The position numbers and the translations under genes are program-made. This document shows, piece after piece, positions 1 through 64,000 of a DNA stretch of 64,000 nt. Below the pieces are notes generated by a model, which made no database searches, was not told where the DNA came from, and worked only from the letters and a program-made list of their open reading frames with translations. Source of the stretch: Micropruina glycogenica (lineage in GTDB: Bacteria; Actinomycetota; Actinomycetes; Propionibacteriales; Propionibacteriaceae); the NCBI RefSeq assembly GCF_900289045.1, contig NZ_LT985188.1, positions 682,001 to 746,000 of the forward strand, written 5' to 3'. How positions within the stretch are numbered: position 1 is the stretch's first letter; the number at the start of each line of letters is the position of its first letter.

Positions 1-891
1 CGCCCGGGCGACCAGCATGCCGAGGCTCTTGCCGCCGATCCGTCCGGTACCGATCAGCCGCGACGCCACCGCCAGCAGGTCGACCAGCCGCAGGTTGGCC
101 CGGCACAGTTCCGCCATTCGGCCCCGGGCGCCGACCAGCACCTCCATCAGGGTCTCTCGGGCGGCCTCCTGCTCCGACGCGGAACCGTCCAGCGCGGCCC
201 ACGCCTCATCGACCACCGACTGCCACACCTCGGGCTGATCGATCCGCCGGGCCAGCGACGCGAACAACTGGGTGGTGGCCGCCGACGAGGTGATCGACAT
301 CGCCCGGCCGCCGCTGAGCAGGTGCGGAAAGAACATGGTGGGGGAGTGTCGCTGCCACACCTTGAGCGGCTGAACGTACAGCGCGTCGTCGATACGGTGC
401 AGGTCGAGCAGCACCTGAGTGGTCTCGCGGATCGCCGCCACCGTCGCGTAGCTGTGCCGGTTCCGCAGCAGCGGAAAGTAGGCGATGGTGTCGAGTTCGA
501 ACAGGAACGGGCAGGTGGCGCGAAAGAAGTTGGCCACCATCAGGTCGGAGCGCCACGCCCGGTGCAGGTCGCTCAGCGGGTCGATCACGTAGAAGCCGAG
601 CCGGCCCACCTCGGCGAGCAGATCGTGCACGGCGATGGCGAACGGCTCGAAGCCGGCGAACGGGTCGAGGGTGTGCACCTCGACCCCGGCGAGGTCGTCC
701 AGCAGCGGCGGGCGCTGGCCGAAGCTCAGGTACAGCACGCGGCGGCCCTCGGCCAGCGCGCGGCCGACGAAGGGTTCGGCAACCGCGGCGAAATCTGCCT
801 CGGAGTCGACCTGCCAGACCACGTTGTCGCCGACCCTGAGGTCGTCGATGATCGCGTCCAGGCCGGGGACGCCGGTGCTGGCCCGGGTCAT
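1..891 (-). CDS. PEP/pyruvate-binding domain protein, N-terminal part (partial)
   Basis: An open frame of 297 codons starts at ATG 891 and runs off the left edge without a stop. The N-terminus (STGVPGLDAIIDDL) resembles the start of KaiC/RecA-like ATPase domains, but I see no intact Walker A loop, so the domain may be degenerate. The last visible residues, IGGKSLGMLVARA, match the opening of the PEP/pyruvate-binding (PPDK N-terminal) fold, so the missing part probably carries an ATP-grasp-like domain. Proteins with this architecture are usually annotated as putative PEP synthase or PPDK-like proteins of unproven activity. The start lies 4 bases beyond the gdhA stop, so the two genes are almost certainly cotranscribed. 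Family assignment is from memory; enzymatic function is not established. Confidence 0.7.
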   Translation of the reverse strand, partial: MTRASTGVPGLDAIIDDLRVGDNVVWQVDSEADFAAVAEPFVGRALAEGRRVLYLSFGQRPPLLDDLAGVEVHTLDPFAGFEPFAIAVHDLLAEVGRLGFYVIDPLSDLHRAWRSDLMVANFFRATCPFLFELDTIAYFPLLRNRHSYATVAAIRETTQVLLDLHRIDDALYVQPLKVWQRHSPTMFFPHLLSGGRAMSITSSAATTQLFASLARRIDQPEVWQSVVDEAWAALDGSASEQEAARETLMEVLVGARGRMAELCRANLRLVDLLAVASRLIGTGRIGGKSLGMLVARA

Positions 892-895
892 CGCA

Positions 896-2260
<1,365 letters not shown>

Positions 2261-2394
2261 TTGCGACCCGACCATGGTGCGGTCCTGGTTTCTCAAGCCG
2301 GTCCAGACGCGATCCGCCGGCCGCGATCGGCAGGGTGCGTCGGTCGGTGCACGGCACGGTATCGTGAGAGGTCGTCCGTCCACCAGGAAGCTGC

Positions 2395-4227
2395 ATGTCT
2401 GCACCACGTCCAGGCGCCACGCCACCGGAGCTGCTCCGCAACTTCTGCATCATCGCGCACATCGACCACGGCAAGTCCACGCTGGCCGACCGCATGCTGC
2501 AGGCGACGGGCGTTGTCGACGCGCGGTCGATGCGGGCGCAGTACCTCGACCGCATGGACATCGAGCGCGAACGCGGCATCACGATCAAGAGCCAGGCCGT
2601 GCGCATGCCGTGGCGCAGCGACGGTCGCGACCACGTGCTGAACATGATCGACACCCCTGGTCACGTCGACTTCACCTATGAGGTGTCACGGTCGTTGGCG
2701 GCGTGCGAGGGCGCGATCCTGCTGATCGACGCCGCCCAGGGCATCGAGGCGCAGACGCTCGCCAACCTGTACCTGGCGCTGGACGCCGACCTGCACATCA
2801 TTCCGGTGCTCAACAAGATCGACCTGCCCAGCGCCCAGCCCGACAAGTTCGCCGCCGAGATCGCCCACCTGGTCGGCTGTGACCCCGATGAGGTGTTCCG
2901 GGTGTCGGCGAAGACGGGCGAGGGTGTCGCCGAGCTGTTGGACGAGATCGTGGCCCAGATTCCCGCCCCGGTCGGTGACGCCGACGCTCCGGCCCGGGCC
3001 CTGATCTTCGACTCGGTGTACGACACCTATCGCGGCGTCGTCACCTACGTGCGGGTGGTCGACGGCGCGCTGGCGCATCGCGACCGCATTCTGATGATGT
3101 CGACCAAGGCCACCCATGAGGTGCTCGAGGTGGGCGTGATCAGCCCCGAGCCGCTGCCGTCCAAGGGGCTCGGCGTGGGCGAGGTCGGCTACCTGATCAC
3201 CGGGGTGAAAGACGTGCGGCAGTCGCGCGTCGGCGATACCGTCACGCTGGTCAGTCGGCCCGCGCAGCACAACCTGGGCGGGTACCGGCAGCCCAATCCG
3301 ATGGTCTACGCGGGCCTGTACCCCATCGACGGGGCCGATTTTCCCGAGTTGCGCGAGGCGCTCGACAAGCTGCAACTCAACGACGCGGCTTTGACGTATG
3401 AGCCCGAGACGTCCGGTGCGTTGGGGTTCGGTTTTCGCGTCGGCTTTCTGGGCCTGCTGCACATGGAAATCGTGCGCGAGCGGCTCGAACGCGAGTTCGA
3501 CCTCGACCTGATTTCGACGGCGCCGAACGTGGTGTACCGGGTGGTGATGGAAGACGGCAGCGAGCACCTGGTCACGAACCCGTCCGAATACCCCGAGGGC
3601 AAGGTGGCCGAGGTGTGGGAGCCGGTGGTGAAGGCCACGATTCTGACCCCCACCGACTACATCGGCACGATTCTGGAGCTGTGCCAGGCACGGCGTGGCG
3701 TTCAGACCGGCATGGACTACCTCAGCGAAGACCGGGTCGAGATTCGTTACCAGTTGCCGCTTGCCGAAATCGTGTTCGACTTCTTCGACGCCCTGAAGTC
3801 GCGCACCAAGGGGTATGCGTCGCTCGACTACGACGAGGCCGGCGAGCAGGTGGCCAAGCTGGTGAAGGTCGACATTCTGCTGCACGGCGACCCGGTGGAC
3901 GCCTTCAGCGCGATCGTGCACACCGACGCCGCCTACGCCTACGGGGTGGCCATGGCCAAGAAGCTCAAGGAGCTGATCCCGCGGCAACAGTTCGAGGTGC
4001 CCATTCAGGCCGCCATCGGCTCGCGGGTGATCGCGCGCGAAACGGTGCGGGCCATGCGCAAGGACGTGCTGGCCAAGTGCTACGGCGGCGACATCACCCG
4101 TAAGCGCAAGCTGCTCGAGAAGCAGAAAGAGGGCAAGAAGCGCATGAAAATGGTCGGCCGCGTCGAGGTGCCGCAAGAGGCGTTCGTGGCCGCGCTGTCG
4201 ACGGGGGAGACCGGCGGCAAGAAGTAG
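2395..4227 (+). CDS. lepA: elongation factor 4 (back-translocating GTPase LepA)
   Basis: A 610-residue translational GTPase, the normal LepA length. G1 is AHIDHGKST (residues 21-29), G3 is DTPGHVDF and G4 is NKID; the C-terminus ends in the basic LepA-specific tail ([16 protein letters not shown]). LepA acts on ribosomes in the cytoplasm, affecting back-translocation or ribosome assembly. The gene is divergent from gdhA across a 146-base gap. It opens the conserved actinobacterial series lepA-hemW-hrcA-dnaJ, although hemW here lies almost 8 kb downstream, separated by accessory genes. Confidence 0.98.
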
Positions 4228-4270
4228 CCGTGGGGTGCAGTTGAGCCTCAGGGTGTTGCACTGCAAGCGA

Positions 4271-4313
4271 TTATCCACAGGTGCAGGGATTCTGCAACGA
4301 GTTGTGTGGATAA
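4271..4313. promoter_or_regulatory. two perfect DnaA-box sequences in inverted orientation
   Basis: TTATCCACA lies at 4271-4279 and its exact reverse complement TGTGGATAA at 4305-4313, separated by 25 bases, between lepA and a lipoprotein gene. Each is a perfect match to the consensus DnaA box. They could equally be the arms of a weak hairpin. Function is inference. Confidence 0.4.
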
Positions 4314-4382
4314 CTACCGAGACGGATTCGTTCGGTCTGGGTGGCGTGTAACACTGGCCCGCATCCCCAGGAGGTGCAGGGC

Positions 4383-4976
4383 ATGCGGCGAACAGTGGCA
4401 GCGGTGGCGGCGGTAGCCGCCGTGCTCTTGGCAGGCTGCGTGCCCCAGACGCCGCCATCCCCGACCCCCAGCCCGACGCCGACGTTCATGTGCACGCCAG
4501 AGGCGGGCGGCACTGAGGCCCCGTGCTCCGAGCAGGAGTACCAGAAGATGAAGGCCAAGGACGCGTTGTACGCGGAAGCCGAGCAGGTATACCGGACGTA
4601 TCAAGCGGAGTATGCAAAAGTGATTCGAAAAGGTGGTAGCACGACTCTTTCGCCGGGCTTGAAGGCGACTATCGGATCTCCAGAAGTCTCAGCGAGCGTT
4701 CTGCGAGGGTTGAGATACTTCCATGATAATGGACTGCGCCTGAAGGGTGAGGCATCTGTGATCGCTTCCGCCGCTCGGGAGCCGAGTAGGGAACGCGGCG
4801 GGTCGGTAGTGGCAATGACATTCTGCGTTGATGGTCGAAAAACGACAGTCTTCAAGGGAAGCAAGAGACAAGGTTCCGGGATTGTCGGAATCGACACGGT
4901 GTATTTTGCCCTGCGGGACGGTTCGCTCCGAATGGCGTCGGTTGACTCAAAGGTGGTCTCTTCGTGTGGCGTCTAG
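4383..4976 (+). CDS. putative lipoprotein of unknown function
   Basis: A 197-residue protein starting at ATG 4383, with AGGAGGTG eight bases upstream. A lipoprotein signal peptide ends in LLAGC near residue 19, followed by a short Pro/Thr-rich linker (residues 20-32). The mature part has no domain I recognise. The second half of the gene is visibly richer in A+T than its neighbours, with many codons ending in A or T, suggesting relatively recent acquisition. It overlaps the next gene by 13 bases, so the two are translationally coupled and probably work together at the cell surface. Confidence 0.75.
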   Translation: MRRTVAAVAAVAAVLLAGCVPQTPPSPTPSPTPTFMCTPEAGGTEAPCSEQEYQKMKAKDALYAEAEQVYRTYQAEYAKVIRKGGSTTLSPGLKATIGSPEVSASVLRGLRYFHDNGLRLKGEASVIASAAREPSRERGGSVVAMTFCVDGRKTTVFKGSKRQGSGIVGIDTVYFALRDGSLRMASVDSKVVSSCGV

Positions 4977-5722
4977 TCCTAACCGTGGTGATGCTGGCCT
5001 CGCTTGTTCTTGGAATGAGTCCATCGCACGCTTACGCAGATGATGGCTGTCCCGCAGGCACTCATGCCGTGTCAGCGGGCGCGGGCCAAGCGGTCGTTTC
5101 ATATATACAGATTTGTGTCAAGGACAAGAAAGATGATGATTCATCGTCGAAGACGGATGAGTCCAACACCGATCGGGAGGGCTGCGAAATGAGTGATCTT
5201 GACTCGACTGTTCCGACCTCCGGATGTCAGAGCTTTGCCAACTCTTCTGCTGATCCGGCTTTGCTTGCACGCTCACTGGTGGCGAGACTGAGGCTTCCAG
5301 CACCTACTCCAGTCTTCGGTCCAGACCCAAACAAGAACGAGTGGAAGATGCTTGCAGTGGGTTTTCCAGTGTGGCTCACGACAGACGGTGTGCGGCACAA
5401 ATCCGTTGTAGCCACGACAGGTGGCCTCACGCTGAGGCTCAGCGCCGATCTGCAGTCCACCACGTTCGCGATGGGTGATGGCTCGCGGGTGACCTGTACG
5501 GCGATGACGCCGTTCACGGCCTCGTCGAAGGCAGGCTCGCCGTCACCGACCTGTGGGCACACCTACACGAAACCGTCCCTGTCGAAGGGCTCGTACACCG
5601 TCACCGCGACCGCCAACTGGTTGATTCGCTGGAGCGTGGACGGTTTCTCGGGCAGCTTCCCGATGTCGTACTCGGATTCGGCCCAGCTCGCGATCGGCGA
5701 GCTGCAGGCACTCAACCGCTAA
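4964..5722 (+). CDS. secreted protein of unknown function
   Basis: A 252-residue protein with a GTG start inside the 3' end of the preceding lipoprotein gene. A classic signal peptide covers residues 1-26 (hydrophobic LVLTVVMLASLVLG, then SHAYADD). A charged Lys/Asp/Ser-rich stretch around residues 50-72 is followed by a Ser/Thr-rich region and a C-terminal part with two cysteines. I do not recognise the family. The low G+C of its first half matches the upstream gene, so the pair was probably acquired as one unit. Confidence 0.72.
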   Translation: MWRLVLTVVMLASLVLGMSPSHAYADDGCPAGTHAVSAGAGQAVVSYIQICVKDKKDDDSSSKTDESNTDREGCEMSDLDSTVPTSGCQSFANSSADPALLARSLVARLRLPAPTPVFGPDPNKNEWKMLAVGFPVWLTTDGVRHKSVVATTGGLTLRLSADLQSTTFAMGDGSRVTCTAMTPFTASSKAGSPSPTCGHTYTKPSLSKGSYTVTATANWLIRWSVDGFSGSFPMSYSDSAQLAIGELQALNR

Positions 5723-5734
5723 GTCGCTCGGCCG

Positions 5735-6448
5735 TCAGGCCAGCGTGCCGATGCGGAACTGGGTCAGCTGGCTGGCTGGCCGCTGCTGCCCGGAGTGCTG
5801 CTGTTCGAAGGCCTGCGTGGCGTCGGTTCCGCAGATCGCTGCGATGTGGTCGGCGCCGCCGGGGTGCTGGTTGACCCAGTCGGTGAGGTTGTAGACCTCG
5901 CCCTCAATGGCTGCCCAGCAGTCGGTGGCCTGGTTGTGTTGCTTCACCTGATCGAGGGTGTAGGTCTGGGCGGTGCCGGACGCGTCGGCCGTGGCGGTCG
6001 CCGCCGGCGTTGGGGACGTGCCGCCCCACACCGCCGTCGCGCCGCTGTGACCGACCAGCACCGTCATCGCGACCGACCCCACCGCTGCCACCGCTGCGGC
6101 CAGCCCCATGCCGCGGGTGAGGGGCGTCTGCTGGTCGCTACCACGCTGCAGGAAGTACCACACCGCGCCCAGCACGAGCGTGGCCAACGCCACCCAGGGC
6201 AACACCTGGCCGAGCGACTGGTGGGCGGCCGGAATTCCGACCTGTGCCGCCAGCGCGTTGCCCGACAGCATCGCCACGAAGGCTGACACGGTGCCCACGA
6301 TCAGCCCCAGCACGCTCAGGCCGGCGAACGTCCGACGCCAGCGGCCCACGACGACGCAGGCGATCAGACCCAGCGCCGACAACGGCAGCAGCACGACGAC
6401 GGCGTGCACCACCAACGGGTGCAGCGGCAGTCCAAAGACGTCGAACAT
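5735..6448 (-). CDS. DUF2231-like membrane protein with C-terminal cytochrome b5 domain
   Basis: A 237-residue protein. The first about 135 residues hold four hydrophobic segments beginning LPLHPLVVHAVVVLLPL, typical of DUF2231 membrane domains. Residues about 155-237 form a cytochrome b5-like heme-binding domain: YTLDQVKQHN, then CWAAIEGEVYNLTDWV and the axial heme motif HPGG. The start at 6448 is preceded by GAGGAG. The domain is probably extracytoplasmic and may serve in membrane-linked electron transfer; the partner is unknown. A second secreted cytochrome b5-domain protein lies 0.8 kb upstream on the same strand. Confidence 0.85.
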   Translation of the reverse strand: MFDVFGLPLHPLVVHAVVVLLPLSALGLIACVVVGRWRRTFAGLSVLGLIVGTVSAFVAMLSGNALAAQVGIPAAHQSLGQVLPWVALATLVLGAVWYFLQRGSDQQTPLTRGMGLAAAVAAVGSVAMTVLVGHSGATAVWGGTSPTPAATATADASGTAQTYTLDQVKQHNQATDCWAAIEGEVYNLTDWVNQHPGGADHIAAICGTDATQAFEQQHSGQQRPASQLTQFRIGTLA

Positions 6449-6564
6449 CGGCGGGCTCCTCGAGGGTGACAGAGTCGTTGATGTGTCAACAATACCGACG
6501 CAGCGGGCAACGCCGAAGCGTTCGTGCCTGTGAATCGGCTATGCGTGCGCGCCGAGAGGCCTCG

Positions 6565-7167
6565 TCACAAAGCCTTTCTGGCTGCGTCGGCGCGGCCGTG
6601 CAGCCACCAGGCTGCCAGTACGCCACCCACGGCACCGCCCAGATGCGCCTGCCATGACACGCCCGGCTGAGTGGGCAGCACGCCCCACAACACCCCGCCG
6701 TACAGCACCAGCACCCCGATCGAGATGGCGATCTGGGCGCCGTTGCGGGTGAGGAAGCCGCGCACCAGCAGGTAGGTGAGCCAGCCGAAGATCAACCCGC
6801 TGGCGCCGATCGTCACGGTGTAGGGCGGGCTGAGCAGCCAGGCGAACAGTCCGCTGACGACCACCACGATGAGGGTTGCCCACCCTGCCCGGCCCAGGCC
6901 GCCCATCAGCACCAGAAAGCCCAGCACGAAGAACGGAATCGTGTTCGCCGTCAGGTGCGCCCAGTCGTCATGCAGCAGCGGGGCCACGAACACCGATGGC
7001 AGTGATGAGACCTGCCACGCGTGAATGCCGAACATTTCGAGCGCGCTGCGGGTCACCTGATCGAGCACCTCGATCACCCACAACAGGGCCGTCCAGGCGC
7101 CGATCGCGATGGCCGCGGTTCGCGCAGGCACCTGCCCCCCGCGCCGCGACAGCGTGTTGCTGGTCAT
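6565..7167 (-). CDS. rhomboid family intramembrane serine protease
   Basis: A 200-residue polytopic membrane protein with about six hydrophobic segments. The catalytic serine lies in GASGLIFG (about residue 126) and the catalytic histidine in WQAHLGGAVGG near residue 178; the usual HLTANTI motif is present near residue 70. Rhomboids cut transmembrane segments of other proteins. The gene sits between two cytochrome b5-domain genes on the same strand. CAGACT lies 7 bases before the ATG, suggesting a leaderless transcript. The substrate is unknown. Confidence 0.88.
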   Translation of the reverse strand: MTSNTLSRRGGQVPARTAAIAIGAWTALLWVIEVLDQVTRSALEMFGIHAWQVSSLPSVFVAPLLHDDWAHLTANTIPFFVLGFLVLMGGLGRAGWATLIVVVVSGLFAWLLSPPYTVTIGASGLIFGWLTYLLVRGFLTRNGAQIAISIGVLVLYGGVLWGVLPTQPGVSWQAHLGGAVGGVLAAWWLHGRADAARKAL

Positions 7168-7202
7168 GCCGTCCAGTCTGCCTGCGCGACCAAGTGCGCC
7201 AC

Positions 7203-7610
7203 TCAGTCGGTGAGGGTGCCCACCTTGAACGAGGCGAGTTGTTCATTGGGCCTGGCCTGGTCGTCGTGCTGGTTGTGAAACGCGCTGGTGGCGTCGGTGC
7301 CGCACAGGCCGATGATCTTGTCCGGGCCGCCGGGGTGTCGGCTGATCCACTGCGTCAGGTCGTAGACGTCGCCGTCGATGGCTGCCCAGCAGTCGGTCTG
7401 ACTGTTGTGCTTGGCGACGTCGGCCATGGTGTAGCTCTGGGACGACCCGGAAGGGGACGCCGCCCCCGTGGCACTTGCACTCGGCGCAGGCGCGGCGGCG
7501 CTGGACGACGCCGGGGCGGGGGCTGCCGAAGTGGCTGCGGCTCCACCGCTGCAGGCAGCCAGCGGCACGAGCGCGAGGGTGGCCAGAACGATTCCGGTGC
7601 GCAGAGTCAT
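7203..7610 (-). CDS. cytochrome b5-domain lipoprotein
   Basis: A 135-residue protein from ATG 7610 with a lipoprotein signal (LALVPLAAC near residue 20), an Ala/Ser/Pro-rich linker to about residue 60 and a C-terminal cytochrome b5-like domain (YTMADVAKHN, CWAAIDGDVYDLTQWI, heme motif HPGG). The soluble domain closely resembles the C-terminus of the protein at 5735-6448, suggesting duplication. An alternative start at 7634 adds eight residues; neither start has a clear ribosome binding site. It is probably a surface heme protein. Confidence 0.82.
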   Translation of the reverse strand: MTLRTGIVLATLALVPLAACSGGAAATSAAPAPASSSAAAPAPSASATGAASPSGSSQSYTMADVAKHNSQTDCWAAIDGDVYDLTQWISRHPGGPDKIIGLCGTDATSAFHNQHDDQARPNEQLASFKVGTLTD

Positions 7611-7731
7611 GTGATGAGAATACTGACGCATCAACGACCACCCAAGGCTCGCTTCGCACGGTGATACGCGCTAGCCAGAGCCACGCGTCCGGGCCGCGCG
7701 TTGGCGCACCACCGCACACACGGCCGCGTCC

Positions 7732-7745
7732 ATTGAAATCTCAAT
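7732..7745. promoter_or_regulatory. candidate operator upstream of the sugar ABC transporter
   Basis: ATTGA-AATC-TCAAT is a perfect inverted repeat with 5-bp arms and 4-bp spacer, about 30 bases upstream of the -10 box. It is AT-rich in a GC-rich setting. No adjacent regulator gene is present. Weak evidence. Confidence 0.3.
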
Positions 7746-7774
7746 CGGGGGTGGTTGCTGTCGGTGGCGGCAAC

Positions 7775-7780
7775 TAGAGT
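7775..7780 (+). promoter_or_regulatory. -10 box of a leaderless ABC transporter transcript
   Basis: TAGAGT is followed by seven bases and the GTG at 7788, with no ribosome binding site. This supports GTG 7788 as the start of the first permease. Confidence 0.45.
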
Positions 7781-7787
7781 CCGTGAC

Positions 7788-8678
7788 GTGCCGAAGGTTT
7801 CGCCCACCCGCCGCATGCGCCATGCACGGCTGGCGGCCGTGCTGTTGGCGCCGAGCCTGTTCGGCCTGTCGGCCTTTCTGCTGTTCCCCATCCTGGTGGT
7901 GATCTGGCTCTCGCTGAACCGGTGGGACCTGCTGGCCCCCTTGCGCTTCGTCGGGTTGGCCAACTACGTCGACGTCTTCACCGACCCGACCTTCGGCAAC
8001 AGCCTGTACCGCACCGTCATCTTCGTGTTGTCGGTGATTCCGCTGCAGACCGCGCTGGGCCTGTTTCTGGCGGTACTGCTCACCAGGGGGTTGCCCGGGT
8101 CGGGGCTCTTTCGGGTGATTTACGTGGTGCCGTGGATCTGCGCCCCGTTGGCCCTGGGTGTGGTGTGGAAGTGGATTCTCGCCCCCTACGACGGGGCACT
8201 GAACAACCTGCTCGGCATCAGTGTGGAATGGCTGTCGAACCCGGCCACGGCCATGCCGGCGGTGGCCGGTGTGACCATCTGGTCGCAGGTCGGTTACACC
8301 ACGTTGTTCTTCATGGCCGGGCTGGCCGCCATTCCCGACACCGTGATCGAAGCGGCCCAACTCGACGGCGCCGGCAACTGGCAGGTGTTCTGGCAGATCA
8401 AGCTGCCGCTGCTCGGGCCGACCATGTTCTTCGTGCTCGTCACGGGCGTGATCTCGGCTTTCCAGGCCTTCGACCAGATCTACGCGCTCACCCCCAACGG
8501 CGGCCCGCAGGGCACCACCGACGTGATCGCCAGCCGCATCTACTACGAGGCGTTTCAGGGCGGCTTCAACCTGGGCCGCGCCTCGGTGATGGCCCTGGTA
8601 CTGTTCGTGATTCTGGTCACGGTCACCTTGGTGCAGCAACGCTTCTTCGCGCAAAGGATCACCTATGACCTCAGTTGA
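7788..8678 (+). CDS. carbohydrate ABC transporter permease (MalF/LacF type)
   Basis: A 296-residue inner-membrane permease with six hydrophobic segments. The cytoplasmic coupling (EAA) loop reads EAAQLDGAGNWQVFWQIKLP, characteristic of CUT1-family sugar importers. The start is set at GTG 7788 because a TAGAGT -10 box precedes it by seven bases; ATG 7815 is possible. The 3' end overlaps the second permease by 14 bases. No ATPase gene lies nearby, so a shared MsiK-like ATPase elsewhere probably energises the system. The substrate cannot be read from sequence. Confidence 0.92.
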   Translation: MPKVSPTRRMRHARLAAVLLAPSLFGLSAFLLFPILVVIWLSLNRWDLLAPLRFVGLANYVDVFTDPTFGNSLYRTVIFVLSVIPLQTALGLFLAVLLTRGLPGSGLFRVIYVVPWICAPLALGVVWKWILAPYDGALNNLLGISVEWLSNPATAMPAVAGVTIWSQVGYTTLFFMAGLAAIPDTVIEAAQLDGAGNWQVFWQIKLPLLGPTMFFVLVTGVISAFQAFDQIYALTPNGGPQGTTDVIASRIYYEAFQGGFNLGRASVMALVLFVILVTVTLVQQRFFAQRITYDLS

Positions 8679-9573
8679 TCCCCGTGCACTGCCCGCCGCC
8701 GCGGCATCGGTGGCGACCGGCGTCCGCGCCCAGAAACCACAACACCTGCGCCGCAACCCGTTCGGGGACGTGCTGATCTACCTGATTCTGCTGGCGTCGG
8801 CCTCGCTGGTGCTCGGCCCCTTCGCGCTCAGCTTCATGACCGCGTTCAAGTCGCCGCAGCAGTTCGCGTCCGAGTCGTCCCTCGCGTTGCCGAACCCCTG
8901 GACGACCGAGAACTTCGCCCGGTTGTTCGGGGGCGACTACGGCTTCGTCAGCCCCATCGTGGTCACCGCCCAGGTGGTGGCGGTGATTCTGGTCGGCCAG
9001 CTGTTGTTCTCGGTGATGGCCGCCTACGCGTTCGCCAAGCTGCAGTTCCGCGGCCGTGACTCCCTGTTCTGGGTGTACCTGGCCACGCTGATGGTGCCCC
9101 AGGTGGTGATCGTCATTCCGCTGTTCGTGATGATGTCGCAACTCGGGCTGCGCAACACCTTCTGGTCGTTGGTGCTGCCGTTCATGTTCGGCTCGCCCTA
9201 TGCGGTGTTTCTGCTGCGCGAGCACTTTCGCAGCATTCCCGACGACCTCATCGACGCCGCTCGCATCGACGGCGCGGGCGACTGGCGCATTCTGTGGCAG
9301 ATCGTCGCGCCGCTGTCGCGCGGCATCATCTCGACACTGGCGATCATCACCGTCGTCAGTCACTGGAACAATTTCATGTGGCCGCTGATCATCACCACCG
9401 GGCGCGACTGGCAGGTCATCACCGTCGCCACGGCCAACCTGCAGAGCCAGTACAACAGCAACTGGACCCTGGTGATGGCCGCCACCACGGTGGCCATGGC
9501 GCCCCTGCTGGTGCTGTTCGCTATATTCCAGCGCAGCATCGTGAGTTCGATCTCACTCACCGGCTTCAAATGA
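8665..9573 (+). CDS. carbohydrate ABC transporter permease (MalG type)
   Basis: A 302-residue permease pairing with the preceding one. Its coupling loop is DAARIDGAGDWRILWQIVAP. The N-terminus carries a roughly 30-residue cytoplasmic extension before the first membrane segment (DVLIYLILLASASLVLGPFA). The ATG start lies within the end of the first permease gene, indicating translational coupling and equal production of the two subunits. Confidence 0.93.
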   Translation: MTSVDPRALPAAAASVATGVRAQKPQHLRRNPFGDVLIYLILLASASLVLGPFALSFMTAFKSPQQFASESSLALPNPWTTENFARLFGGDYGFVSPIVVTAQVVAVILVGQLLFSVMAAYAFAKLQFRGRDSLFWVYLATLMVPQVVIVIPLFVMMSQLGLRNTFWSLVLPFMFGSPYAVFLLREHFRSIPDDLIDAARIDGAGDWRILWQIVAPLSRGIISTLAIITVVSHWNNFMWPLIITTGRDWQVITVATANLQSQYNSNWTLVMAATTVAMAPLLVLFAIFQRSIVSSISLTGFK

Positions 9574-9636
9574 GCCCCGCAGACCAGCATTGATGTGATC
9601 ATTGCTTCTAGCCCAACTTCGAGAAGGAGAACCCCC

Positions 9637-11001
9637 GTGACAACGCCCAACTCCCTCAGCCGGCGCACTTTCATGACCGGCCTGGCCGGTGCCGCCCTGA
9701 TCGGCGCGGCCGGCTGCTCGCCCGCCCAGCAGCAGGCCCAGTCGTCCGCGACCGCCTCGGGTTCGGCAGCCAGCGCCACCATCACCGTGCGGCTGTGGGA
9801 CGAGCAGGTGCAGAAGGCCTATGACGCCTCGTTCGCCGAGTTCAGCAAGGCCAACCCGGGCATCACCGTGAAGACGTCGCTGGTGCCGTGGGCCGACTAC
9901 TTCACCAAGCTGCGCACCGACGTGGGCGGCGGCAGCGCCGACGACATCTTCATGATGAACGGCTCGTACCTTCAGCCCTACACCTCGGGTTCGGTGATCG
10001 AGATCGGCAGCGACTTCGATTCGTTGAAGGCCGATTGGGTGCCGCCCGCCGTCGAGCAGTACACCCTGGGCGGCAAGCTGTGGGGGGTGCCGCAGCTCAC
10101 CGACGGCGGCATCGCCATGTACTACAACAAGAAGCTGTTGGACGACGCCGGCGTCACTCCCGAGCAGGTCAGCAGCCTGGTCTGGGCGCCGGGCGGCGGC
10201 AGTGCTGACACCCTGCTGCCGATGCTGCAGAAACTCACCATCGACGCCAACGGCAAGCGCGGCGACGAGAGTGGCTTCAACGGCGCCAAGCCGAAGCAGT
10301 GGGGCTACTCGGCCGCACAAGACCTGCAGGGCATCTACTACAACTTCATCGGCAGCAACGGCGGCCAGTTCCAAGACGCCGACGGCAAGTTCGTGTTCGC
10401 CGGGCCCGAGTCGGTGCAGGCGTTTCAGTACATCGTCGACCTGATCAACAAGTACAAGGTGTCGCCGGCGGCGTCCAACACCAACGACAACGGCGACTTC
10501 ACCCGCGACCAGTTCTTGCAGGGCAAGATCGCGCTGTTCCAGTCGGGCGTGTACAACCTCAAGAACGTGGCCGACGGCGCCAAGTTCGAGTGGGGCATCG
10601 TGCCGATGCCTGCCGGGCCGAAGGGCGCGGTGTCGGTGGTCAACTCGGTGATCGTCTGCGGTAACGCCAAGAGCAAGAGCCCTGAGGCCACCGCCAAGGT
10701 GCTGCAGTGGCTCGGCGCGCAACAGGGTGCCTCGTTCATCGGCAAGTCGGGTGCGGCGCTGCCCGCGGTGATCAGCGCACAGCAGTCGTTCAAGGACTAC
10801 TGGGCCGCGCAGCAGGTCGATCCGTCACAGTTCGCCAAACAGGGCGCGATGCCGGCCATCTCGGCGCCGGCGGGGGCCAACTACGGCGCCGCGTTCAGTG
10901 CCTGGAAGCCCATCTTCAACGAGATCTTCCTTGGCCGCACCGAGGTCGAGGCGGGGCTGCAGAAGGCGCAAGACGCCGCCAACAAGGCCGCCGGGTCGTA
11001 A
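9637..11001 (+). CDS. extracellular sugar-binding lipoprotein of the ABC transporter
   Basis: A 454-residue solute-binding protein of the CUT1 family. The start is GTG 9637, with AAGGAG seven bases upstream. The N-terminus has a twin arginine (SRRTFMTGLAG) followed by the lipobox GAAGC near residue 28, so it may be exported by Tat as a lipoprotein. The mature part has the usual binding-protein pattern (ITVRLWDEQ, then the PQLTDGGIAMYYNKKLLDDAG hinge region). It comes last in the operon, while many such operons put it first. It captures a sugar outside the cell and hands it to the two permeases. Confidence 0.92.
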   Translation: MTTPNSLSRRTFMTGLAGAALIGAAGCSPAQQQAQSSATASGSAASATITVRLWDEQVQKAYDASFAEFSKANPGITVKTSLVPWADYFTKLRTDVGGGSADDIFMMNGSYLQPYTSGSVIEIGSDFDSLKADWVPPAVEQYTLGGKLWGVPQLTDGGIAMYYNKKLLDDAGVTPEQVSSLVWAPGGGSADTLLPMLQKLTIDANGKRGDESGFNGAKPKQWGYSAAQDLQGIYYNFIGSNGGQFQDADGKFVFAGPESVQAFQYIVDLINKYKVSPAASNTNDNGDFTRDQFLQGKIALFQSGVYNLKNVADGAKFEWGIVPMPAGPKGAVSVVNSVIVCGNAKSKSPEATAKVLQWLGAQQGASFIGKSGAALPAVISAQQSFKDYWAAQQVDPSQFAKQGAMPAISAPAGANYGAAFSAWKPIFNEIFLGRTEVEAGLQKAQDAANKAAGS

Positions 11002-11016
11002 CGATCCACGAGTTCA

Positions 11017-11190
11017 GGGGACGGTTCTCCAACCCGGTGAGGGGACGGTCTCCAACCCGGTGAGGGGATGGTTCTCCAACCGGTGAGGGGACGGTCTCCA
11101 ACCCGGTGAGGGGATGGTTCTCCAACCGGTGAGGGGACGGTTCTGTGACCGTTGGAGAACCGTCCCCAAACCGTTGGAGAACCGTCCCTT
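11017..11190. repeat. tandem and inverted 23-24 bp repeat array
   Basis: Five contiguous units of 23-24 bp occupy 11017-11132. Each begins GGGGAYGG, continues TCTCCAAC and ends CGGTGA, and two variants alternate (GACGG-TCT and GATGGTTCT). A partial sixth unit follows at 11133. Then come inverted copies: AGAACCGTCCCC at 11156-11167 pairs perfectly with GGGGACGGTTCT at 11133-11144, and another copy ends at 11190. The array ends 15 bases before the mtnP -10 box. Related copies lie at 18146-18280. Confidence 0.9.
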
Positions 11191-11205
11191 GACGCGGCGG
11201 GGCCC

Positions 11206-11211
11206 TACAGT
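11206..11211 (+). promoter_or_regulatory. -10 box of a leaderless mtnP-hemW transcript
   Basis: TACAGT is followed by six bases and the GTG start of mtnP at 11218. No ribosome binding site is visible. Confidence 0.45.
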
Positions 11212-11217
11212 TGGGAC

Positions 11218-12021
11218 GTGCAGGCAGACATCGGCATCATCGGCGGCTCGGGCTTCTACTCGTTTCTCAGCGACATCGAGCGGGTGAGTGTCGACACCCC
11301 CTTCGGCGAGCCCAGTGCGCCGCTGGCCATCGGTGAGGTCAACGGCCGCCGGGTGGCCTTTCTGCCCCGTCACGGTGAACAGCACCAGTTTCCGCCGCAC
11401 CGGGTGAACTACCGGGCCAACCTGTGGGCGCTGCGTTCAGTGGGCGTGCGCCAGGTGCTGGCGCCTTGCGCCGTCGGAGGGCTGCGGGCCGACCTCGCCG
11501 CCGGAACGTTCGTGGTGCCCGACCAGGTCGTCGACCGCACCTGGGGACGCGCCCACACCATCTGGGACGCCATCGGCCCCGTCGTGCACACCTCGTTCGC
11601 CGACCCGTACTGCCCGCGCGGACGGGCGGCATTTCTGGCCGCCAACCCCGCCGCCGTCGACGGCGGCACGCTGGTGGTGATCAACGGCCCGCGCTTCTCG
11701 ACCCGCGCCGAATCGCAGTGGCACGCCGCGGCCGGCTGGTCGGTGGTGGGTATGACGGGCATGCCCGAGGCGTCCATCGCGCGCGACCTGGCGATGTGCT
11801 TCTCGACGGTCTGCATGGTCACCGACGCCGACGCCGGCGTCGAAGGGCCCGGTGTTTCGCATGCCGAGGTGCTGCGGGTGTTCGCCGGCAACATCGAACG
11901 TTTGAAGGCCATGCTGCTCGACGTGGTGGGCGCCCTGCCCGAGCCCGAGGCGGACGACACCGCCACGTGCGCCTGCCGCCGCGCGCTGGACGGCCTGCCG
12001 TTGCCGTTCGAGCTGCCCTGA
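11218..12021 (+). CDS. mtnP: S-methyl-5'-thioadenosine phosphorylase
   Basis: A 267-residue purine nucleoside phosphorylase of the MTAP branch, which splits methylthioadenosine with phosphate to adenine and methylthioribose-1-phosphate (polyamine and methionine salvage). Visible motifs are IGIIGGSGFYSF at the N-terminus, FLPRHGEQHQFPPHRVNYRAN, the phosphate-site GPRFSTRAES and MTGMPEA. The C-terminal TCACRRALDGLPLPFELP is typical of actinobacterial members. Base specificity (adenine versus hypoxanthine) is not certain from sequence. The stop overlaps the hemW start by one base. Confidence 0.88.
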   Translation: MQADIGIIGGSGFYSFLSDIERVSVDTPFGEPSAPLAIGEVNGRRVAFLPRHGEQHQFPPHRVNYRANLWALRSVGVRQVLAPCAVGGLRADLAAGTFVVPDQVVDRTWGRAHTIWDAIGPVVHTSFADPYCPRGRAAFLAANPAAVDGGTLVVINGPRFSTRAESQWHAAAGWSVVGMTGMPEASIARDLAMCFSTVCMVTDADAGVEGPGVSHAEVLRVFAGNIERLKAMLLDVVGALPEPEADDTATCACRRALDGLPLPFELP

Positions 12022-13229
12022 TGCCCTCGGCGCTGCCGACCGGAGACCCGGCGCCCGCCGACGGCTCGCTGCCACCCCCGGCCATGGCCGAACTCGGCGA
12101 CCGGCCGATCTCGCTGTACCTGCACGTGCCGTTCTGCGCCACGCGGTGCGGCTACTGCGACTTCAACACCTACACCTCGGCCGAGTTGGGCTCGGCGCCC
12201 GGCGCGTCACGCACCGCCTATCTCGCCGCCGCCCGGGCCGAACTCGACCTCGCCGCACACGTCCTGGGGCCGCGGACGGTCGACACCGTGTTCGTCGGTG
12301 GGGGCACCCCCACGCTGTTGGCGGCCGACGAACTCGTCGGCCTGCTGAACAACGTCCGCGACCGGTTCACGCTCGCGCCCGGCGCCGAGGTGACCACCGA
12401 GTGCAACCCCGAATCGGTCGACGAGGCCTACCTGAACGCCCTGGTCGCGGGCGGGTTCACCCGCATCTCGTTCGGCATGCAGTCGGCCCGCCCACACGTG
12501 CTCAAGGTGCTCGAACGTCGCCACACCCCCGGGCGAGTGGCCGACGTCGTGGGCTGGGCGCGGGCGGCCGGGTTCGGCTCGGTGAGCCTCGACCTGATCT
12601 ACGGCACGCCCGGCGAATCGGTGGACGACTGGCGGGCCTCGCTGGCCGCCGCGCTGGCCTGCCGACCCGACCACATTTCGGCCTACGCCCTGATCATCGA
12701 AGCCGGCACCCGGCTGGCGGCCCAGATCAAGCGGGGCGAGGTGCCGCCCCCGGTGGACGACGACCAGGCCGACTTCTACGAGGTCGCCGACCGTGAGCTC
12801 ACCGCCACCGGGCTGGACTGGTACGAGCTCAGCAACTGGAGCCGTCCGGGCCACGAGTGCCGGCACAACCTCGCCTACTGGCGGGGCGACCCGTGGTGGG
12901 GCGTCGGCCCGGGCGCGCACTCGCATGTGGGTGGCGTGCGGTGGTGGAACGTCAAGCACCCTCGCAGCTACACCGACGCCCTGCGCCACGGCCGCAGCCC
13001 GGCGGCTGCGCGTGAGGTGCTCAGCGCGGACAGCCGCCGGGTCGAGCGGGTGCTGCTCGAGTCGCGGCTGTCGAGCGGCCTACCCCTGTCGGTGCTCACG
13101 CCGTCGGAGCAGGCCCGGGTGCGCGACCTCGTCGCGCGGGGGTGGGTGGCCCTGAACGAAGACGCACTGACGTTGACCCTGCAGGGCCGACTGCTGGCCG
13201 ACGCGGTGGTGCGCGACCTGCTCGACTGA
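12021..13229 (+). CDS. hemW: radical SAM heme chaperone HemW
   Basis: A 402-residue radical SAM protein. The cluster motif is CATRCGYCDF (residues about 38-47), with a fourth nearby cysteine as usual in this group. Other conserved blocks are VFVGGGTPTLL, FGMQSA and SLDLIYGTPGE. HemW was long annotated as oxygen-independent coproporphyrinogen oxidase but is considered a heme chaperone. ATG 12021 overlaps the mtnP stop; an internal ATG at 12084 would trim a poorly conserved tail. In most actinobacteria it follows lepA closely, so the accessory genes in between are insertions. Confidence 0.94.
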   Translation: MPSALPTGDPAPADGSLPPPAMAELGDRPISLYLHVPFCATRCGYCDFNTYTSAELGSAPGASRTAYLAAARAELDLAAHVLGPRTVDTVFVGGGTPTLLAADELVGLLNNVRDRFTLAPGAEVTTECNPESVDEAYLNALVAGGFTRISFGMQSARPHVLKVLERRHTPGRVADVVGWARAAGFGSVSLDLIYGTPGESVDDWRASLAAALACRPDHISAYALIIEAGTRLAAQIKRGEVPPPVDDDQADFYEVADRELTATGLDWYELSNWSRPGHECRHNLAYWRGDPWWGVGPGAHSHVGGVRWWNVKHPRSYTDALRHGRSPAAAREVLSADSRRVERVLLESRLSSGLPLSVLTPSEQARVRDLVARGWVALNEDALTLTLQGRLLADAVVRDLLD

Positions 13230-13292
13230 GCAGCGTGCCGCACCAACCCCATGGCGCTGGCGAGCCGAGCGCGGGTGCGCAACCATGGCGAC

Positions 13293-14063
13293 ATGCAGCC
13301 TGATTCGCCCAAGGGCCCCGTCGAGCGGGCCCTGATGGTGCTCGAAGTCGTGGCCGAGCGTGGTGGGGCCAGCGCGAAGGAGATCGCCCACTCGCTCGAC
13401 CTGCCGCTGCCCACGGTGTACCGCATCGCGAACTCTCTGGTCGACAGCGACTACCTGGTGCACATCAGGGCCGAAAGCCGCTACGAGCTGGGCACCAAGC
13501 TGCATCAGCTGGGCCAATCCCTGCACCGCCAGGTGGGCATCTCGCGCCCGGTGGCCCGCGAGATCACCCGGTTGCACGAGGACACCAGCTTCGCCGCCTA
13601 CCTGACCGTACTGCGCGGCGCCGAACTGGTCATCGTCTACGTGGTCGACTCGCCCGAATGCCCCCGGCTGCCGACCATGCACTTCGGCTTCCACGACGTG
13701 CCGCACTCGACCGCTTTCGGCAAGATTCTGCTCGCCGAACAGCACGTCGCGGGCCGCGAGCTCTACCTGAACCGGTACGGCATGCGGGGGCTGACCGCCA
13801 ACACCATCACCGACCGCGCGACCCTCGAGGACGAGTTGCGCGACGTCGCCCTGCGCGGGGTGGCCTGGGAGCGCGAGGAGTTTCTCGCCGGTTGGGCCTG
13901 CGCCGCCGTGCCCGTGCGCGACCCGCACGCGGGGCTGATCGGGGCCGTCGCGGTGTCGGCCCGGCCCGACCGCCTGACCGGACAGGACGCCACCGTCGAG
14001 GCCAAGCTGCGCAACGTCGCGGGCCGGGTGAGTCGACTGCTGCACGGCGGCCACCCGCGCTGA
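13293..14063 (+). CDS. IclR family transcriptional regulator
   Basis: A 256-residue regulator from ATG 13293 (an upstream ATG at 13251 would add 14 unconserved residues). The N-terminal winged helix-turn-helix covers about residues 8-70 (ERALMVLEVVAERGGASAKE, LPLPTVYRIANSL). The C-terminal effector domain has the typical STAFGKILLA and WEREEFLAGWACAAVPV motifs. It stands just upstream of, and codirectional with, the GMC dehydrogenase pair, which is its most likely target. The effector is unknown. Confidence 0.9.
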   Translation: MQPDSPKGPVERALMVLEVVAERGGASAKEIAHSLDLPLPTVYRIANSLVDSDYLVHIRAESRYELGTKLHQLGQSLHRQVGISRPVAREITRLHEDTSFAAYLTVLRGAELVIVYVVDSPECPRLPTMHFGFHDVPHSTAFGKILLAEQHVAGRELYLNRYGMRGLTANTITDRATLEDELRDVALRGVAWEREEFLAGWACAAVPVRDPHAGLIGAVAVSARPDRLTGQDATVEAKLRNVAGRVSRLLHGGHPR

Positions 14064-14082
14064 CCCGACCCGCCGCGCCGCG

Positions 14083-14136
14083 TTCTCAGTCGATGAGAAG
14101 CCGCCCTGTTCAGCCCTGCGTACGGCTGCCTAACCT
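14083..14136 (+). promoter_or_regulatory. promoter and candidate IclR operator of the GMC dehydrogenase operon
   Basis: An inverted repeat TTCTCA-N5-TGAGAA at 14083-14099 sits just upstream of a weak -35 (TTCAGC, 14109-14114), then a 16-base spacer and the -10 TAACCT at 14131-14136. The placement suits a regulator contacting RNA polymerase. Binding by the adjacent IclR protein is inference. Confidence 0.35.
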
Positions 14137-14193
14137 CCGAACCAGGCCTCACGCCGACCGCGGCGTATTCCCGATGATGTGAAGGAGGCAGGC

Positions 14194-14697
14194 GTGTCAG
14201 ACGCCCAGAACGAGCCGATCGAGCCCGAGGAACTGCAGCTCGACCAGGCCGATCCCGAGACCGGCGGCACCCCCGAGCCGCTCACCGACGCGCAACAGGC
14301 GACGCTGTTCCGCGTGCTGCGGGTCGCCTACCCGCACCCGTCGTTTCCCGACGGGCCGTACCAGCGGACGTCCGCGGCCGTTCAGCAGGCCGACTCCGAC
14401 GGCGTGCTGGCCGCCGGGCTGGACGCCCTGGGCGACCTGGACGGCCTGGACGACGATGCCGTCACCGCCAAGCTCGAGGCGGTTCAGGCCGAACCGTTCT
14501 TCCGGCTGGTGCATTCCACCACGGTGGTCGCCCTCTACGACGACCACGAAGTGTGGCAGTTGCTCGGCTACGAGGGCAGTTCGTTCGAGAAGGGCGGCTA
14601 CCTGCACCGCGGCTTCGACGACCTCGCCTGGCTGCCCGAGGTGCGCATCGAAGAGTACGACGGTGAGCCGCGGGTCGAGATCGTGAAGGGAGCCTGA
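14194..14697 (+). CDS. gluconate 2-dehydrogenase subunit 3-like small subunit
   Basis: A 167-residue protein with GTG start 14194 and AAGGAGG five bases upstream. After an acidic N-terminus, the region with VAYPHPSFPDGPY and the C-terminal LLGYEGSSFEKGGYLHRGFDD matches the small subunit found next to membrane or soluble GMC dehydrogenases. I see no Tat signal. It ends one base before the flavin subunit, so the two form a complex in one operon. The usual cytochrome c subunit is absent here. Confidence 0.75.
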   Translation: MSDAQNEPIEPEELQLDQADPETGGTPEPLTDAQQATLFRVLRVAYPHPSFPDGPYQRTSAAVQQADSDGVLAAGLDALGDLDGLDDDAVTAKLEAVQAEPFFRLVHSTTVVALYDDHEVWQLLGYEGSSFEKGGYLHRGFDDLAWLPEVRIEEYDGEPRVEIVKGA

Positions 14698-14698
14698 C

Positions 14699-16264
14699 AT
14701 GACGTCGATCGCCCATGACGACCCGGTCGTCGTGATCATCGGGTCGGGTGCCGGCGGCGGCACCATGGCCTACGAACTCACCCGCAACGGCGTGCCCTGC
14801 GTGCTCATCGAGGCCGGCCGCCACTTCAGCGTGGACGACTGGGAGAACGACGAGTGGGCCGCGTTCGGCCAGATGGCCTGGCTCGACATGCGTACCACCA
14901 GCGGTTCGTACCGCATCACCAAGGACTTCCCGAACCTGCCGGCCTGGATCGTGAAAGCCGTCGGGGGCACCACCACGCACTGGTCGGGCGCGACGCCCCG
15001 GTTCATGGCGCACGAGTGGAAGGCCCGCACGCACTACGGCGACATCGAGGGCGCGAACCTGCTCGACTGGCCGATCGACGGCGACGAGATGGCGCCCTGG
15101 TACGACAAGGCCGAGATCGCGATCGGCTCGACGCACCGGCACGGCCGTCCCGCTTTGCCGGCCAACAACAACTACAAGGTGTTCGCCAACGGCGCCGAGC
15201 GGGCCGGTTACCGCTACTACGCCACGGGGCCCTACGGCACGAACGCCGAGCCCTACGACGGCCGTCCGGCCTCGATTCAAGACGGGTTCAACTTTCAGGG
15301 CGACAAGAACCGCTCGAAGTGGTCGACGCTGGTGCGCGAGATTCCTCGGGCGCTCGAGACCGGCAAGCTCGACCTGCGGCCCGAATGTCACGCCACCCGC
15401 ATCACCCACGACGCCACCGGCAAGGTCGACGGCGTCGAGTACCTCGACGCGTCCGGCAACCTGCACAAGCAGGCGGCCAGGGTGGTCTGCCTCGCCGGCA
15501 ACTCGATCGAGTCGCCACGCCTGTTGCTGCTCAGCGCGAGTTCGCAGCACCCGGACGGCCTGGCGAACTCGTCGGGGCAGGTGGGCCGCAACTACATGCG
15601 GCACATGACCGGATCGGCCTACGCGCGGTTCGACCAGCCGGTGCACATGTACCGGGGCGAGACCATGGCGGGCATCATCGCCGACGAGGCGAAGCTCGAC
15701 ACCGGCCGCGGGTTCGTGGGTGGCTACTACATGGAGACCCTGTCGCTCGGCCCCGCGTTCTTGGCCGCGTTCGTCGAGCCGGGGGAATGGGGCCGCTCGT
15801 TCACCGAGAAGATGGACGCCTACCGCAACACCGCCGGCATGTGGATCGTCGGTGAAGACATGCCGCAAGAGTCCAACCGCGTCACGCTGCACGACTCGGT
15901 CAAAGACCAGCACGGGCTGCCGGTGCCGAACGTCAACTTCGACGACCACCCCAACGACGTGGCGATGCGCAACCACGGCTATGCCGCGGCGGATGCGATC
16001 TACGGCGCGGTCGGTGCCACCGGCGTGCACCACACCCCGCCCTACCCGGCCACGCACAATCTGGGCACCTGTCGCATGAGCGAGAAGCCCGAGGACGGCG
16101 TGGTCGACCGCTGGGGACGGGCGCACGACGTGCCCAACCTGTTCATAAGCGACGGCTCGGTGATGACGACGGGTGCGGCGGCGAACCCGACCCTGACCAT
16201 CGTCGCCCTGGCGATGCGGCAGGCCGACCACATTCTGTCGGAGCTGAAAGCCGGCAACCTCTAG
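14699..16264 (+). CDS. GMC-family FAD-dependent oxidoreductase
   Basis: A 521-residue flavoprotein. The N-terminal dinucleotide motif is VVIIGSGAGGGTMAYELTR (residues 10-28). The C-terminal GMC domain shows HNLGTCRMSE and ISDGSVMTTGAAANPTLTI. Together with the small subunit it probably oxidises a sugar, sugar acid or polyol (gluconate 2-dehydrogenase-like); the substrate cannot be told. The TAG stop lies within the CTAG that became the target site of the adjacent MITE. Confidence 0.88.
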   Translation: MTSIAHDDPVVVIIGSGAGGGTMAYELTRNGVPCVLIEAGRHFSVDDWENDEWAAFGQMAWLDMRTTSGSYRITKDFPNLPAWIVKAVGGTTTHWSGATPRFMAHEWKARTHYGDIEGANLLDWPIDGDEMAPWYDKAEIAIGSTHRHGRPALPANNNYKVFANGAERAGYRYYATGPYGTNAEPYDGRPASIQDGFNFQGDKNRSKWSTLVREIPRALETGKLDLRPECHATRITHDATGKVDGVEYLDASGNLHKQAARVVCLAGNSIESPRLLLLSASSQHPDGLANSSGQVGRNYMRHMTGSAYARFDQPVHMYRGETMAGIIADEAKLDTGRGFVGGYYMETLSLGPAFLAAFVEPGEWGRSFTEKMDAYRNTAGMWIVGEDMPQESNRVTLHDSVKDQHGLPVPNVNFDDHPNDVAMRNHGYAAADAIYGAVGATGVHHTPPYPATHNLGTCRMSEKPEDGVVDRWGRAHDVPNLFISDGSVMTTGAAANPTLTIVALAMRQADHILSELKAGNL

Positions 16265-16425
16265 GACTCTGCTAAACAATGCTGTTCCGAGCGAGGACGT
16301 GCCCGGCGGGATGAGCCGCGGGCCCAAGATCTGGAGGTCGTACCGGGCGTACGGGCCCAGATCTGGGGCCCGTGGATCGCCCGACCGGGCGCGCCGCAGC
16401 CGGGGCATGATTGGTCAGCAGGGTC
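16265..16425. mobile_element. 161-bp MITE with IS1182-like terminal repeats
   Basis: The left end GACTCTGCTAAACAA (16265-16279) and right end TTGGTCAGCAGGGTC (16411-16425) are imperfect 15-bp inverted repeats. CTAG occurs directly outside both ends (16261-16264 and 16426-16429), as a 4-bp target duplication. The left end differs at only two of 15 positions from the right terminal repeat of the complete IS at 38602-40443, which has the same CTAG duplication. The interior has no transposase and contains a GC-rich inverted repeat around AGATCT. It is a non-autonomous derivative that the IS transposase could mobilise. Confidence 0.78.
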
Positions 16426-16437
16426 CTAGGGCACTCG

Positions 16438-16510
16438 TGAAATGACGACCGATTCGGCGCGTCCGCCCGCTCACTGAGCGGGGGAGCGTCCGAGATCGGT
16501 CGTCATTTCA
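16438..16510. repeat. 73-bp long hairpin, possible bidirectional terminator
   Basis: Perfect 16-bp arms (TGAAATGACGACCGAT at 16438-16453 and its complement at 16495-16510) continue inward with TCGG pairing and an inner CCCGCTCA/TGAGCGGG stem. It lies between convergent genes (GMC oxidoreductase and NlpC/P60), where it could end transcription from both sides. There is no long T run, so a mobile palindrome is equally possible. Confidence 0.6.
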
Positions 16511-16534
16511 TGACGCCAGGGCCCGGAGCCAGTC

Positions 16535-17161
16535 TCAGGAGCCGATGATGCGGCGGGCCGAGGTGAAGTGGCCGTACCCGCTGATGGTGTCGACCTCGAG
16601 GTCGTCGCGGGTGTTGCGGGCGTGCACGAACTTGCCGTCGCCGATGTACATGCCGACGTGGTGCACGGGGGAGTAGAAGAACAACAGGTCGCCGGGCTTG
16701 AGGTTCTTGATCGAGACCGCCTTGCCCAGCCGCGACTGAGCACTCGACGAGTGCGGCAACGAGATGCCGATCTGGCGGTAGGCGTACATCATCAGGCCGG
16801 AGCAGTCGAAGCTGTTGCCGCCCGAGGCCCCCCACACGTACTGACCGGTCGAGACGCGTGAAAGGGCGGCCGCGACGACCTTCTTCGCGCGTTGGTCGGT
16901 GAGCGACACCGTCTTGCTCTTGGCGTACTCGAAGCGGGGCGTCCGATTCAGTGTCGCGTTGACCCGCGCCACTGCCAGGGAGGTGTCGAGCAACGACTTC
17001 TGGTGGGCCGCAGCCAGCGTTTCGGTGACCGTCGGTGCGGCAGCAACCGCCGGCGTGGATGTGCGTGCGGCGCCCGACGACTCGGCACCGGGCACGACCG
17101 ACAGCAGCAGGCCACTGGTGGCGACGAGAGCAGCGAACAGGGCGAGGCGACGCACACGCAT
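16535..17161 (-). CDS. secreted NlpC/P60 peptidoglycan hydrolase
   Basis: A 208-residue protein with a signal peptide (residues 1-30, LALFAALVATSGLLLSVVPG) and a linker up to about residue 90. The NlpC/P60 domain follows: catalytic Cys in NSFDCSGLMMYAY, His in VHHVGMYIGDG, then KFVHARN. Such enzymes cut D-Glu-mesoDAP type bonds in peptidoglycan stems during growth and division. GAAGGAAG precedes the ATG. It is a paralogue of the next gene on the same strand and both share 11-bp CTGAGA repeats upstream. Confidence 0.92.
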   Translation of the reverse strand: MRVRRLALFAALVATSGLLLSVVPGAESSGAARTSTPAVAAAPTVTETLAAAHQKSLLDTSLAVARVNATLNRTPRFEYAKSKTVSLTDQRAKKVVAAALSRVSTGQYVWGASGGNSFDCSGLMMYAYRQIGISLPHSSSAQSRLGKAVSIKNLKPGDLLFFYSPVHHVGMYIGDGKFVHARNTRDDLEVDTISGYGHFTSARRIIGS

Positions 17162-17213
17162 CAGTTGGTCTTCCTTCGTTCACGTTGCGACCGCGGGGCG
17201 GGAGCGACGCAAG

Positions 17214-17252
17214 CTGAGTTGAGGCTGAGATTCATCTGAGAAAAGACTAAGA
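17214..17252 (-). promoter_or_regulatory. 11-bp periodic direct repeats upstream of the first NlpC/P60 gene
   Basis: Read on the + strand, CTGAGT (17214), CTGAGA (17225), CTGAGA (17236) and CTAAGA (17247) begin exactly 11 bases apart. One-turn direct repeats are typical binding sites for OmpR/PhoB-type response regulators. The same motif and period recur at 18000-18038 upstream of the paralogue. The regulator is unknown. Confidence 0.6.
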
Positions 17253-17278
17253 TGACGTGCGGCCGGGGCGCAAATCGG

Positions 17279-17316
17279 ACGGCCCGGCGGCGTCCAGTTG
17301 GACGTTGCCGGGCCGT
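17279..17316 (-). terminator. hairpin terminator of the second NlpC/P60 gene
   Basis: ACGGCCCGGC...GTCCA at 17279-17296 pairs with 17299-17316 in a stem of 18 with two mismatches. It lies about 30 bases past the stop of the gene ending at 17347. The T run is poor, as is common in high-G+C genomes. Confidence 0.7.
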
Positions 17317-17346
17317 TCGTGAGTCACGCGCGAGGGCCGCGGACCC

Positions 17347-17961
17347 TCACCACTTGATGATGCGGCGGGCCGAGTTGTAGTGGCCGTACTTCTTCAGGCT
17401 GCTGACGTCGAGGTCGGCGCGCGGGTTGCGGGCGTGCACGATCTTGCCGTTGCCGATGTAGATCGCCACGTGGTGCACCGGGGTGTAGAAGAACACCAGG
17501 TCGCCGACTTTGAGGTTCTTCTTGCTGACCTTCTTGCCGCGGTGCGACAAGGTGCGCGACGAGTGCGGCAGCTTCATGCCGATCTTGCGGTAGGCGTAGA
17601 GCACCAGGCCCGAGCAGTCGAACGAGTTGGGGCCCGAGCGTCCACGCACGTACTGACCCTTCTTCACCTTGGCCAACGCTGCGCGGACGACCTTCATCGC
17701 CTTGGCGCGGGCCTTCTGCGCCTTCGTCGTCTTCTTCGGCGGAACGGTGGCGGGCGCGGTCTCGGTGGGTGTCGGCGCCGGGGTCTCGGTCGCGATGGGG
17801 TCGGGCGTGGGGGCGACCGTGGTGGGCGTGGGGCTCGGCTCGGTGACGGCCGGCGGCGTCACTTCGTCGGCCACCGCGGGCACCGCAACCGGCGCCAACG
17901 AGAACACGAGCGAGGCGCTGACGGCCAGCGCAGTGGACAGTGCGGTCTTACGAGCGAGCAT
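17347..17961 (-). CDS. secreted NlpC/P60 peptidoglycan hydrolase
   Basis: A 204-residue protein from ATG 17961, with GGGAGG about nine bases upstream. A signal peptide (STALAVSASLVFSLAPVAVPAVA) leads to a Pro/Thr-rich linker (about residues 32-75), a Lys-rich stretch and the NlpC/P60 domain with Cys in NSFDCSGLVLYAY, His in VHHVAIYIGNG and KIVHARN. It is close in sequence to the neighbour at 16535-17161; the pair arose by duplication. A perfect-looking terminator hairpin separates them, so each has its own promoter, both with 11-bp CTGAGA repeats. Confidence 0.92.
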   Translation of the reverse strand: MLARKTALSTALAVSASLVFSLAPVAVPAVADEVTPPAVTEPSPTPTTVAPTPDPIATETPAPTPTETAPATVPPKKTTKAQKARAKAMKVVRAALAKVKKGQYVRGRSGPNSFDCSGLVLYAYRKIGMKLPHSSRTLSHRGKKVSKKNLKVGDLVFFYTPVHHVAIYIGNGKIVHARNPRADLDVSSLKKYGHYNSARRIIKW

Positions 17962-17999
17962 CGGTGGTCCTCCCGGGTCATCCAGGGCCACCCATGTCA

Positions 18000-18038
18000 C
18001 TGAGAGACGGTTGAGCGCACCCTGAGATCAAGCTGAGA
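18000..18038 (-). promoter_or_regulatory. 11-bp periodic direct repeats upstream of the second NlpC/P60 gene
   Basis: On the + strand CTGAGA (18000), TTGAGC (18011), CTGAGA (18022) and CTGAGA (18033) are spaced at exactly 11 bases, mirroring the array at 17214-17252. The rest of the 334-base gap (17962-18295) holds a GGTCGAGCCTGTCGAGACC-type repeat near 18117 and the array at 18146-18280. Confidence 0.6.
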
Positions 18039-18145
18039 GGACCATAAGCGATTGGTGTGGATTTCTCCAACTCCGGGTGTTCAGCGCATGGACGCCAGCG
18101 GTTCACCCCGACGTTGGTCGAGCCTGTCGAGACCTGAGCCGGAAT

Positions 18146-18280
18146 GGGGACGGTTCCAGTTTTGTCTCAGAGAACCGTGCCTTGGGCCAGATCGAGAACC
18201 GTCCCTTGGGCCAGATCGAGAACCGTCCCTTGGGTCGGAACGGGGACGATTCTGTGATCCGGATCAGAGAACCGTCCACG
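18146..18280. repeat. AGAACCGTCCC / GGGACGGTTCT repeat cluster
   Basis: At least three units of about 24-25 bp with the core TTGGGCCAGATCGAGAACCG lie at 18181-18234. They are flanked by inverted cores GGGGACGGTTC (18147) and GGGGACGATTCTGTG (18242), and by another AGAACCGTCC at 18268. It is the same core family as 11017-11190 and sits just downstream of the leuS stop. Confidence 0.8.
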
Positions 18281-18295
18281 ATCGGGATCAGGGGG

Positions 18296-21160
18296 TCAGG
18301 CGGGCACCACGTTGACCAGCTTCGGAGCCCGCACGATCACCGTTCGGACCCCGTTCGGGGTCTCGTCGACGATCCGGGGCAGCGCCAGGGCCTGCTCGCG
18401 CAGCGCGTCCTCGGTGATGTCGGCGGGAACCTCCAACCGGGCCCGCACCTTGCCCTTGACCTGCACCACGCAGGTGACCGTGTCCTCGACCAGCAGGGAC
18501 GCCTCGGCGACCGGGAACCCCTCGAACGCCAGCGAGTGCTCATGGCCCAGCCGCGACCACAACTCCTCGGCGATGTGCGGGGTCAGCGGGGCCACCATCA
18601 GCAGCATCGGTTCGATCGCCTCCCGCGGCACCGAGCTCAGCTTGGTCAGTGCGTTGTTGTACTCGGTCAGCCGGGCGATCGCGGTGTTGAACGACAGAGC
18701 GTCATAGTCGCGCCGAACCGCGTCGATGGTCTTGTGCAGGGCGCGTTCGGTCGCGGCGTCCATCGGGGCGTCCACCACCCGCACCTCGCCGGTGGCCTCG
18801 TCGATCACGTTGCGCCACAGCCGCTGCAGGAACCGCTGCGAGCCCACCACGGCCCGGGTCTCCCACGGCTTCGACTGGTCCAGCGGACCCATGCCCATCT
18901 CGTAGATCCGGAACGTGTCGGCGCCGTAGGAGTCGTACATGTCGTCGGGTGTGACGATGTTCTTCAGCGACTTGCCCATCTTTCCGTACTCCCGAGCGAC
19001 CTCCTCGCCCTGCCAGAAGTAGTGCAGCTCGCCGTCGGCGCCGGCGGTCTCGACGACCTCCTCGGCCGGGACGGTCTGGCCGCGTGCATCGCGGTAGGCG
19101 TAGGCCTGGATGTAGCCCTGGTTGTACAGCCGCCGGAACGGCTCGGCCGACGAAACCTGGCCCAGGTCGAACAGCACCTTGTGCCAGAACCGCGCGTACA
19201 GCAGGTGCAGCACGGCATGCTCCACACCGCCGACGTACAGGTCGACGCCGCCGGTGTCGGCCAGATCCGCGCCGCCGGTGTCGACGTCGTCCCGCGGCCC
19301 CATCCAGTACCGCTCGACCTCACGGTCGACGAAACGGTCAGGGTTGGCCGGGTCCAGGTAGCGCATCTCGTACCAGCACGACCCCGCCCACTGCGGCATC
19401 ACGTTCAGCTCGCGGTGGTACGTCTTCTCGCCGTCACCCAGGTTCAGCGTGACGGTGGCCCAATCGGTGGCCCGGGCCAACGGCGGCACCGGCTCCGACG
19501 TCGAGTCGTCGGGGTCCAACGCCTGCGGGCTGTAGTCGTCCACGTCGGGCAACTCGACCGGCAGCATCGACTCGGGCAGCGCGATCGGGTAGCCGCCCTC
19601 GTCGTAGACGATCGGGAACGGCTCGCCCCAATAGCGCTGCCTGCTGAACAGCCAGTCGCGCAGCTTGTAGGTGACGGTTTCGACGCCCAGGCCTTTGGCG
19701 GTCAACCACCCGATCATCGCCTTTTTGGCCTCGGCCATACCCAGGCCGTTCAGCGAGATCGCGTCGTTGGCCGAGTTGATCGTGGGCCCGTCGCCGGTGA
19801 ACGCGCTGTCGGGGTCGTGACCCTCGGACGGCTGCACGGTGCGAATGATCGGCAGGTCGTAGGCCTTGGCGAAATCCCAGTCGCGCTCGTCCTCGGCGGG
19901 CACCGCCATGATGGCGCCCGTGCCGTACCCCAGCAGCACGTAGTCGGCGATGAAGATCGGCAGCTTGGCCCCGTTGACCGGGTTGATCGCGAAGGCGCCG
20001 GTGAACACGCCCGACTTGTCCTTGTTCTCCTGCCGCTCCAGGTCGGTCTTGCGGGCTGCGGCCTCGCGGTAGGCCGTCACCGCCTGGGAGGGGGACGGAC
20101 CCCCGCCCGTCCAGGCGTCTTTGGTGCCGGTCGGCCACGAATTCTCGCCGGGGGTGATGGCGTCGACGATCGGGTGTTCGGGGGCCAGCACCATGAACGT
20201 GGCGCCGAACAGGGTGTCGGGTCGGGTGGTGAACACCTCGATGGCGGCCTCGTGGCCCTCCACCGTGAAGGTGACGGACGCGCCGGTCGAGCGGCCGATC
20301 CAGTTGCGCTGCATGGCCTTGACCTTGTCGGGCCAGTCCAGCCGGTCCAGGTCGGCCAGCAGCCGGTCGGAGTAGGCGGTGATGCGCATCATCCACTGCT
20401 TCATGTTGCGCTTGAACACCGGGAAGTTGCCGATGTCGGAGCGGCCCTCGGCGGTGACCTCTTCGTTGGCCAGCACGGTGCCCAAACCGGGGCACCAGTT
20501 CACCGGCGCCTGCGAGATGTAGGCCAGCCGAAAGGCGTCCACGACGGCGGCTTGTTCGGCAGCGGTCAGCTCGGCCCACGGACGCTCGGCCGGCACCGGA
20601 CGGGCCCCGCTGGCGAACTCGTCGATCAGTTCGCTGATCGGCCGGGCCTTGTCGGCGTCGTGGTCGTACCAGGAGTTGAAGACCTGCAGAAAGATCCACT
20701 GCGTCCACTTGTAGAACTCGACGTCGGTGGTGGCGACGCTGCGCCGGTCGTCGTGGGCCAGGCCCAGCCGGCGCAACTGGCGGCGCATGTTGGCGACGTT
20801 CGCCTCGCTGGTCACCCGGGGGTGCTGCCCGGTCTGCACCGCGTACTGCTCGGCGGGCAGGCCGAACGCGTCATAACCCAGGGCGTGCAGCACGTTGCGG
20901 CCCAGCATGCGCTGAAAGCGGGCGTAGGTGTCGGTGCCGATGTAGCCCAGCGGGTGGCCGACGTGCAGCCCCGCGCCGCTGGGGTAGGGAAACATGTCCA
21001 GCACGAACAGCTTGTCGCGGCCGGCCACCTGGTCGGGCTCGGCCCACACCCCGGCGGGGTTGGGCGCGTGAAAGGTGCCCTCGGCCTCCCAACGGTCCTG
21101 CCAGGCGGTTTCGATCTGCCCGGCCAACTCGGCGGTGTAGCGGTACGGCGTCTCGCTCAT
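18296..21160 (-). CDS. leuS: leucyl-tRNA synthetase
   Basis: A 954-residue class I aminoacyl-tRNA synthetase that charges tRNA-Leu. The HIGH motif is HVGH in [16 protein letters not shown] and the KMSKS loop is KMGKS in [10 protein letters not shown]. The editing domain is present ([18 protein letters not shown]). ATG 21160 is chosen because GAAGGA lies upstream and MSETPYRY is typical; an in-frame upstream TTG would start inside a terminator. Upstream lie a Leu-rich leader ORF and a terminator, so expression is probably tuned to charged tRNA-Leu. Confidence 0.97.
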
Positions 21161-21193
21161 CTCATCCTTCGATCGTCTCTGCTTGTGGACATG

Positions 21194-21219
21194 AAAAAGC
21201 CCCTCGCGCAAGGAGGGGC
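21194..21219 (-). terminator. attenuator terminator in the leuS leader
   Basis: On the minus strand GCCCCTC - 7-base loop - GAGGGGC is followed directly by TTTTT. It is a canonical Rho-independent terminator lying 33 bases before the leuS start codon and 19 bases after the leader-peptide stop. A terminator inside a 5' leader points to conditional readthrough. Confidence 0.85.
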
Positions 21220-21238
21220 GCCGCGGTGACGGTGGGTG

Positions 21239-21274
21239 TCAGCGCGGCTGTCGAAGCAGAAGTCGGAATGCCAC
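21239..21274 (-). CDS. leuS leader peptide MAFRLLLRQPR
   Basis: An 11-codon ORF starts at GTG 21274 and ends with TGA. It contains three consecutive leucine codons (CTT CTG CTT). The upstream in-frame codons are CCC and TGA, so GTG is the only possible start. A -10 box TAGGCT lies six bases before GTG, so the leader peptide would be translated from a leaderless mRNA. The bases GCCGCG at its 3' end are complementary to CGCGGC just before the terminator stem, giving possible alternative pairings. Slow leucine decoding would stall the ribosome here and release leuS from termination. Regulation is inferred from layout. Confidence 0.7.
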   Translation of the reverse strand: MAFRLLLRQPR

Positions 21275-21280
21275 GGGGTC

Positions 21281-21286
21281 AGCCTA
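21281..21286 (-). promoter_or_regulatory. -10 box of the leuS leader transcript
   Basis: TAGGCT on the minus strand is followed by GACCCC and the GTG of the leader peptide. No good -35 is visible. The rest of the gap to 21463 holds only scattered repeat cores (a CTCGACCGGCAAGTAGTCGAG palindrome around 21347 and GGGACGGTTCTGG near 21408). Confidence 0.5.
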
Positions 21287-21463
21287 CCGCAGCCTGAGCG
21301 GCACCCGTTTCGTTCGCTGAACCTCTTGCTTCTCGCCCACCTGCTCGACCGGCAAGTAGTCGAGCGAGCGGATAGGGCGGGCGGGTCGTCGGGGGCGTTC
21401 AGCGGCAGGGACGGTTCTGGCCGGCCTCAGCGTGGCCGGGCGATTTTCGTCGGTCGCAGCGAT

Positions 21464-21469
21464 TAGCCT
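21464..21469 (+). promoter_or_regulatory. -10 box of a leaderless DUF3097 transcript
   Basis: TAGCCT is followed by seven bases and ATG 21477, with no ribosome binding site. Confidence 0.45.
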
Positions 21470-21476
21470 TCTGGCA

Positions 21477-22316
21477 ATGAGCCGCTACCCGAAAGACGTG
21501 CTGGCGCCGGGCTGGCAGAAAGCCGGTAAGCCGACCACCACTGAGTTGCCGGCCGAGTTCGGCATGGTGCTCGAAGACCCGACGTCGGGCTTCGTCGGGG
21601 CCCTGGTGCGGGTCGAGAACGGTCTGCTGGTGCTCGAAGACCGGCGTGGCAAGCGGCGCAGCTTTCCGCTCGGCCCCGGGTTCTGGCTCGACGGACGCCC
21701 CGTGGCGATCACCGCGCCCAAACGCGCCGCGAACGGCGGGCCGACACACACCGCGTCCGGTTCGCGGGCGACCAGGACCACCGCCAAGGTGGCGCTGCCC
21801 TCGCGCATCTACGTCGAAGGTCGGCACGACGCCGAACTGGTCGAAAAGGTGTGGGGCGACGACCTGCGGCACGTCGGGGTGGTGGTCGAGTACCTCGGCG
21901 GCATCGACGACCTGCCCGCGATCGTCACCGAGTTCGCCCCGCAGCAGGGCCGCCGCCTGGGGGTGCTCGTCGACCATCTGGTGCCCGGCAGCAAGGAGTC
22001 GCGCATCGTGCAGCAGGTCACCAGCCCCTGGGTGATGGTCACCGGGCACCGCTTCATCGACATCTGGACGGCCGTCAAGCCGTCCGTGGTCGGGCTGAAG
22101 CAGTGGCCCGAGATTCCCAAAGGGCAGGACTACAAGACCGGCATCTGCCGGGCGTTGGGCTGGCCGGCGCGCACCCAGGCCGACATCGCCAACGCCTGGC
22201 GGCGCATTCGCAGCCAGGTGACCAGCTGGCGCGACCTCGACCCGGCCCTGATGACCGAAGTCGAGAAGCTGATCGACTTCGTGACCGCCGACCACGCCGA
22301 CACCCTGGAGCCCTGA
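21477..22316 (+). CDS. DUF3097 family protein
   Basis: A 279-residue protein recognised as DUF3097, a family confined largely to actinobacteria. The N-terminus is MSRYPKDVLAPGW. The central region RIYVEGRHDAELVEKVWGDD with LGVLVDHLVPGSKE resembles a Toprim-like core: E in VEG and the DH pair are the likely acidic/metal positions. This would suit nucleic acid processing, but no function has been shown. It shares a one-base stop/start overlap with the phosphatase that follows. In related genomes DUF3097 genes often lie near hemW and hrcA, as here. Confidence 0.88.
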   Translation: MSRYPKDVLAPGWQKAGKPTTTELPAEFGMVLEDPTSGFVGALVRVENGLLVLEDRRGKRRSFPLGPGFWLDGRPVAITAPKRAANGGPTHTASGSRATRTTAKVALPSRIYVEGRHDAELVEKVWGDDLRHVGVVVEYLGGIDDLPAIVTEFAPQQGRRLGVLVDHLVPGSKESRIVQQVTSPWVMVTGHRFIDIWTAVKPSVVGLKQWPEIPKGQDYKTGICRALGWPARTQADIANAWRRIRSQVTSWRDLDPALMTEVEKLIDFVTADHADTLEP

Positions 22317-23098
22317 TGCGCAGCGAGGCGGTGGTCGAGGCGATTCGGCAGGTGGCCGACGCCGAGATCATGCCCCGGTTTCAGGCCCTGGCCGATCACG
22401 AGATCATCGAGAAGCGCCCTGGTGACCTGGTCACGGTGGCCGACCGGCTGGCAGAACGAGCGTTGACCGACATCTTCAGGCGCGAAGACCCCGGCTGCCT
22501 CGTGGTGGGTGAAGAAGGCATGTACGCCGACTCGACGCCACTTCGGCAGCTGCCGACCGCCGAGCTCGCCTGGGTGATCGACCCGGTGGACGGCACCCGC
22601 AACTTCGCCGGCGGCAGCCCCGACTTCGCGGTGATGGTGGCCGAGGTGCGCAGCGGCGTCACCACCCGCAGTTGGATCTGGCAGCCCGTGCCCGAGGTGA
22701 TGTTCTTCGCCGAGCTCGGTGGCGGCGTGTACCGAAACGGCGAGCGCTTGGCGGTGGCAGCGCCGTCCGAGCCGCTGGTGGGCGCGCTGCACGGCCGCTG
22801 GGGGCGGCCGCGACCCGAAGAGTCGCGCAACGTCGAGCTGGTGCGACTGGCCGGCTGCTGCGGCGTCGACTACCCCGCAGTTGTCGAAGGCCGGCGGGCG
22901 TTTCTGGGGTACTGGTCGATGCACCCGTGGGACCACCTGCCGGGTGGCCTCATGATCACCGAACAGGGTGGGGTGCAGGCCACCATCGACGGGCAGCCGT
23001 ACGGTCCCGGCGTGGTGGGACGGTTCCTGCTGGCGGCTGCGAACGAGCAGGCGTGGCAGGTGGCTCGCACCGTGGCCCGCGAGCAGTTCGGCCGCTGA
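22316..23098 (+). CDS. inositol monophosphatase-family phosphatase
   Basis: A 260-residue Mg-dependent phosphatase of the IMPase/FBPase superfamily. The metal site shows as GEEG (about residues 65-68), WVIDPVDGTRNFAGG and C-terminal WDHLPGGLMITEQGG. The substrate could be an inositol phosphate, histidinol phosphate or another small sugar phosphate; the sequence does not decide. Start ATG 22316 overlaps the DUF3097 stop, so the two are coupled. Confidence 0.88.
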   Translation: MRSEAVVEAIRQVADAEIMPRFQALADHEIIEKRPGDLVTVADRLAERALTDIFRREDPGCLVVGEEGMYADSTPLRQLPTAELAWVIDPVDGTRNFAGGSPDFAVMVAEVRSGVTTRSWIWQPVPEVMFFAELGGGVYRNGERLAVAAPSEPLVGALHGRWGRPRPEESRNVELVRLAGCCGVDYPAVVEGRRAFLGYWSMHPWDHLPGGLMITEQGGVQATIDGQPYGPGVVGRFLLAAANEQAWQVARTVAREQFGR

Positions 23099-23099
23099 C

Positions 23100-23445
23100 C
23101 GCGGCGGTCGTCGGTCGAGCTCGTCGTCGGTCGCGTGCACCACCCAGTCGCGGTTGTCGTCGGGGTCGCGCAGTATTTGCCGCACCGGCCTGATGCGAGC
23201 GTGCGCACCGGTCGCTCTCACCGGTTCGCCAAGCCGCTCCGGCCCCAGCGCCAGATACGACGGCCCGTGCGCCTCCGCGTCGAGCAGCACCTCGGCGTGT
23301 TCCTCGTAGTAGGCGGCCAGCGGTCTGGCGGATCGTCTCGCCCAGCCAGTCGATCACGTCGTCGAGTTCGGGGCTGCGGTGGGCATCCGGCACGGTGCGT
23401 TGCAGGGTGCGGTAGGCGTCGGTCAGGTAGCGCAGCTGGCCACGG
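23100..23445 (-). pseudogene. C-terminal remnant of a DEAD/DEAH helicase (DUF3516 type)
   Basis: The minus strand encodes GQLRYLTDAYRTLQRTVPDA and then ELDDVIDWLGETIRQT. A frameshift near 23325 follows, and then LAAYYEEHAEVLLDAEAHG in another frame to RDWVVHAT, where a second lesion abolishes the normal end. These segments match the C-terminal end of actinobacterial DEAD/DEAH helicases with a DUF3516 region. The N-terminal part lies at 25362-25910. Nothing else is visible in the gap 23099-23526. Confidence 0.7.
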
Positions 23446-23526
23446 CGCCATGGGCGTCATCGGCATGGCACGTTGATGGCACGATTCGTGATGGACGTGT
23501 CACCCTTTGTGTGCCAGGGTGGCCGC

Positions 23527-24330
23527 ATGACCCCCCAGCAACGACACGCCCTCGTACGGAACAACCTCGTCGCCTATCTGCTCGGCGGCGGCCTCATGGT
23601 GCTCATCCACGAGGTCGTGCACTGGCTCGTCGGGGCGGCCCTCGGCTACCGGTCGACGATGTTCTCGTACGGCGTGACGCAACAGCCCGATCCCGGCGGG
23701 TGGCACGCGGCCATCACAGCACTGTCCGCCGACATCGCCAGCCTGGTGCTGGGGCTCGCGATGGCGCTGTGGCGGCCGCTCGAAGCGCGCGGCGGGTTCG
23801 CCCACCTCCTGTGGCTCTGGCTTGGCTTCACCTCCCTCCAGGAGGGCATCACCTACTGGGTGCTCACGCCGTTCGGGGCGGGCGACACGGCCATGGCTGC
23901 GGCCGCCTTGGGCTGGCCCATCTGGGCGATGTTCGTCGCGATGGCCGCGGGCATCGCGGGCATGTTCGTGTCGGCCAGGCTCTTCGCCCAGCCCGTGGCG
24001 ACGGTCGCCGGCGACGAGATCGCGGCTCGGCGGGCGATGGCGTGGTGGCCATGGCTGCTGGCCATCCCGTTCCTGCTGGTGCACGCGTTCGTGATGTTCT
24101 CCCTGCAGGCGATGTCGCTGAGCGTGGGCGAGGTCGTGGTGGTCGCGATGGCCGGCGTCTCCAACGGCGTGTTCGCGCCGATGTCGTTCATCTTCGCTCG
24201 TCAGGCGCACCAGCCGGCGGGCTGGCAGCCGCCCCGGCTCTCGCCGTGGCCGGTGGCGGGGATCGTCGCGTTCGTGGTCCTCGTGGCCCTGCAGGTGCTG
24301 ATGCGAGGCGGCATCACGATCGGGGGCTGA
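23527..24330 (+). CDS. polytopic membrane protein with HExxH motif
   Basis: A 267-residue protein with about six hydrophobic segments. The sequence HEVVH sits in the first membrane segment (LMVLIHEVVHWLVGAALGY), a zinc-metalloprotease-like signature reminiscent of M50 or membrane-embedded peptidases. I do not find the second metal-binding motif of M50 enzymes, so activity is uncertain. ATG 23527 is chosen over 23473, which would add a poorly hydrophobic extension. The 3' end overlaps the convergent PaaX-like gene by 17 bases. The two genes split a helicase pseudogene and were probably acquired together. Confidence 0.75.
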   Translation: MTPQQRHALVRNNLVAYLLGGGLMVLIHEVVHWLVGAALGYRSTMFSYGVTQQPDPGGWHAAITALSADIASLVLGLAMALWRPLEARGGFAHLLWLWLGFTSLQEGITYWVLTPFGAGDTAMAAAALGWPIWAMFVAMAAGIAGMFVSARLFAQPVATVAGDEIAARRAMAWWPWLLAIPFLLVHAFVMFSLQAMSLSVGEVVVVAMAGVSNGVFAPMSFIFARQAHQPAGWQPPRLSPWPVAGIVAFVVLVALQVLMRGGITIGG

Positions 24331-25129
24331 CCGAGCGAGGTTCGCGCTCGACCAGGGCCGCATGGCCCGACGCCTCGACCACCTCGTCCACGTACGCCGC
24401 CGCTTGCGGCCCCAGCCTGTCGGACACCGTTCCCATGGCTCGCGCGAGCCGCTCCGTACGGGCGAGGCCGGCCCCGCCCAGCAGCTCCTGCGGCAGCTGC
24501 GCGTTGGCGAGGAGCAGTGACACCGCGGGGCTCATCAGCGCATGCAACCGTACGAACGCCTCGCGGGGCTCAGCGGCGACCCCCGCAGCGGTCTCCAGGT
24601 CGCTCGCGAGGGCGTCCATCCTGACCGCCGAGGCGGCAAGGTCCCAGCACCGCTCCGCCACCACCGCTGCGGCCTCCGTGGAGAGGCGGAGCTGCCCCGC
24701 CACAACGCCGGGAAACGCCGGCAGGAACCCCGCCGAGCGGTCGTACGGCGACACGAGCACCCCCGGACGCAGCTGGCGGTAGCCATGGCCGACCGCCGCG
24801 GCTCGGAGCTGGTCGCGCTCGCGGCGCCGCGACTCGGGGATGTCGTAGACGAGCGTGTGGAACGTCCCGCCCCAGACCCGCTGGGGCTGTGGGCTGACCA
24901 CCTGCTGGTAGCCCTCGGCAAGCTGGCCCGCCAGGCGGTGCACGGCCACGCGGCCGTGGCGGGTGGAGCTGACCAGGCCCCACCCCGACAAGCGGTGGAG
25001 CAGAGCCTTCGCCCCCGTGGGGGTGTGACCGAGGGCGAGGAGCAGGCTGCTGAGCACAGGCCCGGGTAGACCGACCGCCTCCGCCGCCCCGAAGCAGTAC
25101 GGTACGGCGGAGATGTCACGCTGCGCCAT
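24314..25129 (-). CDS. PaaX-like transcriptional regulator
   Basis: A 271-residue protein. The N-terminal half has a winged-helix region (residues about 20-70: LLALGHTPTGAKALLHRLSG, LVSSTRHGRVAVHRL). The middle matches the PaaX ferredoxin-like fold (FHTLVYDIPESRRRERDQLR, then GYRQLRPGVLVSPYD). PaaX is the phenylacetyl-CoA-responsive repressor, but no phenylacetate genes are near, so this member probably controls something else, possibly the adjacent membrane protein. Confidence 0.78.
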   Translation of the reverse strand: MAQRDISAVPYCFGAAEAVGLPGPVLSSLLLALGHTPTGAKALLHRLSGWGLVSSTRHGRVAVHRLAGQLAEGYQQVVSPQPQRVWGGTFHTLVYDIPESRRRERDQLRAAAVGHGYRQLRPGVLVSPYDRSAGFLPAFPGVVAGQLRLSTEAAAVVAERCWDLAASAVRMDALASDLETAAGVAAEPREAFVRLHALMSPAVSLLLANAQLPQELLGGAGLARTERLARAMGTVSDRLGPQAAAYVDEVVEASGHAALVEREPRSVSPRS

Positions 25130-25236
25130 GCGGTCACGCTATCCGGCGGGCCGGGGTCCGTGCGGAACCCACGCGCGACCAGTCGGCCGGCGGACGAGCT
25201 CGGACTCCGCCCGCCTCGCGCGAAGCGTCGACACTG

Positions 25237-25253
25237 AAACGTATAAGTCGTTT
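25237..25253 (-). promoter_or_regulatory. AT-rich palindrome upstream of the PaaX-like gene
   Basis: AAACG-N7-CGTTT forms an inverted repeat in an AT-rich island, with TTATAC on the minus strand usable as a -10 box. It lies about 110 bases upstream of the PaaX-like start and could be its promoter and autoregulatory operator. Weak evidence. Confidence 0.35.
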
Positions 25254-25361
25254 GCTAGATTGCGGACTGGACCGGCGACCTTGCAGATCTTCGCCCCCAC
25301 CCTCGCCGGCATCGCGCCGTTCTGCCAGCGGTGGCCGGCGAACGTACGGGTGGAGCAGGCC

Positions 25362-25910
25362 GCCCAGGGTCGCCCACATCAGCAGAAACTGGACGCTCGT
25401 GAGTTCGACCAGCGGTACCTGCCAGGCCCAGCCCCGGTCGAGCTCGCCGTAGTAGTGAAACTCGTCCATCACCACCAGGCCGACGTCTGCCGCGGTGCCC
25501 TCGCGCAGCGCGATGTTGGCCAGCACCTGGGCGGTGCAGGCGATGATCGGGGCGCTGGCGTTGAGCGCGGCAGCACCGGTGAGCATGCCGCCGTTGTCGG
25601 CGCCGAAAAACGCCGACCACTTCGAAGAGCTTCTCGCTGACCAGGGCTTTCACCGGGGCGGTGTAGAACGACACGCGTCGGTCGACAAATCGGCGTGAAT
25701 GGCGGCGGTGGCGACCAGCGACTTGCCCGAACCCGTCGGCGTGGTGAGAATCACGTGCGAACCGCCGAGCAGTTCGATGATCGCCTCGTCCTGATGCGGG
25801 TACAGGGTCAAGCCCAGGCGATCGGCGTAGTCGCTGAACGATTCGTAGAGGCGGTCGGCGGCGGCGGCCGAGGCGTCGAGGGTGAGCGGACGCAGCCTGG
25901 TGGTTTCCAT
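25362..25910 (-). pseudogene. N-terminal remnant of a DEAD/DEAH helicase
   Basis: From ATG 25910 the minus strand reads [12 protein letters not shown], the Q-like region [11 protein letters not shown] and Walker [12 protein letters not shown] frameshift occurs near 25685, after which [20 protein letters not shown] continues in a second frame. An extra T in a T run near 25605 moves to a third frame, MLTGAAALN...IIACTAQVLANIALREG, then Walker B VVMDEFHYYGELDRG and LLMWATLG, where homology stops at about 25362. It is the front of the helicase whose end lies at 23100-23445; the 1.9 kb between holds foreign genes. The product cannot be functional. Confidence 0.82.
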
Positions 25911-26027
25911 TGCGCTGGTGAGTATTCCACCCCCGGCGACAGGGCGTCCGTTGCCTACCAGGACGGCAGAGCCCTGCACCGCAAACGGACGCTGAACCCG
26001 AACCGTAACCGTGGGAGCCGCGACGCG

Positions 26028-26864
26028 TCAGAGCAGCCGCAGCTTCGGTCTCGGCACCTTGCCCTCGGCGGCCAACTGGGCGTACGCGATCGGCAGCACC
26101 GCAGCGATGGTGTCGTCGTCGTACTGCCACTCGCCCGTCTTCAGGGCGTCGTCGAGCTTCACGCCCTGCGCGATCAGGTACTCCACCTGGCCGTACACGG
26201 CCGAGATCTCGGCTCGCTGGGTGAACGCGAACACCCGGTCGAACGGTTCGCCGTGACCGGGCACCAGCAGGGTGCGCTCGTTCACCAGGCCGAGAATGCC
26301 GTCGAGGGCGACCGGCCACGCCTTGAGGTGGCAGTCGGCGCCCATCGCCGGGGGAGCGGACTGCTCGTACAGGTCGCCGGTGACGATCACGTCGGCGTCG
26401 GGCACGATCACCACCACGTCGCCGGCGGTGTGACCAGGGCCGAAGTGGACGATCTCGACGTGCCGGTCGCCCAGGTCGATCATGCGGGCCAGTGCCAACG
26501 GACGGTTCGGCGCCCGCAACTCTTCAGGGTCGAACCCCAGATCGGCCGCCTCGGCGGCGACCTGATCGGCCTGCAGGGCCGCTTCGAGGCTTTCGTGGCC
26601 GTAGGTGGGCAGGTCGTCGAAGGCGGCGAGTCCGTAGAAGTGGTCGAAGTGTGCGTGAGTGACCACGGCGCCGACCAGCGGCACCGGCAGGATTTCTTCC
26701 GCGGACGCCCTGATCGCCCGACCCTGGGCGGGGGATGAGCCGGTGTCGACCACGACCGACCCCGAACTGCCCGCGATCAGCACCACGTTCACCGCCGCCG
26801 GCTGAGCGATGGCGCGCCAGATGCCAGAACGCAGTTCGGCGAAGGGGGTCAGCGAGAAATCCAC
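26028..26864 (-). CDS. MBL-fold metal-dependent hydrolase
   Basis: A 278-residue metallo-beta-lactamase-fold protein. The metal motif is THAHFDHFYG, with the further ligand in FGPGHTAGD and a third in VPGHGEPFDR; VVVDTGSS is the usual N-terminal strand. The start is set at GTG 26864, ten bases after the upstream APH-fold gene stops, so the two form an operon. The substrate is unknown; members include lactonases, glyoxalases II and other esterases. Confidence 0.85.
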   Translation of the reverse strand: MDFSLTPFAELRSGIWRAIAQPAAVNVVLIAGSSGSVVVDTGSSPAQGRAIRASAEEILPVPLVGAVVTHAHFDHFYGLAAFDDLPTYGHESLEAALQADQVAAEAADLGFDPEELRAPNRPLALARMIDLGDRHVEIVHFGPGHTAGDVVVIVPDADVIVTGDLYEQSAPPAMGADCHLKAWPVALDGILGLVNERTLLVPGHGEPFDRVFAFTQRAEISAVYGQVEYLIAQGVKLDDALKTGEWQYDDDTIAAVLPIAYAQLAAEGKVPRPKLRLL

Positions 26865-26874
26865 GACGGCGAGC

Positions 26875-27858
26875 CTACGCGTAGCCGGCGGCCACCAGAT
26901 CGAGCATCGCGTGCGACCAGTCGTTGACCTTCTCAACCCGTGCGGCGAAGGCCGGGTTCACCTGGGCCATACCGGTGTACCAGATCTGAAACGCGAACTG
27001 CCGCAGGGCGATGAAGTCGTCGAGGTGCGTCACGTCGATGTCGCGAACGCTGCCGTACCCGGTGAGCAGGGCGTCGCGAAAGTCGTCGTAGTCGTCTTCG
27101 TCGCGCTGTTCCCACACGGCCACGGCCAGGTCGTAGAGCCGGTGTCCGGTGCCACAGTCGTCGAAGTCGATCAACTTCACCCGCTCGCCCTCGAACACGG
27201 CGTTGCCGAGGTGCAGGTCGGCATGGATCAACCCGACGTCCGGCTCGGCGGCCAGGATGGTCGCCAGTTGGTCCGAGAGCCGTTCGAAACGGCCGCGCAG
27301 GTCGGTGGGAAACAACTCCCAGACGGCTGAGGCAGGTAGCCCGCCGTAGACCATCACGTCGCCGAAGAAGCTCTCGTGGCTCCAGTCGATGCGCGCGAAC
27401 GGTTGCGGCGGCGTCCAGTGCTCGGCGTGGTCGTGCAGCGCGGCCATGGCTGCTCCGAGGCGGCGCAGGTGCACGGGGCGTGGCGAGTCCTCGTGAATGC
27501 GGCCGTGCTGCCAGTGCAGCATCGACACCACCCGGGTCTCGTCGCCGGCGGTAGCGAGCACCGTCGCCGCACCCTCGCGGGTGCTCAACGGTTCGGGAAC
27601 GGCCAGGTCGGTGTCGGCGTTGAGGGCGGTCAGCCAGGCCAGTTCGCTCTCGACGGCCAGTGCCGGGTCGGCATCACGCCCGTGCCGCTGCGGACGGTGC
27701 ACGCGCAGCAGAAAGCGGCCGGCGGGGGAGTCGTGCCGAAAGGTGGTGTTCTCGCCGTGGCCGACGAAGGTGAGCGTGCCGGAGGGCAGGTCGTAGTGCG
27801 GCAGCGCGGCGAGGGCGACGCGGCGCATGCGACCGATCTGAGCGGTGCGGCTGAGCAC
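26875..27858 (-). CDS. aminoglycoside phosphotransferase-fold kinase
   Basis: A 327-residue APH/choline-kinase-fold protein. The catalytic loop is LIHADLHLGNAVF and the metal-binding motif is LIDFDDCG. The N-terminal lobe has GHGENTTFR and RFLLRVHRP with the ATP-binding lysine position apparently replaced by Arg. It resembles SrkA-like or small-molecule kinases rather than a resistance enzyme. The start is GTG 27858; an ATG ten codons later is an alternative. Cotranscribed with the MBL hydrolase. Confidence 0.82.
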   Translation of the reverse strand: MLSRTAQIGRMRRVALAALPHYDLPSGTLTFVGHGENTTFRHDSPAGRFLLRVHRPQRHGRDADPALAVESELAWLTALNADTDLAVPEPLSTREGAATVLATAGDETRVVSMLHWQHGRIHEDSPRPVHLRRLGAAMAALHDHAEHWTPPQPFARIDWSHESFFGDVMVYGGLPASAVWELFPTDLRGRFERLSDQLATILAAEPDVGLIHADLHLGNAVFEGERVKLIDFDDCGTGHRLYDLAVAVWEQRDEDDYDDFRDALLTGYGSVRDIDVTHLDDFIALRQFAFQIWYTGMAQVNPAFAARVEKVNDWSHAMLDLVAAGYA

Positions 27859-27910
27859 ATGTTCACTGTCGCAAGCGTCGGGGTTGACGACAAGGGTGGA
27901 GGTCGCAGAG

Positions 27911-28291
27911 TCAGCTCAGCGCCGAGGCTCCGAGAAACGCCAGCGCCAGCGCCGGAAACATGCCCTGCACCAGCGCCGCTCGGGCCATGCGGCGGTCGTT
28001 GGTGATCAGCACCAGGGCGGCCAGCACCATTGAGCCGAGGCCGACGATCAGCAGCGTGTTCGACACCACCGGCCACCAGAACAGCACCACGCCCGCCCCG
28101 GCGGTCAGGGCAAGAAACAGGTTGTAGAAGCCCTGGTTGTAAGCGAGCCGGCGAGTGGTCGCGGCCTGCTCGGGCGAAGTGCCGAACACCTTGCGGGTCT
28201 CCGGACGTTCCCAGCGCAGCGATTCCATCCAGAAGATGTAGAGGTGCATCAGTGCGGCCAACACCGCGAACACCAGGGCAACCAGCCGCAT
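27911..28291 (-). CDS. DUF1304 family membrane protein
   Basis: A 126-residue protein with four hydrophobic segments and the DUF1304 signature: HLYIFWMESLRW near the N-terminus and the internal YNQGFYNLFLA. GGAGG lies upstream of ATG 28291. Function of the family is unknown. It is divergent from hrcA. Confidence 0.85.
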   Translation of the reverse strand: MRLVALVFAVLAALMHLYIFWMESLRWERPETRKVFGTSPEQAATTRRLAYNQGFYNLFLALTAGAGVVLFWWPVVSNTLLIVGLGSMVLAALVLITNDRRMARAALVQGMFPALALAFLGASALS

Positions 28292-28385
28292 CGTGACCTC
28301 CGGTCGATCGGGCGGTGGGCCAAAAGGCCGAGAACCGTGCCCAGTTGATCGGGCCCCTGACCACGGCCCGGGTGGCAGGTTCGTC

Positions 28386-28416
28386 TAGACTGGCACTCGA
28401 TCAGTGAGAGTGCCAG
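28386..28416 (+). promoter_or_regulatory. CIRCE operator and -10 box of hrcA
   Basis: CTGGCACTC (28390-28398), nine bases, GAGTGCCAG (28408-28416) is a perfect 9-9-9 CIRCE element in the actinobacterial form. A TAGACT -10 box at 28386-28391 overlaps its first bases, so HrcA bound here would block RNA polymerase. The hrcA-dnaJ operon is therefore autoregulated and heat inducible. Confidence 0.92.
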
Positions 28417-28435
28417 TAGCGTCGAAGGAGGCCTG

Positions 28436-29452
28436 GTGTTGGACGACCGCAAGCTCGACATTCTGCGGGCCATCGTCACCGACTACGTGAGTTCGCAAGA
28501 GCCGGTGGGGTCGCGCGCGCTGGTGGACCGGCACAACCTCGGGGTGTCGCCCGCCACGGTGCGCAACGACATGGCGGTGCTCGAAGAAGAGGGCTACATC
28601 ACCCAGCCGCACACCAGCGCCGGCCGCATACCCACCGACAAGGGGTATCGATTGTTCGTCGACCGGTTAGGCACGGTGAAACCGCTGTCGCTGGCCGAGC
28701 GCCGGGCCATCACGACCTTCATGGCCGGAGCCATCGACATCGACGACGTCGTGCGGCGCACCGTCCGACTGCTGGCGCAGATCACCCAGCAGGTGGCGAT
28801 CGTGCAGTACCCGGTGCTCACCTCGGCTACCGTGCGGCTGATCGAGCTGCTCACCCTGGCGCCCGGCCGCGGGCTGGCCATCGTGGTCAACAGCTCCGGA
28901 CGTGTCGATCAGCGCCAACTCGACCTGGGCGCGGCGTCCGATGAGCAGGTGAGCGAACTGCGCGGACGGCTGAACGCCGCCCTGGTCGGCCACCCCACGG
29001 CCCGCGTGCCCGACCTGCTGGTCGCCCTGACCGACGAGGTGGGGCCCGAACTGGGTCCGCTGGCCGCCGTGGTGGGTGCCGCCCTGATCGACATCGTTTC
29101 GGCGGACCCCGCCACGCGTGTGGTGGTCGGCGGTGTGCCCAACCTGACCCGCTTCGGCGATCAGTTCGAAACCACCGTCAAACCGGTGCTTGAGGCGCTT
29201 GAGGAACAAGTCGTGCTGTTGCGGTTGTTGGGTGAGGCTGGTGGGTCTGCTGACGTCACCGTGCGCATCGGCAGCGAGAACCCGTACCAGCCGCTGCAAT
29301 CGACGTCGGTGGTCGCCAGCGCCTACAGTCACGGCGACGACGTGTGGGCGAGCATGGGCATCGTTGGTCCCACCCGAATGGATTACCCCAGCACCATGGC
29401 CTCGGTTCGGGCGGTCGCCCGGTACGTGGGCCGCATCTTGGCAGAAGGATGA
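28436..29452 (+). CDS. hrcA: heat-inducible transcription repressor HrcA
   Basis: A 338-residue repressor with start GTG 28436 and GAAGGAGG four bases upstream. The winged helix includes [16 protein letters not shown] and [19 protein letters not shown], followed by the conserved [13 protein letters not shown]. HrcA represses chaperone genes by binding CIRCE and needs GroEL for activity. A perfect CIRCE lies just upstream. dnaJ starts one base after its stop. Confidence 0.97.
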
Positions 29453-29453
29453 C

Positions 29454-30629
29454 GTGACGAAGGACTACTACGACGTGCTCGGCATCGCCCGCGACGCCAG
29501 CGCCGACGAGATCAAGAAGGCCTACCGCCGGTTGGCCATGCAGTACCACCCAGACGTGGCCGACACCCCCGACGCCGCCGAGAAGTTCAAAGAGATCGGC
29601 GAGGCCTACGAGGTGCTGCACGACAGCAACAAGAGGGCCATGTACGACCGCGGCGTCGACCCCAGGGGCAACGGCTTCAGCGGCGCGCAGGGCTTCGGGT
29701 TTCCGGGCGGAAGCGCGGCCGGCTTCGACTTCACCAATCTGGTCGACGCCATGTTCGGCCAGGCGGGTGGCCGCGGACCGCGCTCGCGGGTGCGCCGGGG
29801 CCAGGACGCGCTCGTCCGGCTGTCGCTCACTCTGGCCGACGCTGCGTTCGGCGTCACCAAGCCCCTGCGGGTCGACACCGCCGTTGTCTGCGGCACCTGC
29901 CACGGCAGCGGCGCAAAGGACGGCTCCGAGCCGGTCACCTGCACCACCTGTCACGGGCAGGGCGACGTCACCCAGGTGCAGCGCACGTTTCTAGGTGACG
30001 TGCGCACCACCACGCCGTGCCCGGCCTGCCGCGGCTACGGCACGGTGATTCCGCACCCGTGCGGTGAGTGTTCGGGCGAGGGCCGGGTGCGGTCGTCCCG
30101 AACCATCAACGTCAAGATTCCTGCCGGTGTGAACGCCGGCAACCGCATTCACCTTGAGGGTCAGGGTGAGGTCGGCCCCGGCGGCGGGCCGGCCGGCGAC
30201 CTCTACGTCGAGTTGAGCGTTGAGCCCCACGAAACCTTCAAGCGCAACGGCGACGACCTCGAGGTGGTGGTGCGGGTGCCGATGACGGCGGCCGCGCTGG
30301 GCACCGAGGTGCTGCTGCCGACGCTCGAGGCCGAACGCGACGACTTCGACCCCGAGCAGGCGACGGTGCGGGTCAGCGTGCCCAGCGGTACCCAGTCGGG
30401 CACTCGCATCGCGGTGGCCGGACGCGGCGTGCCCCGGCTGCGGGGCTCCGGACGCGGCGAACTCGGCGTTACGCTGCTGGTGCAGACGCCGAGCCGGCTC
30501 GACGATCACCAACGCGACCTGTTGCGGCAGCTCGCCGAGGCGCGTGGTGAGAACAAGGCCGAAGTCTCAATGGAGCGGCACCACAAGAGTGGTGTCTTCA
30601 GCTGGCTGAAGGACGCGTTCACACAATGA
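29454..30629 (+). CDS. dnaJ: chaperone protein DnaJ (second, hrcA-linked type)
   Basis: A 391-residue co-chaperone starting at GTG 29454. The J domain (residues 1-65) has the HPD motif in QYHPDVAD; a Gly/Phe-rich stretch follows (about 70-95). Four CxxCxGxG zinc motifs are present ([32 protein letters not shown]), then the C-terminal substrate-binding domains. It stimulates DnaK and binds unfolded proteins. This is the HrcA-linked DnaJ2 type; actinobacteria usually have another copy with dnaK-grpE. Confidence 0.96.
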
Positions 30630-30780
30630 ACCAGTACGAGCGAGCGAGTTCCAGCCACACCGGCGAGGTGGAAAATGATCAGGGCGAGCGGGGCGAGTAT
30701 GCAGCAACACCCAGCGCCGCTGGTCGAGACACCAGGGCCGGTCGAGTTCGCCGAGACCCGCTTCGTTCGAGGGGTGCGTC

Positions 30781-31512
30781 GTGACTGATGCCATGTTCCT
30801 GGCCGACCTCGACGATCCGCGGGTCGGCGATCAGGTCGCCGTCACCGGTGACGAAGGGCGGCACGCGGCGATCGTCCGGCGTATTCGCAAAGGCGAGGTG
30901 GTGCTCGTCAGCGACGGCATCGGCACCGCGATCCGCGGCCCGGTGCTGACCTCCGACGTGAACGGCCTGGTGGTCGAAGTCGCTGAGGTGCTGACCGCAG
31001 AGCCCCGCACCGTGCGGTACACGGTGGTGCAGGCGCTGGCGAAGGGTGACCGGTCTGAGCTGGCGCTTGAGATGCTCACCGAGCTGGGCGTCGACGAGGT
31101 CGTGCCGTGGCAGTCGACTCGCTCGGTGGTCAAATGGCCCCCCGACAAGGTCGAACGTGCCCTGGCCCGCTGGCGCAGCATCGTGCGCGAGGCCACCAAG
31201 CAGTCGCGACGGTTCAGGGTGCCGCGGGTGAGTCCGCCGCTGACCACCGCCGAGTTGGCCCTGCGGGTGCCCGAGCCGGCGCTCACGCTGGTGCTGCACG
31301 AGGGTGCCACCGAATGGATCTCGCAGGTCACGCCGCCCGTCGAGGGTGAGGTCATGCTGATCGTTGGCCCCGAGGGAGGCCTCACCCCTGAGGAGCTGGA
31401 GTTGTTCGCCGAGGCAGGTGGGCGGCAGGTGCTGGTCGCCGACGGCGTACTGCGCACCTCGACGGCCGGAACGGTCGCCCTGGCGCAATTGCAGGCGCTT
31501 GAGCGTGCGTGA
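30781..31512 (+). CDS. rsmE: 16S rRNA (uracil-1498-N3)-methyltransferase RsmE
   Basis: A 243-residue SPOUT methyltransferase. The knot shows as LIVGPEGGLTPEE and VLRTSTAGTVAL (the latter replaces the more usual LRTETA); the N-terminal PUA-like part has GDEGRHAAIVRRI. It methylates U1498 of 16S rRNA. GTG 30781 is preceded by GAGGGG. The 151-base gap from dnaJ contains degenerate GGTCGAG repeat copies. Confidence 0.93.
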   Translation: MTDAMFLADLDDPRVGDQVAVTGDEGRHAAIVRRIRKGEVVLVSDGIGTAIRGPVLTSDVNGLVVEVAEVLTAEPRTVRYTVVQALAKGDRSELALEMLTELGVDEVVPWQSTRSVVKWPPDKVERALARWRSIVREATKQSRRFRVPRVSPPLTTAELALRVPEPALTLVLHEGATEWISQVTPPVEGEVMLIVGPEGGLTPEELELFAEAGGRQVLVADGVLRTSTAGTVALAQLQALERA

Positions 31513-31947
31513 CCCGGTGGTCGAGCTCTCTCACCGCTCGAGTCCGCTGCCGCGGAGTGCGCGGCACCCCGTCCCGCCCCTGCGGAGCTCGTCGGCCCTT
31601 CGCTCTCTCGTCCGCGCTTGCCTATCGAGCCGACGAGCCCGCTTTACGCCCGCCGACCCGGACGGGGTGCCGCCCACTCCGCTTCCTACTTGCTCCTCTG
31701 CCGGCTTAGGGGCCGCTTTCGTCATCGTGCGTGGGATTGGGTTCGTCATCCCGGCGAACGCCGGGATCTCGCAACTGCACGGAGAGGGTCCTGCCCGGTG
31801 GGATCTCAACACGCTTGATCTGCAGTTTCGTCATCCCGGCGAAGCCGGGATCTCAAGACCCTTGTGGACGAAATCCCTTGTCGTCGGGGATCTCGACAAG
31901 CTCGATCAGCGACAGGCTCGATCAGGGTCGGACGTGGGTGTGTGTGA
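31513..31947. repeat. 435-base intergenic region filled with dispersed repeats
   Basis: From 31540 to about 31700 lies a divergent copy of the composite repeat better seen at 57720-57915 and 60200-60425. Two palindromes with the core TCATCCCGGCG...CCGGGATCTC follow at 31744-31770 and 31829-31854. A GATCTCGACAAGCTCGATCA repeat near 31888 comes last. I see no gene here; the tgt promoter must lie in or beyond these repeats. Confidence 0.75.
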
Positions 31948-33165
31948 ATGAGTGACTTCGGGTTCGAGGTGACGGCGACCTTGCCCGATGGACGGGGTCG
32001 CGCCGGCACCATTCACACTCCGCACGGCACCATCAACACCCCGGCCTTCGTCGCCGTGGGCACCAAGGCGACTGTCAAGGCGGTGCTGCCCGAGGCCGTC
32101 CGCGACCTGGGTGCGCAGGCCGTGCTCGCCAACGCGTACCACCTGTACCTGCAGCCCGGCTCAGACATCGTGGACGCAGCCGGCGGCCTGGGCGCCTTCA
32201 TGAACTGGCCGGGGCCGACCTTCACCGACTCAGGCGGGTTTCAGGTGATGAGCCTCGGCGCCGGGTTCAAGAAGGTGCTGGCCATGGACACCGTCGGCCT
32301 CGCCGACGACGACGTGATCGCCGAGGGCAAGACCCGGCTCGCACATGTGGACGACGACGGAGTCACCTTCACCAGCCACCTCAACGGCGACCGCCACCGG
32401 TTCACCCCCGAGGTGAGCATGCGCATTCAGCACGAGCTCGGCGCCGACATCATGTTCGCCTTCGACGAGCTGACCACCCTGATGAACACCCGCGGCTACC
32501 AGGAGCAGTCGGTGGCGCGCACCCAGGCGTGGGCCGTCCGCTGCCTGGCCGCCCACGCCGAGCTGACCAGAAGCCGCGCCGACAAGCCATACCAGGCACT
32601 GTTCGGCGTCGTCCAGGGCGCGCAGTACGAAGACCTGCGCCGGCGGGCTGCGCGCGACCTGGCCGCCCTCGAGGTGGACGGCGCGAGCTTCGACGGGTTC
32701 GGCATCGGCGGCGCGCTCGAGAAGGAGAACTTGGGCACCATCGTCGGCTGGGTGGCCGACGAACTGCCTCGTGACAAGCCCAGACACCTGCTCGGCATCT
32801 CAGAACCCGACGACTTCTTCGCCGCGGTCGCGGCCGGTGCCGACACCTTCGACTGCGTGATGCCGTCCAGGGTCGCCCGCAACGCCGCGCTGTACACCCG
32901 CGACGGACGGTTCAACGTGAACACCGCGGCCCACCGCCGGGCGTTCGAGCCGATCGAGCCCGGCTGCGACTGCTACACCTGCGCGCACTACACCCGGGCC
33001 TACCTGCACCACCTGTTCAAGGCCAAAGAGATGCTGGCCTCGACGCTGGCGACGATTCACAACGAGCGGTTCACGGTGCGGTTGGTCGACGACATTCGCG
33101 CCTCGATCGAGGCCGGCGACTTCGACGCTTTTCGCACGGAGTTTTTGGGTCGCTTCTACCGGTGA
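31948..33165 (+). CDS. tgt: tRNA-guanine transglycosylase
   Basis: A 405-residue TIM-barrel enzyme that exchanges G34 in certain tRNAs for a queuosine precursor. The active-site aspartates lie in FTDSGGFQVMS and DTFDCVMPSRVARN. The zinc site is CDCYTCAHY with a downstream His in the YLHHLF region. The length includes the actinobacterial insertion (ADDDVIAEGKTRLAHVDDDG). ATG 31948 follows closely on intergenic repeats. Confidence 0.96.
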   Translation: MSDFGFEVTATLPDGRGRAGTIHTPHGTINTPAFVAVGTKATVKAVLPEAVRDLGAQAVLANAYHLYLQPGSDIVDAAGGLGAFMNWPGPTFTDSGGFQVMSLGAGFKKVLAMDTVGLADDDVIAEGKTRLAHVDDDGVTFTSHLNGDRHRFTPEVSMRIQHELGADIMFAFDELTTLMNTRGYQEQSVARTQAWAVRCLAAHAELTRSRADKPYQALFGVVQGAQYEDLRRRAARDLAALEVDGASFDGFGIGGALEKENLGTIVGWVADELPRDKPRHLLGISEPDDFFAAVAAGADTFDCVMPSRVARNAALYTRDGRFNVNTAAHRRAFEPIEPGCDCYTCAHYTRAYLHHLFKAKEMLASTLATIHNERFTVRLVDDIRASIEAGDFDAFRTEFLGRFYR

Positions 33166-33171
33166 TCGGGC

Positions 33172-33239
33172 ACGTTGCATAGGTTCGGGTCCGTTGCCCG
33201 GGTTCGAACCTGAGCGACGAATCCGAAGCTGAGCAACGT
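33172..33239. repeat. 68-bp imperfect palindrome centred on TTCGAA
   Basis: The segment begins ACGTTGC and ends GCAACGT, with GGGTTCGAACCTG at the exact centre (33203-33208 TTCGAA). Its ends, length and centre match the palindrome at 45761-45830. It lies between tgt and an MFS gene. Confidence 0.65.
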
Positions 33240-33252
33240 CGTCGAAACGGGG

Positions 33253-34500
33253 GTGGCCGTGTCGAAGTTGGCCCCGCGCGCCGCCTACTACCTGTTCGAG
33301 GGCGGCACGGCGCTGCTGCACGCGCTGGCGTTGACCCTGATGCTGGTGTTTCAGGTGCAGGTGGTGGGGCTGACGCCGTTTCAGCTCGTGATCATGGGCA
33401 CGGCGATGGAAGTGGCCCTGCTGCTGTTCGAGATTCCGACCGGGGCTGTGGCCGACCTGTATTCGCGTCGGCGATCGGTGCTGATCGGCACGACGATCAT
33501 CGCAGTCAGCTTGTTGCTGCAGGGCGGTTGGCCGTACTTCTGGCCCACGCTGGCCGGCCAGATGATCTGGGGGCTCGGCTACACGTTCATCTCGGGGGCG
33601 GCGCAGGCCTGGATCACCGACGAGATCGGCGAAGATCACGTGCAGCCGGTGTTCACCCGGGCCACCCAGGTGGTGCTGACCTGCTCGGTGGCGGGCACGG
33701 TGGTGGCCGGGCTGATCGGGCAGATCGACCTGCGTCTGCCCATGTTGGTGGCCGGCGCGGGCTTCGTGCTGCTAGCGCTGGCGTTGGTGGCAGTGATGCC
33801 CGAGCACGGATTCCGCCCCGTGCCGAAAGCCGAGCGTGAAACCTGGGCGCACCTGGGCACCACGGTGCGAGCCGGGCTGAATCTCGCCAGGCGGCGTGGC
33901 GTGGTTCGGTCGATGCTGTGGGTGTCGCTGCTGGTGGGGCTGTCGTCCGAGGCCGTCGACCGGTTGTGGACGGCGCACGTGCTGGAGCAGTTCACCCTGC
34001 CGAGCCTGTTCGGGCTGACCGGCGCGGCGGCCTGGTTCAGCGTGTTCGCGCTGGTGGGCACGCTGGTGTCGCTGCTGGCCAGCCTGGTGGCCAACCGACT
34101 CGCCGGGCGGCGGCTCAATGCGCAGCGTCCGGCGGTGCTGTTGGCTGGGTTGGTCGTGCTGCAGGTGGCCGGCATCGTCGGGTTCGCCGTGCTCGGGTCG
34201 TTGTGGCCGGCCCTGGTGGCGATCTGGGTGCGTGACGCGGCGCGGGTGGTGTCAGAACCGGTGCAGGCGGCGTGGTTGAACCGCGAGGTCGAATCGGGCG
34301 TGCGGGCGACCACCCTGTCGATCGTCAGCCAGGCCAACGCGCTGGGCGAGGCCGCGGGCGGGCCGCCGATGGGTGCGGTGGCCGGACGGTTCGGCATCGC
34401 GGCGGGCCTGCTCGGCTGCGGGGTGATCCTGGCCCCGGCCGCCGGTCTCTTTCTGGGGCTGCGTTCACACACGCGGGCCGAGGGTAAGGCGGTCAGTTGA
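33253..34500 (+). CDS. MFS transporter
   Basis: A 415-residue membrane protein with about twelve hydrophobic segments. The loop after segment 2 reads FEIPTGAVADLYSRRRS, the MFS motif A. The pattern MEVALLLFEIPTGAVAD is common in efflux-type transporters. The substrate is unknown. The start is GTG 33253. The 3' end overlaps by eight bases the original end of the convergent VOC gene. Confidence 0.88.
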   Translation: MAVSKLAPRAAYYLFEGGTALLHALALTLMLVFQVQVVGLTPFQLVIMGTAMEVALLLFEIPTGAVADLYSRRRSVLIGTTIIAVSLLLQGGWPYFWPTLAGQMIWGLGYTFISGAAQAWITDEIGEDHVQPVFTRATQVVLTCSVAGTVVAGLIGQIDLRLPMLVAGAGFVLLALALVAVMPEHGFRPVPKAERETWAHLGTTVRAGLNLARRRGVVRSMLWVSLLVGLSSEAVDRLWTAHVLEQFTLPSLFGLTGAAAWFSVFALVGTLVSLLASLVANRLAGRRLNAQRPAVLLAGLVVLQVAGIVGFAVLGSLWPALVAIWVRDAARVVSEPVQAAWLNREVESGVRATTLSIVSQANALGEAAGGPPMGAVAGRFGIAAGLLGCGVILAPAAGLFLGLRSHTRAEGKAVS

Positions 34501-35233
34501 TGCCGTCGGTGACGCAGTAGACCAGGCCCGCCGGGTCGCGCAGTATCGTCCATTCCGGGTAGTCGGCGACGTGTTAGGCGCCCAACGCCAGATGCCTCGC
34601 CACCTCGGCGGCGACGTCGTCGGTGGCCAGGTCGAGGTGCGCGCGGGCCGGGCCGGTGGGTTCGTCCAGGCGCTGCAACAGCACCCGCAGCGGCAGTTCT
34701 GGGCGGCGGTCGATCGCGCTGAACTCCGAGTCGCCGAACGACCGGACGGGCTCGTGCAGCAGCGCCGCCCAGAAGGCGGCTTCGGCGTCGTGCATGTCCT
34801 GCGGCAGATCGAGCGCCACCTGGTCGATCAGGCTTCGGTTGCCGTCCGGCCAGGTGGTGGCCGGGGGACGGGTGTGGCTCAGATGCGTGACCAGGCAGAA
34901 GGTCAGGCCGGCGGGGGAGCGCAGCACCCGGTAGCCCAGGCCGGGGTCGGCCAGGGGCGCGGCGCCCAGCTCGACCGCGCGGTTGGCGGCGGCGTCCGGG
35001 TCGGGCACGTGTACGTCCAGGTGCAGGCGAGCGGCCTCGTCACCGACCCGTTGCACCCGCAGGTAGTCGTCACCGACCGACGGCACCAGGGTGCCGAACT
35101 CGTGGTGGGCGCCGCGCAGGCGAGACAGCGAATAGCCGGTGACCGCGGCCCAGAACGCCACGGCCGGGTCGAAGGTGGTGCCGGGCAGGTCGAGAAAGAC
35201 GCTCAACCAGAACGGACGGGTCGTCGAGGTCAT
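34493..35233 (-). pseudogene. VOC/glyoxalase-fold protein gene with premature stop
   Basis: From ATG 35233 an ORF of 219 codons encodes two VOC-fold halves (FWLSVFLDLPG, then LIDQVALDLPQ...). It ends at TAA 34574-34576. The same frame continues past this stop with HVADYPEWTILRDPAGLVYC and VTDGIN to TGA 34493-34495. That is the typical C-terminal strand and end of this family, so the TAA is a nonsense change, probably from GAA. The truncated protein lacks about 27 residues of its second metal-site half. It may be inactive; selenocysteine or readthrough is not suggested. Confidence 0.8.
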
Positions 35234-35258
35234 GCGGCAACGGTAGTGGGGGGACGTG

Positions 35259-35341
35259 CGTCATCCCGACGCACGACGGGATCTCGGGGCCGGCCGGTCT
35301 GGTGGACCGGATGGGAGATCCCGACGTTCGTCGGGATGACG
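35259..35341. repeat. pair of inverted TCATCCCG palindromes
   Basis: GTCATCCCGACGCACGACGG at 35260 and the opposite-orientation copy ending CGTCGGGATGACGG near 35343 flank a GC-rich stem (GGCCGGCC, GGTGGACCGG). They lie between two genes ending or starting on the minus strand and may also terminate transcription. Confidence 0.6.
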
Positions 35342-35353
35342 GGTTGGATCGGC

Positions 35354-36820
35354 TCAGGGACGCCGGCCGCCCCCACCGCCACCGGGGCCGCTGTTGGTAG
35401 TCACCTGCGAGGTGTCCGTGGTGCCCGACGCGGTGCCGTTGACGTAGACGGTGTAGGTCTCGCCCTCTTTGATGTTCTCGTTCGACACCACGAGCGACGC
35501 GATCTGCTTGGTCGTGGTGTAGGTCGCCACGGTCGCGCCCGAGGAGTCCTTCACCTCGATGGTCGAGCCGGCCGCCGCCTCGACGCTGATCATCAGCGAC
35601 TTCTGCGACGAGTCGGTGCCCGGCGCCTGCGCCATGCCCGCCGAACCGCCCGCGGCCAGCGACCCGCCGGTGATCGTGAAGGTGCCGTTGTAGTCGAACG
35701 CGCCGTTGCCGTTCTCGGTCGGCCCGTTCACCACCACCGTGCCACCGCTCATCGTGATCGAACCGTTGGAGTCGAGGCCGTCGCCGTCCGCGTTCACGGT
35801 CAGCTTGCCGCCCGAGACGGTCAGCAGCGTGCCCGTCTGGGCCTGCATGTCGCCTCCGGTGGACGCCGAGTCGGTCGCGTTCACGCCATCGTCGCTGGCA
35901 GTGACGGTGGTGGTGCCGCCGCTCACGTTGATCACCCGCGCCTCGAGGCCCTCGACCGACTTGGTCACCGTGGTGGTGCCGCCGCTGATCGTGATGGCCG
36001 TCCAGGCGTCCACGCCGTCGTCGCCGGAGTCGAGGGTGACCGTGCCGGCGGCCACGCTCACGTAACCGAGGCCCGAATCCTCTTCGTTGTCGCTCTTCAG
36101 CGAGTCGCCGCCGCTGGTCACCGTGACCGTGCCGTCGTTGATCACCAGGTAGTCCTTGCCGCGGAGGCCGTCGTCTTTCGCGGTGACGGTGATGGTGCCC
36201 GACACGATCACCAGGCCGTCGGAGCTGTTGATGCCGTCGTTGTAGTTGCCGTTCACCGTCAGCGAGCCCTCGCCCAGAATCGTCAGGTTCGGGTCGCTCC
36301 AGATCGCGGCGTTGGGGTCGTCGTCGCCGGTCGCCGCGTAGCTGCTGCCGTCGGTGACGGTGTTGGTGGTGCCGTCGGCCAGCACGATCAGCGCGAGGTC
36401 GGCCTTGTCGATCACGATGGCCGAGCCGTCTGAGTTGGTGATCGAGGCGTTGTCGAGAATCAGGTACACGCTGCCCGAGTCTTCGGTGTCGACCACCACC
36501 TGGCCGTCGGCGAGGGTGCCCGAGAGGCGGTAGGCGCCGGCGGCGGTAATGGTGATCACGCCGTCCTTCACCGTGACGCCGTCGGTGGCGGTCGGGTTCG
36601 ACAGGTCGATCGTCACCTCTTTGGAGGTGTCCCAGGTGTGGTCGCTGTCGCTGTCGTGATCGGCGGTCAGCGCGAGCGTGGCCGAGGTGGACGTGCCGGT
36701 GCTGGTCGAGGTGGTCGTGGTGGTTCCGGCGACGGTGGCGGCCGTGCAGCCGCCCACCGCGAGCACCGCGGCGGCGAGGCCGCCGGCGATCCAGGTCTTC
36801 ATGTTGGTCAGGGCGTTCAT
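35354..36820 (-). CDS. carbohydrate-binding-domain (DUF4353-like) repeat lipoprotein
   Basis: A 488-residue protein with a lipoprotein signal (LAVGGC near residue 25) and a Thr/Ser-rich linker. The body (about residues 70-400) is a series of about 20-residue repeats of the type GTVTVTSGGDSLKS and GLEARVINVSGGTTTVT, giving a right-handed beta-helix-like surface as in DUF4353 proteins. The C-terminus is Gly-rich. It probably sits on the outer membrane face and binds glycans or matrix. It lies 29 bases downstream of a DUF4956 gene, a combination seen in exopolysaccharide or spore-coat-like (VTC/CotH) loci, but VTC and CotH are missing here. Confidence 0.75.
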   Translation of the reverse strand: MNALTNMKTWIAGGLAAAVLAVGGCTAATVAGTTTTTSTSTGTSTSATLALTADHDSDSDHTWDTSKEVTIDLSNPTATDGVTVKDGVITITAAGAYRLSGTLADGQVVVDTEDSGSVYLILDNASITNSDGSAIVIDKADLALIVLADGTTNTVTDGSSYAATGDDDPNAAIWSDPNLTILGEGSLTVNGNYNDGINSSDGLVIVSGTITVTAKDDGLRGKDYLVINDGTVTVTSGGDSLKSDNEEDSGLGYVSVAAGTVTLDSGDDGVDAWTAITISGGTTTVTKSVEGLEARVINVSGGTTTVTASDDGVNATDSASTGGDMQAQTGTLLTVSGGKLTVNADGDGLDSNGSITMSGGTVVVNGPTENGNGAFDYNGTFTITGGSLAAGGSAGMAQAPGTDSSQKSLMISVEAAAGSTIEVKDSSGATVATYTTTKQIASLVVSNENIKEGETYTVYVNGTASGTTDTSQVTTNSGPGGGGGGRRP

Positions 36821-36849
36821 GTCAAGAGTCTCCGTTGTTCGTGGGGTGG

Positions 36850-37452
36850 TCAGTTGGCGAGGGCGTCGTGGGCGGTGGGCTCGGTCGCAGTGTCACGGGC
36901 CAGCGGGGCGGCATTGCGCACCCGGTAGCGCACGTCCACCAGCGTGGTGTCGCGCACCTGGTCGACACGCTGCACCGTGAACTGCTTGATCTCGGCGCCC
37001 AACAGGGTGGCGAGTTCGGTCTGCAGCTCCTTCTCGTCGGTGATGGCCCGGTCGAGGGTGAGCACCTGGTGCCGGTAGCCGCGGAACAGTGCGGGGTGGT
37101 CGGCGAGGAACATCACCACCACCAGCAGACCGATCAGCAGTTGGCCGAGCCAGGTGGGGTCGAACGCCAGGCCGGCGAGCAGGCCCATGGCGAGCGAGAC
37201 GAAGTAGTAGGCGACCTCTGAATGGCTGAGCTCCGACGAGCGCAGCCGAATGATCGACAGCACACCGAACAGACCGAGCCCGAGCCCAAGCCCCACCGAG
37301 GCGCTGGACAGGGCGGCGCTCACCGCCACGACGGCCACGTTGAGGCCGATCATGGCCACCATCACCTCGCGGCGGCGGTAGCGCTGAAAATAGATGCCGA
37401 AGGCGAGAAGCACGATGGCGACGAGGTCGATGCCGAGGCTGACGAGGTTCAT
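36850..37452 (-). CDS. DUF4956 family membrane protein
   Basis: A 200-residue protein with about four membrane segments in the first 120 residues (including GLGLGLGLFGVLSIIRLRSS, a glycine-rich turn typical of DUF4956), followed by a soluble C-terminal region. The family is unassigned but often neighbours VTC-domain and CotH proteins. It is first in a two-gene operon with the DUF4353-like lipoprotein and divergent from the patatin gene. Confidence 0.85.
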   Translation of the reverse strand: MNLVSLGIDLVAIVLLAFGIYFQRYRRREVMVAMIGLNVAVVAVSAALSSASVGLGLGLGLFGVLSIIRLRSSELSHSEVAYYFVSLAMGLLAGLAFDPTWLGQLLIGLLVVVMFLADHPALFRGYRHQVLTLDRAITDEKELQTELATLLGAEIKQFTVQRVDQVRDTTLVDVRYRVRNAAPLARDTATEPTAHDALAN

Positions 37453-37575
37453 GAGAGGTCATTCCTGAGAGTCGTTGGTTTCGATATCTGAACGCTAAAC
37501 GGCGCACCCGGCTGCCCCCTTTGGGTTGGCTGTGTGCTTTCTGTGAGGGTTTCGGGGCTCCATCAGGCGGTGAAA

Positions 37576-37581
37576 TACGAT
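37576..37581 (+). promoter_or_regulatory. -10 box of a leaderless patatin-gene transcript
   Basis: TACGAT is followed by six bases and ATG 37588 with no ribosome binding site. This supports the shorter start of the patatin-like gene. Confidence 0.45.
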
Positions 37582-37587
37582 GGACGC

Positions 37588-38601
37588 ATGGCTCGACGGG
37601 TCGCACTGGTACTGGGCTCCGGGGGTGCGCGGGGCTACGCGCAGATCGGCGCCATACAGGTGCTCCACGAACGCGGGTACACCATCAGCGGCGTCGCCGG
37701 CACCTCGATGGGGGCGGTGATCGGCGGGCTGCAGGCCGCCGGCAAGCTCGACGACTACACCGACTGGGTGACCAGCCTGGGCCCGCGCGACGTGCTGCGG
37801 CTGGTCGACCCGTCGCCGTTCGGGGCGGGTGCCCTCAAGATCGAACGCGTGTTGGCCCGCATGACCGAGATGCTCGGCGGGGCCCGCATCGAAGATCTCC
37901 CCATTCCCTACACCGCGATCGCAACCGACCTGGGGGCCCGCCGCGAGGTGTGGTTCACCTCCGGACCGGTGGACGTCGCCATTCGCGCGTCGGTGGCGAT
38001 CCCGGGGGTGATCGCGCCCATCATGGTCAACGGACGGCTGCTGGCCGACGGGGGCCTGCTCAACCCCGTGCCGGTCGACGCGGTCACCGGCGTGCACGCC
38101 GACCTGACCGTGGCGGTGTCGCTGTCGGGCTGGTCGCCGCGTGATTTCAGTGCGACGCCGGCGAGGGCGAGCTCTGAGCAGCGTCCGCCGGCCGAATGGG
38201 TCGACACCTTCAAGCAGACCGCCGCGGGCATCTTCTCCAACGAATGGGTGGCGTCGGTGCTGGCGCGGTTCGGTCGCGGCGCAGAACCTGCGGTCGACGC
38301 GGCCGAGGCCCTCGACGCCGCACCCCTGGTGCAGCCACAGGTGGAGCCGGCTCCACCAGGCCTGGGCTTCACCGCCGTCGCGGGCCTGGCCCTCGACACC
38401 ATGGGCGGCCTGATCACCCGGTTCCGGCTCGCGGCTCAACCGCCGGACGTGCTGGTGACGGTGCCCACCGACGCGGCCGGCCTGCTCGACTTTCACCGGG
38501 CCGACGAACTGATCGAACTGGGTCGTCGGCTCACCACCGAGGCCCTGGACGCCCGCGAACCCGAGCCCGACGAACCGCCGGCACTGACGTCCGAGAGCTA
38601 G
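37588..38601 (+). CDS. patatin-like phospholipase (RssA/NTE type)
   Basis: A 337-residue protein. The oxyanion loop is VLGSGGARGYAQ, the catalytic serine lies in GTSMG and the aspartate in DGGLLNPVP. These proteins hydrolyse membrane lipids or lysophospholipids; the physiological role is not known. The C-terminal third is less conserved and acidic. The TAG stop is inside the CTAG that was duplicated when the IS inserted directly behind the gene. Confidence 0.9.
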   Translation: MARRVALVLGSGGARGYAQIGAIQVLHERGYTISGVAGTSMGAVIGGLQAAGKLDDYTDWVTSLGPRDVLRLVDPSPFGAGALKIERVLARMTEMLGGARIEDLPIPYTAIATDLGARREVWFTSGPVDVAIRASVAIPGVIAPIMVNGRLLADGGLLNPVPVDAVTGVHADLTVAVSLSGWSPRDFSATPARASSEQRPPAEWVDTFKQTAAGIFSNEWVASVLARFGRGAEPAVDAAEALDAAPLVQPQVEPAPPGLGFTAVAGLALDTMGGLITRFRLAAQPPDVLVTVPTDAAGLLDFHRADELIELGRRLTTEALDAREPEPDEPPALTSES

Positions 38602-40443
38602 GAGACTGCTGAACAATTCGCCTGCGTGCCGCGCGACCTGATTGGTGGTCGGCTGGAATTCTTGGGTGGTGCAGGGTGAGTGGAGTCCGCAGCGGGACGT
38701 GTTGGATGTGGAGTCGTTGGCGGGGCATCTGCTGGCGGAGGGCAGCGTGTTCCGCTTCCTGGCCGAGCATCGGCAGCGGTTGTTCCCGGACGCGTTGTTC
38801 GCTGACTTGTTCCCCTCAGGCCGTGGACGGCCCTCGATCCCGGGCGAGGTGATCGCGTCGGTGATCGTGCTGCAGTCCCTTCATGGGTTGTCGGACCGGG
38901 AAGCGGTCGAGGCGCTCACGTTCGACCTGCGGTGGAAAGCAGCGTGCGGGTTCCCGATCGACGCGAAGGGGTTCGATGCGTCGTCGTTGACGGTGTGGCG
39001 GCGTCGGCTGGCGTCCAGCGGGCGGCCGCAGCGGATCTTTGAGGTGGTCCGGGACGTGATCGCCGCGACGGGTGCGGTGAAAGGTCGTCAGCGGCGGGCG
39101 TTGGATTCGACGATCCTGGATGATGCGGTGGCCCGACAGGACACCGTCACCCAGCTGATCGCCCAGGTCCGCCGGGTGGGCCGGGAGGTGCCCGGCGCCC
39201 ATCAGGTGATCGGCGAGCGGTGCACTCGGCTGGCCGCGTTGACCGGGCAGGGCTACGACTCCACCGCGAAACCGCGGATCGCGTGGGACGACGCCCAGGC
39301 CCGCGACGAGTTGGTGACCGCACTCGTGAACGACGCCCTTGCCCTGCTCGACGGCCTTGATGTCGAGACGATCACTGCCGCTGGCGGCAAGCCGGCCGAG
39401 GCGATCGCCCTACTCGCGTTGGTCGCCGGGCAGGATGTCGAACCGGCCGAAGACTCTGACGGCACCGATGGCCAGTGGCGGATCGCCCGGCGGGTCGCCC
39501 CGGATCGGGTCATCTCGACCGTCGACCCGGAGGCGCGGCATGCGCACAAGACAGTGGAACGTCGCCAGGACGGGTTCAAGGCCCACGTGGTGGTCGAGCC
39601 CGACACCGGGCTGGCCACGATGGTTGAGCTGACCAAGGCTGCCGGCCCAGACAACAGCGACGCCACTGTCGGTGCCCGTCTCGTGGTCGCCGATCCGACC
39701 ATCGATACCGGCGCGGTTGAGGTGTTGGGTGATTCGGCCTACGCCACCGGAGACATGCTGCACACGCTCGAGGGCAAGGGGTGGGCAGCGCTGGTGAAAC
39801 CGTGGCCGACCCGGCCCGCCGTCGCCGGCGGGTTCGGCAACGACGACTTCACCCATGACCCGGCCGCCGGCACCCTGACCTGCCCGGCCGGGATCACCAA
39901 GACGATCACCAAGACACGTAAGGCGGTGTTCGGCATCGCCTGCCGAGCCTGCCCGTTCAGGCAGCGGTGCACCACCGCGGCGAAGGGTCGCACCATCCAG
40001 TTGCACCCTCACGACTTGCTGCAACGTCAGCACCGTCAGCGGGCCCTCGACGCCGACTTCCAGGCCACCTATCGGCAGCACCGGCCCATGGTCGAACGCA
40101 CGATCGCCTGGCTCACCCGAGGCAGCCGGAAGGTGCCCTACCGAGGCGTGGACAGGAACAACAACTGGCTCCACAATCGGATCGCAGCGATCAACCTGCG
40201 CCGACTCCTCGCCCTTGGCCTGACCCACGGACCGACCGGCTGGACGATCGCCTGACCCACCGCCCCGGACAGGGCATACAACCCAGCCAAACAGCGCCCA
40301 CGACGGACCCCAGACGGGCGGCACGACACCGTCGTCGCGATCAAGGGCACTGACCCAAACTCGCCGCTCGACGACCCTGGCGGCGTCCCGCCCGCCTCAC
40401 ACGCCCACCACGCCCTCAAAATGGCGCCTTGTTCAGCAGACTC
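38602..40443 (+). mobile_element. complete IS1182-like insertion sequence (1842 bp)
   Basis: Terminal inverted repeats GAGACTGCTGAACAA (38602-38616) and TTGTTCAGCAGACTC (40429-40443) match at 14 of 15 positions. CTAG is duplicated at 38598-38601 and 40444-40447. One transposase gene fills most of the element; the right 170 bases after it are non-coding. Ends and gene look intact, so it may be active. The family assignment rests on the transposase. Confidence 0.9.
38669..40255 (+). CDS. IS1182-family transposase
   Basis: A 528-residue DDE transposase. The N-terminal domain has LFPSGRGRPSIP and VIVLQSLHGLSDREAVEALT. The catalytic acidic residues are in ALDSTILDDAV, VLGDSAYATGDM and MVERTIAWLTR. 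A CxxC-type cluster (IACRACPFRQRC) precedes the last motif, as in IS1182 members. I chose GTG 38669 because VQGEWSPQRDVLDVES matches the usual N-terminus; TTG 38642 would extend it. No stop or frameshift interrupts it. Confidence 0.9.
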   Translation: MQGEWSPQRDVLDVESLAGHLLAEGSVFRFLAEHRQRLFPDALFADLFPSGRGRPSIPGEVIASVIVLQSLHGLSDREAVEALTFDLRWKAACGFPIDAKGFDASSLTVWRRRLASSGRPQRIFEVVRDVIAATGAVKGRQRRALDSTILDDAVARQDTVTQLIAQVRRVGREVPGAHQVIGERCTRLAALTGQGYDSTAKPRIAWDDAQARDELVTALVNDALALLDGLDVETITAAGGKPAEAIALLALVAGQDVEPAEDSDGTDGQWRIARRVAPDRVISTVDPEARHAHKTVERRQDGFKAHVVVEPDTGLATMVELTKAAGPDNSDATVGARLVVADPTIDTGAVEVLGDSAYATGDMLHTLEGKGWAALVKPWPTRPAVAGGFGNDDFTHDPAAGTLTCPAGITKTITKTRKAVFGIACRACPFRQRCTTAAKGRTIQLHPHDLLQRQHRQRALDADFQATYRQHRPMVERTIAWLTRGSRKVPYRGVDRNNNWLHNRIAAINLRRLLALGLTHGPTGWTIA

Positions 40444-40646
40444 CTAGGCATGCCGTCGCCGGCCCGCACGGTCAACCCGGCGCACGCCGGGATCTCGACG
40501 GGTTGGGCCCCCTCGGCCAGCAACTGTGTCGCTTCCTGGCCATGAGATCCCGGTGTCCGCCGGGATGACGAATCGATTGATGGTCGTTGGTCGTATCGAG
40601 ACCCGCGTGAACCAGGGGTTTCGGACAAGCTCAGCCAGCGAACCGG
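40444..40646. repeat. palindromic repeats right of the IS
   Basis: Two oppositely oriented palindromes are present: ACCCGGCGCACGCCGGGATC near 40474 and GAGATCCCGGTGTCCGCCGG near 40544, then GACAAGCTCAGCCAGCGAAC near 40624. These are the same families found at 31.8, 57.7 and 60.4 kb. No gene is visible. Confidence 0.6.
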
Positions 40647-41138
40647 TCAGCCGACCTGCTCGGCTCCGGCCGTCTTCACCGCGACCTCGTGCACGCGCTC
40701 CAGACCGGCCGCGCTGTCGAGCTTGGCCCACGCGCCGGACGACGCCTCCAAAGCGATCGCAAGGCCGAGGGCGTAGTCGATGGTGAAGTCGTCGTCGCGC
40801 CACGGGTGCGGGTCGGGCTCCGGCGGCCACGGGAACGGAATCGGCGGCCAGTCCCGCGGCGGCGGGCAGATGTCGTCGCCAGGTTCGAACGCCACCCGCA
40901 GCACGTGCGCCGTGGTGGCGATGCGCACCAGTTCAGCCGCCACGGCCGCCCCGTACCGGAAGGCCGGCGGCAGCGGTTGCGGGTTGAGCGCCGCGAAGGC
41001 CTCACGCGGCGGCAGTGGTTGCGGGTTGAGTGCCACCTTCGACCAGCCGCCCGGCCCCTGCGGGCCGCCCCCGAGAATCTCCCAGATCGCGGGATTTCTC
41101 CTCGCGAAGATTGCGATGAGTCTGTCGCTCAGCGCCAT
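40647..41138 (-). CDS. uncharacterised protein with duplicated LNPQPLPP motif
   Basis: A 163-residue protein from ATG 41138 with GAGGGGG upstream. ALNPQPLPP occurs twice (about residues 36-44 and 49-57), and a Pro/Trp-rich segment (PPPRDWPPIPFPWPPEPDPH) lies in the middle. I recall the LNPQPLPP motif from many uncharacterised bacterial proteins but know no function. No signal peptide or membrane segment. It is divergent from the PP2C gene across 180 bases. Confidence 0.7.
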   Translation of the reverse strand: MALSDRLIAIFARRNPAIWEILGGGPQGPGGWSKVALNPQPLPPREAFAALNPQPLPPAFRYGAAVAAELVRIATTAHVLRVAFEPGDDICPPPRDWPPIPFPWPPEPDPHPWRDDDFTIDYALGLAIALEASSGAWAKLDSAAGLERVHEVAVKTAGAEQVG

Positions 41139-41317
41139 GTCGTCCCCCTCATTCGATGACCGCCGGACGGGCGGCACGCGACCCGCTCGGCACGAGTCGC
41201 AGTGAAGAGGGCGCCGCCAACCAAGGTGATACCAGTGGGCGGCGACGGCAGGGCCTGCCTTGCTAGTCTGGCCGCCGGCACCGGGATCTGCCCGGCCGCT
41301 CCGATCAGGAGGATTGA

Positions 41318-42117
<800 letters not shown>

Positions 42118-42118
<1 letters not shown>

Positions 42119-43512
42119 TGAACGGCGCCACCTACAGCTACGCACCCGGCCGAGCCCTCGCGATCTGCGGGCCACGGGTGGCGGCGCTGGTCGACCTGCC
42201 ACCCGACGCCGGCCTGGTGCCCGGACTCTACGAACTGGTCAGCAGCCCCGACGGCAACCTCGACGAGGTGCTCGAACTGCTCGTCACACCCGGGTTGCGG
42301 GCCGTGCAACAGTTCGCGCTGGCCGAGCGCACCGACGAGGGCCTGCGGGTGCTGGTGCGCGGCGGTTACCGCATCGAGGCCGGCGCTCAGGTGATCGAGG
42401 GACGAGGCCTGTGGACCGACCGCATCGTCACCGCCGACGGCTTCGCCCTGATCGACCCGCAGGGCGGCGACACGTCGCTGACGCTGCCGCTGCCTGCCGG
42501 GGTCGTGCTGGCGGCCAGGCTCGACCGGCCCGGCTCGGACGCTCCCGCTCGGCCGATTCACCCGGCGAAACCGGCGGCCGCGAGCGCCTCGACTGCGGCA
42601 ACCGTGCCCCTTGGGGCCCCTGCCGAGCCGGCACCGGCCGACCCGTCACCGGGCGCTTCATCAGCGGCGACCCCTTCACCGGCGGCCGCTTCACCTGCCG
42701 CTCACTCACCCACGGCGACGACCTCGCCCGCCGCGCCGTCACCGGTGTCGTCGCCCGCGGAGTCGGGCGGCACCGGCCACACCCTGCCCACGCCGTTCAC
42801 CAGCCCCATCACCCAGTTGCCGACGCCGCCGCCCGCCCCGTCGGTGGCCGCCACAGCCCCCGCTCCGCACCTGCCGGGGCCTTCGGCGCAGAGCGCGCCG
42901 GGGGCGTCCGAGCAGCCGACGTTCATCGAATCGCTGCCGTGGAGCACCGACGGCGGCGCCAGCGCCCCCACCGAGGTGGTGCCCATGCCTCCGGGGCCGT
43001 CCGAGGTGAGCGACCGCACGATCAGCCGTGACTCGTTGCCCCGAGAGAGTGCGCAGACCGTGGTGGCCGCGCGCTGCCCGGCCGGTCACCTGAGCCCCGC
43101 CTACGCCGGCACCTGCCGGGTGTGCGGGCAGCCGTTGCCGCCTCAACAGCCGATCGAGATTCCGCGGCCCCCGCTGGGCGTACTGCGGCTGTCGAACGGC
43201 GACACGGTGGTGCTCGACCGCGGCTGCATTCTGGGCCGCAACCCGCGGCTGCCCATGCCGAGCACCGGTGAGCAGCCCAACCTGGTCAAGCTGGTCGACC
43301 CCGACAAAGACATCTCGGCCCAGCACCTCGAGGTGCGGCTCGAATACTGGCACGTCGCGGTGAAAGACCTGGGGTCGACCAACGGCACCCAGGTGGTGCT
43401 GCCGGGCGAGAACCCGATCACGCTGCGTCCGAACGACCCGATCATGATCGAGCCCGGCACCAAGGTGATTCTGGCCGGCGTGTTCAGCTTCACCTTCGAG
43501 GTGACGCCGTGA
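42118..43512 (+). CDS. FHA-domain protein with zinc ribbon
   Basis: A 464-residue cytoplasmic protein. Residues 1-145 form a folded domain of unknown type (LAICGPRVAALVDLPPDAG). A long Pro/Ala/Ser-rich linker covers about 146-310, and a zinc ribbon begins at Cys320 (CPAGHLSPAYAGTCRVCGQP). The FHA domain (about 345-464) has CILGRNPR, DISAQHLEVRL and DLGSTNGTQVV, with intact phosphothreonine-binding residues. The linker is rich in Thr/Ser and could be phosphorylated by the kinase just downstream. GTG 42115 is an alternative start. Confidence 0.9.
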
Positions 43513-43529
43513 GGCCCGGCTGAGGCTCG

Positions 43530-45026
43530 ATGCCGCAACTTCCCGCCCCCACGATCGCCGGTCTGACCTACGAGCGCAGGCTCGGGGCCGGCGGGTACGC
43601 CGACGTGTACCTGTACCAGCAGGCGTTGCCGGCGCGCCGGGTGGCGGTGAAGGTGCTGCGCGATTCTGACCTCGCCAGCGGCGTGGTGCAGCGGTTTCGC
43701 AGCGAGGCCAACGCCATGGCGCTGCTCGAACACCCGCACATCGTGCCCGTCTACGCCACCGGCAGCACCACCGACGGCCGGCCGTACCTGGTGATGATGT
43801 ACTACCCGCGCGCCAGCCTGGCCGAGCGGGTCAAGCACGAACGGCTGGGCGTGGCCGAGTCGCTGCGCATCGGCATTCAACTGGCCAGCGCCGTCGAGGC
43901 CGCCCACCGCGCCGGGCTGCTGCACCGCGACATCAAGCCGGCCAACGTGCTGACCAGCCAGTACGGCACCCCCGGGCTGACCGACTTCGGCATCGCCGCC
44001 GACATCAGCGAGGCCGACGACGACGACACCGGCGTCTCGGTGCCGTGGTCGCCGCCCGAAGTGTTGTACGTCACGGCACCGGCCTCGGCGCGCAGCGACG
44101 TGTACTCGCTTGCCGCGACCGTGTGGCACCTGCTGGTCGGACGCTCGCCGTTCGAGCAACCCGGCCGCGACAACAGCCACTACGCATTGATGAAGCGCAT
44201 TCGCGACCTGCCCGTGCCCGACACCGGACGGCCCGACGTGCCCGCCTCGCTGGAACGGCTGCTGAAGGCGGGAATGGCCAAGGATCCGGCGCTGCGCCCC
44301 GCTTCGGCGATGGACTTCGCCCGCTCGCTGCAGGTGATCGAGCAGGAGTTGCGGCTGCCGCGCACCGAGATCGTGGTGGCCGAAGAGGTGTCGTCGCCGC
44401 AGGGGCCGGACGCCGGTGGCGACGAGACCCGCATGCAGGGCCCGCACGTGCTCGATGCCCAGGGCGCCTCGGGCCGCACGCCGCCAACCGAAGACCTGCG
44501 CACCCGCCGCCGCACACCGGCCGTCCGTGGCGTGAACGCCCCCGAGGACGCCACCGTGCACCGGGTGGGAACGTCGCTGGAGCACCCCGAGGTCGACGGC
44601 GAGCCGGCATCGTCGGGACGGCGCTGGGTGATGTGGGCATTGCTCGCGGCCGTCGCGGTGGTGCTGGCCGGGGGAGCGTGGGCGTTGAGCGGCGGGCTGC
44701 GCCCCGAGGCCCGTCCGACCGCGACGCCCAGCATCAGCGAGCCACCACCCGACCCGGGCACGTCGGTCGGCCCGGCCGGGGTGCCGGTGATCAAGGGGGT
44801 GCGTGACGGCTCGACGGTCACGTTCAGGTGGACCTACGCCAACCCGCTGCCCACCGACACGTTCTATTACAAGCTCACCGAGAACGGGCAACAACGCACG
44901 GTGGCAGAACCGTGGCTGACCCTCACCGGCCAGGCGTCGGGTGAACAGGTGTGCATCTGGGTGAAGGTACACAGGGCCAGCGGAGCCGACGCCGCCCGCA
45001 CGCACACGAAGGGATGTGTCGCATGA
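43530..45026 (+). CDS. transmembrane Ser/Thr protein kinase
   Basis: A 498-residue PknB-like kinase. Kinase domain residues about 8-270: glycine loop LGAGGYADVYL, Lys41 in VAVKVL, HRDIKPANVL (Asp134), DFG at 152 and SDVYSLAATVW. The activation loop is short and acidic (SEADDDDTG). A juxtamembrane linker leads to one membrane segment (about 366-388) and a single Fn3-like extracellular domain (about 415-498). The mature exterior lacks PASTA repeats, so it does not sense muropeptides as PknB does. Its stop overlaps the next gene (ATGA). Confidence 0.95.
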   Translation: MPQLPAPTIAGLTYERRLGAGGYADVYLYQQALPARRVAVKVLRDSDLASGVVQRFRSEANAMALLEHPHIVPVYATGSTTDGRPYLVMMYYPRASLAERVKHERLGVAESLRIGIQLASAVEAAHRAGLLHRDIKPANVLTSQYGTPGLTDFGIAADISEADDDDTGVSVPWSPPEVLYVTAPASARSDVYSLAATVWHLLVGRSPFEQPGRDNSHYALMKRIRDLPVPDTGRPDVPASLERLLKAGMAKDPALRPASAMDFARSLQVIEQELRLPRTEIVVAEEVSSPQGPDAGGDETRMQGPHVLDAQGASGRTPPTEDLRTRRRTPAVRGVNAPEDATVHRVGTSLEHPEVDGEPASSGRRWVMWALLAAVAVVLAGGAWALSGGLRPEARPTATPSISEPPPDPGTSVGPAGVPVIKGVRDGSTVTFRWTYANPLPTDTFYYKLTENGQQRTVAEPWLTLTGQASGEQVCIWVKVHRASGADAARTHTKGCVA

Positions 45027-45706
45027 GCACCATGACCGTCGACTTCTGCGGGGAGCTGTACCGGCGCGAGCCGGGCGGCACGCTCACCTTGGGGCGCGAG
45101 GCCGATGTGATCATCGACGACGACAACCCGTTTCTGCACCGGGTGTTTCTGAACCTGTCCGAGCGGCAGGGGCTGTGGTGGCTGACCAACGTGGGCTCGC
45201 AACTCACCGCGACCGTGTCGGACGGCAACGGCGGCCTGCAGGCCTGGCTGGCACCGGGCGGGGCGCTGCCGGTGGTGTTCGCCCACACCGTGGTGTGGTT
45301 CACCGCCGGGTCGACCACCTACGAGTTCGAGGTGTTTCTCGACGAATCGAGCTACGAACCGGTCGAGGCCGTACCCGCCGTCGACGGCACGATCACCATC
45401 GGACGGGTGCAACTCACCCCCGACCAGAAGCTGCTCATCGTGGCCCTGTGCGAGAACGTGCTGCGCCGCGGCGACCGGGGCGCCGGGCACGTGCCGCAGT
45501 CGGGCGCGGCCGCCCAGCGATTGGGTTGGACGATCACCAAGTTCAACCGCAAGCTCGACAACGTGTGCGAGAAGCTGTCCGAGCTTGGCGTGCGCGGGCT
45601 GCGGGGCGGGCCGACCAAGCTGGCGTCGTCACGCAAGGCCCGGCTGGTCGAATACGCCATGGCAGCCCGCGTCGTCACCACGGACGACCTCGACCTGCTG
45701 CCCTGA
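45023..45706 (+). CDS. FHA-like protein with C-terminal winged-helix-like region
   Basis: A 227-residue protein. Residues 1-125 look FHA-like: GREADVIIDD (GR at 24-25), NPFLHRVFL (His39) and WWLTNVGS, though the usual Ser before His is an Asn-Pro-Phe-Leu series, so phosphopeptide binding may be weak. Residues about 130-227 are helical (LTPDQKLLIVALCENVLR, AAAQRLGWTITKFNRKLDN), suggesting a winged helix. It might link kinase signalling to transcription. Coupled to the kinase by a 4-base overlap. Confidence 0.75.
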   Translation: MSTMTVDFCGELYRREPGGTLTLGREADVIIDDDNPFLHRVFLNLSERQGLWWLTNVGSQLTATVSDGNGGLQAWLAPGGALPVVFAHTVVWFTAGSTTYEFEVFLDESSYEPVEAVPAVDGTITIGRVQLTPDQKLLIVALCENVLRRGDRGAGHVPQSGAAAQRLGWTITKFNRKLDNVCEKLSELGVRGLRGGPTKLASSRKARLVEYAMAARVVTTDDLDLLP

Positions 45707-45760
45707 ACACGGCGGACTGACTCGGGAAACGCTGGTCAACGCGCGAGTCGTTGGTTGAGT

Positions 45761-45830
45761 CACATTGCTCGCGTTGAGTGACGTTGCTCGCGTTCGAACG
45801 CGAGCAATGAGCGTTATCGCGAGCAACGTG
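45761..45830. repeat. 70-bp imperfect palindrome with four TTGCTCGCG copies
   Basis: A perfect 24-bp palindrome (45784-45807, TTGCTCGCGTTC and its complement) lies at the centre. Outer arms CACATTGCTCGCG and CGCGAGCAACGTG pair around 8-base mismatched loops. It stands alone in the 275-base gap before the giant gene. Ends and centre match the palindrome at 33172-33239. Confidence 0.75.
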
Positions 45831-45981
45831 CCATGGCGGCTCCCGAGACGACGGGGCAGGGCTGCCCATTCGGCGCTGGCCCACCCAGAGGTTACCCTGG
45901 CTGAAAGCCACGAAACCGTGCCGGGCGTCGCGCCACTCGTCCCCGGTGCCTTGTCATTCACCCCGGGGGGCCGGTCACAAC

Positions 45982-48900
45982 ATGCGCCAAAGGTCGATCG
46001 TGCGCTGGGCACCAGGGCTGATCGCAGCCCTGGTGCTGGGCCTGATCGTCACCCTTGCGGTGCGGGCGATCGGCTACCCGGTGAACAAGCTCGACCTCAA
46101 CGATTCGGGCATCTGGGTCACCAACGACGCCGAGCAGTCGTATGGCCGCATCAACAAGTCGGCGGTCGGTTTGGACGCCTTTCTCGACCTGCCCGGTGCG
46201 GCGGGCGCCCAAGAACTCGACGTGTTGCAAGACGGCGGTGCGGCCGTCGAGTATGACGCCGCCGGTGGTGCCCTGGTGCCGATCGACACCAGCGCCGTCA
46301 CCAACAACGCCGACCAGGCGGTCAACCTCAAGCCCGGCACGGTGGTCGACCTGCGCGGCGGCACCATCGCGGCGGTCGATCCGGCCACCGGCAAGGTGTG
46401 GGCCGGACGCTACGACCCCGAGCTGCGCACCGCCGACATCAAGGCTCTCGACCCGGTGCTGCCCGCCTTGGCCGACGTCGGTGAGCCACCGGCCGGCGCC
46501 GCCGGGCAGAGCGTCGCCGTCGCCGTCGGGGTGGACGGCACGGTGCACGTGGCGTCCGTGAACGGCACGACGCTCACCATCGCCGTGCAGAACGGGGGCT
46601 TCGCCCAGCCGGTGAAGGGTCGGCTCGACACCGCGATCAACTCCGTGCAATTGGCGGCGGTCGGCGCTCAGGCCGTCGTGTACGACGAGGCGCTGGGCAC
46701 GGTGATCCTGCCCGACGGACGCACCAAACAGGTCACCGCTGCCGTCGCCGGCAAGCTGCAACAGAGCGGCCCGGACGCCCCCGGCGTGCTACTCGCCCTG
46801 CCCGAAGGCCTGCTGCGCATCGGGCTGGCCGACGGCCTGTCGACACAACTCGCCGCCGGCATCGGCACCGCTCCGGCCGCACCGGTGCGCTTGGCCGGCT
46901 GCGACTTCGGCGCCTGGGCGGGCACCCCCACCACCGTCGTGCGAGCCTGCGGTGAGGGCCAGGCCGAGGCGATGGCGGTCACCAGCCGAGCCGAACCGCT
47001 GGTACGGCCGATCTTTCGCATCAACCGCGGCTCGCTGGTGCTCAACGATTCGGCTGATGGCCGGGTGTTCGACCTCGACAAGCAGCTGCGGCTCGACAAC
47101 TGGGACAAGATCAAGCCCAAGCCCAACCAGAACCCGAACGACCCCAACAAATCCGACAAGCCGGCCCTCAAAGACGCCGAGCCGCACGCCAACGACGACG
47201 AGTTCGGTGCCCGCGCCGACCGCACCCAGATCGTGCACCCGCTCGACAACGACACCGACTCGATCAGCAGCATTCTGATGATCGCCGCCGTCCGGGGCGT
47301 GCCCGAGGGCTACCGGGTCGACATCACCCCCGACGGCCAGGCGCTCAAGGTGACCACGCCCCTCGACGCCCGCAACTTCTCGTTTCGCTACACCGCGGGC
47401 AACGGCTACCACGACGACGAGGCGACGGTGCAGATCACCATCAAGGGCACCGAGGTCAACGACAAGCCGTTCCTACGTGAGGGGGTGGCCAAGCAGAGCC
47501 TCAGCGTGCCCTCGTTCGGCACCCTGAACGTCGCTCCTCTGGGCGACTGGCGCGACCCCGAGAGCGACCCCGTGCTGCTGGTCGACGCCAACAGCGACGG
47601 CGACCTCGTGCCCACCACCCCCGACGGACGTCTCGAATACACCGCCGCCGGCTACGACTCCGACACCCGCAAGAAGCTCAGCTACCGGGTGGCCGATGTG
47701 CCCGGCAACGAGGTGACCAGCGAGGTCGCGCTCACGGTGCTGGGCCAGAAGGCGCTCACCGGCGGCAAGCCGGTGGCCAACCCCGACACCGCCCGCGGCG
47801 AGGTGGGCAAGCCGATTGTGATCCGTCCGCTGGCCAACGACCTGCCCGGCTCAGACCCACGCACCGCCGACGCCCGGCTGACCCTGGGCGGCGACATCAC
47901 GCCGAAGGCGAACCTGAAGGTGACCACCGACCAGCGCTCGGGGCTGGTCACGGTGATCGCGACCCGTCCGGGGCCGTACTTTCTCGACTACGTGGCGGCG
48001 TTCGGCTCGGCCCGGGTCGACCGCAGCCAGATTCGCGTCGACGTGGCCAAAGACGCCGCGGGCTTCGTGCCGCAGACCATGCCCGACCAGGCGGCGATTC
48101 GGGGCACGAACCCGGTGCGGGTCGACGTGCTGGCCAACGACGCAGACCCCCAGGGCGGGCTGCTGACCGTGTTGTCGGCCGACAGTGACGCCGACGTCGA
48201 CGTGTCGGTGATCGCCGGCCGCTGGCTGATGATCACCCCGCGCAGCGACCGGATCAGCCCCAACCCGTTCACCGTGCACTACACGGTGAGCAACGGCTAC
48301 CAGAGCGCCCAGGGCGACGTGACGGTGGCGCAACTGCAGGCTGTCGGCGACGACGTCCCGATCACCCGCAAAGACCGGGCGATCGTGCGCGCCGGCGACA
48401 CCGTACTGATCAACGCGCTCGCCAACGACACCAGCCCCGCCGGCTCACGGCTCTCGCTGGCCACCAACCTCGACCCGGCCATCACGGTGGGCCAGTTGCA
48501 GCTGTACGACGCCTCGTCGAGCCAGGTCGAGTCGTTGGACGTGGGGCAGGCCTGGGTGCACGCCGACCAGATTCGCTACGTGGCACCGGCCGAGGTGACC
48601 GAGACCCGCGAGGTCACCATCGAGTACTACGCGGTCACGCCCACCGGGCAGCGCACCAAGGGCGAGGCGAGCGTCACCATCAAGCCGCAGCCCGAAACCG
48701 ACGACGACAACCACGCGCCCAGACCGGGCGACCTCGAGGCCCGCGCCACCGCCGGGCAGCGCATCAAGATCTCGCTGCCCACCTCGTCGCAAGACCCCGA
48801 TGGCGACTCGGTGACGGTCGCCGGCATCGGTTCGCCGCCCACCCTGGGCCGGGTGGTGGGCAGCAGTCCGACGTCCGTCACCTACGAGGCGTACCCGATG

Positions 48901-51900
48901 CTCGACACCGTGGGCACCGACACCTTCTCGGTGATGGTCACCGACCGCTACGGCAAGCAGGCGCCGGCCGTGGTGCGGGTGGCGGTCACCCCACCCGGCT
49001 CGCCGCAGCCGCCGATCGCGATCGACGACGACATCACCGCCGCGCCCGGCGCCATGATCAGGGTGGACGCCCGCGCCAACGACCTGACCGCCCGCAACGA
49101 CAAGGTGGCCATCGCCCCCCTCGCGCCGCTCAACGACAACCTGCCCGCCGGCGTGACCATCAACGCCGACGGCTTCATCACCGCCCAGGCGCCCGAGAAC
49201 GGCCAGCCGCTGCTGCTGCAGTACGCGCTGCAGGGCAACGGCGGCACCGGCCCGGCGGCCGGCATCACCATCACGCCGCAGGCCGGCTACGAGAACGCTC
49301 CGGTGATCTTCGACGAGGTGGCCGAGGTGGCCGGGCAGAGCGCCACCGTCGACGTGCTCAAACGCGCGTGGGACCCCGACGGCACCGACGCCAAGCTCAG
49401 CGCCACCGTGCTGCGCACCGACCCGGCCATCACCGTCAACGGCGGTGTGGTGACCATTCCGGTGACCACGCAGCCGCAGGTGATCGCCTATCAAGTCACC
49501 GACGAGCGGGGCGCTCAGAGCGCCGCGCTGATCTTCGTGCCGCCGGCCGGCGGGGGAGCGCCGGTGCTGCGTCCGGGCGCTTTGATCGAGGTCGCCCCCG
49601 ACGCCTCGGTGACCGCCACCCTCGACGACCACGTGATGTCGCCCCGCGGCCGCAGCGTGCGGCTGACCACCGCCGACACCCTGTCGGCCTCGCCCGCCGG
49701 CAAGCTGACCGTCGAGGCCCCCGACGACACCCACCTGAAGGTCACCGCCACAGACGGCTACGTGGGCCCCGGCGCGATCACCGTGCAGGTGATGGACGGC
49801 GAGTCGGCCACCGACGAGGGGGTGCTCACCTCGTACGTGACGATTCCGGTGCAGGTGGGCCCGAGCACCCCCGTGCTGCGCTGCCCGGCCGGCGCGCTCA
49901 AGCTGCCCGCCGGCGGGGACCCGCGCACCCTCGACATCGCCACCCTGTGCAACGTGTGGACGGCCGACTCCGCCGACCTGGCGTCCCTCACCTACACCGC
50001 CGAGTGGGCCACGCCCATCGACGGCGTCGAGGTCACCGGCGGACGCACCGTGACGGTGCAGGCCACCGGCGCGGCCACCCCCGGCAGCAGGGGCGAGCTG
50101 TCCATCGGCGTGGCCGGCACCCAGGCGCAACCCCAGACCCTGACGTTCACGATCACCAAGGCGCCGCCGGCCACCATGCAGGGCCGCACCTACACCGACA
50201 TTCAGCAGGGCACCCCGGTGCGGGTGCCGGTTGGCATTCGGTCGCCGCTGGTCGACGCGGTGCCCGGCATCGTGAAGGTCACCCAGGTGAGCGGCCCGCC
50301 CACGCCGTACGTGATCGCGGGCACCACGATCACCTTCACCCCGCCCAAAGACGCCCACGGCGAGGTGGTCTTCGACGTCACCGGCACCGACGTTGCCGAC
50401 AAGAACCGCGAAGACCGGCACATCACCGCCCGGTTCACGCTGGTGGTCTACGGGGTGCCCGGCAAACCGGGCGCCCCCCGTCCGGGCCCCACCGTGCAGA
50501 GCAAGGCCACCACGCTGAGTTGGACGGCCCCCAGCGCCAACGGTTCGCCGATCACCGGCTACGAGGTGAAAGACAGTAAGGGCCGCGTGACCACCTGTCC
50601 TGCGACCAGTTGCCGCATCACGGGCCTGACCAATGCGGTCTGGTACACGTTTCAGGTGCGGGCGCTCAACAAGGCCGGGGCGGGCGAGTGGAGCGACAAC
50701 AGCCGCCGCATCAGGCCCGACCAGCCGCCGCCCGCGCCCACCGGGTTGAAGGTCAGCAACCCTCAGGACCACACGGTCACGCTGAGTTGGAACCCGGTGA
50801 AGTTCGAGGGCACAGCCATCAAGCGGTTCCACATCATCGTCGACGGACGAACAATTCCGGCGGCGGGCACGGCCACCTCGAGGGTGATCACCGGGCTCGA
50901 CAACAACACCATCTACACCATCTCGCTGGCCGCCGAGAACGAGTTGGCGATCGGCCCCAGCGCTCGTATTCAGGGCCAGTCGGCGGGCAAGCCGTTGGGC
51001 TTGACCGCGCCGAAGTTCACCGCCGCCACCGCCACCGGTGCGGCCACGGCGCTGCGGGTGTCGTGGAACATGCCCGACAAGAACGGCCCGGCCGACCTCA
51101 CCTTCTCGGTGGTGCGCGACGGCACCAAGACGATCTGCTCGGGCACGCAGGGCACCAGTTGCACCGACGACCGCGTCACCTACGACGGCTCGACCCACAG
51201 CTATGTGGTGACGGCCCGCAACGGCGCGGGCAAGACGTCCACCGCCAGGGCGTCGTGGCAGGCGACCGGCGTGCCCGAGAAGCCGGGTGCGCCGAGGGTG
51301 ACCCCCACCGGCAACGACCGCACCATCAGGGTGCAGGGCACCGCCCCCGACTCGCGCGGCAGGCAGTCGACCCTGCGCATTCTGGCCAACGGCTCGGCGG
51401 TGGCGACCATGGCGGTGTCGGCGCGGGGGGCGAGCTTCGACCGCAACGTCACCGTGCCGGCCGACGGCGTGAGCTACACCTTCACCCTGCAGATCTGCAA
51501 CGAAGAGCGCTGCGGCACCGCCTCGTCGGGGGCGAGCACGACCGCGTTCGGCGAGATCCAGGGCTTCTCGCTCAGCAAGAACGCCTCCAGCGGCACCAAC
51601 GTGAGCTTCGACATCAACGTCAACCCCAACGGACGGGCCCTGCGGGTGAGCGTCGAAGGCTCGAACATCGGCTCCACGGACGACCGGGACGGTACCTGGA
51701 GCCGGGCCGTCACGCGCGACCTGGGCGGGTACAGCCGCACGCGAACCTTCACCGTCACGGTGAGCGACGCCACCCGTAGCCAGACCCGCACCATCACGCT
51801 CACGTCCGAAGACCCGCCCAACCCCACCGTGACGCTGATCTGGGGTGGGTACAACACCAACAATCCCGAGGGCTGCAACTTCACCAGCCATTGCCGCTTC

Positions 51901-52104
51901 GTCGGCGCGCGCATCAGCAACGCCCAGGGCAGTCTGTCGTGCCGGGTGCACGACAGCTACGGCAGCGCCTTCAACACCCGCTGGTCCCAAGGCAACGGTG
52001 AACGGATCACCCAGGCCTACTGGGGCATTCATCCCGATTCGGCGTGGGTGGCCGTCACCTGCGACGGCATCACCGACCGCTGGTACGGTTCCCGACCCGC
52101 CTAA
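45982..52104 (+). CDS. giant membrane-anchored Ig-like/Fn3 repeat protein
   Basis: A 2040-residue protein. An N-terminal membrane segment (about residues 7-28, GLIAALVLGLIVTLAV) puts the rest outside the cell. Residues about 35-375 look like a beta-propeller-like domain, then a Lys/Pro/Asn linker (KPKPNQNPNDPNKSDK). At least seven Ig/cadherin-like modules follow to about residue 1490, several marked by the Ca-binding-like VLANDADPQG, PLANDLPG and ALANDTSPAG. Three or four Fn3-like modules (LSWTAPSANGSPITGYEV, VTLSWNPVKFEG) run to about 1855, and a C-terminal domain has four cysteines. It is about 150 nm if extended. Such proteins accompany kinase, MoxR and DUF58 genes in other actinobacteria; function is not known. 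Confidence 0.92.
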   Translation: MRQRSIVRWAPGLIAALVLGLIVTLAVRAIGYPVNKLDLNDSGIWVTNDAEQSYGRINKSAVGLDAFLDLPGAAGAQELDVLQDGGAAVEYDAAGGALVPIDTSAVTNNADQAVNLKPGTVVDLRGGTIAAVDPATGKVWAGRYDPELRTADIKALDPVLPALADVGEPPAGAAGQSVAVAVGVDGTVHVASVNGTTLTIAVQNGGFAQPVKGRLDTAINSVQLAAVGAQAVVYDEALGTVILPDGRTKQVTAAVAGKLQQSGPDAPGVLLALPEGLLRIGLADGLSTQLAAGIGTAPAAPVRLAGCDFGAWAGTPTTVVRACGEGQAEAMAVTSRAEPLVRPIFRINRGSLVLNDSADGRVFDLDKQLRLDNWDKIKPKPNQNPNDPNKSDKPALKDAEPHANDDEFGARADRTQIVHPLDNDTDSISSILMIAAVRGVPEGYRVDITPDGQALKVTTPLDARNFSFRYTAGNGYHDDEATVQITIKGTEVNDKPFLREGVAKQSLSVPSFGTLNVAPLGDWRDPESDPVLLVDANSDGDLVPTTPDGRLEYTAAGYDSDTRKKLSYRVADVPGNEVTSEVALTVLGQKALTGGKPVANPDTARGEVGKPIVIRPLANDLPGSDPRTADARLTLGGDITPKANLKVTTDQRSGLVTVIATRPGPYFLDYVAAFGSARVDRSQIRVDVAKDAAGFVPQTMPDQAAIRGTNPVRVDVLANDADPQGGLLTVLSADSDADVDVSVIAGRWLMITPRSDRISPNPFTVHYTVSNGYQSAQGDVTVAQLQAVGDDVPITRKDRAIVRAGDTVLINALANDTSPAGSRLSLATNLDPAITVGQLQLYDASSSQVESLDVGQAWVHADQIRYVAPAEVTETREVTIEYYAVTPTGQRTKGEASVTIKPQPETDDDNHAPRPGDLEARATAGQRIKISLPTSSQDPDGDSVTVAGIGSPPTLGRVVGSSPTSVTYEAYPMLDTVGTDTFSVMVTDRYGKQAPAVVRVAVTPPGSPQPPIAIDDDITAAPGAMIRVDARANDLTARNDKVAIAPLAPLNDNLPAGVTINADGFITAQAPENGQPLLLQYALQGNGGTGPAAGITITPQAGYENAPVIFDEVAEVAGQSATVDVLKRAWDPDGTDAKLSATVLRTDPAITVNGGVVTIPVTTQPQVIAYQVTDERGAQSAALIFVPPAGGGAPVLRPGALIEVAPDASVTATLDDHVMSPRGRSVRLTTADTLSASPAGKLTVEAPDDTHLKVTATDGYVGPGAITVQVMDGESATDEGVLTSYVTIPVQVGPSTPVLRCPAGALKLPAGGDPRTLDIATLCNVWTADSADLASLTYTAEWATPIDGVEVTGGRTVTVQATGAATPGSRGELSIGVAGTQAQPQTLTFTITKAPPATMQGRTYTDIQQGTPVRVPVGIRSPLVDAVPGIVKVTQVSGPPTPYVIAGTTITFTPPKDAHGEVVFDVTGTDVADKNREDRHITARFTLVVYGVPGKPGAPRPGPTVQSKATTLSWTAPSANGSPITGYEVKDSKGRVTTCPATSCRITGLTNAVWYTFQVRALNKAGAGEWSDNSRRIRPDQPPPAPTGLKVSNPQDHTVTLSWNPVKFEGTAIKRFHIIVDGRTIPAAGTATSRVITGLDNNTIYTISLAAENELAIGPSARIQGQSAGKPLGLTAPKFTAATATGAATALRVSWNMPDKNGPADLTFSVVRDGTKTICSGTQGTSCTDDRVTYDGSTHSYVVTARNGAGKTSTARASWQATGVPEKPGAPRVTPTGNDRTIRVQGTAPDSRGRQSTLRILANGSAVATMAVSARGASFDRNVTVPADGVSYTFTLQICNEERCGTASSGASTTAFGEIQGFSLSKNASSGTNVSFDINVNPNGRALRVSVEGSNIGSTDDRDGTWSRAVTRDLGGYSRTRTFTVTVSDATRSQTRTITLTSEDPPNPTVTLIWGGYNTNNPEGCNFTSHCRFVGARISNAQGSLSCRVHDSYGSAFNTRWSQGNGERITQAYWGIHPDSAWVAVTCDGITDRWYGSRPA

Positions 52105-52119
52105 CCACAGGAAGACCCG

Positions 52120-53088
52120 ATGAGTATCACCGACGACCAGGCCACCTGGTTCAACGCCACCTTTGAGCAGTTGGTCGCCAACGTCGAGCTGGCGATTCGC
52201 GGCAAGGGCGAGATCATCAGGCTGGCGCTCACCTGCATGCTCAGCGAGGGCCATCTGCTGCTCGAAGACAACCCTGGCACCGGTAAGACCCAGCTGGCGA
52301 AGGCGATCGCCAACACCGTGCAGGGCACCAACAGCCGCATTCAGTTCACGCCCGACCTGTTGCCGTCGGACGTGATCGGCGTCACCGTGTACGACCAGCA
52401 CAAGCAGACCTTCGAGTTTCACAAAGGCCCGATCTTCGCCACCGTGGTGCTGGCCGACGAGATCAACCGGGCCTCGCCCAAAACCCAGTCGGCGCTGCTG
52501 GAGGTGATGGAAGAGTCGAAGGTCACCGTCGACGGCATTCGCCACACGGTGGGCCGGCCGTTCATGGTGATCGCCACCCAGAACCCGATCGAACAGGCCG
52601 GCACGTATCGGTTGCCCGAGGCCCAGCTCGACCGGTTTCTGATGAAGAGCTCGATCGGCTACCCCGACCACGACGTGGCCGTCGAGCTGATGGCGCAGGC
52701 GGCCAACCGAGACCGTTCGGCGCAGGTCAACCCGGTGATCGCCGCGCACGCGGTGGCGCAGATGTCGAACTTCGCCGGCGACGTGCACGTCGAGCCGTCG
52801 ATCCTGGCCTACATCAGCCGTCTGGCCGAAGAGTCGCGGCGGCACCCGCGGGTGAAGCTGGGGCTGTCGATGCGCGGCTGCCTGGCCTACGTGCGCGCTG
52901 CCAAGACCTGGGCGATCAGCAAGGGCCGCGCGTTCGTGATTCCCGATGACGTCAAAGACCTGGCCGTGCCGGTGATGAGCCACCGGCTGATCCTGAACGC
53001 CGAGGCGCAGTTCTCGGGCGTCACCGTCGAGCAGGTCATCGACGACCTGGTGGCCGCAGTTTCGGTACCCGCCGACCGCACCGTCTGA
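52120..53088 (+). CDS. MoxR-family AAA+ ATPase
   Basis: A 322-residue AAA+ protein. Walker A is DNPGTGKTQ (about residues 49-57) and Walker B VVLADEINRA, followed by sensor-type ATQNPIEQAGTYRLPEAQLDRF. MoxR ATPases act as chaperones that assemble or remodel complexes, typically with the adjacent DUF58/VWA protein. It is cytoplasmic. The gene follows the giant protein by 15 bases and precedes DUF58 by 13. Confidence 0.96.
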   Translation: MSITDDQATWFNATFEQLVANVELAIRGKGEIIRLALTCMLSEGHLLLEDNPGTGKTQLAKAIANTVQGTNSRIQFTPDLLPSDVIGVTVYDQHKQTFEFHKGPIFATVVLADEINRASPKTQSALLEVMEESKVTVDGIRHTVGRPFMVIATQNPIEQAGTYRLPEAQLDRFLMKSSIGYPDHDVAVELMAQAANRDRSAQVNPVIAAHAVAQMSNFAGDVHVEPSILAYISRLAEESRRHPRVKLGLSMRGCLAYVRAAKTWAISKGRAFVIPDDVKDLAVPVMSHRLILNAEAQFSGVTVEQVIDDLVAAVSVPADRTV

Positions 53089-53101
53089 GCCCACCTGCGC
53101 C

Positions 53102-54541
53102 ATGACCGAGAACACCCGCGTACGGCCCCAACCGTCGGAGCTTCCGCCGCCCGACGGTGAGCCGACGCCCGCGCGGGTGCCGAAGCCGTTCCGTTGGTCG
53201 AGGTTGCGCTGGTCGAGCTTGTTCCGTGGGTCGAGCGTGTCGAGACCGGGTTTCGACAAGCGCAACCAGCGACCGGGTTTCGACAAGCTCAACCAGCGAC
53301 CGAAGTTCCACAGGCTCAACCAGCGGCTCCAACCCGTCCGTGAGCTGCTGCAGCCCGGCGTGGACGCCTGCCGCCGGGTGCTGGCCGCCGTCACCGGCTT
53401 CGGCTGGACGGTGCTCGCCCTGGCCGCCTTCTGCTGGCTGCTGGCCGGGTTGTTCGGGTGGGGTGAGCTGGCACTCACGGCAGCCGTACTGCTGGTGGGC
53501 TTCGCCGTCGCCTGCGCGTTCACCATCGGACGCATGAACCTGGCCGTCGACCTCGAGGCCGACCCGGTGCGGGTGACGGTGGGGGAGTCGTCGGCGGCCC
53601 GGGTGCGGGTGACCAACCTGGCCCGCACTCCCGCGCTGCCGATCGGGCTGGAGTTTCCGGTGGGCACCGCGGTGGGCCGCTTCACGCTGCCGGCGCTGGC
53701 CGCCGACGCCAGCCACGACGAGGTGGTGATCATTCCCACCCAGCAGCGCGGCGTGATCGAACTCGGGCCCGTGGTCACTCAGCGCGGCGACCCGTTCGGC
53801 ATGGTGCGCCGCGAGGTCACCTGGACCGAACGCCTGGAACTCTTCGTGCACCCGCGCCGGGTGCCACTCGAGCCGCTCGGCTCGGGCCTGCTGCGCGACC
53901 TGGAGGGCCACACCACCCAGGACATGTCGATGAGCGACCTCGCCTTTCACACCCTGCGCGAATACTCGCCGGGTGACGACCGGCGCTACATTCACTGGCG
54001 CAGTTCGGCCAAGGTCAGCTCGGCCCGCGGCGCCGGCACCTTTCTGGTCAAGCAGTTTCTCGACACCAGGCGCTCGCACATCGCGGTGGTGGTGGACGCC
54101 GACGAAACGGCCTACGCCGACGCGGCCGAGTTCGAGCTGGCCATCTCGGTAGGTGCCTCGATCGCGGTGCGGGCCCTCGCCGACGAGATGGACCTCACCA
54201 TCGTCTGCGGCGACCACGCGGCCACCAAACCGGCACCGTCCCTGGCCCTCGACACGTTCTCACGCGCCGACTTCGCGGCCTGCACCCTGGCCGAATCGAC
54301 CGGACGGCTGAACCACCTCGCCCCCGACGCCAGCGTCGCGATTCTGGTGTCGGGCTCGAACGCCGGATTTCAGACCTACGCGCACGCCCGGGCCCATCTG
54401 GCGCCCGAGGTGCACACGTTCGCGATCACATCCGAACGGGGCGGCACGATGGCGCTGCGGCAGGCCTCCGGCATGACCGTGCTCACCGTCGCCACCCTGA
54501 ACGACCTGCCGCGCGTCCTGCCGGGGGTGATCGTGCAATGA
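53102..54541 (+). CDS. DUF58 membrane protein with repeat-derived N-terminal insert
   Basis: A 479-residue protein. Two hydrophobic segments lie at about residues 100-140 (VLALAAFCWLLAGLFGWGEL). The DUF58 core has LREYSPGDDRRYIHWRSSAK. Its cytoplasmic N-terminus (about residues 30-75) is odd: it contains GFDKRNQRP, GFDKLNQRP and KFHRLNQRL in tandem, encoded by copies of the dispersed GGTTTCGACAAGCTCAACCA repeat. This suggests a repeat element entered the gene in frame. DUF58 proteins are partners of MoxR ATPases. The stop overlaps the next gene (ATGA). Confidence 0.92.
   Translation: MTENTRVRPQPSELPPPDGEPTPARVPKPFRWSRLRWSSLFRGSSVSRPGFDKRNQRPGFDKLNQRPKFHRLNQRLQPVRELLQPGVDACRRVLAAVTGFGWTVLALAAFCWLLAGLFGWGELALTAAVLLVGFAVACAFTIGRMNLAVDLEADPVRVTVGESSAARVRVTNLARTPALPIGLEFPVGTAVGRFTLPALAADASHDEVVIIPTQQRGVIELGPVVTQRGDPFGMVRREVTWTERLELFVHPRRVPLEPLGSGLLRDLEGHTTQDMSMSDLAFHTLREYSPGDDRRYIHWRSSAKVSSARGAGTFLVKQFLDTRRSHIAVVVDADETAYADAAEFELAISVGASIAVRALADEMDLTIVCGDHAATKPAPSLALDTFSRADFAACTLAESTGRLNHLAPDASVAILVSGSNAGFQTYAHARAHLAPEVHTFAITSERGGTMALRQASGMTVLTVATLNDLPRVLPGVIVQ
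53195..53330. repeat. dispersed inverted repeat inside the DUF58 coding sequence
   Basis: GGTCGAGCTTGTTCCG and GGTCGAGCGTGTCGAGACC on one side, then three copies of TTCGACAAGC(T/G)CAACCAGCG or its variant on the other, form an inverted repeat. The same repeat occurs intergenically at 18117, 31888, 40624, 58107 and 60372. All copies keep the reading frame open. Confidence 0.8.
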
Positions 54542-56853
54542 GGGTGATTCACGCCCAGGCCGAGCCGGGCACCCCCACCGGACGCACCCTGACCGCACAG
54601 CTGCGGCTGCTGCGGCCCAACACGTCCGATCTGGTCGACGCGGGTTTTCTGTTCGCGCTGTGCGCCCTGGCTCTGGCGGGTTTCGTCACCGGGTTCGACG
54701 ACCTGACGTTCGCGGTGGTCGCCGTCGTCGGACTGCTGGTCGGAATGTTGACCGGGCACGCGTCGAACGTGTTCCGCTGGCCGTGGGCGGCGGCGTTGGG
54801 CATCGCCGGGGTGGCCTACTTTCTGCTCGGCGGGCCCCTCGCGGTGGGTCGGCTCACCCTGCGGGGGTTTCTGCCCACCGGTGCCTCGCTGACCTCGCTG
54901 GGCACCTCGCTGGTAACGGGCTGGATGGAGTTTCTGACCACGCTGGCACCCGTCGACGGCGACGGCGAGTTTCTGGCGCTGCCGCTGGTGCTGGCCCTGC
55001 TGGCCGGCGCCGGTGGGTTGTGCGTGGCCCGGCGCACGCGGGCGGCCTGGCCGGCGCTGGTGATTCCGGTGGTGCTGTTCGTGCTGGTGATCGCGCTGGG
55101 CACGCTGGACGCACCGCTGCTCGTCGCCCAGGGCCTCGGCCTGGCGGGGCTCACGATCGGCTGGCTCGCCGTCCGCTTTCCGCGCCGGCGTACGGTGCTG
55201 GGCTCGGGTCGTCCGGGCCGGGTGCAGGTGGCGCTGGGTGCCGGCATGGTGGCCGCGGCCCTGCTCGGCGGCGCGCTGCTGGCCCCGTTGCTGCCCGGCA
55301 CCGACACCAGCCGAACCGTGCTGCGCTCGCAACTGGAGCCGCCCATCGACGTGCGGCAGTACCCGACGCCGCTGGTCGGGTTTCGCACCTTTTCGGGCCA
55401 AGACCTGAAGCTCTACTGGGACAGACCGTTGCTGCAGGTGGACGGCGTCGCGCCCGGCAGCCTGCTGCGCTTCGCCGTGCTCGACCGGTGGTCGGGTGCG
55501 GCCTGGAGCGGGCTGGGTGAGGCGTCGGTCGAGGGCAGCGGTTTTCAGCGGCTCGGGGCGCGGGTGCCCAACCCGCCGCTCGCCGGCGTCGTCGACGCGC
55601 ACGTGCGGGTGCTGCCCGATTACGCCGGCAGCTCGTCCCTGAACGCCTGGGTGCCCAGCCTGGGCGAGGTGGCGTCCATCGGTTTCGAGGGCGAGGCCGC
55701 GCAGGAGCATCGCGACAACTACCGCTTCAACCTGACCACCGATCAGGGCTTCGTGCCCGACCGGCTGCGTGCCGGTGACGTGCTGGGCGTGGCGTCGGCT
55801 CCGCTGCCGCAGTACGCCACCATCACCGACGCACCCGGGCCCGGCGACGGCGACCGGCAGGACGACGCCACCTCGGCCTTTCTGGCCTCGACCACGCAGC
55901 GGCTGGCCTCGGGCGACGCCGACCAGTGGGCCCAGCTGGCGTTCGTGGCGCAGGCGCTGAAGCAGGGGGCCTGGAGCGACGGCACCCGGGCCGGCGAGGA
56001 ACAATATCTGCCCGGGCACGGCCAATACCGGCTGAACCAGTTCGTCACCGGCCAGCAGTTCGTGGGCAGCGACGAACAGTACGCCGCCGTGTTCGCGTTG
56101 ATCGCCAGCCGGCTCGGTTACCCGAGCCGGGTGGTGTTCGGTGCCGAGGTGCCAGCCGGCGGCGAGGTGCGCGGCAAGAACGTGCAGGCCTGGGTGGAGC
56201 TGTCGGTGCAGGGCCACGGCTGGGTGACGGTGCCGACCTCGGTGTTCACCCCCGACCGCAGCAAGCAGCCCGACCCGAACCAGCGGCAGAACAACGAGCA
56301 GGAGTCGATTCAAAACGTTCCGCCGCCCAACCCGGTGCCGCCTCCGGGCACCTATCAAGAGATGCAAGACACCGACCCGGCCTCGGCGCGGGCCGAGCTG
56401 CCGGCGTCCGATCTGTTCTGGCGCTGGTTCTGGGCGATCGCGCGCTGGGTCGGCCCGCCGCTGCTGGTGCTGGGGTTGATCGTCGGCACCATTCTCGGGC
56501 TGAAGGCGTTGCGGGCGCGGCGTCGCCGCACGATTGGGGCGCCGTCCAGCCGCATCGCCGGCGGCTGGCACGAGGTGTTGGACACGGCCCGCGACCTCGG
56601 ACGTCCGCTGCCCCCGGGGGCCACCCGGCTCGAGCAGGGTGCGCTGCTGGGCCGCGACGACGTGCAGGGCCTCGCGCTGCAGGCGAACGCCGCCGTCTTC
56701 GGTGCCGGTGAGATCGACGAGCAGCGGGTCAGCGATTACTGGGCCGGGGTGGGTGAGGCGCGCAAGGCGATGCTGAGCGACCTGCCGTGGTGGAGGCGTC
56801 CGTTGGCCCGGTTGAATCTGGCCTCTCTCGTGGTGCGTCGTCCGCGCGATTGA
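54538..56853 (+). CDS. membrane protein with degenerate transglutaminase-like domain
   Basis: A 771-residue TgpA-like protein. About six membrane segments cover residues 30-260, then an extracytoplasmic region with a transglutaminase-like core near 500-580, another membrane segment (about 635-660, PPLLVLGLIVGTILGL) and a cytoplasmic tail. In the core, where active members have G-x-C, here is GSDEQYAAVFALIA (Asp512). The histidine position reads VQAWVEL (Gln550), and the Asp-Pro-Thr position reads VPTSVF. It therefore looks like a pseudoenzyme. It completes the MoxR-DUF58 module. Confidence 0.88.
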   Translation: MRVIHAQAEPGTPTGRTLTAQLRLLRPNTSDLVDAGFLFALCALALAGFVTGFDDLTFAVVAVVGLLVGMLTGHASNVFRWPWAAALGIAGVAYFLLGGPLAVGRLTLRGFLPTGASLTSLGTSLVTGWMEFLTTLAPVDGDGEFLALPLVLALLAGAGGLCVARRTRAAWPALVIPVVLFVLVIALGTLDAPLLVAQGLGLAGLTIGWLAVRFPRRRTVLGSGRPGRVQVALGAGMVAAALLGGALLAPLLPGTDTSRTVLRSQLEPPIDVRQYPTPLVGFRTFSGQDLKLYWDRPLLQVDGVAPGSLLRFAVLDRWSGAAWSGLGEASVEGSGFQRLGARVPNPPLAGVVDAHVRVLPDYAGSSSLNAWVPSLGEVASIGFEGEAAQEHRDNYRFNLTTDQGFVPDRLRAGDVLGVASAPLPQYATITDAPGPGDGDRQDDATSAFLASTTQRLASGDADQWAQLAFVAQALKQGAWSDGTRAGEEQYLPGHGQYRLNQFVTGQQFVGSDEQYAAVFALIASRLGYPSRVVFGAEVPAGGEVRGKNVQAWVELSVQGHGWVTVPTSVFTPDRSKQPDPNQRQNNEQESIQNVPPPNPVPPPGTYQEMQDTDPASARAELPASDLFWRWFWAIARWVGPPLLVLGLIVGTILGLKALRARRRRTIGAPSSRIAGGWHEVLDTARDLGRPLPPGATRLEQGALLGRDDVQGLALQANAAVFGAGEIDEQRVSDYWAGVGEARKAMLSDLPWWRRPLARLNLASLVVRRPRD

Positions 56854-56899
56854 GGGTGGCTTCCTACGATTCTTGCACGCGATCCGATGGAGGCTTTCG

Positions 56900-57685
56900 A
56901 TGCGCGAACGATGGGCCGTTGCCCTTGCCGTACTGCTGCTGTTCGCCGGCTGTGCGTCAAGTGGTTCGCCGGGGGCGTCACCCACGCCCTCGCCCAGCGC
57001 TCCCGCACTCGCGGGCACCTCGTGGGTGGTCACCCACATCAAGGGCAGCCCCACCATCGCGGCCAAGCAGCCCACCATGACGTTCGCCGACGGTCGGGTC
57101 GGTGGCAACGCGAGTTGCAACCAATACGGGGCCGAGTTCAAGCAATCGGGCAGCACGCTCACCATCGGCCTTGCCGCACAAACTCAGATGGCCTGCGCTG
57201 ACGATGCGGTGATGAAGCAAGAGGGGGCGTTCAACACGGCGCTCGGTGAGGTCAAGGCCGTGCGTGGCAATGGTGACGGGGTCGAGTTGGTGACCGCTAC
57301 GGGCGCAGTGGCGCTCACCCTGGCCAAGGCGCCGGACACACCCGACAAGCCGCTGGTCGGCACCGCCTGGACGCTGTCGGGCATCGTCAGCGGTGACACC
57401 GCGGTGTCGCCGGTGGCCGGCACCAGCGTGACGATGACCTTCACCGAAACGGCGGTGAGCGGCAAGGCCTGCAACACCTTCCGCGGCCCGGTCACCGTCA
57501 AGGACGCCACGATCGAGGTGGGTCCGCTCGCCTCTACGAAGATGGCGTGCACGAACGAGGCCGAGGGCAAGCAAGAGACCTCCGTGCTGGCCATTCTCGA
57601 CGCCGCGACCGGCTATTCGATCGAGGGCGACACCCTCACCCTGACCGCGCCCGACTCCAAGGTTCTCACCTTCACCGCTGCGTGA
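56900..57685 (+). CDS. lipoprotein with two META (HslJ-like) domains
   Basis: A 261-residue lipoprotein from ATG 56900 with GGAGG upstream. The lipobox is LLFAGC (near residue 18), followed by a Ser/Pro linker. Two META-type domains follow: LAGTSWVVTHIKG with GNASCNQYGAEF, and LVGTAWTLSGIVSG with GKACNTFRGPV. META domains occur in HslJ and other stress- or protease-related surface proteins. It has its own promoter-like TACGAT and is probably independent of the preceding operon. Confidence 0.85.
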   Translation: MRERWAVALAVLLLFAGCASSGSPGASPTPSPSAPALAGTSWVVTHIKGSPTIAAKQPTMTFADGRVGGNASCNQYGAEFKQSGSTLTIGLAAQTQMACADDAVMKQEGAFNTALGEVKAVRGNGDGVELVTATGAVALTLAKAPDTPDKPLVGTAWTLSGIVSGDTAVSPVAGTSVTMTFTETAVSGKACNTFRGPVTVKDATIEVGPLASTKMACTNEAEGKQETSVLAILDAATGYSIEGDTLTLTAPDSKVLTFTAA

Positions 57686-57930
57686 ATCTCGCCCTTGGGT
57701 CATCCCGGCGGACGCCGGATCTCCAGTCTGGGGCAGCGTTCGCGTCGAGTCGGTAGCCGCGGAGCGGTGCCGCCCCTGTGCCGCCCTTCCGAGACTGCTC
57801 GGCTAGCGCCTCGCTGTGCGCACACGCCCGACCACGCCCTGACCGGGCCGCCCTCGCTCCGCTTCATGCTTGCGCTGGCGTCGTTCACCGTCATCCCGGC
57901 GAACGCCGGGATCTCATCATCAGCTCAATC
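57686..57930. repeat. composite intergenic repeat with terminal palindromes
   Basis: GTCATCCCGGCGGACGCCGG at 57699 and ACCGTCATCCCGGCGAACGC at 57888 flank about 160 bases. The same sequence recurs at 60200-60425 (CGCCCCTGTGCCGCCCTT and CACGCCCGACCACG...CTGAC are shared) and, more divergent, at 31540-31770. The minus strand encodes a conserved peptide beginning MKRSEGGPVRAWSGVCA (start 57894), matched by MKRSGGAPVRSWSGVCA at 60346. I doubt these are real genes. Confidence 0.7.
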
Positions 57931-57989
57931 GGCGGTCAGTTGCGTGCGTCGATCCTGGGCAGCGGACGGCCGTCGATGCGGTCCAGACT

Positions 57990-58059
57990 CACGTAGCTGC
58001 CTTTGTGACACGTAGCTGCCCGCCTGCAGGCAGTCACGTGTCACAAAGGCAGTTACGTG
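57990..58059. repeat. 70-bp long hairpin
   Basis: Arms 57990-58020 and 58029-58059 are 31 bases each with about three mismatches (core CTGCCTTTGTGACACGT in both), around an 8-base loop. It is part of the 486-base gap after the META gene. It is too long for an ordinary terminator and lacks a T run. It could be a mobile palindrome or structured RNA. Confidence 0.7.
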
Positions 58060-58159
58060 GTGGTATCGGCCCGGTCGATGCCTTGAGACCTGGCCCGACC
58101 GGTCGAGCTCGTCGAGGCCACCGGGGAATCCTCCCCGTGACTACCACCGCCGGCCGCGC

Positions 58160-58165
58160 AAGACT
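58160..58165 (+). promoter_or_regulatory. possible -10 box of a leaderless zinc-ribbon gene
   Basis: AAGACT is followed by six bases and ATG 58172; no ribosome binding site. Weaker than the other leaderless promoters because the first base of TANNNT is A. Confidence 0.3.
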
Positions 58166-58171
58166 GGGTGT

Positions 58172-58393
58172 ATGACCGCCCCGTCCTGTGCTGCCTGCGG
58201 CCTGCAGCAAAGCCTGGCGGCCCCTCGGTGTGCCCGCTGCGGTGCGCCGCTCAACGGCCCGGTTCCGCAGCTCTGGGTGCCTCCGACACCCCAGCCGCCG
58301 CCCAACCAGCCGTCCATGGGCGAGCCGCCCCAAGAGACCCTCTGGCAACGGGTGCGGCGACGGGTGATCGGGCCGCCCGAAAGTCCGCATTAG
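58172..58393 (+). CDS. small zinc-ribbon protein
   Basis: A 73-residue protein with two CxxC knuckles in the first 24 residues (CAACG and CARCG), a Pro-rich middle and a basic tail (LWQRVRRRVIG). The ribbon should bind one zinc. Function unknown; it may be a small adaptor. Confidence 0.65.
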   Translation: MTAPSCAACGLQQSLAAPRCARCGAPLNGPVPQLWVPPTPQPPPNQPSMGEPPQETLWQRVRRRVIGPPESPH

Positions 58394-58459
58394 GCAGATT
58401 TGCGGGTCGTGTTTGCCGCTGTTCTCGCCTGCGCGATGCCTAGATGGCAGGCTAGGAAC

Positions 58460-58900
58460 ATGACCGAGTACGACCCGACGATGCCCGACGAATCCGAGCA
58501 GCTCGACCAGTTGCAGGCCGACGAAACACTCATCGACCGTGGCGTCGCCGACGTGCTCGACGAGGGGTACGTGGCGCCCGAGAAGTGGTCGCCCGCGCAG
58601 AGTTTCGGCAACACCCGGGCCGAGATGCGGCACGGCGAGACGCTTGAGCAGCGCATCGCCCAAGAAGAGCCCGACGTCGCCCCCGAGCGGGTCAAGTGGC
58701 GTGACGACGGCGACGACAACCGTCAGGTGGGCAACCACCGGGCCGGACGCCTGGTCGACGCCGACGGCGGCTACGGCGACTTCGACCATGAGGCCGAGAG
58801 CATCGGCTATGAGGTGGGCATTTCGGGCGGCGCGGCCAGCGCCGAAGAGGCCGCGATGCACATCATCGACGACTATGAGGACGATGACGACGACGACTGA
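58460..58900 (+). CDS. DUF5709 family acidic protein
   Basis: A 146-residue, strongly acidic protein with the DUF5709 pattern: LIDRGVADVLDEGYVAPEKW, TRAEMRHGETLEQRIAQEEP and DAEGG-like DADGGYGDFD, with a poly-Asp end. The family is restricted to actinobacteria and uncharacterised. The start is ATG 58460. Its 3' end overlaps the peptidase gene in another frame. Confidence 0.82.
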   Translation: MTEYDPTMPDESEQLDQLQADETLIDRGVADVLDEGYVAPEKWSPAQSFGNTRAEMRHGETLEQRIAQEEPDVAPERVKWRDDGDDNRQVGNHRAGRLVDADGGYGDFDHEAESIGYEVGISGGAASAEEAAMHIIDDYEDDDDDD

Positions 58901-59885
58901 TCGGCTGGCCGGGGTGCTGTACCCGCCGATCGAACCGCATCGAACCGGGCACCTCGACGTCGGCGACGGCCAGTCGCTGTTCTGGCAGCAGTGCGGCAAC
59001 CCCGACGGCAAGCCGGTGGTGTTTCTGCACGGCGGCCCGGGTGGTGGCTGCGCGCCGGTGTACCGGCGGTTCTTCGACCCGTCCGTCTACCGCATCGTGC
59101 TGGTCGACCAGCGGGGTTGCGGACTCAGCGCGCCGCACGCCAGCCGACGCGGCGCCGACCTGTCGACCAACACCACCTGGCACCTGGTGGCCGACCTCGA
59201 ACGGCTGCGGGTCGACCGCGGCATCGAACGGTGGCAGGTGTTCGGCGGTTCGTGGGGCAGCACGCTCGCCCTGGCCTACGCGCAGCGGCACCCCGAGGCG
59301 GTCACCGAGCTGGTGCTGCGCGGCATCTTCACCCTGCGCCGCAGCGAACTCGACTGGTACTACAACGGCGGCGCGGGCAACCTGGCGCCGCAGTACTGGC
59401 ACCGGTTCGAGGCACCGCTGCGGGCCCGCTTCGGCGACCTGCCGGCGGGCTTCGACCGCATCGCCGCCTACCACGAGCTGCTGTTCGACCCCGACCCGGC
59501 GGTGCACGGGCCGGCCGGTGTGGCCTGGGCGACCTGGGAGGCCGCCACGTCCACGCTGGAGTTCGATCAGGCGATGGTGGACGAGTTCAGCGACCCGGCC
59601 TTCGCGCTGGCGTTCGCCCGCATTGAGAACCACTACTTCGTGAACGCCGGCTGGTTGCGTGAGGGTCAGCTGATCGCCGAGGTCGACCGCATTCGGCACA
59701 TTCCGGCGGTGATCGTGCAGGGCCGCTACGATCTGCCGTGCCCGGCCGTCACCGCGTGGGATTTGCATCAGGCCTGGCCGGAAGCGGATTTGCGGCTGGT
59801 ACTGGCCGGCCATTCCGTCACCGAGCCGGCCATCGCCGCCGAGTTGGTGGCCGCCATCGACCGGTTCGCCCGAAGGGGTGGTTGA
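58884..59885 (+). CDS. pip: proline iminopeptidase (alpha/beta hydrolase)
   Basis: A 333-residue S33-family peptidase that releases N-terminal proline from peptides. The oxyanion site is FLHGGPGGGC, the nucleophile Ser lies in GGSWGSTLAL, the acid Asp in QGRYDLPCP and the His in LAGHSVTE. QRGCGLSAP is the family block. It starts at ATG 58884 (ATG 58875 possible) inside the DUF5709 end, so the two are translationally coupled. Confidence 0.9.
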   Translation: MTTTTDRLAGVLYPPIEPHRTGHLDVGDGQSLFWQQCGNPDGKPVVFLHGGPGGGCAPVYRRFFDPSVYRIVLVDQRGCGLSAPHASRRGADLSTNTTWHLVADLERLRVDRGIERWQVFGGSWGSTLALAYAQRHPEAVTELVLRGIFTLRRSELDWYYNGGAGNLAPQYWHRFEAPLRARFGDLPAGFDRIAAYHELLFDPDPAVHGPAGVAWATWEAATSTLEFDQAMVDEFSDPAFALAFARIENHYFVNAGWLREGQLIAEVDRIRHIPAVIVQGRYDLPCPAVTAWDLHQAWPEADLRLVLAGHSVTEPAIAAELVAAIDRFARRGG

Positions 59886-59957
59886 GTCTTCTCGATGCTG
59901 TCGGTTTCGGCGGGGGCGGGCTAGCGTGGCCGACAACGCCCAACGAAGGGAACTGCG

Positions 59958-60155
59958 ATGACCAATGATCCACAGGCCGGCGGCGACATCTCGTCCGGCT
60001 TCGGCGAGTCGAAGGTGAGCGGCCCGGTGTCAGACGAGAAGGCCCAGCAGATGCTGCACGACGGCCCTCCTGGGGGCGATTCGGGCGAGGCCGACAGCGA
60101 CTACTCCGAGACCGACCGCGCCACCAACGAGCAGGACCTGACCCAGGAGCAGTAA
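59958..60155 (+). CDS. small acidic hypothetical protein
   Basis: A 65-residue hydrophilic protein (acidic, Gly/Ser/Asp-rich; likely disordered) with GAAGGGA upstream of ATG 59958 and a TAGCGT -10-like box near 59921. No domain is recognised. The good ribosome binding site and codon pattern support a real gene. Confidence 0.6.
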   Translation: MTNDPQAGGDISSGFGESKVSGPVSDEKAQQMLHDGPPGGDSGEADSDYSETDRATNEQDLTQEQ

Positions 60156-60630
60156 GGCCGCGCCATCCCGACTCTGGTGCCGGTAGCGGCGGCGCCCTGT
60201 TCGACGGTCGGGAGCTTCGGTCGGTGCGCCTGGTGCCGCGCAGCGGCGACGCCCCTGTGCCGCCCTTGCTGGACTGTTCGGCCAGCGACTCGCAGTGCGC
60301 AAACGCCCGACCACGACCTGACGGGGGCGCCGCCGCTCCGCTTCAACCGTGCGATTCGATGGCGTGCGCGGTCTCGACAAGCTCGACCAACGGCTCACCG
60401 TCATCCCGGCGGACGCCGGGATCTCCGCGCACCGCTGAGCTGCCGCACCGGACGGATCGCTGATCAACGAACCCGCGCGCTGGTGGAGTTTGTCGAAACC
60501 CCCAAGCCGGACGAGGTCTCGACACGCTCGACTGATGAGAATCAGCGATTCCTTGGACGATCGGCACGGGCGATAGCCTGAACGACGGCCCTCATCGGGC
60601 CGTTCACCCACCCGAGCGAGGTGCCCTGCC
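60156..60630. repeat. 475-base intergenic region of dispersed repeats and a promoter
   Basis: A copy of the composite repeat (60200-60425, closing palindrome 60400-60425) is followed by GTCTCGACAAGCTCGACCAA (60370) and GTTTGTCGAAACC/GGTCTCGACACGCTCGAC copies (60488-60532). Downstream, TTGGAC (60553) and TAGCCT (60574-60579) form a probable promoter for the MFS gene at 60631. Confidence 0.7.
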
Positions 60631-61836
60631 GTGACCGACGCATCGTTGCAACGGCAGCGGGTCGCCGTTTCGGTGCTGTTCATACTCGCGGGCACGGTGA
60701 TGGGCGGTTGGCAGGGCCGCATTCCGTCCGTGCGGGCTCAACTCGGCGTCGGTGACGGCGCGTGGGGTCTCATCGTGCTGGGCATGCCGGTGGGCACGCT
60801 GCTGGCGCTGCTGGTGCTACAGGGTGTGATCACGCGCACCGGTGCCCGGCTGCCGGCCCGCTGGGGCGCGGCGGCCCTGCTGATGATCGCCCCGCTGGCC
60901 GCCGCGTCACCCAGCACCCTGGTGATGGTGGCCACCCTGTTGGTGATGGGCGTGGCGGTGGGGCTGCTGTTCGGGCCGATGAACGCCCTTGCGGTCGAGG
61001 TCGAGCGTGGCTACGGCCGCAGCCTTCTGTCGTCGTTTCACGCCTGGTTCAGCGGCGGTCAGTTCGCCGGCGGTTTGCTCGGGGTGCTGGCCGGCCTGGT
61101 GAACCTGGCCCCCGCCCTGCAGTTGGCGGCGTCGTGTCTGCTGCTCGCTGCGCTCTTCGTCGCCACCGCGCGCAGCCTGCCCGACACGCACCGCGTGGCT
61201 GCCTCCACACCCGTCGACGAAGCACCGGCCGCGCCCGAGCCGTCCGGGGCCTCGTGGACGCCGCAACTGCTGATTCTCGCTGCCATGTGCCTGTTGACGT
61301 CGATCAACGAGGGCGCCGCCGCCCAGTGGAGCGCCCAATACACCGTGGTGCTCGGCGGGAGCATCGCGCTCGGCTCGCTCACCCTGGTGTGCTACTCGCT
61401 GGCCATCGCCGCCGCGCGGCTGGTCGGCGACCGCATCGTCGGACGGCTCGGACGGCGCCGGTTTCTGCAACTGTCGGCCGGCGTGGCCGCCATCGGCCTC
61501 GGCACCGGCCTGCTGGTGGGTACGGTGCCGGCGGCACTGATCGGCTTCGCCTGCCTCGGCCTGGGCAGCGGCTGCATCGTGCCCACCGTGATGACCCTGG
61601 CCGGCAATCAACCCGACCTCGCGACGGCCAGGGCGGTGGCCCTGATCAACCTGGGGGAGTGGCCGGCCTTTCTGCTCGGCCCGCCGCTGATCGGCGGCCT
61701 GGCCGAACTGCTGGGGCTGCGGGCCGCGTTGAGCGTGATCGTGGTGAGTGGCCTGGCAATCGTGGTGCTGGCCGCGTTCGTCGACGATCGCGGCCCCGCC
61801 GTTCAGTCGAGCAGCACCACCGCGTCGGCCGCGTGA
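60631..61836 (+). CDS. MFS transporter
   Basis: A 401-residue membrane protein with about twelve hydrophobic segments. The opening GTVMGGWQGRIPSVRAQLG and the inner LFGPMNALAVEVERGYGRSL with FHAWFSGGQFAGG resemble YbjJ-type MFS proteins, whose substrates are poorly known. The start is GTG 60631. The 3' end overlaps the convergent kinase gene by 34 bases. Confidence 0.88.
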   Translation: MTDASLQRQRVAVSVLFILAGTVMGGWQGRIPSVRAQLGVGDGAWGLIVLGMPVGTLLALLVLQGVITRTGARLPARWGAAALLMIAPLAAASPSTLVMVATLLVMGVAVGLLFGPMNALAVEVERGYGRSLLSSFHAWFSGGQFAGGLLGVLAGLVNLAPALQLAASCLLLAALFVATARSLPDTHRVAASTPVDEAPAAPEPSGASWTPQLLILAAMCLLTSINEGAAAQWSAQYTVVLGGSIALGSLTLVCYSLAIAAARLVGDRIVGRLGRRRFLQLSAGVAAIGLGTGLLVGTVPAALIGFACLGLGSGCIVPTVMTLAGNQPDLATARAVALINLGEWPAFLLGPPLIGGLAELLGLRAALSVIVVSGLAIVVLAAFVDDRGPAVQSSSTTASAA

Positions 61837-62432
61837 GCCGTGGCGGCCACCAGCCGGGCGTTCGGCTCGTCGACCTCACGTACCCAGAACTCGGCGTGTT
61901 CGCGGGTGTCGCCGTGGCCGAGCCGGCGCTGCACCAGCCGACGGCGCCGCTCGGCGTCATCGAGTTGCAGATACCACACCTCGTCGAGCACCCCCTGCAC
62001 GGCACCCCAGCCGAACCGGTCGTACAGCAGGTAGTTGCCTTCGGTGACCACCAGCGGCACCGACGGCTCGACCAGCACTGCGCTGCCGATCGATTCCTCC
62101 AGGTCGCGGTCGAACCGCGGCGCGTACAGCGCGGACGATTGGCCGCGCAGCCTGGCCAGCAACGTCACGTAGCCGTCGACGTCGAAGGTGTCGGGTGCTC
62201 CCTTGCGGTCGCGGCGGCCCAGCCGCAGCAACTCGGTGTTGGCCAGGTGAAAGCCGTCCATGCCGACCACGACCATCGACTCGCCGAGCCGGGCCTGCAG
62301 GGCCGCCGACAGGGTGGACTTGCCCGCCCCGGGCGGCCCCACCAGACCGAGCAGGCGGCGTCGTCCGTCACGGGCGAGTTCAGCCGCCCGCTCGGTCGCC
62401 TCGGCGACGGACAGGGTCGGCCGCGTGCACAT
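61803..62432 (-). CDS. uridine kinase/PRK-like P-loop kinase
   Basis: A 209-residue nucleoside/nucleotide-kinase-like protein. Walker A is GLVGPPGAGKST, followed by MDGFHLAN (the PRK/uridine-kinase acidic motif), then VVTEGNYLLYD. Members such as YggC/FrcK phosphorylate small sugars or nucleosides; the substrate here is unclear. ATG 62432 gives the minimal conserved protein; ATG 62495 adds 21 residues. Confidence 0.82.
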   Translation of the reverse strand: MCTRPTLSVAEATERAAELARDGRRRLLGLVGPPGAGKSTLSAALQARLGESMVVVGMDGFHLANTELLRLGRRDRKGAPDTFDVDGYVTLLARLRGQSSALYAPRFDRDLEESIGSAVLVEPSVPLVVTEGNYLLYDRFGWGAVQGVLDEVWYLQLDDAERRRRLVQRRLGHGDTREHAEFWVREVDEPNARLVAATAHAADAVVLLD

Positions 62433-62664
62433 GCGCTCAGCATCGGGCAGCGGCGGGGCGGTGGCCAAGTCAGCGACCGAAACCGATGCCGGCATCTGTG
62501 TCTACCGCCAGGATCCGTATCTGATGCCGGGCTATTTCACGGCACCAGACCGCGGAGCCGGCACCGGGCAGCGATGCCGGCAACGGTTTTCGTCCCGCCG
62601 GGTCGGCACCGCGACCTGTCGGTGCCGCGGAGTAGCATGCGTGAGTCAACTTCAAGGAGGAGCA

Positions 62665-63663
<999 letters not shown>

Positions 63664-63664
63664 C

Positions 63665-64000
63665 ATGAGCGTCGAGGTCAACAACGAGTCCGGCGTGCCC
63701 GTCGACGAGCAGCGCCTGGTGGCCCTGGCCCTGTTCGCTCTGGACGCCCTGCGCATTCACCCCCAGGCCGAACTGTCGGTGCTGCTGGTCGACGAGCCCA
63801 CCATGGCCGCCTACCACGAGAAGTACATGGACGAGCCCGGCCCCACCGACGTGCTCAGCTTTCCGATGGACGAGCTGCGCCCGCCCCGCGACGGCGAAGA
63901 GCCACCCTTGGGCATGCTGGGCGACATCGTGCTGTGCCCGACGGTCACCGCGGCCCAGGCGGCCGAATCGAACCGCACCCCCGACGAGGAGGCCGACTAT
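63665..64000 (+). CDS. ybeY: endoribonuclease YbeY (partial)
   Basis: The first 112 codons of YbeY, running off the right edge. The N-terminus MSVEVNNESG and the block EKYMDEPGPTDVLSFPMDEL are diagnostic; LGDIVLCPTVTAAQA follows. The zinc-binding HGxLHLLGYDH motif lies beyond the window. It matures the 3' end of 16S rRNA and is coupled to the PhoH-family gene. Confidence 0.95.
   Translation, partial: MSVEVNNESGVPVDEQRLVALALFALDALRIHPQAELSVLLVDEPTMAAYHEKYMDEPGPTDVLSFPMDELRPPRDGEEPPLGMLGDIVLCPTVTAAQAAESNRTPDEEADY

Follow-up and report, generated by a model that had tools for sequence, protein, structure and literature searches.

The window, meaning the whole 64-kb stretch of DNA analysed here, comes from a Micropruina genome of 3.84 Mb on a single contig. 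Its minus strand carries leuS, whose product matches NCBIfam TIGR00396 over the cut-off (E 6.6e-259) and has its closest relatives in Micropruina, with identities of 94, 90 and 87 % in a comparison of the 298 N-terminal residues. In front of the gene lie, in this order, the hexamer TAGGCT, 6 nt, an 11-codon leader ORF, a helix (H1), an intrinsic terminator and 33 nt. A preliminary description had named TAGGCT, the short ORF with its Leu run, the terminator and leuS 33 nt further on, and the sequence has every one of these parts in its place.

Features of the leuS leader region in the window, in the order of transcription
Feature	Position	Strand	Basis and remarks
-10 like hexamer TAGGCT	21281..21286	(-)	sequence; 6 nt before the leader GTG, with the transcription start inferred here
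Leader ORF GTG...TGA, MAFRLLLRQPR followed by stop	21239..21274	(-)	sequence; 11 sense codons
Helix H1, 5' strand GCCGCG-C-TGAC	21238..21248	(-)	fold, with spacing and covariation in relatives; stop codon inside
Helix H1, 3' strand GTCA-C-CGCGGC	21220..21230	(-)	fold; adjoins the terminator directly
Intrinsic terminator GCCCCTC, loop, GAGGGGC, TTTTT	21194..21219	(-)	terminator scan; conserved in relatives
Spacer before leuS, Shine-Dalgarno-like GAAGGA at 21170-21165	21161..21193	(-)	sequence
leuS, leucine--tRNA ligase, long type, 954 aa	18296..21160	(-)	translation; NCBIfam TIGR00396

The leader reads GTG GCA TTC CGA CTT CTG CTT CGA CAG CCG CGC TGA (21274-21239), with the Leu run CTT CTG CTT at 21262-21254. 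Counted from the first base of the last Leu codon, H1 begins 8 nt downstream. In the fold, GCCGCG (21248-21243) pairs with CGCGGC (21225-21220), and past one mismatch TGAC and GTCA continue the helix inward. The terminator follows as GCCCCTC-CTTGCGC-GAGGGGC (21219-21199) and TTTTT (21198-21194). Two overlapping calls of the terminator scan describe this same single hairpin, against 0.3 calls expected in shuffles. The leuS ATG at 21160 stands 33 nt past the T-run. A sigma-70 consensus scan of the region called no promoter, so the -10 rests on its match to TANNNT and on the conserved place of that motif. The Rfam scan of the window at gathering thresholds gave 0 matches, T-box included, in agreement with the earlier claim that leuS is controlled here without a T-box. 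The locus does not belong with the LEU element of leuA either, as the gene downstream is leuS.

Some further observations were made around the element. About 78 bp just 5' of the leader promoter (window 21310-21387) have a copy of 76 % identity in the same genome (G000:C1:1238933-1239011). The neighbouring minus-strand ORFs at 16535-17161 and 17347-18000 resemble, by eye, tandem NlpC/P60-type secreted proteins, and their C-terminal halves look alike. Also by eye, AGCAGA in the leuS 5' UTR (21191-21160) could pair with the leader Leu codons TCTGCT in Micropruina, and locus L014 shows a matching change.

Occurrence of the leader before leuS

Within the genus, the leader was found in 6/6 searchable genomes, with peptides of the form V[AT][FRQ]RLLLRQPR. 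We then scanned for the whole layout, defined as TANNNT, 6-7 nt, an ORF with a Leu run, a helix at +7 to +9 and a terminator. It was present in 34 of the 80 leuS upstream regions of the nearest relatives in a species-level genome collection, and none of the control stretches contained it (0/80 reverse complements, 0/2284 other stretches of the same loci and 0/800 mononucleotide shuffles, or 0/3164 when the three kinds are pooled). In the 64-kb window the scan returned the leader place only.

A covariance model (R1) extending from the start codon to the T-run, with the promoter left out, matched 37/198 genomes of the family (9/29 genera) and 152/393 genomes of the class sample (52/123 genera). 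The 161/198 family genomes and 241/393 class-sample genomes with no R1 match may lack the element or carry a diverged one, and we count them against the attenuator reading. LeuS is encoded downstream in 132/139 of the fetched loci, a set which overlaps with the first collection (the window's own element is among the 139 as L104, and several Micropruina loci are in both). The remaining loci are L138, whose contig stops short, and six that precede another gene, cimA. The strict layout scan was passed by 120 of the 132 loci with LeuS. Relatives that keep the terminator also keep the Leu run, and this conservation of both supports the earlier proposal of a ribosome-mediated attenuator with Leu codons before leuS.

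The loci were parsed in 128/132 cases (L164, L210, L217 and L220 were left out). TANNNT stands 6 nt (99 loci) or 7 nt (28 loci) before the leader start in 127 of the 128 parsed loci; the parse required the motif at 4-9 nt and favoured spacings near 6, and the layout scan serves as the control for the whole layout. This spacing predicts a transcription start on the first base of the ORF or right beside it. The suggestion that the Micropruina leader may be leaderless agrees with the start predicted at its GTG from the -10, with the place of TANNNT at 6-7 nt in 127/132 loci and with the S. lividans homologue, which its annotators call leaderless (PMC8079986). Such a leader before leuS had been taken to be unusual. 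In our set it is the rule, and the S. lividans report has already put one in print (PMC8079986).

The leader precedes two types of LeuS, a long type as in the window and a short type that is about 37 % identical to it. Two genomes have leuS of both types, and each copy is preceded by a Leu leader of its own (G103 with L111 and L168, G385 with L139 and L169), as if leader and gene travelled together or the leader had been kept through gene replacement. No such leader was seen before leuS of M. gordonae (L044).

Sensor codon, helix H1 and the moving stop codon

The last Leu codon of the run is CTT in 115/128 and CTC in 13/128 parsed loci. CTT is otherwise rare: in the LeuS segments of these loci it accounts for 21/2429 Leu codons, and in leuS of the window for 0/75. 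A rare CUU would fit a slow and therefore sensitive sensor codon.

We searched each parsed locus for the best perfect helix with its 5' strand between -30 and +40 nt around the last Leu codon and its 3' strand allowed up to and into the terminator; 2/128 had no such helix. The helix starts 7-9 nt past the first base of this Leu codon in 111/126 loci and ends 0-1 nt before the terminator in 100/126, with an overlap in 8/126. The spread was calculated for 118 of the 126 loci, picked for a helix 5-12 nt past the Leu codon, which bounds the Leu-to-helix spread only. The standard deviation was 0.9 nt for the Leu-to-helix distance and 1.6 nt for the helix-to-terminator gap, and it was 10.6 for the helix loop, 9.6 for the stop-to-terminator distance and 33 for the terminator-to-leuS distance. 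In the per-position table of 111 loci the pairing is partly built in, as these were chosen for helices at +7 to +9.

H1 is real. In alignment A3, made from 18 sequences without reference to structure, one core pair is split evenly between C-G (9) and U-A (9). The swap changes the last residue of the peptide between Arg and Cys, so the pairing is kept despite an amino-acid change. Three of five covariation measures in A3 exceeded all 500 shuffles. Pairs changed on both sides and further pair types were not above shuffles in A3, and this we count against the attenuator reading. One pair is broken in 7/18 of these sequences, the same that is unpaired in the window as the mismatch inside H1. When 101 matches were aligned to the model (A5), both-side changes were seen in 11/16 pairs. 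They amount to 139 cells against 24 in shuffles (0/500 as high), a count that includes two short reverse-strand matches and comes from an alignment fitted to the structure and so leaning towards it; sliding the partners abolishes the signal.

The stop codon of the leader takes two main positions. In 72/128 loci, the window included, the ORF crosses the 5' strand of the helix and stops at +15, and in 41/128 it stops at +6, just ahead of the helix (for example MRRPLLLT); the other 15/128 differ. On a tree of 82 short-type LeuS built with FastTree, parsimony requires a minimum of 10 changes between forms; in this tree L169 is a long-type fragment labelled short, and other long branches are flagged. 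Despite the moving stop codon, the distance of H1 from the Leu codon is constant. This would be expected if the RNA reads the place of the ribosome at the Leu codon and not at the stop. Longer ORFs that read past the helix were seen in L171, L172, L208, L211, L219, L227, L231, L235 and L236, with peptides such as MRAANLLLTGPRRAS and VRAGLLLIGPHRSKRH, and they add to the positions that the stop can take.

An isoleucine-coded sister element before cimA

The six R1 matches without LeuS precede cimA, the gene for citramalate synthase. The downstream ORF was read as cimA for L173, L175, L228 and L233, and for L229 and L232 the placing rests on near-identical leaders; the protein downstream of L175 matches TIGR00977 over the cut-off (E 4e-154). 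These leaders, such as MFYGLLIIGRRAG or MPSSLIIIARRAG, have Ile codons (ATT/ATC) in the place of the sensor. A model built from the six loci (R2) matched 195/393 class genomes at E 1e-4, partly at leuS leaders. From the listed places we hand-picked 40 loci for diversity (L272-L311), and cimA lies downstream in 39/40, L296 being the exception.

A run of Ile codons is present in 42/46 loci (the 40 and the six), and the 4/46 without a run of two were left out of the scoring, which used, irrespective of frame, the longest run of Ile codons close to the start of the model. Counted from the first base of the last Ile codon, the helix begins 8 or 9 nt further on in 29/42 loci, and its end lies 0-1 nt short of the terminator in 36/42. 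The last Ile codon is ATT in 28/42, against 11/478 Ile codons of the cimA ORFs. Since the -10 of these leaders is less clear, we claim leaderlessness for the leuS leaders and not for those of cimA. The genome of the window has no cimA-type match; R2 finds the leuS element only, and weakly. No published account of a cimA attenuator was found among the literature matches listed. A sister element with Ile codons and a similar geometry supports the reading of the leuS element as an attenuator.

Models of leuS control and known attenuators

The leuS element is most likely a leucine-sensing, ribosome-mediated transcription attenuator. The same design before leuS in many actinobacteria makes a switch set by starved ribosomes very probable, and the arrangement of its RNA parts hints at an unusual mechanism. 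This reading is built on what the sequences show: the parts exist and are conserved, H1 covaries, the spacings are fixed, the last Leu codon is a rare one, and no antiterminator that overlaps the terminator was found. From these we infer the start of the transcript in this genome, the response to leucine and the action of H1 and a halted ribosome on the terminator. If regulation is denied altogether, an ordinary terminator follows a chance ORF, and indeed regulation cannot be shown from the window by itself. Against this stand conservation, covariation and spacing across many genera and a layout that occurs in none of the control stretches. Moreover, the neighbouring upstream ORF (21432-22316, plus strand) points away, which leaves no evident gene upstream whose transcription the hairpin would end. 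We regard a chance arrangement as extremely improbable.

The preliminary description had also drawn attention to GCCGCG and CGCGGC. Their pairing is real and covaries in relatives, but a role as antiterminator of the trp type did not hold, since the helix abuts the terminator without overlapping it and the two do not compete by pairing. We tested for other pairings that would share a terminator arm. The 5' arm pairs with the leader at -5.9 kcal/mol, against -8.3 kcal/mol for shuffled leaders, and was stronger than the shuffled mean in 13/128 loci. The 5' arm with the loop was stronger in 11/128 and the 3' arm in 32/128, and the pairing of H1 was stronger than shuffled in 124/127. By eye, some Micromonospora would allow an antiterminator in which the 3' strand of H1 pairs with the arm and loop of the terminator; across the parsed loci this pairing was weaker than shuffled (stronger in 18/128), and it was rejected.

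The leader ORF does contain codons of the regulated amino acid, as trp-type attenuators do, and no antiterminator sharing a terminator arm was found by helix overlap, folding or arm complementarity. For this reason the leuS leader is not to be filed as trp-type. It could still be a classical case in which an arm-sharing antiterminator forms when the ribosome halts and was missed by our tests, with H1 as a pause or 1:2 hairpin. Antiterminator and terminator hairpins are described for leuS of Streptomyces by Seliverstov et al. (PMC1262725), and the ilvB-II motif of Corynebacterium is drawn with an antiterminator that takes the terminator shoulder (PMC10272879). Shuffled leaders are more complementary to the terminator arms here than the real leader is, and the best helix seldom overlaps the terminator, which makes a classical arrangement improbable. 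The trp model also does not explain a layout in which two spacings are fixed and the surrounding parts vary.

When the window was folded with the ribosome masked, the probability of the terminator was 1.00 at every position tried and H1 coexisted with it. Thermodynamic switching was therefore rejected, the terminator having this probability in every state tried. The coexistence means that pairing alone does not switch, and it counts against the attenuator reading. With the last Leu codon in the A-site, H1 had a probability of 0.83 when 6 nt were masked and 0.01 when 10 nt were masked. It reached 1.00 with a halt at the first Leu codon and was gone with the ribosome at the stop. Docking of the ribosome through H1 would thus depend on how far its footprint really reaches, or on its halting at a Leu codon earlier in the run.

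We propose that transcription would start at the leader GTG and a ribosome would load on the bare 5' end. With ample Leu-tRNA, it would cross the Leu codons and melt H1, or finish translation and leave; the terminator would then fold and RNA polymerase would stop before leuS. With Leu-tRNA in short supply, the ribosome would halt at the Leu run, chiefly at the rare last CUU. H1 would fold 5-6 nt beyond the halted codon and place the ribosome at the base of the terminator. The hairpin would then fail to form at the polymerase, and leuS would be transcribed. Helices 5-9 nt past the A-site codon have the usual spacing of frameshift stimulators. H1 could plausibly rest against a ribosome that has halted on the last Leu codon, and a ribosome 1-2 codons further would begin to melt it. 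Since the base of H1 joins its two ends, the halted ribosome would adjoin the 5' arm of the terminator as polymerase makes it. Through the helix, probably either the halted ribosome or H1 itself comes up against the terminator. In vitro, intrinsic termination is reduced by a trailing ribosome, and in pyrBI the terminator is kept from folding by a ribosome close to it (PMC10135430). These precedents lead us to favour docking of the halted ribosome through H1, a step whose chance we put a little short of even.

Its main rival is H1 alone. As long as the Leu codons hold the ribosome, H1 would stay folded and, from its place at the base of the terminator, would itself keep the hairpin from closing in the polymerase exit channel. 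The ribosome would only decide on the melting of H1, and an untranslated leader would mean read-through, so that this is a version of the attenuator with a different last step. It would account for a helix that ends 0-1 nt before the terminator in 100/126 loci and that, in the fold, is free with the ribosome at the first Leu codon and gone with the ribosome at the stop. However, both hairpins stand side by side in the fold without conflict, and the block of an intrinsic terminator by an abutting helix is an assumption; we consider this version unlikely. H1 could also act in the opposite sense. As it adjoins the terminator and is compatible with it, it might stack on the terminator and strengthen it, and brisk translation of the leader would melt H1 and raise leuS, which would then track translation capacity and not leucine shortage. 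Such a function leaves the rare last Leu codon, the fixed Leu-to-helix distance and the Ile codons before cimA unexplained and is quite improbable. A further point counts against an attenuator: for the ilvB leader of S. coelicolor, Seliverstov et al. note that replacing codons was without effect (PMC1262725).

Returning to docking, we tentatively suggest that actinobacteria may have a distinct layout with no competing antiterminator. A ribosome-gated helix 5-6 nt past a rare, U-ending hungry codon and abutting the terminator would loop out the RNA and present the halted ribosome to the polymerase, and the ribosome would block folding. The layout would have been reused with Leu (CUU) before two deeply different leuS types and with Ile (AUU) before cimA. 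If a halted ribosome does block termination in this way, the element would be a simple switch for high-GC bacteria that can be programmed through its codons, and it would lend itself naturally to tests of how ribosome and polymerase are coupled in actinobacteria.

The leuS leader quite probably works like other ribosome-mediated attenuators. In ilvB-II of Corynebacterium (PMC10272879) and ilvB1 of M. tuberculosis (PMC13236596), too, hungry codons of the leader decide on an intrinsic terminator. Unlike here, where no such pairing was found, the antiterminator of trp-type and ilvB attenuators excludes the terminator, in ilvB-II by taking its shoulder (PMC10272879). E. coli pyrBI resembles the docking reading in that the close ribosome itself prevents terminator folding, but pyrBI senses UTP through polymerase pausing (PMC10135430), whereas here the halt at Leu codons and the helix would bring the ribosome close. 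The leaderless poly-cysteine ORFs of mycobacteria (Canestrari et al. 2020) are likewise rich in the sensed amino acid, but are cited as translation attenuation of cysteine genes (PMC13236596).

The Micropruina locus is one more of the known leuS leaders and is not unprecedented. Attenuators of leuS were predicted in S. avermitilis and S. coelicolor by Seliverstov et al. in 2005 (PMC1262725), and the 2021 re-annotation of S. lividans TK24 reports a leaderless leuS leader, LeuL2, with the peptide MRAVRLLLSEPR, a hairpin and a U-run (PMC8079986). Beyond these two, we recognised no further published account of leuS leaders among the matches listed. The Streptomyces predictions share with our locus a leader ORF, a terminator and a further hairpin before leuS. 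They are limited to some Streptomyces spp. in that account and are called classical, with an antiterminator, so that they are set apart by description and not by pairing (PMC1262725). New here are the rare CTT as last Leu codon, the covarying helix with its fixed spacings, the absence of a visible trp-type antiterminator, the mobile stop and the cimA sister. Like LeuL2, itself leaderless, the Micropruina leader is a short ORF with three Leu codons before leuS, followed by a hairpin and a U-run (PMC8079986). The window has two marks of that type, a Leu-run ORF upstream of leuS and an intrinsic terminator between them. LeuL2 belongs to another genus, and its published description gives no codon, spacing or covariation analysis and, as mechanism, only attenuation in general (PMC8079986). 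Its peptide, MRAVRLLLSEPR, recurs letter for letter in our class sample, for example in L142 and L143.
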